Source: a bacterium (GTDB lineage Bacteria > Patescibacteriota > Dojkabacteria > SC72). From it: a stretch of 34,171 nt of DNA. The DNA lies in contig JAIOSB010000018.1 of the NCBI GenBank assembly GCA_021107795.1, forward strand, positions 1 through 34,171, written 5' to 3'. The translations under genes and the position numbers were made by a program. This document shows, piece after piece, positions 1-34,171 of the stretch. Each line of letters begins with the position of its first letter. Position 1 is the first letter of the stretch. Under the pieces are notes generated by a model. It searched no databases, was not told the DNA's origin, and saw nothing but the letters and a program-made list of their open reading frames with translations.

Positions 1-341
1 GTGATGATGTAAAAGCTGAATTTTTTAGTGTAGGAGAATTAGTAGCAACAACAAGTAAGTCTAAAGGTAAAGGATTCCAAGGTGTTGTAAAAAGATGGGG
101 ATTTAAAGGAGGACACAGAACTCATGGACAATCAGACAGACAAAGAGCACCAGGTTCTATCGGTGCAGGAACTGATCCAGGAAGAGTTTGGAAAGGTAAG
201 AAAATGGGAGGAAGAATGGGAGGTGATCAGTTTACAATGAAAGAAAAGAAAGTCATTGCAATTCAAGACAATTATTTATTAATATCAGGTCCAGTCCCAG
301 GAACAAAAGGAGACTTGGTAGCTGTATTTACTGAAGAATAA
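1..341 (+). CDS. rplC: 50S ribosomal protein L3, C-terminal part (truncated by window start)
   Basis: Open frame from nt 3 to TAA at 339-341; translation ...SKGKGFQGVVKRWGFKGGHRTHGQSDRQRAPGSIGAGTDPGRVWKGKKMGGRMGG... is typical of L3; followed by rplD. Confidence 0.95.
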   Translation, partial: DDVKAEFFSVGELVATTSKSKGKGFQGVVKRWGFKGGHRTHGQSDRQRAPGSIGAGTDPGRVWKGKKMGGRMGGDQFTMKEKKVIAIQDNYLLISGPVPGTKGDLVAVFTEE

Positions 342-342
342 C

Positions 343-945
343 ATGGCAGAAACGAAGAAAACCAAAACAACTAAAGAAGTAAAACTTAATCCATCCGTAT
401 GGGAGGTAAAGTTTAATGCAGACTTGATAGCTCAGGTTCTCTATGTATATCGTAGCAATGAAAGAAAAGGGACATCAAGCACAAAGACAAGAGCAGAAGT
501 TCGTGGTGGTGGGAAAAAACCTTGGAAGCAGAAAGGTACTGGTCGAGCAAGACACGGCTCTATAAGGTCCCCAATCTGGGTAAAAGGTGGTGTAGCATTT
601 GGATCAAGTAATAAGAACTGGAAAAGAAAAATAAATAAGAAAATGTCTAAGAAAGCCGCATGTATGATGCTTTCTCAGAGACTTTCTGAAGATGCTATCG
701 AATTTGTAAAAATAGGTAAAAAAGGGATTAAGACATTAAGGGAAACTATGATAAAAAGTGCAGGTAAGAAAACAATAATAATCTCTGCAAATAAAGATAT
801 AGATCTTGCAATAAGAAATGTAGAGAAAATTAGATTCGTCGATGTCGAGAAAGTAAACGCTAAGCATATTGTAGATTGTACCAAGGTGTTAATAGATGAA
901 AGCTCGCTTAAGATTTTGGAAGAAAGACTAACAAATGGAAAATAA
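343..945 (+). CDS. rplD: 50S ribosomal protein L4
   Basis: ORF with L4 motif (RAEVRGGGKKPWKQKGTGRARHGSIRSPIWVKGGVAFG); S10-operon position. Confidence 0.97.
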   Translation: MAETKKTKTTKEVKLNPSVWEVKFNADLIAQVLYVYRSNERKGTSSTKTRAEVRGGGKKPWKQKGTGRARHGSIRSPIWVKGGVAFGSSNKNWKRKINKKMSKKAACMMLSQRLSEDAIEFVKIGKKGIKTLRETMIKSAGKKTIIISANKDIDLAIRNVEKIRFVDVEKVNAKHIVDCTKVLIDESSLKILEERLTNGK

Positions 946-1228
946 AAACATCAAATTACAACCAGTGATATCAGAGAAAAGCTATGAATTAGCTAATGCT
1001 CTAAATAAATACACATTCTTGGTAACAGGAGGGATTAACAAAATAGAAATTAAACAACTTGTTGAAAAAGAATATAAAGTAAAAGTATTGAAAGTTAACA
1101 CAGTTGTAAGACCAGGTAAACTATATAGGGATCACAAAACAAATAAGAAATTTAGAAAAGGAGATAGTACAAAAGCTGTCGTTACCTTGAAAAAAGGAGA
1201 TAAAATTGATGAATTCTTAAATATATAG
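935..1228 (+). CDS. rplW: 50S ribosomal protein L23
   Basis: ORF, PVISEKSYELANALNKYTFLV; synteny. Confidence 0.95.
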   Translation: MENKNIKLQPVISEKSYELANALNKYTFLVTGGINKIEIKQLVEKEYKVKVLKVNTVVRPGKLYRDHKTNKKFRKGDSTKAVVTLKKGDKIDEFLNI

Positions 1229-1230
1229 CT

Positions 1231-2082
1231 ATGGCAGTAAAATCATTCAAACCAACAACATCAACATTAAGGGGAACTAAGCTCGAAGACAGATCAGCTC
1301 TTGTTAAGGGGCATGGTCCTAAGAAGCTCTCCATTTCTAAAAATCAAAGAGCTGGAAGAAACAATCAAGGAAGAATAACAGTAAGACATAGAGGAGGAGG
1401 ATTTAAAAGAAGAGTAAGAATAGTTGATTTTAAAAGAGACAAATTTGATATTCCTGCAAAAGTCACGGGGTTTTACTTTGATCCTAATAGAACTGCACAT
1501 CTAGCACTCTTACAGTATGCAGATGGTGAAAAAAGATATATAATAGCGCCTAAAGGTCTTAAGGTGGGAGATACAGTTGTTTCTGGAGAAAAAACTGACA
1601 TACTTACAGGTAATGCAATGTATGTTAAAAACATTCCTTCTGGTACACCAGTTCATTGTGTAGAAAACGAAGTTGGACGAGGTGCTAGGTTTGGAAGATC
1701 AGCAGGGCAGATAATCATAGTCCAAGGTATTGACTCTACAGGCAAATATGTACAAATTAAACTACCCTCTGGAGAAATTAGACTAGTTCCGGCAAGTGCA
1801 ATGGCTACCATTGGACAAGTTGGAAATGAGGACAAGGTGAATGTAAAACTTGGTAAAGCAGGTAGAAGAAGAAACTTAGGATGGAGACCAGCAGTAAGAG
1901 GTATGGCTATGCACGCAGTACAACATCCTCACGGTGGAGGAGAAGGAAAAGGACAAGTAGGAGGACAAGCTAAAGATATTTGGGGTAATAGAATAGGTAC
2001 TAGAACTAGAAGAAATAAGAAGACAGACAAATTCATAATCAGGCGTAGGAGAACTAAAACAAGACCTGATGCTAAGAAATAA
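1231..2082 (+). CDS. rplB: 50S ribosomal protein L2
   Basis: GRNNQGRITVRHRGGGFKRRVRIVDFKRDK and HPHGGGEGKG motifs. Confidence 0.98.
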   Translation: MAVKSFKPTTSTLRGTKLEDRSALVKGHGPKKLSISKNQRAGRNNQGRITVRHRGGGFKRRVRIVDFKRDKFDIPAKVTGFYFDPNRTAHLALLQYADGEKRYIIAPKGLKVGDTVVSGEKTDILTGNAMYVKNIPSGTPVHCVENEVGRGARFGRSAGQIIIVQGIDSTGKYVQIKLPSGEIRLVPASAMATIGQVGNEDKVNVKLGKAGRRRNLGWRPAVRGMAMHAVQHPHGGGEGKGQVGGQAKDIWGNRIGTRTRRNKKTDKFIIRRRRTKTRPDAKK

Positions 2083-2099
2083 TTTTAATATACTAAAGA

Positions 2100-2405
2100 A
2101 TGTCTAGATCATTAAAGAAAGGACCATATACAGATGAAAAATTGATGGAGAAGGTAAGAAAAGCTTTACAGACTGGAGATAGGAAACCTATCAAAACATG
2201 GGCTAGACCATCCACAATTACACCAGAAATGGTCGGATTGACATTTGCTGTACATAATGGGAAAACACATGTAGAAGTATTAATAGGAGAAAGTATGATA
2301 GGTCATAGACTCGGAGAATTTGCTCCTACAAGAAAGTTCAAAGGACATGCTAAAAAAGGGAAATTAGCGAAAGTTTACGGAAGTAGTGGTAGATTTGAAG
2401 AATAA
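2100..2405 (+). CDS. rpsS: 30S ribosomal protein S19
   Basis: [15 protein letters not shown]...[17 protein letters not shown]. Confidence 0.97.
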
Positions 2406-2421
2406 TATAAATATATAAACA

Positions 2422-2763
2422 ATGGAAACCAAAGTAAGTAAAGTAAAAGTAAAGAATATAGCACAATCAGCACAAAAGCTTAGACTCATTGTTGATCTTG
2501 TTCGAGGTAAGGACGTAAACGAAGCTCTTGATATATTAGAATTTACAAATAAAAAAGGGAGTCTTTTTGTCAAAAAAGCCATTCTTTCTGGAGTAGCTAA
2601 TGCAAGAGAAAAGTATGGAGTAGAAAGTGAGGAGCTTAAAATTAAAAGTATAACGGTTGATGGAGCTACTACCTTAAAAAGAGGGAGATTCGCTTCCAGG
2701 GGTAGACACTCAGTCATACTTAAAAGAAGAGCACATCTTAATTTAGAATTGGAAGTTAAATAA
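2422..2763 (+). CDS. rplV: 50S ribosomal protein L22
   Basis: AQKLRLIVDLVRGKDVNEALDILEF...RGRFASRGRHSVILKRRAHL. Confidence 0.96.
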   Translation: METKVSKVKVKNIAQSAQKLRLIVDLVRGKDVNEALDILEFTNKKGSLFVKKAILSGVANAREKYGVESEELKIKSITVDGATTLKRGRFASRGRHSVILKRRAHLNLELEVK

Positions 2764-3410
2764 TGGGAAGAAAAGTCAATCCAAATGCAGTAAGAATAGG
2801 ATTAAATAAAACATGGGATTCTACATGGTATGCCAAGAAAGCTGACTTTCCGAAAGCTTTAGCACAAGATTTAAAAATTAGGAAATTAATAAATGTAAGA
2901 CTACATGATGCAGGTATTGATGTTGTAAAGATTTTCATCTCCACAAAACAAATAGAGATAGAAGTATACGTTGCACGACCAGGTGTAGCAATTGGACGAG
3001 GTGGAGAAGGAATTGATAAGCTACAAAAAGAGCTTAGAAGAATGTTGCAACAAGAAGTAGAGGTAAAGATTAAGGAAGTTCCTAAAGCAGACCTTTCTGC
3101 AAGAATCATTGCAAGAACAATAGCAGATGGTATTGAAAGAAGACAACCATCTAAGCTCTTAATGATTAGTGCTAAAGAAAAAGCTATGATGGCAGGAGCA
3201 AAAGGAATAAAAATTTGGGTATCAGGAAGAATTAACAAGGCAAGTCAAGCAAGAAGAATCAAAGCTACAGGAGGATCAGTACCAGCACAAACCCTAAAAG
3301 CAGATATAGATTATGCTGAAGAAGTAGCAAAAACAACAGATGCAGGCTTAATGGGTGTAAAGGTTTGGGTATATACAGGTGATAAAACAAGTGTTCACTC
3401 AGAAGAATAA
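2763..3410 (+). CDS. rpsC: 30S ribosomal protein S3
   Basis: MGRKVNPNAVRIGLNKTWDSTWYAKK; KH domain GVAIGRGGEGIDKLQ. Confidence 0.97.
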   Translation: MGRKVNPNAVRIGLNKTWDSTWYAKKADFPKALAQDLKIRKLINVRLHDAGIDVVKIFISTKQIEIEVYVARPGVAIGRGGEGIDKLQKELRRMLQQEVEVKIKEVPKADLSARIIARTIADGIERRQPSKLLMISAKEKAMMAGAKGIKIWVSGRINKASQARRIKATGGSVPAQTLKADIDYAEEVAKTTDAGLMGVKVWVYTGDKTSVHSEE

Positions 3411-3430
3411 TTATCTATTAAATAAATAAT

Positions 3431-3847
3431 ATGGCATTACAACCTAGAAAAAGAAAATTTAGAAAAGAGTTTAGAGGCAAAATGAGAGGGATTGCTGGTG
3501 CAAACAATACCATTACATTTGGTGACTATGGCATTAAAGCAATGCAAAGTGCTTGGATAAAAGAAAGACAGATTGAAGCTGCAAGAAGGGCGATTACAGG
3601 CTCTATCAAAAGAAAAGGCAAGGTTTGGATTAAGGTTTTTCCTCACAAACCATACACGCAAAAAGCAACAAATAGTAAGATGACTCAGGGTAAGGGAGAT
3701 GTGGAAGGATACGTAGCAGTTGTAAAACCAGGAACGATACTCTTTGAAATGGGAGGTGTAACTGAACAAGAAGCAAAAGAAGCCCTCAGACTTGCATCTC
3801 ACAAATTACCTGTAAAAACTAAATTTGTAATAAAGAAGGGTATATAA
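3431..3847 (+). CDS. rplP: 50S ribosomal protein L16
   Basis: [17 protein letters not shown]...[50 protein letters not shown]. Confidence 0.97.
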
Positions 3848-3910
3848 GGCTTGAGTAAAGTACTGAATATTGGTAAAATACAGGCCGTTATAACATTTAA
3901 CAAAATATAA

Positions 3911-4153
3911 ATGACAAAAGGAAAAGGAAAGAAAAAAGAATTAAAAGGTGTAGTCATTGGAAACAAGATGCAGGCTACTGTTAGAGTACAAATAAATACT
4001 CCTTACAGTCATCCTGTATATAAGAAAGTTGTAAATAAAAGAACAGTATTCTTTGCACATACAGATAAAGAACTGAACATTGGAGAAGAAGTAACAATTA
4101 GAGAAAGTAAGCCATACTCTAAAAATGTAAAATGGGTAGTAATTAACGAATAA
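3911..4153 (+). CDS. rpsQ: 30S ribosomal protein S17
   Basis: [21 protein letters not shown]...[19 protein letters not shown]. Confidence 0.95.
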
Positions 4154-4521
4154 TGGTCCAAAGACAAACAATATTAACAGTTGCAGATAACAGTGGAGCT
4201 AAGACAGCCAAAATCATAGGTATCCCAGGATACTCAAAGAGAAGAACAGTTGGTCTTGGAGATATTGTTAATGTATCAGTACAAAAGGCAGCCCCAAATG
4301 CTGCACTTAAACAACATGATGTAGAAAAAGCTGTAATTGTAAGAGTTCATAAGGAACACAGAAGAACAGATGGTACATACATTAGATTCGATGATAACGC
4401 AGCAGTAATCATAGATAACAAGAAAGATCCTGTAGGCTCAAGAATATTCGGACCAGTAGCAAGAGAATTAAAAGAAAGAGGATATGACAAAATAGTATCC
4501 CTTGCACCCGAAGTTTTGTAA
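4153..4521 (+). CDS. rplN: 50S ribosomal protein L14
   Basis: [39 protein letters not shown]...FGPVAREL. Confidence 0.97.
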
Positions 4522-4537
4522 TTTAATAAATATAAGA

Positions 4538-5032
4538 ATGAAGATTAGAAAAGGAGACACAATTAAAATGCTATACGGCAAAGATGCAGGAAGACAAGGA
4601 CCTGTACTAGTTGTTGAACCAAAGAAAAGTAGAGTATTAGTAGAAGGGTTAAACATGTACAAAAAACATCTTAAAGGAGATGGAAAAACAAAAGTATCAG
4701 AGATCGTCACAATTACTAAACCAGTATCAATTTCAAAAGTGATGCTTGTATGCCCACACTGTAATAAGCCAACAAGGATAGGATATATAATAAACAAAGG
4801 AATTAAAACAAGAATCTGTAAGAAATGTAATAAATTAGTGGATGCTAAAGTAGAAACAGTAAAAGAAGAAAAGAAAAAGGTAGAAAAGAAAACAACCAAG
4901 AAAAAAACAGCTACGAAAAAAAAGACGACTAAGAAGAAATCAACTGTGAAAAAGAAGACAACCAAGAAGAAAGCAGCTGTAAAGAAAAAAACAGTAACAA
5001 AGAAATCTAAGCCAAAGGAAACCAAGAAATAA
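4538..5032 (+). CDS. rplX: 50S ribosomal protein L24 with zinc-ribbon-like CxxC/CxxC and Lys-rich repeat tail
   Basis: ORF track start 4502 overlaps rplN; ATG at 4538 gives MKIRKGDTIKMLYGKDAGRQGPVL, a KOW/L24 start; CPHCNKPT...CKKCNK, then KKT repeat tail. Confidence 0.93.
   Translation: MKIRKGDTIKMLYGKDAGRQGPVLVVEPKKSRVLVEGLNMYKKHLKGDGKTKVSEIVTITKPVSISKVMLVCPHCNKPTRIGYIINKGIKTRICKKCNKLVDAKVETVKEEKKKVEKKTTKKKTATKKKTTKKKSTVKKKTTKKKAAVKKKTVTKKSKPKETKK
4892..4990 (+). repeat. 3 x 33-bp in-frame degenerate tandem repeat in rplX 3' end (TTKKKxxxKKK)
   Basis: Units 4892-4924, 4925-4957 and 4958-4990 encode TTKKKTATKKK / TTKKKSTVKKK / TTKKKAAVKKK. Confidence 0.85.
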
Positions 5033-5580
5033 TGTCAAGATTAAGAGACCAATATAACAAAAAAACAAGGAAACAGCTCTTAAAAGAAGGGAAATACCCT
5101 AATATAATGGCAGTACCAAATCTAGAAAAGATTGTACTTAATGTTGGTGTAGGTGAGGCAACTTCTAACAGTGAAGCCATTGATGAGGTAGTAGAAATAC
5201 TAACTCTCATATCTGGACAAAAACCTCTCATAAACAAGGCTAAGAAAGCAATCTCTACATTCAAACTAAGAGAAGGAGTGGATATAGGAGTATCAGTTAC
5301 ACTAAGAGGAGAGAGAATGTGGGACTTCTTTGACAAACTTGTAAATGTAGTATTCCCAAGAACAAAAGACTTCAGAGGACTATCTCCTAAATCTTTTGAT
5401 GGAGCAGGTAACTACTCAATAGGAATTGAAGATCATACGGTATTTCCAGAAATTGATGTAAATAATACCCGAAAAATTAGAAGTATGCAGGTAACACTAG
5501 TTAATACAGCAAAAGATGATAAAGGAGCAAAAATGTTCTTAGATAAATTCGGATTCCCATTCATAAAAGATGTCAACTAA
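5032..5580 (+). CDS. rplE: 50S ribosomal protein L5
   Basis: [21 protein letters not shown]...[21 protein letters not shown]. Confidence 0.97.
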
Positions 5581-5764
5581 AGCAAAAGAATACAAAGCAA
5601 GAGCATTAAAGAAAAAGAGTAAATATGCAACAAGGGTGTATAATAGATGTGAGCTATGTGGAAGATCAAGAGCATATCTTAGACACTACGGTATTTGTAG
5701 GATTTGTTTTAGGAAATTAGCAAGTATGGGGGAGATCCCAGGTGTTAAGAAATCTATTTGGTAA
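5570..5764 (+). CDS. rpsN: 30S ribosomal protein S14, zinc-binding type
   Basis: [39 protein letters not shown]. Confidence 0.97.
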
Positions 5765-5780
5765 ATTTAAATAAAGAAAT

Positions 5781-6161
5781 ATGAACGATTACATATCAGA
5801 CCTATTGGCAAGATTACACAACGGAATAATAAGACAAAGGGAATCAATAACAGTTCCCAACTCTAAGGCAATAATCGCCGTCTTAGAAGTATTGAAACAA
5901 GAAGAAATGATTGCAGACTTTGAGAAAGTTGAAGACATGATTGAAGTCAAACCAATATACGAAGAAGATGGCAAGCCCTTGGTTAAACACTTTACTAGAG
6001 TTAGTAAACCAGGACAAAGAATGTATGTATCTAGTAAAGAACTAACACCCGTTATGAACGGAAGAGGAATAAATATTATATCTACCTCCTCTGGAGTCAT
6101 GACAGGATCTATGGCTAAAAGTAAGAATCTTGGAGGTGAATTAATCTGTAAAGTATGGTAA
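5781..6161 (+). CDS. rpsH: 30S ribosomal protein S8
   Basis: ISDLLARLHNGIIRQRESITVPNSK...INIISTSSGVMTGSMAKSKNLGGELICKVW. Confidence 0.97.
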   Translation: MNDYISDLLARLHNGIIRQRESITVPNSKAIIAVLEVLKQEEMIADFEKVEDMIEVKPIYEEDGKPLVKHFTRVSKPGQRMYVSSKELTPVMNGRGINIISTSSGVMTGSMAKSKNLGGELICKVW

Positions 6162-6164
6162 ACG

Positions 6165-6710
6165 ATGTCTAGAATAGGAAACCAACCAATAACAATAGAA
6201 GAAGGAGTTACAGTTACAATAAAGGATAAGAATGTTAATGTAAAAGGACCAAAGGGAGAACTAAATGTAGAATTACACTTCAAGATTTCTGCAGAGATAA
6301 AAGATAACGAAGTGATAGTATCAAGAATGGACGAAGAGAAACTAAGTAAATCACTACACGGAACATTCAGAATGCATATTGCAAATGCAATAGAAGGAGT
6401 AAAAAATGGTTATGAAAAGAAATTGGAATTGGTAGGAGTAGGATACAGAGCAAGATTAGAAGGAAAAACACTAGTCATGACCCTAGGATGGAACCATCCA
6501 GTAAAGGTAGAACCATACGAAGGTATAGAAGTTGAAGTTCCAGAAGAAACCAAGATTACAATAAAAGGAATTGACAAACAACAGGTAGGGGAATTTGCAG
6601 CAAAGATTAGAGGAATTAGAAAACCAGAACCATATAAAGGAAAAGGAATAAGATATGAAGGTGAATATGTTAAAAGAAAGAGTTCTAAATCTAGTTTAGG
6701 GGTAGCATAA
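6165..6710 (+). CDS. rplF: 50S ribosomal protein L6
   Basis: MSRIGNQPITIEEGVTVTIKDKNVNVKGPKGEL...KIRGIRKPEPYKGKGIRYEGE. Confidence 0.97.
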   Translation: MSRIGNQPITIEEGVTVTIKDKNVNVKGPKGELNVELHFKISAEIKDNEVIVSRMDEEKLSKSLHGTFRMHIANAIEGVKNGYEKKLELVGVGYRARLEGKTLVMTLGWNHPVKVEPYEGIEVEVPEETKITIKGIDKQQVGEFAAKIRGIRKPEPYKGKGIRYEGEYVKRKSSKSSLGVA

Positions 6711-6711
6711 T

Positions 6712-7035
6712 ATGAAAAAAACAAGTAAACAAAAAAGACTAAGAAGAAAAATGCATATTAGAAAAACCATGAGTGGTACAAAACTAATACCAAGAGTTTT
6801 TGTGTTTAAAAGTAATAAATACTTTTATCCTGGACTTGCTAATGATGACGAAAACAAAGTAATAATGAGTATGATATGTAAAAAGAGTGAAAAAGAAATT
6901 GTTTCTTTAGCAAAGAAAATGTCAAAGAAACTTTCTAAATACGACAAACTAGTATTTGACAGAAGTGGATATAAATATCATGGATTAGTTAAGCTCTTTG
7001 TAGAAACACTAAGAGAAAATAAAGTTAATATATAG
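6712..7035 (+). CDS. rplR: 50S ribosomal protein L18
   Basis: Position between L6 and S5; RLRRKMHIRKTMSGTKLIPRVFVFKSNKYFY...KLVFDRSGYKYHGLVKLFVETLRE. Confidence 0.92.
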   Translation: MKKTSKQKRLRRKMHIRKTMSGTKLIPRVFVFKSNKYFYPGLANDDENKVIMSMICKKSEKEIVSLAKKMSKKLSKYDKLVFDRSGYKYHGLVKLFVETLRENKVNI

Positions 7036-7044
7036 GAAATAAAA

Positions 7045-7875
7045 ATGCAAGATAGAAATAACCGTAACAATAGAAACCGTAGGAATCACAGAAGACAACC
7101 AAAAGGATATGAAAAGAAGACAGTATCTATCCGAAGAGTTGCTAAAGTAACCAAAGGTGGTAGAAGACTCAGATTTAGTGCAATGGTAATAGTAGGAGAT
7201 AAGAAAGGTAAGGTAGGAATAGGACTTGGAAGAGGAAGTGATACTAGAAGTGCAGTTGAGAAGGGAGAAAGAGTAGCAGTTAAAGCTATGAAACAAATCC
7301 AACTAATAGGTGATACAATACCACACGAAATAGAACACAAGCATGGATCTGCGAGAGTACTACTCAGACCTGCAAAACAAGGTACAGGTATCATCGCAGG
7401 ATCATCAGTAAGAGTAATATTAGAATTGGCAGGTATAGAAAACATATATGGAAAACTACTAGGAAGTAACGACCCTATTTCAAATGCATACTGTACTTTT
7501 GAAGCTCTACAAGAACTACGAAATGGAAGAGTTCTAAGAAAGATGAGAGTGATGAGAGAAAGAGTCCAATGGAAGAAAGATGTAGATGCAGAAAGAAAAA
7601 CAAAAGAAACTGCAAAGAGGAAAGCAAACAGAAAGAACTACAAGAAGGATAATCGTAAAAAACAGAAACCTAATAAGAAATTCGTAGCTAAACCAACAAA
7701 GAAGGAAGTTAATAAGAAGTCTGTAACTAAGCCAGTAAAGAAGGAAGTTAAGAAAGAACCTGTAACCAAGCCAGTGAAAAAGGAAACTAAGAAAAAGACA
7801 ATAGTTAAACCGGTCGAAAAGAAACCAAAGAAAAAAACAGTAGCTAAACCAGCGAAAAAGAAAACTAAGAAATAA
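7045..7875 (+). CDS. rpsE: 30S ribosomal protein S5 with extended Lys-rich repeat tail
   Basis: S5 core VRRVAKVTKGGRRLRFSAMVIVGDKKGKVGIGLGRG...; long K/P/V repeat C-terminus. Confidence 0.96.
   Translation: MQDRNNRNNRNRRNHRRQPKGYEKKTVSIRRVAKVTKGGRRLRFSAMVIVGDKKGKVGIGLGRGSDTRSAVEKGERVAVKAMKQIQLIGDTIPHEIEHKHGSARVLLRPAKQGTGIIAGSSVRVILELAGIENIYGKLLGSNDPISNAYCTFEALQELRNGRVLRKMRVMRERVQWKKDVDAERKTKETAKRKANRKNYKKDNRKKQKPNKKFVAKPTKKEVNKKSVTKPVKKEVKKEPVTKPVKKETKKKTIVKPVEKKPKKKTVAKPAKKKTKK
7693..7872 (+). repeat. about 4.6 x 39-bp in-frame tandem repeat in rpsE 3' end (13-aa unit P[TVA]KKEVxKKxVTK)
   Basis: Units start at 7693, 7732, 7771, 7810 and 7849 (partial): PTKKEVNKKSVTK/PVKKEVKKEPVTK/PVKKETKKKTIVK/PVEKKPKKKTVAK/PAKKKTKK. 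Confidence 0.9.
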
Positions 7876-7895
7876 TAAGTTTAAGAGATAAGAAT

Positions 7896-8339
7896 ATGTA
7901 TTTACACAACATACCAAAAAGAAATAAAAGGAAGCACAAAGCTAAAAGACTTGGAAGAGGATATGGATCTGGAGTAGGAGGCCATACAGTAGGAAGAGGT
8001 ACGAAAGGACAAAAATCAAGAGCAGGTCATAAATCCCTTGTTGCTTTCGAAGGAGGAAACACCCCATTCTTTAGAAGAATACCAAAATTAAGTGGATTTA
8101 AACCAATAAACAAAATTGGATTTACAGTAGTAAACTTAGATATCCTTCAAGCAAACTATAAATCAGGAGAAACTGTAAATATCTCAACACTGAAGGACAA
8201 AGGATTGGTAGGAAATAGGGTTGAAAACGTCAAAATATTAGGTGAGGGAGAGCTTAAAAAGAAGCTAACAATTGACAATTTACCAATGTCTAAAAGTGCA
8301 CAAGAGAAAATCATCAATGCAGGTGGTACAATTAAGTAA
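7896..8339 (+). CDS. rplO: 50S ribosomal protein L15
   Basis: KRLGRGYGSGVGGHTVGRGTKGQKSRAGHK...FEGGNTPFFRRIPKLSGF. Confidence 0.96.
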   Translation: MYLHNIPKRNKRKHKAKRLGRGYGSGVGGHTVGRGTKGQKSRAGHKSLVAFEGGNTPFFRRIPKLSGFKPINKIGFTVVNLDILQANYKSGETVNISTLKDKGLVGNRVENVKILGEGELKKKLTIDNLPMSKSAQEKIINAGGTIK

Positions 8340-8363
8340 TAGTACTATTAAAAACTATCAATT

Positions 8364-9629
8364 ATGCCAAAGTTTTTTGAAACAATAAAAAATATCTGGA
8401 AGACAAAAGATATAAGAAAAAAGATTCTCTTTGCTGTATGGATTCTAATTTTCTATAGAATCCTAGCTGCAATACCAGTAGTAGGTATCCCTGCTGATGC
8501 TCTTGTTAAACTCTTCGAAGGAAATGACTTAGGAGATCTTCTAAGTACAATGTCCGGTGGAGTCCTTGAAACAGCGTCTATCGTTGCTATCGGACTTGCA
8601 CCATACATTAATGCATCTATTGTATTCCAATTGCTAGGTTCAGTAATTCCTAAATTGGAAGAACTAAGAAAAAGTGGTGCAGATGGAAGGAAGACAATAA
8701 GTATGTATACACGACTACTAACAGTACCACTAGCAATACTCCAATCATTTGTCATCTATTCAACACTACGAGGATTTGGATTAGTAGAACAGTTAGACTT
8801 ACTCCCACTTCTTACAATGTCCCTAACACTAACTGCAGGGTCGGTAATAATGATGTGGCTAAGTGAGCTAATCTCAGAAAGTGGAGTTGGCGGTGGATCC
8901 TCATATCTGATATTTCTAGGTATTATATCTGGAATCCCAGGAACTATAAAAAGCAATCTAATGCTTATGGACGAGGTCCAAACTACTATATTCTTTGTAT
9001 TTGCATTGGTACTTATGGCATCAGTTGTATATATAACTCAAGCAGAAAGAAGGATAACTACACAATACTCGCGAAGAGTAAGAGCAGGAGGTGCAAAAGA
9101 CAGCTATATCCCAATAAAGCTTACTCAAACTGGAGTTATGCCTGTAATCTTTGCAATTTCTATGCTCTCATTCCCACAAATGGTTGCACAGTTTTTACTA
9201 AGTAAAGACTATGGTGATAAAATCACTAATATCGCACAACAAGCTACTACCCTATTTGCAAACGACTATTTTAAAAATATACTTACTTTTGTTTTGATAG
9301 TGGCCTTTTCATTCTTCTACCTCTCTGTAGTATTTAATACAGAAGAATTATCAGAAAATTTGCAGAAACAGGGAGCCTTTATTCAAGGAATTCGACCAGG
9401 AAAAAGTACAGCCGCATACCTAAAGAAAACAGCCTTAAGACTAACTGCTGTAGGTGCCATATTTCTAGCCTTGATTGCAATTTTACCAAATATATTTATC
9501 AGTATGGGACTGATGACAACTACGATAATGTCTGGTACAGGACTTCTCATTGTAGTAAGTACGGTACTAGATATGAAGCGACAAGTAGAATCAATGGCTG
9601 TTGTTAGAAGTTATGACAAGTATTTGTAG
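8364..9629 (+). CDS. secY: Preprotein translocase subunit SecY
   Basis: Multi-TM ORF; FAVWILIFYRILAAIPVVGI, GLAPYINASIVFQLL, FNTEELSENLQKQGAFIQGIRPG. Confidence 0.97.
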   Translation: MPKFFETIKNIWKTKDIRKKILFAVWILIFYRILAAIPVVGIPADALVKLFEGNDLGDLLSTMSGGVLETASIVAIGLAPYINASIVFQLLGSVIPKLEELRKSGADGRKTISMYTRLLTVPLAILQSFVIYSTLRGFGLVEQLDLLPLLTMSLTLTAGSVIMMWLSELISESGVGGGSSYLIFLGIISGIPGTIKSNLMLMDEVQTTIFFVFALVLMASVVYITQAERRITTQYSRRVRAGGAKDSYIPIKLTQTGVMPVIFAISMLSFPQMVAQFLLSKDYGDKITNIAQQATTLFANDYFKNILTFVLIVAFSFFYLSVVFNTEELSENLQKQGAFIQGIRPGKSTAAYLKKTALRLTAVGAIFLALIAILPNIFISMGLMTTTIMSGTGLLIVVSTVLDMKRQVESMAVVRSYDKYL

Positions 9630-9669
9630 TATACTATTCTCATCTGTCTAAATTAACATACTCTTGCAA

Positions 9670-10326
9670 ATGAAAACAATACTCTTCCACGGACCATCTG
9701 GTTGTGGTAAAGACACCCAAGTTGAACTTCTAGAAAACAAATATCATTTTGAGAACATTGGAACTGGAGAAATGTTTAGAAAGATGTATGCTCAAGGAAA
9801 CCCTGACGCAATTAAAGCACGCCAATATTGGCTAAAGGGAGAATTTGTTCCAAATGAGCTTACATATAGAATGCTAGAGGACTGGATTAAACAATTCGAC
9901 CAGAGGAAGAATTGGGCATTCGTTTCTGTAATAAGAGATCCGGGACAAATCCCTTTATTTGAAGAGGTCCTTGCTAATACAAATAGAAAACTAGACTATT
10001 TCGTGCACTTTGTACTATCAGAAGAAGCTTCAATCAAAAGAATGTCTTTACGATGGGTGTGTCCGAACTGTGAGATGACCTACCACGAACAGTACAAGAA
10101 AGAGAGTGTAAAAGGGGTTTGTGATAAATGCGGTGAACAATTGGTACAAAGGGAAGATGATAAACCAGAAAAGATTAGGATGAGACTAATGGAATACAAT
10201 AAAACAATAGAACCAATCCTTGAACACTTTAGACAAGAAGGTGTATTAGTTGAAATTGATGCAAGTCCAAGTATAGAGGATATTCATAAAGAACTTATTA
10301 AAAAACTCGAATTACAAATCATATGA
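9670..10326 (+). CDS. adk: Adenylate kinase-like nucleoside monophosphate kinase with zinc LID (ORF track start TTG 9664; ATG at 9670 preferred)
   Basis: P-loop FHGPSGCGKDTQ, NIGTGEMFR, LID CPNC...CDKC; downstream of secY. Confidence 0.85.
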   Translation: MKTILFHGPSGCGKDTQVELLENKYHFENIGTGEMFRKMYAQGNPDAIKARQYWLKGEFVPNELTYRMLEDWIKQFDQRKNWAFVSVIRDPGQIPLFEEVLANTNRKLDYFVHFVLSEEASIKRMSLRWVCPNCEMTYHEQYKKESVKGVCDKCGEQLVQREDDKPEKIRMRLMEYNKTIEPILEHFRQEGVLVEIDASPSIEDIHKELIKKLELQII

Positions 10327-10931
10327 AAAAACTAACTGCTAAAATAAACAAAGTAGTAATTCTACTCACACTATCCGATGTCTTCTCATGGGGACCACTC
10401 ATTATAATATCCTCTCTCTCTGGGATATACCTTGCTCAAAAACTTGGAAGTAATGCTGTAGAATTTGTAGGTATAGGTACAGGTATTTACTACATTACCA
10501 GAGCCTTATTCCAAATCCCTGTAGGGATACTGACAGACAAATTAAAAAAGGATAAAGATGAAATTGCAATACTAATAATAGGGACACTCCTCATGGGCTT
10601 TCCATATATCCTTTACCCATCTATTACCCAAGCATATCAATATTACATCCTACAATTCATCTTTGGTCTGGGAGTATCTCTAAATGTTGTAAACTGGAGA
10701 AAACTATTCGCACTTAACGTTGGAAAGGGAATGGAAGGCAGAGAATATGCCCTCTACGACACTATTCTTAGTGTCTCTACCGCAATATTAAGTATTGTAA
10801 TTGGACTAATTGCCAATATTGGAGATACACATTTTAAAATTGTACTAATTGGGTCAGGAATCACTATGATGCTTGCAAGTATTTGGGTATTACTAATAAC
10901 TACAGTAGACGGTAGGAAAAGCCGGAAATAA
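10323..10931 (+). CDS. Half-size MFS-like membrane protein (about 6 TM, N-terminal half only)
   Basis: Hydrophobic segments and MFS motif-A-like PVGILTDKLKKDKDE; ORF stops after about 6 TM. Confidence 0.6.
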   Translation: MKKLTAKINKVVILLTLSDVFSWGPLIIISSLSGIYLAQKLGSNAVEFVGIGTGIYYITRALFQIPVGILTDKLKKDKDEIAILIIGTLLMGFPYILYPSITQAYQYYILQFIFGLGVSLNVVNWRKLFALNVGKGMEGREYALYDTILSVSTAILSIVIGLIANIGDTHFKIVLIGSGITMMLASIWVLLITTVDGRKSRK

Positions 10932-11025
10932 TCACTCAAATATTGAATAATTCTTAAATATTTGGTATCCTTACACCGTTTCCTAGGAAATATCGTGGTA
11001 GAGAAGCAAAAACATTCAAAAACCT

Positions 11026-11054
11026 TTGAAATGTACGCGAAACTTTGATATAAT
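11026..11054 (+). promoter_or_regulatory. Sigma70-like promoter for infA-rpmJ-rpsM-... unit
   Basis: TTGAAA (11026-11031) - 17 bp - TATAAT (11049-11054). Confidence 0.8.
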
Positions 11055-11091
11055 CACTGGATACTATTTAGTTCACGAATTGCATTTTTAA

Positions 11092-11325
11092 ATGGTTGCA
11101 GATACGAAAAAAGTTTTTGAGTTTGAGGGAGTGGTACAGAAATGTTTACCAAATACCAAGTTTGTTATAGAAATAGAAGGAGAAGGCAACAAGCATGAAG
11201 TGATAGGATATCTTTCTGGGAAAATGAGAAGATACTACATTCGAATTTTAGAAGGAGATAAAGTTAGAGTAGAGATGAGTCCATATGATAAGACTCAAGG
11301 TAGAATTACTTACAGATATAAATAA
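11092..11325 (+). CDS. infA: Translation initiation factor IF-1
   Basis: [69 protein letters not shown]. Confidence 0.96.
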
Positions 11326-11327
11326 AT

Positions 11328-11444
11328 ATGAAGGTCAAAGCTTCAGTAAAAAAAAGATGTCCTGATTGTTACACGGTAACCAGAAAAGGCCGTGTGTATG
11401 TGTATTGTAAAAGGAATCCAAAGCATAAGCAAAGGCAGGGTTAA
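11328..11444 (+). CDS. rpmJ: 50S ribosomal protein L36 (38 aa; below ORF-track cutoff)
   Basis: ATG 11328 to TAA 11444: [39 protein letters not shown]-x2-C...C-x5-H zinc motif. Confidence 0.97.
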
Positions 11445-11469
11445 CTATATATATTTAAAAGTTTTAAAC

Positions 11470-11853
11470 ATGGCAAGAATTGCAGGAGTAGAAATAACTG
11501 ATGACAAGAAATTATGGATATCACTTCAAGGTATTTATGGTGTAGGGGAGAAGACAGCTAAGGATGTTTGTAAAGAAACAAAGATAGATGAGAATATAAT
11601 AGTTGGAAAGATGACAGAAGGAGAATTAGATAAGGTAAGGGTGTACATTGATAAGAATGTTCAATCTGAAGGAGAACTAAGGCAAACAACATTTAGGAAT
11701 ATTAAGAGACTTAAAGATATAAGATGCTACAGAGGAATTAGACATAAATTAGGGCTTCCTGTAAGAGGCCAAAGAACTAGGCGCAATGCTCGTACAAGAA
11801 AAGGTAGGAGCAGACCTGTGGGTGGTTTAAAGACTAAGTTAGAAAAGACATAA
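11470..11853 (+). CDS. rpsM: 30S ribosomal protein S13
   Basis: ORF track start 11392 overlaps rpmJ; ATG 11470 gives MARIAGVEITDDKKLWISLQGIYGVGEKTA...; RGQRTRRNARTRKG. Confidence 0.96.
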   Translation: MARIAGVEITDDKKLWISLQGIYGVGEKTAKDVCKETKIDENIIVGKMTEGELDKVRVYIDKNVQSEGELRQTTFRNIKRLKDIRCYRGIRHKLGLPVRGQRTRRNARTRKGRSRPVGGLKTKLEKT

Positions 11854-11856
11854 TCA

Positions 11857-12240
11857 ATGGCAAAAACTACTAAAAAAAGTACAAAGAAAAAAGTTTTAAG
11901 TGGTATGGCTATGATTCAAGCTACATTTAACAATACAATTATCACATTGACTGATGAAGAAGGTAAAACTCTTGTGCAAGGTAGTCCTGCAGTAGTAGGA
12001 TTTAGTGGAGCAAGAAGAAGTACTGCATTTGCTGCTACCAAAGCTGCACAAGATGCTGCAGAGAAAGCTATGAAGAAATATGGACTTAAAGAGATTAAAG
12101 TGTTTGTAAAAGGACCAGGATCTGGTAGAAATGCTGCAGTTAAGGGACTAGATGCTGCAGGACTTAGAATTACCTCTTTGACTGATAGAACCCCGATACC
12201 TCATAATGGTTGCAGATCAAGAAAAGCACCAAGGAATTAA
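11857..12240 (+). CDS. rpsK: 30S ribosomal protein S11
   Basis: ATFNNTIITLTDEEG...VFVKGPGSGRNAAVKGLDAAGLRITSLTDRTPIPHNGCRSRKAPRN. Confidence 0.97.
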   Translation: MAKTTKKSTKKKVLSGMAMIQATFNNTIITLTDEEGKTLVQGSPAVVGFSGARRSTAFAATKAAQDAAEKAMKKYGLKEIKVFVKGPGSGRNAAVKGLDAAGLRITSLTDRTPIPHNGCRSRKAPRN

Positions 12241-12262
12241 TATTTTGAATATACAACGATAA

Positions 12263-12874
12263 ATGGGAAGATATACAGGACCAAAAGAAAAATTAAGTAG
12301 AAGAGAAGGAGTAAACCTATTCCTTAAAGGATCTCGATCTTTTTCAGATAAGAATGGTTTAAATAGGAAACCTTTTGTTCCAGGTCAACATGGTAATAAA
12401 AGAAGACCTAGACTTTCTGATTATGGTATTCATCTAAGAGAAAAACAGAAGGTGAAGAGAACATATGGATTAAGAGAAAGACAATTTAAGAATCTTTATG
12501 CTAAGGCTACTAAAAGATCTAAAGCTCGAAATACTGATAGAGGTTTAGAGTTTTTAAGACTATTAGAGTTAAGATTAGATAATGTTGTATACTACGCTGG
12601 ATTGGCTCCATCAAGAGCATCATCCAGACAAGCAGTTGTACATGGACATATATTAGTAAATGGGAAGAAATTGAATGTTCCTTCTTACGAACTCAAAGAG
12701 GGAGACTCTGTTGAACTAAAGATTGCTAAACTAGCTCCTGTGGAAAAACTCTTCCCAGTGCCTGAATGGATTGAAGCTAGTGGAGTAAATGCTAAAGTTG
12801 TTAGATTGCCTGTAAGAGATGATATGGATGAGGGAATTAAAGAAAACCTCATAATTGAGTTCTATTCTAGATAA
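12263..12874 (+). CDS. rpsD: 30S ribosomal protein S4 (C-minus, no Zn cysteines)
   Basis: MGRYTGPKEKLSRREG...LRLDNVVYYAGLAPSRASSRQAVVHGHILVNGKKLNVPSY (S4 domain). Confidence 0.97.
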   Translation: MGRYTGPKEKLSRREGVNLFLKGSRSFSDKNGLNRKPFVPGQHGNKRRPRLSDYGIHLREKQKVKRTYGLRERQFKNLYAKATKRSKARNTDRGLEFLRLLELRLDNVVYYAGLAPSRASSRQAVVHGHILVNGKKLNVPSYELKEGDSVELKIAKLAPVEKLFPVPEWIEASGVNAKVVRLPVRDDMDEGIKENLIIEFYSR

Positions 12875-12891
12875 TTTATATATATACAAAC

Positions 12892-13854
12892 ATGGAAGCT
12901 TTTAAAGATATAAAGGTCGTAATAAAAGATGAAGAGACAAACTTTGCTCTTTTCGAAATTTCACCATTACCAAGAGGATATGGTCATACACTAGGGAACT
13001 CCTTTAGAAGGATCCTTTACTCTAGTCTACCAGGAGCTGGTATTACATCTGTAAAGATTAAAGGTGCTAAGCACGAATACTCTGCTATTGATGGTATTAA
13101 AGAAGATGTCCTCAACATCATTCTTAATCTTAAACAAGTTAAGTTCTCAATGAGATCTGACGAACCACAAACATGTAAAATAAAGGTTAGTGGAAAGAAA
13201 ACAGTTACATCAAAAGATATAGAGGTGTCTGCTGATGTAGACGTTGCTTCAGAAGAGATTGAGATCGCTACACTAACAGATGCAGGAGCAGAACTAAATA
13301 TTGAATTTGTAGTTGAAAAGGGTGTTGGATATAAAGATGTGAAAGATGTAGATAGAGCTGAAGCAGGTGTAATCCCTGTAGATTGTGACTTCTCTCCAAT
13401 CGAGAAAGTAAGTCTTTCAATAGAGCAAGCAAGAAAAGGACAACAAACAAACTTAGATGCAGTATTAATTGGTGTATATACCGATGGAAGTATTACTCCA
13501 AAAGATTCTCTTTTAGAAGCATCAAAGATTCTCCAAGAGTTCTCAGGAAAAGTTATGATCTCAATGGGTATGGCCCAGAAAGAGGTAGAAGAGTTGGCAG
13601 AAGCTGCTAATACAGTTGATGTTGAAGAAGAGGTAATTGAGGAAGAGAATGAAGTGAACGGATGGAAGATTGAGGAATTACCAATTTCAAAAAGATCAAA
13701 AACAGGATTACTTGCAGGAGGATTTAAGACAGTGGGAGATTTGCAGAATGTTTCTACCTCTGATCTTCTAAACCTTCCAGGATTTGGTAACAAATCACTA
13801 AATGAGGTTATAGAACTACTAAATGAATATGGAGTTAACATTAAGTCTGAATAA
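12892..13854 (+). CDS. rpoA: DNA-directed RNA polymerase subunit alpha
   Basis: PLPRGYGHTLGNSFRRILYSSLPGAGITSVKIKGAKHEYSAIDGIKEDVLNIILNLKQ; alpha-CTD after acidic linker. Confidence 0.97.
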   Translation: MEAFKDIKVVIKDEETNFALFEISPLPRGYGHTLGNSFRRILYSSLPGAGITSVKIKGAKHEYSAIDGIKEDVLNIILNLKQVKFSMRSDEPQTCKIKVSGKKTVTSKDIEVSADVDVASEEIEIATLTDAGAELNIEFVVEKGVGYKDVKDVDRAEAGVIPVDCDFSPIEKVSLSIEQARKGQQTNLDAVLIGVYTDGSITPKDSLLEASKILQEFSGKVMISMGMAQKEVEELAEAANTVDVEEEVIEEENEVNGWKIEELPISKRSKTGLLAGGFKTVGDLQNVSTSDLLNLPGFGNKSLNEVIELLNEYGVNIKSE

Positions 13855-13856
13855 AT

Positions 13857-14363
13857 ATGTATAAGAGAATGGGTGTCAAAAAATTAGGGAGAAAGAAGGC
13901 ACACAGAGAGTCTTTGATCAGGGGTCAGATGAGAGCACTATTTTCTACTGGAGCTTTAAGGACAACTACTCCTAAGGCCAAAGTTATGAAGTCTCACGCT
14001 CAATCCCTTATCGCCCAAATGCAGAAAAAAGAAATTACTTTAGAGAGTAGAAGAAAATTACAAATTGTGTTTGGAAATACAGAACTTGTACATAAAGCAA
14101 TTAAATATGCTGAAAAGAGTGTAACTGGGGTTACAATTGTTAAGGTTGGTTTTAGAGCAGGTGATAATGCAGAGATGTCTAGAATAGAACTAATTGGTTT
14201 CAAGAAGAAGAAAGCTAGGAAGATTGTAAAGAAAGAAGAAGAGGTGAAGGATATTGTGGATAAAGATATTAATAAGGGGATTGAAAAGAAAAAGATAAAG
14301 GCTAGTAAGAAAAGAATGCCTACTGTAAAGAAAGAGAGAGCTAGGTCTCGATCAGGTCTATAA
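13857..14363 (+). CDS. rplQ: 50S ribosomal protein L17 with basic C-terminal extension
   Basis: KLGRKKAHRESLIRGQMRALFSTGALRTTTPKAKVMK; start could be the internal ATG at 13869. Confidence 0.93.
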   Translation: MYKRMGVKKLGRKKAHRESLIRGQMRALFSTGALRTTTPKAKVMKSHAQSLIAQMQKKEITLESRRKLQIVFGNTELVHKAIKYAEKSVTGVTIVKVGFRAGDNAEMSRIELIGFKKKKARKIVKKEEEVKDIVDKDINKGIEKKKIKASKKRMPTVKKERARSRSGL

Positions 14364-14381
14364 TTTATACGTAATAAGAAT

Positions 14382-14816
14382 ATGGAATACAAGACACAAT
14401 GGACAAAAAAAGAAGATATCGTTCGGAAATGGCATGTTATTGATGTCAAAGGACAGATTCTTGGTAGAACTGCTACTAGAATAGCTTCTTTGCTCATAGG
14501 TAAAGAGAAACCACAGATTGTTCCAAATCTTGACTGTGGAGATTTTGTAATAGTACTTAATAGTGATGAAGTGAAACTTACAAGAGGGAAAGAGAAGAAG
14601 AAGATTTACTACCATCACACCTCATATCCAGGTGGACTAAAGGAGATAAGGTTTGACCAGCTATTGAAGAAAGATTCTAGAAAAATAATAGAGCTTGCAG
14701 TTAAGAATATGCTTCCAAAAAACAAGCTTAGAGATGGAAGAATGGCTAGAATGTTTGTTTACAAAGATGGAGAGCATCCACATGAAGCTCAAATGCCTGT
14801 TGATTATAAATTTTAA
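14382..14816 (+). CDS. rplM: 50S ribosomal protein L13
   Basis: WHVIDVKGQILGRTATRIASLLIGKEKP...GDFVIVLNSDEVKLTRGKEKKKIYYHHTSYPGGLK. Confidence 0.97.
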   Translation: MEYKTQWTKKEDIVRKWHVIDVKGQILGRTATRIASLLIGKEKPQIVPNLDCGDFVIVLNSDEVKLTRGKEKKKIYYHHTSYPGGLKEIRFDQLLKKDSRKIIELAVKNMLPKNKLRDGRMARMFVYKDGEHPHEAQMPVDYKF

Positions 14817-14827
14817 TTTGAAAATAC

Positions 14828-15226
14828 GTGAGTAAGAAAAAATATACAGAAGGAATTGGACGAAGAAAAACATCTACTTGTAGAGTAAGAATCTATAAAG
14901 GAGATGAAGTTTCTACAATTAATGAGTTACCAATAGAAGAATATCTAAAGGGTATTCCTACTGCAAAGGATGTGATTTTAGAACCTTTGGTTGTTACAAA
15001 ATTAATTGGCAAATATTACTTCACAGCAAAAGTCTCCGGTGGAGGTACTACTGGTCAAATTGGGGCTGTAAGACTTGGTCTTTCTAGAGCTCTTTATAAG
15101 ATGGATGAAGATCTTAAGGAACCTCTTAGAAAAGCTGAGTTAGTGACGAGAGATCCTAGAGCAGTTGAAAGAAAGAAATATAATCAGAGAAAAGCTAGAA
15201 AGAAAAGGCAATTCTCAAAGCGATAG
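14828..15226 (+). CDS. rpsI: 30S ribosomal protein S9 (GTG start)
   Basis: GIGRRKTSTCRVRIYKGDE...VSGGGTTGQIGAVRLGLSRAL...KKYNQRKARKKRQFSKR. Confidence 0.97.
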   Translation: MSKKKYTEGIGRRKTSTCRVRIYKGDEVSTINELPIEEYLKGIPTAKDVILEPLVVTKLIGKYYFTAKVSGGGTTGQIGAVRLGLSRALYKMDEDLKEPLRKAELVTRDPRAVERKKYNQRKARKKRQFSKR

Positions 15227-15246
15227 TTTCGTATTGTATGAAAGTG

Positions 15247-15275
15247 AAGGAGAGGTGAAGGCCTCTCCTTTTTTT
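15247..15275 (+). terminator. Intrinsic terminator after rpsI
   Basis: AAGGAGAGG-TGAAGG-CCTCTCCTT followed by T-run. Confidence 0.9.
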
Positions 15276-15324
15276 ATTTCCATCTATGTTATACAATATT
15301 GTATTAAGTTATTATTCTCTCTAT

Positions 15325-16251
15325 ATGAATTTATCTCCTAATTTTAAGAATATACTTCGTATATCGCTAATGGTTGTAGGTGGTTTAGCCTTAACCTTAA
15401 CTCTATGTATTGGAGTTATCTATTTATATCTCAATTCAACCTCGTGGTATTCTACTAATGTTGATTATATAGAAGGTGGTAGAGGAGGTGTCTATCTTGA
15501 CGAATCTCCTTTTCTACAGAGTGGACTTGTAGAAGAGTCATCTATGCCTAAAGTAGCCACTATTGGGAATGACCATGAACCTACTGTAGAGCGCAAGATA
15601 CAGAAAGGTGGTAGTGTAAATATGAAAGTTGAAGATTTAGACGAATCATATGATGAGGTCTATGATATTTTACAAAAGTATAGTGGAGAATTAACCAATA
15701 GCTATGAGAGTGGTGAAGGAAACGAAAAACACATCTCTATGACATTACAGATAGAGTCTAAATATTTTGAAGACATATATGCTGATGTGAAAGAAATAGA
15801 TGGGGAAGTAATATATGCCTCATATTCTACTGATGATGTTACAATGCAATATACAGATTTAGAATCAAGACTTAGAAACCTAGAAGCTGCAGAGACACAA
15901 TTGGTAACACTACTTGAAAGTGCAGAAGATGTAACTGAGACATTAGCAGTATATACAGAACTAACAAATATTCGATCTCAGATAGAGGTGATAGAAGGAC
16001 AGCTTAAATATATGGATAGCCGAGTAGATTACTCGTACCTTACCGTGACGCTTTCTCTAAGTGATACAGGCATGGCTGTTGTTGATGATGTATGGAAACC
16101 ATGGGGTGTAGCAAAGATTGCCTTCTCTGCCCTTATCTCTTTTGGTAAAGGTGTTGTTAATATGTTGATATGGGTAGTGGTATTTTCACCATTAGTTGGT
16201 ATTGTTGTAGGAAGTGTACTATTACTAAGAAAGAAAAAAGGGAAGAAATAG
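15325..16251 (+). CDS. DUF4349-like membrane-anchored protein
   Basis: N-term TM, YTDLESRLRNLEAAETQLVTLLESAEDVTETLAVYTELTNIRSQIEVIEGQLKYMDSRVDYSYLTVTL, C-term TM; start 15325 preferred over 15286. Confidence 0.75.
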   Translation: MNLSPNFKNILRISLMVVGGLALTLTLCIGVIYLYLNSTSWYSTNVDYIEGGRGGVYLDESPFLQSGLVEESSMPKVATIGNDHEPTVERKIQKGGSVNMKVEDLDESYDEVYDILQKYSGELTNSYESGEGNEKHISMTLQIESKYFEDIYADVKEIDGEVIYASYSTDDVTMQYTDLESRLRNLEAAETQLVTLLESAEDVTETLAVYTELTNIRSQIEVIEGQLKYMDSRVDYSYLTVTLSLSDTGMAVVDDVWKPWGVAKIAFSALISFGKGVVNMLIWVVVFSPLVGIVVGSVLLLRKKKGKK

Positions 16252-16260
16252 TGGTATAAT
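16252..16260 (+). promoter_or_regulatory. Extended -10 promoter of rnpB
   Basis: TGGTATAAT directly after upstream CDS stop, 5-7 nt before the P1 5' strand. Confidence 0.65.
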
Positions 16261-16264
16261 CTGA

Positions 16265-16562
16265 CGCGCAAGTATTCTGGATGGTTGCGCCTAGATGATA
16301 GGTGAGGAAAGTCCGGACTCCGCAAATGGAACCAACGAGAGTTGGGGGGGAGTGATCTCTCGGAGAAAAGGGCAACAGAAAGTTATACCGCCCAATAAGG
16401 CACTGCTCGCCGATTGGGTAAGGGTGAAATGGTAGTGTAAGAGACTACCGGGTAATGTAGTAATACATTATCGCGTGGTAACCCCTTCCTGGAGCAAGGT
16501 TAAACCGCATAGATAGATAACCATCGTTATACAGAATTCGGCTTATTGAATGCTTGCGCACT
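16265..16562 (+). ncRNA. rnpB: RNase P RNA (shortened, about 298 nt)
   Basis: GAGGAAAGTCCGGACTCC, AACAGAAAGTTATACCGCC, GGGTAAGGGTGAAA, GGAGCAAGG, ACAGAATTCGGCTTAT; 12-bp P1 helix 16266-16277/16548-16559. Confidence 0.95.
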
Positions 16563-17515
16563 TAAGGTTTAGATAATCCATTAATATACTCTTCCGCAGA
16601 TATATGCTGTTTCCCTTCGATTTGTAATTCGTTTACTTTTATACAAATTCCCCTATCTTTGGTACCAAAAAGAAGATTCCTATTATCCACGAAAAGTTCT
16701 CCAATTCCCTTTCTCTCATTACATCCAACGATATCCACATCGAAAAGCTTAACCCTTTTATCATCTACCACAGTCCATACAATCGGCCATGGTACAAACG
16801 CTCTAACCATTCGTTCGATGTATTCAGGACTCATATTCTGCCAGTCAATTCGAGCATTCTCTTTTGAGATATCTTTCTGCCAACAATAGGTGGCTTCACT
16901 ATTAATCTGTTTATCCCCTTCAATTTCTCCATGAACCCATCTTTCCAAAACATCACCTAGTATAGTAGAACTCTTTTTGACCAACCTTTCTCTTAATGTC
17001 TGATTTGTATCCTTCGACAGTATATTTTCTTTGTAAATCTCTAGTACATCTCCTTCATCTAAACCACCAGACATTAGCATAATGGAAATTCCCGTTTCCT
17101 TTTCTCCATCTAGAATTGCCTTTTGAATTGGAACTGCTCCCCTATATTTAGGTAAAAGAGAGAAGTGAACATTAATTGCCTTAAACCTAGGCTTCTCCAA
17201 GAAAAACTTCGGAGCTATTTCTCCAAAAGCTTTACAGACCACTAACTCAGGTTGAAAGATTTCTAAAGCCTCTTGATATTTAATCTTTTGCCTCTCTGTA
17301 TGGAACACCTCTATGCTACGCTTCACGGCATATTTTTTAACTTTAGAAGGAGTTAAAACATGCTTCCTCCCAACAGGCTTATTTGTTGTAGTAATTACGC
17401 CTACAATATTAAACCTCTCATCTTTGTGAAGAGCTTTAAGTGTCTCTACTGATTCCCAGCCACTACCAAGAAAGATTGTCCTAACTGGATTTGTTTTTAG
17501 ATTCCTCATATCCAA
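16562..17515 (-). CDS. fmt: Methionyl-tRNA formyltransferase (start may be the internal ATG about 6 nt in: MRNLKTNPVR)
   Basis: TIFLGSGWESVETLKAL...KAINVHFSLLPKYRGAVPIQKAILDGEKETGISIMLMSGGLDEGDVL. Confidence 0.93.
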   Translation of the reverse strand: MDMRNLKTNPVRTIFLGSGWESVETLKALHKDERFNIVGVITTTNKPVGRKHVLTPSKVKKYAVKRSIEVFHTERQKIKYQEALEIFQPELVVCKAFGEIAPKFFLEKPRFKAINVHFSLLPKYRGAVPIQKAILDGEKETGISIMLMSGGLDEGDVLEIYKENILSKDTNQTLRERLVKKSSTILGDVLERWVHGEIEGDKQINSEATYCWQKDISKENARIDWQNMSPEYIERMVRAFVPWPIVWTVVDDKRVKLFDVDIVGCNERKGIGELFVDNRNLLFGTKDRGICIKVNELQIEGKQHISAEEYINGLSKP

Positions 17516-17549
17516 TTCTACTCAATATTGAAAGAAAAAGATATCCAGA

Positions 17550-17558
17550 TGGTATAAT
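17550..17558 (+). promoter_or_regulatory. Extended -10 promoter of tgt
   Basis: TGGTATAAT ending 8 nt before the tgt ATG; predicted TSS at or near the start codon. Confidence 0.6.
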
Positions 17559-17566
17559 GGCAGGAC

Positions 17567-18595
17567 ATGGTAGATATCAAGCAGCTTACAAATGAAAATC
17601 TTTTTCTTCCAGATGCGACAAGAGGAGCGGTTAGATTTGTTACAACTAAACAATTGGAAGAAACTGGGATTAAAGCACTTGTTACTAATACACTTCATCT
17701 TCTTATCCACTATGGTGCAGACCATATTGCAGATTTGGGAGGTATAAAGAAATTGATGAATTGGGAAGGTATGGTTCTAACAGATTCTGGAGGATTTCAA
17801 GTATTTTCTCTAATTCACTCAGGGAAATGGAAAGGGGAGGTGCATGAAGATGGTGCGATATTTAAATCCCCTAAAGAAGGGAACACATATGAACTCACAC
17901 CAGAAAGTGCAATTGATATACAAATGAAGATAGGGAGTGATGTAATGGTGTGTTTGGATGATTGTAGAAAAACAAATTTAACTAGGAAAGAAGCCGAGAT
18001 TTCAGTTGAACGAACAGTCAAATGGGCACAAAGATGTAAAAATCATTTTGAAAAAGAATATGGTGGGACTAAGGAGAGTGGTAGATTTCTTACATGTGTT
18101 GTACAAGGAGCAAATTTTCTTGATTTACGAGCAAGTTGTGCCAAGGATCTTTCCGGTATTGGGTTTGATGGGTATAATTTCGGAGGATTTGTTGTAAACG
18201 AGGATGGAGAGTTAGTACTTGATGAAATGATAGCTGTAATTGAAAATACTCCTGAAGAGACAATTAAGTATGCTATGGGAGTTGGTAAGCCAGAAGATAT
18301 TCGTAAAGCTGCATCGGTAGGGTACAAATGGTTTGATACTGTATTGGTAACTAGAAATGCTAGACATGGGACTCTGTACAGTAGTGATGTCAAAGGAGAG
18401 GTAATGAGAATTACTAATGCGAAATATTCTAATGATTTAAGACCAATTGATTCCCAATGTGATTGTGAAGTGTGTCAGAACCATACTCGTGCATATATAC
18501 ACCACCTGCTCAAGATTGGTGAAGCTACAGGTATGACACTAGCCTCTATCCATAATCTCCGCTACTATCATAGATTAATGAGAGATTTGGGCTAA
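17567..18595 (+). CDS. tgt: Queuine/preQ1 tRNA-ribosyltransferase (TGT family)
   Basis: DATRGAVRFVTTKQLEETG, LTDSGGFQVFSL, FDTVLVTRNARHGTLY, zinc site CDCEVC...H. Confidence 0.9.
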   Translation: MVDIKQLTNENLFLPDATRGAVRFVTTKQLEETGIKALVTNTLHLLIHYGADHIADLGGIKKLMNWEGMVLTDSGGFQVFSLIHSGKWKGEVHEDGAIFKSPKEGNTYELTPESAIDIQMKIGSDVMVCLDDCRKTNLTRKEAEISVERTVKWAQRCKNHFEKEYGGTKESGRFLTCVVQGANFLDLRASCAKDLSGIGFDGYNFGGFVVNEDGELVLDEMIAVIENTPEETIKYAMGVGKPEDIRKAASVGYKWFDTVLVTRNARHGTLYSSDVKGEVMRITNAKYSNDLRPIDSQCDCEVCQNHTRAYIHHLLKIGEATGMTLASIHNLRYYHRLMRDLG

Positions 18596-18774
18596 TCCTC
18601 TAGAAAGCTATCTCCAAAAATGGTATCATAGTGAGTTGTTAATACGTATGTTGCTTGTTTAAAGAGAATTAATAAATATATATAAAAATAATAATTGTGA
18701 ATATAAGTACGAAATCTAATATATATAGCACCAATAGAATAGGTTTGTCGGTGGGAAATTATCTCCTCTTAAGC

Positions 18775-18803
18775 AAAGCGTATAACACGCTTTAAATTTT
18801 TTA
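18775..18803 (+). terminator. Terminator-like hairpin in the intergenic region before rny
   Basis: AAAGCG-TATAACA-CGCTTT followed by AAATTTTTTAA. Confidence 0.6.
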
Positions 18804-18812
18804 ATACAAATA

Positions 18813-20333
18813 ATGAATATCGGTATATTGCTAGCTGTAGCTATAGCTTCTGTAGCATTGACCTTTGTTGTTTTGAAATTTGTCTTACGTTGGGTCAATA
18901 TGGAGAATATTCCCCACGAGCAAATTGAAAAAATTGCAAAACAAATGCTGAAGAAAAGGTTCGATGAGACAGAGAATGAGCTTGAGGCTATGAAAGAGAA
19001 AGAAGAGAGGAGAATTAAACAGTTAAGAAAAGAAGGATTAAGACACGAGGACATATTAGTAGAAAGAGAGAAGAAGATTAATCGAAGGTCGCAGAGTTTA
19101 AATGATAAGAGTAGTGAGCTCGATAAAAGAGAAGGAGTGTTGAAGAATAATGTAAAAAGGTTGGAAAAAACTAAGGTGAGATTGGAAACAGAGTTAGAGA
19201 AGATTTCTGGATTAACACGAGAAGAAGCTAGGGAGAAGCTTATCCAAGAAATTGATGAAGATGTAGTTAACTATGAAGCTAAGAAGATTCGTACAGCAGA
19301 GAAAGTAGCTGAGGAAACTTCTGAGGATAAAGCACAGCATATATTGGTGGAATCAATGCAGAGAATAGTTACGGATTATGTAGGAGAGACTACTACGTCA
19401 AGTATTAAAGTTGATGATGATAAAGTTAAGGGTAGAGTAATTGGTAAAGAAGGTAGGAATATTAGAGCCTTTGAGAAAATTACAGGGGTAGAAGTCATTG
19501 TTGATGAATCACCAAATTCAATAGCTCTTTCATCTTTTGATCCATTGAGAAGAGAGATAGCCCGTGTTGCTATGACTAAGTTAATTAAAGACGGGAGAAT
19601 TCATCCAGGCTTTATTGAAGAGACTGTGAGAAAGGCAAAGAATGAAATATCTCAAGAAATTAGAAAGAATGGACAGATATTGGCTGAAGAAGCAGGTTGG
19701 CCAGGTATTGATGTTAACTTGCTTAAATTAATTGGTAAGTTTAAATATCGAACAAGTTATGGCCAGTCCCTTATGTCCCATACTGTTGAAGTCATGAGAT
19801 TGGGGGCAGTAATTGCAGCAGAAGTTGGAGCAGATGTAGCACTTGTTAAGAAGGCTTGTTTACTTCATGATGTTGGTAAGGTTTTGACTCACAAGGTAGA
19901 TAGTCCGCATCACCACATCTCTGGGCAGATAGCGAGGAAGTACCTTCTGGAGGATAAGCTTGTTAATGCGATAGAGGCACACCACTTGGATATTGAACCA
20001 AAATCTGTTGAAGCAGTAATTGTATATCTAGCTGATGCAATATCAGGATCAAGACCTGGAGCTAGGAAAGATAACTATGAACAATATATTCAGAGAATAG
20101 AAGCTGTTGAAAAAGCTGCAAAAGAGATAGCAGGAGATAAGTTGGAAGATATATTTGCAATAAGGGCAGGTAGAGAATTGAGAGTCATTGTAAAGCCTTC
20201 CCTTGTGTCAGATGATGAGATGACTGTGCTTGCAAAGGATATTGCGACTCAAATTGAGCAGACACAAAGCTATCCAGGTAATGTGGTAGTTACCGTTATT
20301 AGAGAAACACGTGCTACAAAAGTGGCTAAATAA
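18813..20333 (+). CDS. rny: Ribonuclease Y
   Basis: N-term TM, coiled coil, KH domain (VKGRVIGKEGRNIRAFEKITGVEVIVDESP), HD domain (CLLHDVGKVLTHKVDSPHHHISGQIARKY). Confidence 0.96.
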   Translation: MNIGILLAVAIASVALTFVVLKFVLRWVNMENIPHEQIEKIAKQMLKKRFDETENELEAMKEKEERRIKQLRKEGLRHEDILVEREKKINRRSQSLNDKSSELDKREGVLKNNVKRLEKTKVRLETELEKISGLTREEAREKLIQEIDEDVVNYEAKKIRTAEKVAEETSEDKAQHILVESMQRIVTDYVGETTTSSIKVDDDKVKGRVIGKEGRNIRAFEKITGVEVIVDESPNSIALSSFDPLRREIARVAMTKLIKDGRIHPGFIEETVRKAKNEISQEIRKNGQILAEEAGWPGIDVNLLKLIGKFKYRTSYGQSLMSHTVEVMRLGAVIAAEVGADVALVKKACLLHDVGKVLTHKVDSPHHHISGQIARKYLLEDKLVNAIEAHHLDIEPKSVEAVIVYLADAISGSRPGARKDNYEQYIQRIEAVEKAAKEIAGDKLEDIFAIRAGRELRVIVKPSLVSDDEMTVLAKDIATQIEQTQSYPGNVVVTVIRETRATKVAK

Positions 20334-20377
20334 CGCTGTCTTCTAGTAGTAAATACTATAAGAAGGTGGAAATGATA

Positions 20378-20405
20378 AGAGGTACTATAGCAGTACCTCT
20401 TTTTC
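20378..20405 (+). terminator. Intrinsic terminator after rny
   Basis: AGAGGTACT-ATAGC-AGTACCTCT then TTTTC. Confidence 0.85.
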
Positions 20406-20431
20406 TTGATTGGAGATTAGAATAAAAAAGA

Positions 20432-20604
20432 TATACAGTCAGGAAGGTTTAGAGCCTTGGTATACCGGCGTTCTGTGCTACAACCTCAAGAAAGGGCTGT
20501 TTACCACAACAAATATTGTTCTATTTGTAAAAACGCCCTTGCAAAAGGATATATCGTATAGAGGGTGTGCAGGACTAGCCTATAATTAATCACTCCTTGA
20601 CGAA
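20432..20604 (+). ncRNA. Candidate structured non-coding RNA upstream of hup (family unassigned)
   Basis: No good ORF; closing stem GTCAGGA(20438-)/TCCTTGAC(-20601), middle stem around ACAACCTC/GAGGGTGT, apical stem AAGGGC(20492-)/GCCCTT(-20540). Confidence 0.35.
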
Positions 20605-20625
20605 ACCCTTTATTTCCAATATTTT
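20597..20625 (+). promoter_or_regulatory. Promoter for HU gene
   Basis: TTGACG (20597-20602) - 17 bp - TATTTT (20620-20625). Confidence 0.65.
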
Positions 20626-20693
20626 ATTAATGTAATATACAACAAAACCTTTTGAAGAAGGATTTGTATCTCAAAGAAAGGAGGTATACCAAA

Positions 20694-20966
20694 ATGTTAA
20701 AAAAAGATCTTGTTGGAAAAATTGCAGAAGCTACAGGAATTACTAAGAAGCAATCAGCTACAGCTCTAGAAGCTGTACTTGAAGCTATTACAAACTCCCT
20801 CGTAGCAGGTGAACCAGTATTACTAACCGGTTTCGGTAAGTTTGAGGTTAGAACCAGAGCTGCAAGAAAGGGTATCAACCCTAAGACAATGGAAGTAATT
20901 CAACTTCCTGAGACAATAGTTCCTGCCTTTAAAGCAGGTAAAGCTCTTAAGACTGCTGTTAGGTAG
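20694..20966 (+). CDS. hup: HU-family DNA-binding protein
   Basis: MLKKDLVGKIAEATGITKKQSATALEAVLEAITNSLVAGEPVLLTGFGKFEVRTRAARKGINPKTMEVIQLPETIVPAFKAGKALK; start 20694 preceded by AAAGGAGG (ORF track started upstream at 20652). Confidence 0.97.
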   Translation: MLKKDLVGKIAEATGITKKQSATALEAVLEAITNSLVAGEPVLLTGFGKFEVRTRAARKGINPKTMEVIQLPETIVPAFKAGKALKTAVR

Positions 20967-20999
20967 TCAGAGTTGCCGGAATTTCTCTTTAGAGAAGCC

Positions 21000-21028
21000 A
21001 AAAGGAATCGAAAGATTCCTTTTGTGTT
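21000..21028 (+). terminator. Terminator after hup
   Basis: AAAAGGAATC-GAAA-GATTCCTTTT followed by GTGTTT. Confidence 0.7.
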
Positions 21029-21103
21029 TAAATATGGAAAAGATATTAATGTTTTTGCTTTTCTCTTTGTCAAAAATGAGATACTATATACTAACAAACT
21101 GCC

Positions 21104-22477
21104 ATGAAGAAATTCTTTATACCAACCAAACAGAATAAATATAAACCGCTTCTTCTCAAGAAGGCATGCTTAGTCTTCTATACAGTAATCCTTGTGGTTG
21201 TAAATAGTTTCGGAGGATTCTTTGGAATATCTCAGGTGTCTGCAAGCAATATTACTACCTCAAATATTGTATCACTGACTAACCAAGAGAGGGCTGCATT
21301 TGGGCTTAATGAGCTTAAACTTAACAGCCAGCTATCTGCAGCTGCAATGGCGAAAGCTCAAAATATGTTAGATGAACAATACTGGGATCATTTTGGACCT
21401 AATGGTGAATCTCCTTGGCAATTTATAATTGCAGCTGGGTATAATTACATATATGCTGGTGAAAATCTAGCGAAGGGATTTAGGACATCGGAAGGTGTAA
21501 TGGAAGCATGGATGGCAAGTCCTACGCACAAAGAAAATATCACAAGTGGTAATTACAAAGATATAGGGGTTGCTGTTCTGGATGGTGTTTTGCTTGGAAA
21601 ACAAACAACATTGGTAGTACAAATGTTTGGTAATGTAACAACAGAAGTACAAGGAAGTAACTCATCTAGTTCATCAGCTTCAGTTACGAAATCTTTTGTA
21701 ATAGATACTGGTCAGATTAAAGCTATAAGCATTACTCACCCTAAAGCTGAAGAGGTGCTTAATGACCCTGTAATGCTCATCCAGGGGGTTGTAGAAGGGG
21801 ATGGGGGTGGTGAGTATCTAGTAGAAATAACAGCTGATAGAGAGGTTCTTACAGAAGTTGGAGCTAAGGGTAGTAATTGGGAATATTCTTCTGACAAGGA
21901 ATGGGCTCAAGGGGATCATATAGTATATGCACAGGTAAAGGGAACTACAGCGAGTAGTGAAGAAATTGCTTTTGAAATTGATAGTGTACCACCAAAGATA
22001 TTAAGAGAAACTCTACAAGTTAAAGAGGATGATGGAAAATATTTGTTAACTTTTGATACAGATCAGGAATGGTATGAAGCCAAGATAGTGAATGGTACTG
22101 AAGAGACATCATTTGTCAGATCACAATCAGAGATTGTGGAATTGAAAAACTTTTCACCAGAAGAGAGTGTAATACTGTATGTTTCAGATGAGGCGGGTAA
22201 TACCTCAGAGTTAGATATTAGTGAGTATTTTGTTAAAGGTGCGTCAAGTCAATATAGTAATTTCAACTTCTCATTGTTAATGAATAGTTTAGGTACATCA
22301 CAAGGAGTTAGTGCTATCGTAGTTGGTTTTCTCCTCGTACTTATCGCTATTGAAGTATATGTATTATGGAAAAAAGGGAAATTAGGGAAACGTGTAGGAG
22401 ATCTATTTGTAATTGCTATGTGGGTTACAATTTTATCAATAGGGGTGTTTAAGGGGTTTGGAGGGATTACAATATGA
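21104..22477 (+). CDS. Secreted/membrane-anchored CAP (SCP/PR1) domain protein with C-terminal TM segments
   Basis: N-term signal/TM; LTNQERAAFGLNELKLNSQLSAAAMAKAQNMLDEQYWDHFGPNGESPWQFI..GYNYIYAGENLAKGF...AWMASPTHKENITSGNYKDIGVAV. Confidence 0.88.
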   Translation: MKKFFIPTKQNKYKPLLLKKACLVFYTVILVVVNSFGGFFGISQVSASNITTSNIVSLTNQERAAFGLNELKLNSQLSAAAMAKAQNMLDEQYWDHFGPNGESPWQFIIAAGYNYIYAGENLAKGFRTSEGVMEAWMASPTHKENITSGNYKDIGVAVLDGVLLGKQTTLVVQMFGNVTTEVQGSNSSSSSASVTKSFVIDTGQIKAISITHPKAEEVLNDPVMLIQGVVEGDGGGEYLVEITADREVLTEVGAKGSNWEYSSDKEWAQGDHIVYAQVKGTTASSEEIAFEIDSVPPKILRETLQVKEDDGKYLLTFDTDQEWYEAKIVNGTEETSFVRSQSEIVELKNFSPEESVILYVSDEAGNTSELDISEYFVKGASSQYSNFNFSLLMNSLGTSQGVSAIVVGFLLVLIAIEVYVLWKKGKLGKRVGDLFVIAMWVTILSIGVFKGFGGITI

Positions 22478-23280
22478 GGAAGAATACTCTATGGAAAATA
22501 ATTGAGAAGGAACTTGTATACTGGATTCTTATAGTGATACTATCTGCCTTCTTTATGTATTTAGTAAATAATAGAGTCTCAAGACAACTACTGTTGATAA
22601 CAGGGCTGTTAAATGTTGTAATTTTGGAAACATGGTTTGTAAGAATATTCTTTCTTTTCTCTGGTAGGAAAATATCGCAGTATAGTGATGTTATACAGCG
22701 AATATCACTGAGGAAACGTTTTTTCGAATACTTTATTCTACCTGCCATTTTTCTATCAACTTTCATGCTATTCCTTTTCTTTAACAAAGGTGTGTTGATG
22801 GGATATTGGGTATTTATACTGTGTATGTTGGTTACATTTATTATGTTTGTGAATGTAAAGAGTTCGCTAAAACACATCTATAGAATCAATAGGGTTGTAA
22901 AGGGAGTGTTTGACTTCATCTGTATAATTACTTTCTATCTTTCTCTAAATATCCTTTTTAGAGTAGGGCTTGATATGGGATTGGCTATGTTGCTAACATC
23001 TGTGATAGCATTTTTGATGTTTCTTGCAGAATTACAATTACATAATCGTATAAATATGATTTCTATTTTAATATCACTTGCCTCATCACTGTTTGTTGCA
23101 TTTAGTATTGGTTGTTTCCTTTTTCAAAATATATTTGTAATTACCTCTGTTGGGGTTGTAGCTTTCTACCTTGTTGTCTCTCTATGGAATGTAAGGTTTT
23201 TAGGGAAGTATAAGCTTAAGGATTATCTTACTCCGTTTTTATACAGTATTATTTCACTAATTTTAATCTTCTCATTGTAA
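22474..23280 (+). CDS. Polytopic membrane protein, function unknown
   Basis: Many hydrophobic segments; 4-nt overlap with the CAP gene and adjacent to the kinase gene. Confidence 0.7.
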   Translation: MRKNTLWKIIEKELVYWILIVILSAFFMYLVNNRVSRQLLLITGLLNVVILETWFVRIFFLFSGRKISQYSDVIQRISLRKRFFEYFILPAIFLSTFMLFLFFNKGVLMGYWVFILCMLVTFIMFVNVKSSLKHIYRINRVVKGVFDFICIITFYLSLNILFRVGLDMGLAMLLTSVIAFLMFLAELQLHNRINMISILISLASSLFVAFSIGCFLFQNIFVITSVGVVAFYLVVSLWNVRFLGKYKLKDYLTPFLYSIISLILIFSL

Positions 23281-23987
23281 TGAAACAAAACGTACTAGTG
23301 CTCAAGGTTGGAGGATCGATAATATATGACCAGTTACTTAATATTAATTTTGATCTTTTTAAAAGGTTGAAGGTATGGTATTACCAGAATAAGGATAAGT
23401 ATGACAGGATAGTACTTGTAACTGGTGGAGGTGCTCTATCCAGAAGTATGGAGGAGAAGATATCTGAGAATATTGGAGGAGTGGATCATTTACATGATAT
23501 TGCTATGTCTCTTACTCAAACTAATGCAACTATATTAGCATCATTCTTAGAAGATGATGAAATATTTGTACCGAAAACATTGGGTGATGCTTACGAATTT
23601 CTAAAAGATGGTAGTACAAAGCATATGGTGTCAGGGGGGTTAAAGATAGGTTGGAGTACAGATATGGATACTGCTGTATTCGCAGATATATTAGAGGCGG
23701 ACAAGGTGTATAAGATTTCTAATATTGAGTATGTTTACGATAAAGATCCAAAAGAATTTTTTGAGGCTAAACCTATTACAGATATGACATGGGAGGATTT
23801 CTTCAAGCAGTTTGAAATTACAATGGGTGAACAACATATTCCTAATGTCCAATCTCCTTTGGATGTGGGATGTGTACAGTTTTGTGCAAGGAAAGGACTT
23901 TCTTTTATGATAACGGGTGGTAGAACATTGGATGAGATAGAAGAAATTGATAAGTTACTACAAACGGGTACGTTTATACATCCTTAG
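23280..23987 (+). CDS. pyrH: Amino-acid-kinase-fold UMP kinase-like protein (closer to archaeal-type UMPK by eye)
   Basis: LVLKVGGSII, VLVTGGGALSR, WSTDMDTAVFADILEADKVYKISNIEYVYDKDP. Confidence 0.65.
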   Translation: MKQNVLVLKVGGSIIYDQLLNINFDLFKRLKVWYYQNKDKYDRIVLVTGGGALSRSMEEKISENIGGVDHLHDIAMSLTQTNATILASFLEDDEIFVPKTLGDAYEFLKDGSTKHMVSGGLKIGWSTDMDTAVFADILEADKVYKISNIEYVYDKDPKEFFEAKPITDMTWEDFFKQFEITMGEQHIPNVQSPLDVGCVQFCARKGLSFMITGGRTLDEIEEIDKLLQTGTFIHP

Positions 23988-24457
23988 TTGATAGCTTTAA
24001 TCTGACAAATTTTCTCACCTCCTGGTGTTTGGAGAGTAATCTTTTCGCCTACCTTTCTTTTCATTAAAGCTTCACCAATAGGGGATTTGTATGATATTTT
24101 ATTCTCTAAGGGATTAGTATTATCTTCTCCTACAATGGTGAAGATTTTCTCTCCTGAGCCATTGTCATCAATGGTTACCTTGCTTCCAATATCTACCTTT
24201 GTTTTACTTCGTCTTTTTACTACCTTCGAGTTCTTAAGGAGAGTTTTTAGTCTAGTTATCTCTTCTTCGTTCTGTTCGCTTTGTTCAACTGCCATAGTGA
24301 ATCCATCATTTTCGCTAAGATCTCCCTGACTTCTCATCTCGTTGAGAGTGTCAGTAAGAGAGTCTCTTAGTTTAGTTTCTCTATACCCTATTTCTTTTTC
24401 AATTTTCTTGTATCCTTCTGCAGTTAATAAATTAACTGTAGTGTTTGTGTTTTTCAC
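23984..24457 (-). CDS. greA: Transcription elongation factor GreA (GTG start)
   Basis: LTAEGYKKIEKEI...MRSQGDLSENDGFTMAVEQSEQNEEEITRLKTLLKNSKVV...; catalytic-tip GDLSEN. Confidence 0.9.
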   Translation of the reverse strand: MKNTNTTVNLLTAEGYKKIEKEIGYRETKLRDSLTDTLNEMRSQGDLSENDGFTMAVEQSEQNEEEITRLKTLLKNSKVVKRRSKTKVDIGSKVTIDDNGSGEKIFTIVGEDNTNPLENKISYKSPIGEALMKRKVGEKITLQTPGGEKICQIKAIN

Positions 24458-24574
24458 AATACTGCTGTGATAAGAATTTAAATATTCTCACAGAAAATTC
24501 AACTTCATAGTATGTTAGTGGGGAGTAAAAGTCGAGAACTAGATTATACTAAATCTCGGTATTCTAGGCAATAG

Positions 24575-24603
24575 TTGGAGATATATCACAATTATGATAA
24601 AAT
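24575..24603 (+). promoter_or_regulatory. Promoter of tRNA-Glu
   Basis: TTGGAG (24575-24580) - 17 bp - TAAAAT (24598-24603). Confidence 0.6.
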
Positions 24604-24614
24604 TGTGTTGTTAA

Positions 24615-24689
24615 GCCGCTATCGTCTAACGGTTAGGACACAGGATTCTCAATTCTGTAATCGGGGTTCAATTCCCCGTAGCGGTACCA
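24615..24689 (+). tRNA. tRNA-Glu (anticodon CTC), 3' CCA encoded
   Basis: Cloverleaf: GCCGCTA/TAGCGGT acceptor, CAGGA-TTCTCAA-TTCTG anticodon arm, CGGGG-TTCAATT-CCCCG T arm, A+CCA. Confidence 0.95.
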
Positions 24690-24709
24690 AATAGTTTAGT
24701 AAATATTTT

Positions 24710-25354
24710 ATGATATTCGATATAATTACAATATTTCCTCACATAATTGAGGAATATATTACTCAAGGTATAGTGAGAATAGCTCAAGAAAAAGGGGCTG
24801 TTGAAATTAATATCCATGACCTTAGGAAATGGACAGATGATGCACATAAGAGTGTAGATGATACTCCATATGGAGGAGGTCCAGGTATGGTAATGAAGAT
24901 AGAGCCAATATACAAAGCATTGGAGGAGTTAAAGACTCCAAACAGTATTGTATGTATTACTACTCCCAAAGGAGAACAATTAAAACAATCTAAAGTTAAA
25001 GAATTCTCTCAAGTTAAAGATGCTCATTACATCATTATCTGTGGAAGATATGAAGGTGTAGATCAGAGAGTACATGAAAATCTTGTAGACTTCGAATTCT
25101 CAATTGGAGAATATATTCTCTCTGGAGGTGAACTAGCAGCATTGGTTTTGGTTGACGGCATTACACGACTTCTTCCAGGTGTATTGGGTAATGAGAAATC
25201 TTTAGAAAGTGAATCGTTTGATAATAATGAGGAACTAGACTATCCTCAATACACAAAGCCTGAAGTGTTTAACAAGTGGAAAGTCCCTGAAGTATTACTC
25301 TCTGGTCATCATGAAAACATTGATGAATGGAGAAGAAAAAAGAAGGTGAACTGA
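24710..25354 (+). CDS. trmD: tRNA (guanine-N1)-methyltransferase TrmD
   Basis: FDIITIFPHIIEEYITQGIVRIA...VDDTPYGGGPGMVMK...ICGRYEGVDQRV...EYILSGGELAALVLVDGITRLLPGVLG. Confidence 0.97.
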   Translation: MIFDIITIFPHIIEEYITQGIVRIAQEKGAVEINIHDLRKWTDDAHKSVDDTPYGGGPGMVMKIEPIYKALEELKTPNSIVCITTPKGEQLKQSKVKEFSQVKDAHYIIICGRYEGVDQRVHENLVDFEFSIGEYILSGGELAALVLVDGITRLLPGVLGNEKSLESESFDNNEELDYPQYTKPEVFNKWKVPEVLLSGHHENIDEWRRKKKVN

Positions 25355-25405
25355 ACACTATTTATTATCTCTTGTCTGCTATAGCTGATTGTTGTAGCAT
25401 ATACT

Positions 25406-25870
25406 ATGACACTAAATGGAATCTTCCTTTCACGAGAGAAGAAAAAAGAATTAGAGAAAGAACTTAAGAAGTTAGAAACTCTTGGTAGAGATGAAATGGC
25501 TGAGAAATTGGCAAGAGCAAGAGAGCAAGTTTCAGGAGATGATGAAGAGGAACTGATTGCAACTATTGAAGAGAAACATAAGCTAGAGGATAGAATCTCT
25601 GAAGTCAGAAATCTCCTCTTTAAAGCTAAGATTACCAAAAAAGAGTGTCGTACTTTAGCAGATATTGGGTCTGAGTTAGTCCTTGAACATAATAAGGAGG
25701 TTGTTGTTTACAAATTAGTGTCTTCTGTGGAGGTTAATCCAGATAGACAAATGATTTCTGTAAAATCCAAAATTGGGAAAAGGTTGCAAGGCTTAAGGGT
25801 GGGCAAGAAAGTGAAAATCCCCAATTCTAAAGGTAAGGAAGTAGAGTACAGAGTCTTATACGTTTGTTAG
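25406..25870 (+). CDS. GreA/GreB-family paralog with non-canonical catalytic tip
   Basis: LSREKKKELEKELKKLETLGRDEMAEKLARAREQVSGDDEEELIATIEEKHKLEDRISEVRNLLFKAK; C-term ISVKSKIGKRLQGLRVGKKVKIPNSKGKEVEYRVL. Confidence 0.75.
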   Translation: MTLNGIFLSREKKKELEKELKKLETLGRDEMAEKLARAREQVSGDDEEELIATIEEKHKLEDRISEVRNLLFKAKITKKECRTLADIGSELVLEHNKEVVVYKLVSSVEVNPDRQMISVKSKIGKRLQGLRVGKKVKIPNSKGKEVEYRVLYVC

Positions 25871-27153
25871 TTTAAGATTTCTTTCAAATCCTCTATTTTA
25901 ACTCTCCTCTGTTTCATACTATCCCTATCTCTTACGGTTACACTCCCATTCTCTAGAGTTTCGTAATCAACGGTAATGCAGTATGGTGTACCAATCTCAT
26001 CTTGGTATCTATACCTCTTACCAATATTTCCTCTGCTATCCCAAACAACCTTAATATCCTCTGAAAGCATATTAAATACCTCTCTAGCCTTCCCTACAAT
26101 CTCCTCCTTGTTCCCTACTAGTGGAAATACTGCTGCCTTGTAAGCTGCGATATCCTTATGTATTTTAAGAACGGTTCTTGTCTTACCATCTCCCAAATCT
26201 TCTTCTTCGTATGCATCAAATAGAAGCATTAAAAATGTCCTATCTACACCACCAGAAGTTTCTACAATCCAAGGAATATATCTCTCCTTACTCTTAGGAT
26301 CCATATAGGAAAGATCCTTTCCTGAGAAAGTACTGTGCTGTGTAAGATCGTAGTCTCCTCTCCAATGAACTCCCTCATTCTCTGCCCAACCCCAAGGAGC
26401 TTTGTACTCAATATCATAAGCATCTTTGGCATAGAAGGCCAGTTTGTCTTTAGGATGTTGTTCAAGTCTTAAGTTCTCATGCTTCCTGTACAAACCTTTG
26501 TAGAAATCCATTCTCTCATCCATCCAATATTTAAACCACTTCTCCATTTCATCTGGATGTACGAAGAATTGCATGTCCCATTGCTCAAACTCTCTTGATC
26601 TGAAAGTTAGCCTACCTGGAGTAACCTCATTCCTAAAAGCCTTTCCAATCTGTGCAATACCAAAAGGAATCTGTTGCCTTGTACTATCTACTACATTCTT
26701 AAAATCTAAATATATTGTTTGACAAGCTTCACCTCTTAAATATGCTTTTTGCTTCTCTCCCTCAATCACACCAACTTCTGTTTGAAAAAGAAGATTATAT
26801 GACCTAGCTTCTGTAAATTCAGAATTACCACAATTAGGACAATTCTTTTTAAGTTCATCAACATTGATTCTCTTGTGACACGTCTTACACTCCACAACCT
26901 TATCCCCAAAATTCTCAACATGACCACTAGCCTCCCAAACCTTAGGATGTGTAATTATCGTTCCATCTATTCCAACTACATTCTCCCTCCTATCTACCAT
27001 ATTCTTCCACCAATATTTTTTGAGATTGTTCTTCATCTCAACTCCTACTGGACCATAGTCGTAGAAACCGGCTATACCACCATATATTTCAGAGTTAGGA
27101 AATATTATACCTCTCCTTTTTGCAAGTGCAGTTACCTTTTGTAGTAAATCCAT
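25867..27153 (-). CDS. glyS: Glycyl-tRNA synthetase, homodimeric class II type (ORF track start 27210; ATG at 27153 preferred)
   Basis: VTALAKRRGIIFPNSEIYGGIAGFYDYGPVGVEMKNNLKKYWW, IAQIGKAFRNEVTPGRLTFRSREFEQWDMQFFV. Confidence 0.95.
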   Translation of the reverse strand: MDLLQKVTALAKRRGIIFPNSEIYGGIAGFYDYGPVGVEMKNNLKKYWWKNMVDRRENVVGIDGTIITHPKVWEASGHVENFGDKVVECKTCHKRINVDELKKNCPNCGNSEFTEARSYNLLFQTEVGVIEGEKQKAYLRGEACQTIYLDFKNVVDSTRQQIPFGIAQIGKAFRNEVTPGRLTFRSREFEQWDMQFFVHPDEMEKWFKYWMDERMDFYKGLYRKHENLRLEQHPKDKLAFYAKDAYDIEYKAPWGWAENEGVHWRGDYDLTQHSTFSGKDLSYMDPKSKERYIPWIVETSGGVDRTFLMLLFDAYEEEDLGDGKTRTVLKIHKDIAAYKAAVFPLVGNKEEIVGKAREVFNMLSEDIKVVWDSRGNIGKRYRYQDEIGTPYCITVDYETLENGSVTVRDRDSMKQRRVKIEDLKEILN

Positions 27154-27181
27154 TTTGAATAGAATATAAGTTATTACTCCC

Positions 27182-27210
27182 ATTATATTGTACTTAAAGC
27201 ATTTACTCAA
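27182..27210 (-). promoter_or_regulatory. Promoter of glyS (minus strand)
   Basis: Minus strand TTGAGT - 17 bp - TATAAT (plus ACTCAA 27205-27210, ATTATA 27182-27187). Confidence 0.7.
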
Positions 27211-27217
27211 ATTGATA

Positions 27218-27226
27218 TGGTATAAT
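27218..27226 (+). promoter_or_regulatory. Extended -10 promoter of lysS
   Basis: TGGTATAAT, divergent from the glyS promoter. Confidence 0.6.
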
Positions 27227-27259
27227 TCGAAATAGTAAATTAATTCTTACGAAGATAAT

Positions 27260-28810
27260 ATGCAAGAGCCTAAGAGAAGTGACTTAGTTGGACAAAGAAA
27301 AGTAAGATTAGAGAAGTTAGACCAACTTAAGAAGTTAGGAGTTAATCCATACCCAGCAAAATCTTTTAGAAAAGAGAAGATAGGGAATATCTTAGAGAAA
27401 TATGAAGAGTTTGAGGAGAAAGAGACGGTACTTGCAGGTAGGATTGTAGCTTGGAGAGAACATGGTAAGTTGCTGTTTGGGAATATCAAGGATGAGAGTG
27501 GAACAATACAGGTGATGATAAGGGAGGCCTCATTGGAAGAAGATTTGGAAAAGGGATATTTAGGATGGGATAAGTTAAATCTTTTAGACTTAGCTGACTT
27601 TATAGAGCTTTACGGTACCATTGGTAAAACACGAACTGGAGAAATTACCATAATGGTTAAACATATTAGACTTCTTACTAAAGCACTTAGACCTATTCCT
27701 AGGAAATTAAAGAATAAGGATCAAATATTTAGAAGAAGATATTTGGATTTGGTGATAAACGAGAAGAATTTCGAGATGTTTAAAAGAAAAGCAAAGTTTT
27801 GGGAGGTACAGAGACAATTTCTTAAAGATCAAGGATTTATGGAAGTTGAAGTACCAGTTCTTGAAACGGTAACTGGTGGTGCAGATGCCAAACCTTTTGT
27901 AACTCATCACAATGCTCTTGATCAAGATTTCTTTCTTAGAATATCTACAGAGCTTTACCAGAAGAGATTAATAGGTGCAGGATATGAGAAGGTATATGTT
28001 TTTGGTCCGAACTTTAGAAATGAAGGGATAAGTGATGAACATCTTCAGGAATATTACGATATTGAATGGTATTGGGCATATGCTGATTTCAGGGATAATA
28101 TGAAATTAGTGCGTGATCTTTTCTTACATATTGTTAAGGAGGTATATGGTAAGACGAAGTTTACTACAAGAGGATATACTTTTGATTTAGTTGATGAATG
28201 GGAGGAGATTGATTACACATCAGTAATTAAAGAAAAATTTGATATAGATATATTCAATGATGATACAGAGAAGATTAGGAAGGTGGTAGAGGATAACCAT
28301 ATTGATATTGAGCCAGATGCTAATAGGACTAGGTTGATAGATAATCTTTGGAAGATAATTAGGACTAAGATAGCTGGTCCTGCATTCTTGATAAATCAAC
28401 CCACATTTATATCACCTCTAGCTAAGAGCCATTCGGACAATTCGGACCTTACAGAGAGATTCCAAGTTATTATAGCAGGTAGCGAGTTGGGTAATGGATA
28501 CTCTGAGATTAATAATCCTCAAGATCAGTTAGACAGATTCCTTGAACAACAGAGTATGAGAGATGAGGGAGATGATGAAGCTCATATGCTTGATATAGAT
28601 TTTGTAGAGATGCTTGAGTATGGTATGCCTCCTACAAGTGGATATGGTCAGAGTGAGAGAATATTCTGGTTCTTAGAAGATGTTACAGCTAAAGAGGGAA
28701 CTCTTTTCCCACAGATGAGGATAGAGGTAGATAATACAACAAGGAAGGTTTACAAAGGTAAAGTAGATTTCCCAGAGGTTAAACAGGAAGAAGAGGAATC
28801 TAAGGTATAA
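27260..28810 (+). CDS. lysS: Lysyl-tRNA synthetase, class II
   Basis: RRYLDLVINEKNFEMFKRKAKFWEVQRQFLKDQGFMEVEVPVLETVTGGADAKPFVTHHNALDQDFFLRIS; GYSEINNPQDQ; MPPTSGYGQSERI. Confidence 0.96.
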   Translation: MQEPKRSDLVGQRKVRLEKLDQLKKLGVNPYPAKSFRKEKIGNILEKYEEFEEKETVLAGRIVAWREHGKLLFGNIKDESGTIQVMIREASLEEDLEKGYLGWDKLNLLDLADFIELYGTIGKTRTGEITIMVKHIRLLTKALRPIPRKLKNKDQIFRRRYLDLVINEKNFEMFKRKAKFWEVQRQFLKDQGFMEVEVPVLETVTGGADAKPFVTHHNALDQDFFLRISTELYQKRLIGAGYEKVYVFGPNFRNEGISDEHLQEYYDIEWYWAYADFRDNMKLVRDLFLHIVKEVYGKTKFTTRGYTFDLVDEWEEIDYTSVIKEKFDIDIFNDDTEKIRKVVEDNHIDIEPDANRTRLIDNLWKIIRTKIAGPAFLINQPTFISPLAKSHSDNSDLTERFQVIIAGSELGNGYSEINNPQDQLDRFLEQQSMRDEGDDEAHMLDIDFVEMLEYGMPPTSGYGQSERIFWFLEDVTAKEGTLFPQMRIEVDNTTRKVYKGKVDFPEVKQEEEESKV

Positions 28811-28816
28811 TCAAAT

Positions 28817-29188
28817 ATGGAATCAATAGGGGATATCATTAAAAATTTGCAAAAGAAGGCTAGTGATGCTCATAGAAAAGAAACTCAAGAAAAAGATCAA
28901 GAAGAATTGTTTGATACATCTACCCTAACTAATGCTAAATATATCAGTGGAAAGAAGAAAGGATATGTTACTAAAGAATATCAAGCCTACGGTGCTTGGT
29001 TGGCAGGAAAGCTGGATGATAAGAAAAGGATCTCTATGTATATCAAATGGGCAAAGGATAAACCAAGGAGTGTTTTAGAAAGTGCATACAGATTTACATC
29101 TGACTATCCATACGCAAAGGATAAAAGTAGAATCTTTATGTGGAAAGTGAAAGATTTAGAAGGAGGACATAAAGAAAAAGAAAAGTAA
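28817..29188 (+). CDS. Hypothetical protein (basic, about 123 aa)
   Basis: ORF with TATAAT 5 nt upstream of ATG; no recognised domain. Confidence 0.55.
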   Translation: MESIGDIIKNLQKKASDAHRKETQEKDQEELFDTSTLTNAKYISGKKKGYVTKEYQAYGAWLAGKLDDKKRISMYIKWAKDKPRSVLESAYRFTSDYPYAKDKSRIFMWKVKDLEGGHKEKEK

Positions 29189-29192
29189 CAGA

Positions 29193-30200
29193 CTATTTCT
29201 TCTTAACACCCTCTATTGTATGAAGAATATCCTTGAGAATCTTATCTACGGAAGTACCTACTGGATATTCCAATCTAGCCCCACTAGCAAACTTATGACC
29301 ACCACCACCTAATGCTTCTGCAATACCATCTACCTCTTGATACTCCTTTGTACCTCTTAATGATAACCACCATACACTCTCTTCTTTAAATGAAGGTTTT
29401 AGCATAAATCCCCAATGAACACCCTGTATAAACCTAATGTAGTTGTTCTTAACAAAATTAATTGCTTCATTAACATCAGAATCTTTCCAATCGTGAGACT
29501 TAATATCCTCCAGAGAAACATATGTATATGCCATATCACCCTCAATCACAATCTTTTCTAACAGATAAGCAATTACGCTTGAAGAACCTCTCGGCACCTT
29601 ATTATTCTTGTATGTAATTTCCTCTAAATCAATAGGATTGAATTCAAAAAGATCTGCAAAAAGTCGGAAGGTATTAGAAGTTGTAGTCTCGTAGAGAAAT
29701 CTTCCTGTATCTGCATTAATTCCATACTGACCAAGAGCTGCAATCTCATCCGTTAATTTGAACTTTTTACCCAAAATTTGTTTAAAGGTTTCAATCACTT
29801 GTTCTGTGGCAGAACTCATACCTTCATTGATAATCAAATGATGATTCTCTGAAACCTGTTGATGATGATCAATGATGACCACATCCATCTTGGAGTCTAA
29901 GATATTGTCCATAGAATCACACACGGTCTCTAAATCACTCATGTCGGTAATGATAATAAGATCCTCATCTCCCTGATTAATTCTCTTCACAATATCTACA
30001 TCATGCATTCTAGGGATATTGAAAGAGGGTCTTCTTTTAGCCTTAATGGTGACCTTTTTCTCTGGATAGTATATGTTTAGAAACTCTTTAACCAACAACA
30101 TACTACAAAAGGCATCCATATCAGGACCCTTGTGAGAAAGTATCAATATATTACTAGCCTTTTCTATAGATTTCTTTAATTGTTTATGCTTTTTATCCAT
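29193..30200 (-). CDS. DHH/DHHA1 family phosphoesterase (NrnA-like); ATG at 30200 preferred over 30224
   Basis: ILILSHKGPDMDAFCSMLL, IITDMSD, VVIIDHHQQ, GINADTGRF, GGGGHKFASGARL. Confidence 0.88.
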   Translation of the reverse strand: MDKKHKQLKKSIEKASNILILSHKGPDMDAFCSMLLVKEFLNIYYPEKKVTIKAKRRPSFNIPRMHDVDIVKRINQGDEDLIIITDMSDLETVCDSMDNILDSKMDVVIIDHHQQVSENHHLIINEGMSSATEQVIETFKQILGKKFKLTDEIAALGQYGINADTGRFLYETTTSNTFRLFADLFEFNPIDLEEITYKNNKVPRGSSSVIAYLLEKIVIEGDMAYTYVSLEDIKSHDWKDSDVNEAINFVKNNYIRFIQGVHWGFMLKPSFKEESVWWLSLRGTKEYQEVDGIAEALGGGGHKFASGARLEYPVGTSVDKILKDILHTIEGVKKK

Positions 30201-30204
30201 AGCC

Positions 30205-30233
30205 TTGATTATACTAACTATCAAGAATATAAT
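30205..30233 (+). promoter_or_regulatory. Promoter of serS
   Basis: TTGATT (30205-30210) - 17 bp - TATAAT (30228-30233). Confidence 0.75.
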
Positions 30234-30274
30234 AAAGGTAACGCTTTACATATAAATATACTTGAGGACAAAAG

Positions 30275-31543
30275 ATGATAGATATAAAAAGGATAGTTGA
30301 AGACATTGAAGGTGCTAAGAAAGCGCTACTTAAAAGAGTTCCAGAGGAGAAATTAAATCTAGAGAATATTGTAGAAATCTACAACCAACGAAAAGAATTA
30401 CAGACGCAGTATGATAAAAGAAGAAATGAACAAAACTCTTACAATCAACAAATGTCTCAACTAGAAAAGGGAGGTGAAGAATTCCTTAAACTAGTAGAAA
30501 ATCTTAAGACTAAATCTGGTGAAGTAAAAGATGTTGAAATAAAGCTTAAGGAAAAAGATGAAGAACTAGCTTCTTTGTTAGAGGAGTTACCAAACTTTCC
30601 AGATGAAGATGTTGTAGGTGGTGAGAAAGAAAACAACAAGGTAATGAAAACGGTTGGAGAGAAGCCGACCTTTGATTTTGAGATAAAGGATCACATAGAA
30701 TTAGGAGAGAACTTAGACATATTTGATTTTGAGACTGCATCCAAGATGTCTGGTGCAAATTTCAGTATGTATAGAGGTAAAGGTGCACAATTAGAATGGG
30801 CGTTGATAAACTACTTTATAAAAGAGCATTTAAAAGACGGATATGAGATGATAATACCTCCACATATTGTTAACAGGTATTCTGCATATACTGCAGGACA
30901 ACTTCCAAAATTTGAAGATGATGTATATTGGGTAAACGAGGATCAATGTCTAATACCTACTGCAGAGACTGTACTTACCAATATGTATAGGGATGGAGTA
31001 TTAGAGGAATCAGAATTACCAAAGAAGATGTTTGCATATACACCAAGCTATAGAAAAGAAGCAGGAAGCTACAGAGCAAATGAAAGAGGGTTAATAAGAG
31101 TTCACCAGTTTAATAAGGTAGAGATGTATCAGTTTACTACACCTGAGCAATCGGAAGAAGCTTTTGAGGAGCTATTAAATAAAGCAGAAAGATTAATTGA
31201 AGAATTAGGTCTTCATTACAACAGAGTACTACTTGCTGCAGGTGATTGTGCTGCAGGTGCGGCTAAGACAATAGATCTCGAGGTATGGTTACCTGCAATA
31301 GCTCAGTACTACGAAGTAAGCTCAATATCAAATGTAAGAGATTACCAAGCCAGAAGAGGGAATATGAAATATAAACCAAGCGATGGAACCAAGCTGCAAT
31401 ATCTAAATACCCTAAACGCGTCAGGATTAGCTACAAGCAGGTTAATGGTAGCTCTAGTTGAAACATATCAACAGTCAGATGGTAGTATCATAGTTCCAGA
31501 AGTGTTAAGGAAATATACAGGGTTTGATAAAATTGAGAAATAG
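30275..31543 (+). CDS. serS: Seryl-tRNA synthetase
   Basis: N-term coiled coil; LIPTAETVLTNMY, YTPSYRKEAGSYRANERGLIRVHQFNKVEMYQF, TLNASGLATSRLMVALVETYQQSDGSIIVPEVL. Confidence 0.97.
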   Translation: MIDIKRIVEDIEGAKKALLKRVPEEKLNLENIVEIYNQRKELQTQYDKRRNEQNSYNQQMSQLEKGGEEFLKLVENLKTKSGEVKDVEIKLKEKDEELASLLEELPNFPDEDVVGGEKENNKVMKTVGEKPTFDFEIKDHIELGENLDIFDFETASKMSGANFSMYRGKGAQLEWALINYFIKEHLKDGYEMIIPPHIVNRYSAYTAGQLPKFEDDVYWVNEDQCLIPTAETVLTNMYRDGVLEESELPKKMFAYTPSYRKEAGSYRANERGLIRVHQFNKVEMYQFTTPEQSEEAFEELLNKAERLIEELGLHYNRVLLAAGDCAAGAAKTIDLEVWLPAIAQYYEVSSISNVRDYQARRGNMKYKPSDGTKLQYLNTLNASGLATSRLMVALVETYQQSDGSIIVPEVLRKYTGFDKIEK

Positions 31544-31547
31544 AGGA

Positions 31548-32060
31548 ATGAAATATTCTTTAGGATTCTTACTACAACAAGATATTTGTAAACAATTAGA
31601 AGAAATCTCTAAGGAGGCAGCTAGAATATTCGCAGGACAAGAAATCCCAGTAAGGTGGGTTAAGTTAGAGAACTATAGAATCTCTTTACATCAGTACCAG
31701 AAACTATCACCTCTACAAAAACCTCTCCTAAAGAAGAAACTTAAGAATATCGCTACTCCAGCATCTAGGATATCCTTGCATAGAATAAAACTGGGAGACG
31801 CTAAAAGGATGAGAGGTTTAATATATTTGAGTATTGATGAAGGGGGAGAATATCTAAGAAATTTGAAATCTGAATTAGTGAAGGAGTTGAAAATAAAAGA
31901 GACCTCTGTTTTTGTTCCTAATATTGTAATAGGTAGGGTGAGTAAAGATCTTACTAGACAGGAATATTCCAATATTCTTAAAGACTTTGAAAGTTTGCAG
32001 GCAAGTGTCAATAGAGTACAATTTTTAATTGATACTATGGAATTAATCGAAGCATCATGA
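31548..32060 (+). CDS. Degenerate 2H phosphoesterase / 2'-5' RNA ligase (LigT-ThpR)-like protein
   Basis: IPVRWVKLENYRISLHQYQKL resembles RWVxxENLHITL; VFVPNIVIGRVSKD resembles FxPHxTLGRV; ATG 31548 preferred over 31524. Confidence 0.5.
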   Translation: MKYSLGFLLQQDICKQLEEISKEAARIFAGQEIPVRWVKLENYRISLHQYQKLSPLQKPLLKKKLKNIATPASRISLHRIKLGDAKRMRGLIYLSIDEGGEYLRNLKSELVKELKIKETSVFVPNIVIGRVSKDLTRQEYSNILKDFESLQASVNRVQFLIDTMELIEAS

Positions 32061-33262
32061 AATTTAAGGAACACAACTTTATACCACTACTGTTTGCAGG
32101 GGACATCAACTCATATAGTATGGCGCGATCATTCTTCGAGGCATATCGGATTAAATCAATTGTTTACGGTAAATATCACACAGGACCCAATTGTAATAGT
32201 AAGATACTTGAGTATAGGAATAAGGAAAATATTGAAGAAGAGAAAACTTTCTTGGAAGTGGTAAATAATGTTGCGAAGAAAAACCCAGACAAAAAAATCT
32301 TAGTGATTGGATGTGCTGATAGCTATGTTGCACTTGCTAGTAGATTAAAAGACAAATTCGAGAAGAATGTCATAATCCCATATATCGATTACGATTTAAT
32401 GCAAGAACTTATTCTAAAAGACAAATTCTATCAATTGTGTGACAAGTATAATATTGATTACCCAAATACATTTGTGTACTCCAGAGATATGGGAGATAAC
32501 CTAGAACATGGTTTTGAATACCCAGTGATACTCAAGGCTGCAGATAGTGTTGTGTATTGGGAATATCCATTTGAGACACAAAGAAAGATTTACAAAATTA
32601 AGAGTGAGGAAAAACTAAGGAATGTAGTTAAGGAGATTTATGATGCTGGATATCATCAGAAATTAATTATTCAAGATATGATTCCTGGAGATGATACATA
32701 CATGTATGTCCTAACTGGATATTGTGATAGGAATAGTAAGGTTAAACTTATGTCTCTGGGTAATGTCTTAATGGAAGAGCATACTCCCCATGGTCTGGGG
32801 AACCACTCCGTCATTATAAATGATACAAACCCTCAGATTGTAGAAAATGTTACAAAGTTTTTAGAAGATATAGGGTATATTGGCTTTTTTAATCTAGATA
32901 TCAAATATGATAGTAGAGATAATAAGTACAAGTTTTTTGAAATAAATACTAGGCAGGGTAGAAGTAATTTCTATGTTACAGGTGCTGGATATAATCTTGT
33001 AGAGTATGTGGTAGAAGAATATGTTAATGGAAAGGAGTTGGGATATACTTTAGCTACAAAGAAGAAACTTTGGCTTGTAATACCATTAGTATTAGCTTTC
33101 ATATTTGTTAAATCAAAGAAGTACAGGAGAGAGATGTTGTCTTTGCTGCTTGCGGGTGATGTGGTTAATCCTGTATTCTTTTTTAAAGACATGGGGTTTG
33201 TAAAGTCTCTGAGGTTTTTTAAAACACATATAAGTCATTTTAGAAAGATGAGGTTAGAATAA
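32057..33262 (+). CDS. ATP-grasp carboxylate-amine ligase, likely D-aspartate ligase family
   Basis: FIPLLFAGDINSYSMARSFFEAYRIKSIVYGKY, FEYPVILKAADSVVYWEYPF, LIIQDMIPGDDTYMYVLTGY, GFFNLDIKYDSRDNKYKFFEINTRQGRSNFYVTGAGYN. Confidence 0.75.
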   Translation: MKFKEHNFIPLLFAGDINSYSMARSFFEAYRIKSIVYGKYHTGPNCNSKILEYRNKENIEEEKTFLEVVNNVAKKNPDKKILVIGCADSYVALASRLKDKFEKNVIIPYIDYDLMQELILKDKFYQLCDKYNIDYPNTFVYSRDMGDNLEHGFEYPVILKAADSVVYWEYPFETQRKIYKIKSEEKLRNVVKEIYDAGYHQKLIIQDMIPGDDTYMYVLTGYCDRNSKVKLMSLGNVLMEEHTPHGLGNHSVIINDTNPQIVENVTKFLEDIGYIGFFNLDIKYDSRDNKYKFFEINTRQGRSNFYVTGAGYNLVEYVVEEYVNGKELGYTLATKKKLWLVIPLVLAFIFVKSKKYRREMLSLLLAGDVVNPVFFFKDMGFVKSLRFFKTHISHFRKMRLE

Positions 33263-33969
33263 TGAAGAAGTTAGGAGTTATCGGAGGTATGGGGTCAAAG
33301 GCTACTGCATACTTTTACAATCTTATTGTGGATTATACAGAAGCTAGTAGTGATCAAGAGCATATTGAAGCTATATATCTTAATCATGCATCAATGCCTG
33401 ATAGGACGGCTGCAATTTTGTCTGGTAATGATCAAGAGGTAAGGGAGTTGTTAATTAAGGATGCTGTACTTCTCGAGAGTCTCGGGGCTTCACATATAGC
33501 GATACCATGTAATACGTCCCATTACTTTTGGAGAGAAATTCAAGATAGTGTAAATATTCCAGTGATAAATATGATAGAAGAAGTTATCAACTATGTCCGT
33601 AGTAGAAATGGAGGGAAAATAGACAAGGTAGGAGTATTGGCAACTGATGGTACTATCAAGACTAAACTATATGATGAAGAGTGTGAAAGGAATTCAATCG
33701 AGGTTGTATATCCAAGTGAAGGGCATCAGAAGAAAGTTATGGATGTGATATATAGTGGAGTGAAGAGTGGTAAAGGAGTAACAGGTGAAGAATTGAAAGA
33801 GGTTGTTGCAGAGCTCAAGTTACAGGGTTGTGATGTTGTAATTTTAGGGTGTACAGAACTTTCTGTGTTGTACAAAGATGTAGTAGATCCATATGTGGTG
33901 GATGCTTTGTTTGTTCTTGCTAAGAAGTCAATTGAGCTTTCAGGGAAGAAATTCAGATCTTCCAGATAA
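33262..33969 (+). CDS. Aspartate/glutamate racemase family (likely aspartate racemase)
   Basis: KKLGVIGGMGSKATAYFYNLIV; catalytic Cys motifs IAIPCNTSHYF and VILGCTELSVL. Confidence 0.88.
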   Translation: MKKLGVIGGMGSKATAYFYNLIVDYTEASSDQEHIEAIYLNHASMPDRTAAILSGNDQEVRELLIKDAVLLESLGASHIAIPCNTSHYFWREIQDSVNIPVINMIEEVINYVRSRNGGKIDKVGVLATDGTIKTKLYDEECERNSIEVVYPSEGHQKKVMDVIYSGVKSGKGVTGEELKEVVAELKLQGCDVVILGCTELSVLYKDVVDPYVVDALFVLAKKSIELSGKKFRSSR

Positions 33970-34171
33970 TAAGATTGGTAATTAGTGGACCTATATGACA
34001 GTAAATCTTGTGACTAGCATTTGGGAAGAATTTAAGCCAACCTTTTGTTTTGAAATAATTAATCTCCTCATAAACCTTCTCCTCCCCTTTGCCTGCAAGA
34101 CGCAGTCCAAATTTGCCGTTAAGAGATCTTTGTACTTTCTTAGGAAGTAGTTGAAAGAATGGGAAGTTGTA
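33953..34171 (-). CDS. C-terminal part of a probable class I SAM methyltransferase (truncated by window end)
   Basis: Minus-strand frame YNFPFFQLLPKKVQRSLNGKFGLRLAGKGEEKVYEEINYFKTKGWLKFFPNASHKIYCHIGPLITNLIIWKI*, resembling the C-terminus of Methyltransf_11-type proteins. Confidence 0.45.
   Translation of the reverse strand, partial: YNFPFFQLLPKKVQRSLNGKFGLRLAGKGEEKVYEEINYFKTKGWLKFFPNASHKIYCHIGPLITNLIIWKI

Follow-up and report, generated by a model that had tools for sequence, protein, structure and literature searches.

It appears quite probable that the single class A RNase P RNA of the Dojkabacteria genome studied here has had its CCA arm cut to a minimal P15, that the enzyme would be CCA-independent and that the CCA encoded in tRNA genes would drift. 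A working, CCA-independent bacterial RNase P would be the best reading of the sequences, which are presented below together with the distribution of the short form in the class and the counts of tRNA genes ending in CCA.

Anatomy of the rnpB gene

The window, which is the whole stretch of DNA analysed (34,171 nucleotides), carries a class A RNase P RNA gene of about 298 nt at 16265-16562 on the + strand. The gene matched RF00010 with 169.8 bits over the full model length (model positions 1-367), exceeding the gathering score of 100. It is present in one copy in the source genome (667 kb, 98.65% complete) and has a fold z-score of -3.88. The features of the gene and of two sites outside it are as follows.

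16252-16260 (+), extended -10-like box TGgTATAAT, read by eye 5-13 nt upstream of rnpB; putative promoter
16266-16277 (+), P1 5' strand GCGCAAGTATTC, pairing with 16548-16559 over 12 bp (sequence, covariance-model alignment and fold)
16280-16286 (+), P2 5' strand GATGGTT, pairing with AACCATC at 16519-16525 (sequence and covariance-model alignment)
16304-16316 (+), conserved core including the P4 5' strand, GAGGAAAGTCCGG (covariance-model alignment, high posterior)
16491-16497 (+), P5 3' side and J5/15, GGAGCAA (covariance-model alignment), which we take to contain the equivalent of E. coli A248
16498-16506 (+), mini-P15 hairpin GGT-TAA-ACC, in place of P15, L15 (GGU), P16 and P17 (sequence, covariance model and covariation in the class)
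16509-16518 (+), J18/2 ATAGATAGAT, given elsewhere as AGATAGAT (16511-16518), directly 3' of the mini-P15 (sequence and covariance model)
16519-16525 (+), P2 3' strand AACCATC (sequence and covariance-model alignment)
16531-16545 (+), conserved core including the P4 3' strand, ACAGAATTCGGCTTA (covariance-model alignment, high posterior)
16548-16559 (+), P1 3' strand GAATGCTTGCGC (sequence, covariance-model alignment and fold)
24615-24689 (+), tRNA-Glu (CTC), ending in an encoded CCA

A small P3 and the helices of the S-domain, including P13/P14, were also aligned by RF00010. The P4 helix and the universally conserved core blocks are present, and the catalytic core is intact in the covariance-model alignment. 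The sequence-only reading had described P1 (12 bp), P2, a small P3 and the P4 strands as intact, which sequence and covariance-model alignment both bear out, and its description of an RNA of about 298 nt with J18/2 soon after the P5 3' strand was likewise confirmed by sequence and RF00010 alignment.

The TGgTATAAT box sits right where the preceding DUF4349 gene (15286-16251) ends; a -35 hexamer is not evident upstream of rnpB, and the box was not reported by the consensus scan. The 3' ends of rnpB and of a convergent fmt gene (methionyl-tRNA formyltransferase-like, PF00551/PF02911; 16562-17515) coincide, and no evident terminator separates the two genes. In many members of the family, for example G007, G009 and G013, rnpB is a neighbour of the ribosomal protein cluster and follows uL2 at a distance of about 14-15 kb, and the same arrangement was found in G036 of the same class. 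The uL2 of the window agrees at 59% with that of the Dojkabacteria genome S139_149 (L085), which is more than with any other named genome save L039, itself from the family, and more than with remoter genomes of the class (55-57%); this points to the class Dojkabacteria (WS6). Further along the window, a 401-aa protein (32057-33262), ATP-grasp-like by eye and adjoining an Asp/Glu racemase family gene, had no Pfam match at E<=0.001.

The protein partner is encoded elsewhere in the source genome, where rnpA (PF00825 match, C18:8755-8991) follows a 60-aa bL34-like ORF in the order bL34-like ORF, rnpA, yidD-like, yidC-like. The RnpA protein has an ordinary size of 117 aa and no added domains, and aligns over nearly its full length with RnpA of the B. 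subtilis type. A PolyA_pol-family protein of the CCA-adding type is also present.

The reduced P15-P18 segment

The order in the window RNA is GGAGCAA, then GGTTAAACC, GC, AT and J18/2. The P15 stem consists of GGT (16498-16500) and ACC (16504-16506) with the loop TAA; RF00010 pairs GGUU with AACC as P15, which with a normal loop becomes GGT-TAA-ACC. In this alignment 0 residues were placed at the 43 model positions of L15-P16-P17, and 0 at the 24 positions of P18. P16, P17 and P18 are variable helices of bacterial class A RNase P RNA, and the pairing of the L15 GGU with the tRNA 3' RCCA is usual, not universal, in this class of RNA; the L15-CCA contact counts among the standard determinants in bacterial RNase P. 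No such GGU was found in the window RNA, the loop being only TAA. The earlier statement that the entire P15-P18 region is missing was slightly too strong, because P15 survives as a 3-bp hairpin, but L15 with its GGU, P16, P17 and P18 are indeed gone, the minimal P15 being the only one of these helices that the covariance model recovered. Unconstrained MFE folding of the window RNA did not predict the 3-bp/3-nt hairpin, which counts against the favoured explanation.

Distribution and covariation in the class

RF00010 matches were obtained in 37 of 39 genomes of relatives and in 78 of 86 genomes of the whole class, and the P15 segment was read in all of the latter 78. The canonical L15 was absent in 76 of these, and all 27 readable genomes of the window's family (f1) had the short form, with GGTTAAACC identical in 12 of them. 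Comparison with related genomes, which had been proposed as a check on the short form, thus recovered the same form.

The class contains 57 distinct P15-segment inserts. Automatic P15 finders mis-anchored some rows, and the inserts were therefore read directly and re-checked. The first three P15 pairs were formed in 164 of 165 cells (55 inserts), a count with a mild circularity, as the 3' boundaries of a few inserts outside f1 were set where the pairing and GC fit; when the 3' strands were exchanged among sequences in a shuffle control, the mean was 80.7 pairs and the maximum 103. The pair types at position 1 were GC 31, CG 16, TA 5, AT 2 and GT 1, and the GC, CG, TA and AT types occur at each of the three positions, in hairpins such as GGC-TTA-GCC, CCGC-CAA-GCGG, GATAC-AACAA-GTATC and GGGC-AAAAAC-GCCC. 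These compensatory changes in independent genomes argue that the residual P15 is maintained by selection as a covarying mini-helix, and they exclude an assembly deletion. P18 is absent in every f1 RNA read and in many other families of the class, and present in some others, e.g. G025, G029 and G037.

Within the class the canonical TCCC-AAGTTATGGTA-GGGA with its GGTA loop is kept only in family f93 (G213 and G214), and the GGUA of G213 (L317) was aligned to L15 by the covariance model. G189 (f6) has a GGT in a small loop, and G176 (f87) has the intermediate loop AAAGTGTA where AAATTTGGTA would stand. A tree of the rnpB cores had long branches and poor resolution, giving neither the placement of f93 nor the number of losses.

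Several single genomes depart from these forms. In G179 (L347) the P15 hairpin has grown to 17 bp and carries a loop of 15 nt (CCCCGCCCTCAGGATATT...GAGGGCGGGG), but here too the canonical GGU is lacking. The RNase P RNA matches of G188 and G191 (f6), at 247 and 231 nt, are shorter than usual. G002, of the same genus as the window genome (1.2 Mb, 98% complete), had no RF00010 match despite its high completeness; its relatives are about half as large, and this genome may be a mixture or may be broken at rnpB. A short-P15 pattern run over the genome collection was rejected, its matches falling mostly on GCAAG inside the P18 of ordinary RNAs; the only true short forms among them were L039 and L085 (Dojkabacteria S139_149), and possibly L087.

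Encoded CCA and the GGU motif

ARAGORN, run on the loci of 39 tRNA matches, gave 38 distinct tRNA genes in the window genome, 28 ending in CCA and 10 without it, so that not all of them encode CCA, which had been raised as a point to check. The pattern GTTCRANYC-N12-CCA independently counted 28 CCA-ended genes. A pattern intended as the tRNA denominator was discarded for its far too many chance matches. The tRNA-Glu of the window, reported earlier to encode CCA, does so, and the genome as a whole combines high CCA encoding with no GGU. The accompanying argument, that the rule of no encoded CCA, no GGU is not obviously available as an explanation, holds for this genome but is weaker across the class, where CCA ends are encoded by 47 and 37 tRNA genes in the two GGU-keepers of f93 and by a median of 12 (range 0-33) in the other 76 genomes. 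G176 with its intermediate loop has 33, and the encoded-CCA pattern picked up no tRNA gene at all in G188 and G191. Because the link between GGU and CCA in the class rests on one family, it amounts to one evolutionary contrast.

In the phylum sample, with GGU calls curated by eye, no association was found between GGU and CCA (median 31 in 25 GGU-positive and 29 in 87 GGU-negative genomes, Mann-Whitney p=0.69), nor was any found by family (p=0.42). Some GGU-positive genomes in this sample have only 7-12 CCA tRNAs and many GGU-negative ones more than 40. The textbook coupling of GGU and CCA is therefore at best a local rule within the class.

Alternative explanations

That a local assembly or binning deletion took about 55-70 nt from an ordinary RNase P RNA has a negligible probability, being refuted by the short form in every readable genome of the same family and by the compensated changes in the hairpin; the similar distance (about 14-15 kb) between rnpB and uL2 in many same-family genomes also speaks against it. 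It is very improbable that the RNA has degenerated into a non-functional relic, with another enzyme, e.g. a protein-only RNase P, maturing the tRNAs. The loss of L15 does take away a contact which is reported to be essential in E. coli in vivo (Wegscheid and Hartmann 2006, cited in PMC4919922), but the intact core, the maintained covariation, the retention of rnpA and the conservation of the form across the class are all at odds with a relic. A shift of the CCA contact to a different loop, or to RnpA, is improbable as well, given an RnpA of ordinary length without added domains and the absence, in family f1, of a new conserved GGU anywhere from P15 to J18/2.

A simple coupling of the kind suggested for archaeal type M and eukaryotic RNAs, in which the class lost CCA templating and then the useless GGU, and the window genome regained CCA in many genes, deserves more weight but is on balance doubtful. 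The two GGU-keepers have the highest CCA counts of the class, far above its median, and the genome with the intermediate loop AAAGTGTA is also rich in CCA-ended tRNAs, as coupling would have it. The window genome itself, with CCA in 28 of 38 tRNA genes and no GGU, goes against it, as do the phylum-wide result and the occurrence of GGU-positive genomes with fewer than 12 CCA tRNAs beside many GGU-negative ones with more than 40. We tentatively propose, as having not quite an even chance, that the class lost its grip on the tRNA CCA almost throughout and that CCA templating then eroded to 0 to 33 genes per genome, some lineages, the one studied here among them, still being mostly CCA-encoding without GGU.

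Comparison with known RNase P RNAs

The window RNA shares its core, P1-P5, S-domain, J5/15 and J18/2 with the type A M1 RNA of E. coli, which however has a P15 with GGU, P16, P17 and P18, where the window RNA has only the mini-P15. Archaeal type M RNA lacks the P15 substrate-recognition loop, P16 and the P6 pseudoknot, and both type M and eukaryotic RNase P RNAs without L15 have been matched to the absence of encoded CCA (PMC4919922). The missing L15 loop and P16 are common to type M and the window RNA. Unlike type M, in which P8 is absent and several archaeal proteins take part, the window RNA belongs to bacterial class A, goes with RnpA and still has P8 and P13/P14, the S-domain hairpin CCAACGAGAGTTGG aligning where the bacterial model has P8/P9. 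Cyanobacterial RNase P RNAs without GGU cleave a CCA-lacking substrate better (PMC4264200), and the window RNA resembles these cyanobacterial and plastid RNAs in the absent GGU and lost CCA contact. Cyanobacteria retain P15-P17 with a variable loop, whereas the window P15 is a bare hairpin with no P16, P17 or P18.

A probable CCA-independent RNase P

The favoured explanation is a minimal P15 in a functional enzyme that would be indifferent to CCA. The CCA-recognition arm was probably reduced ahead of the diversification of most of the class. Recognition of pre-tRNAs would then probably rest on T-loop contacts of the S-domain, on P4 and J5/15, and on contact of RnpA with the leader, and CCA-bearing and CCA-lacking precursors would probably be cleaved alike. 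Indifference to CCA is supported by analogy with type M and eukaryotic RNAs, which lack the loop, and with cyanobacterial RNAs without GGU, which favour a CCA-lacking substrate. Encoded CCA would be free to drift because RNase P would no longer need it, and missing CCA ends would be supplied by the CCA-adding enzyme. Against this stands the retention of CCA by 74% of the tRNA genes in the window genome, which is not required under purely neutral drift.

The core surprise is not new, because Lui, Nielsen and Arkin (2021) reported the UGG/GGU motif to be missing in 23 of the 35 RNAs of their mostly CPR set, and described the Dojkabacteria genome SRX1775579_bin_0 (732,899 bp), whose RNase P RNA is without nearly the entire P15 (PMC8172020). 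The observation stands, but that paper foreshadowed most of it. Single genomes were treated there; what is new here is the class-wide distribution (76 of 78 Dojkabacteria), the proof from covariation that a remnant of P15 persists, the family with GGU and the counts of CCA-encoding tRNA genes.

For annotation, it should be kept in mind that covariance-model scores fall for RNAs reduced in this way. A class without the L15-CCA contact, containing genomes with high and low numbers of encoded CCA and a family that keeps GGU, offers natural RNAs for testing the purpose of the contact, and the same set of RNAs bears on the reasons for which CCA is encoded or left out.
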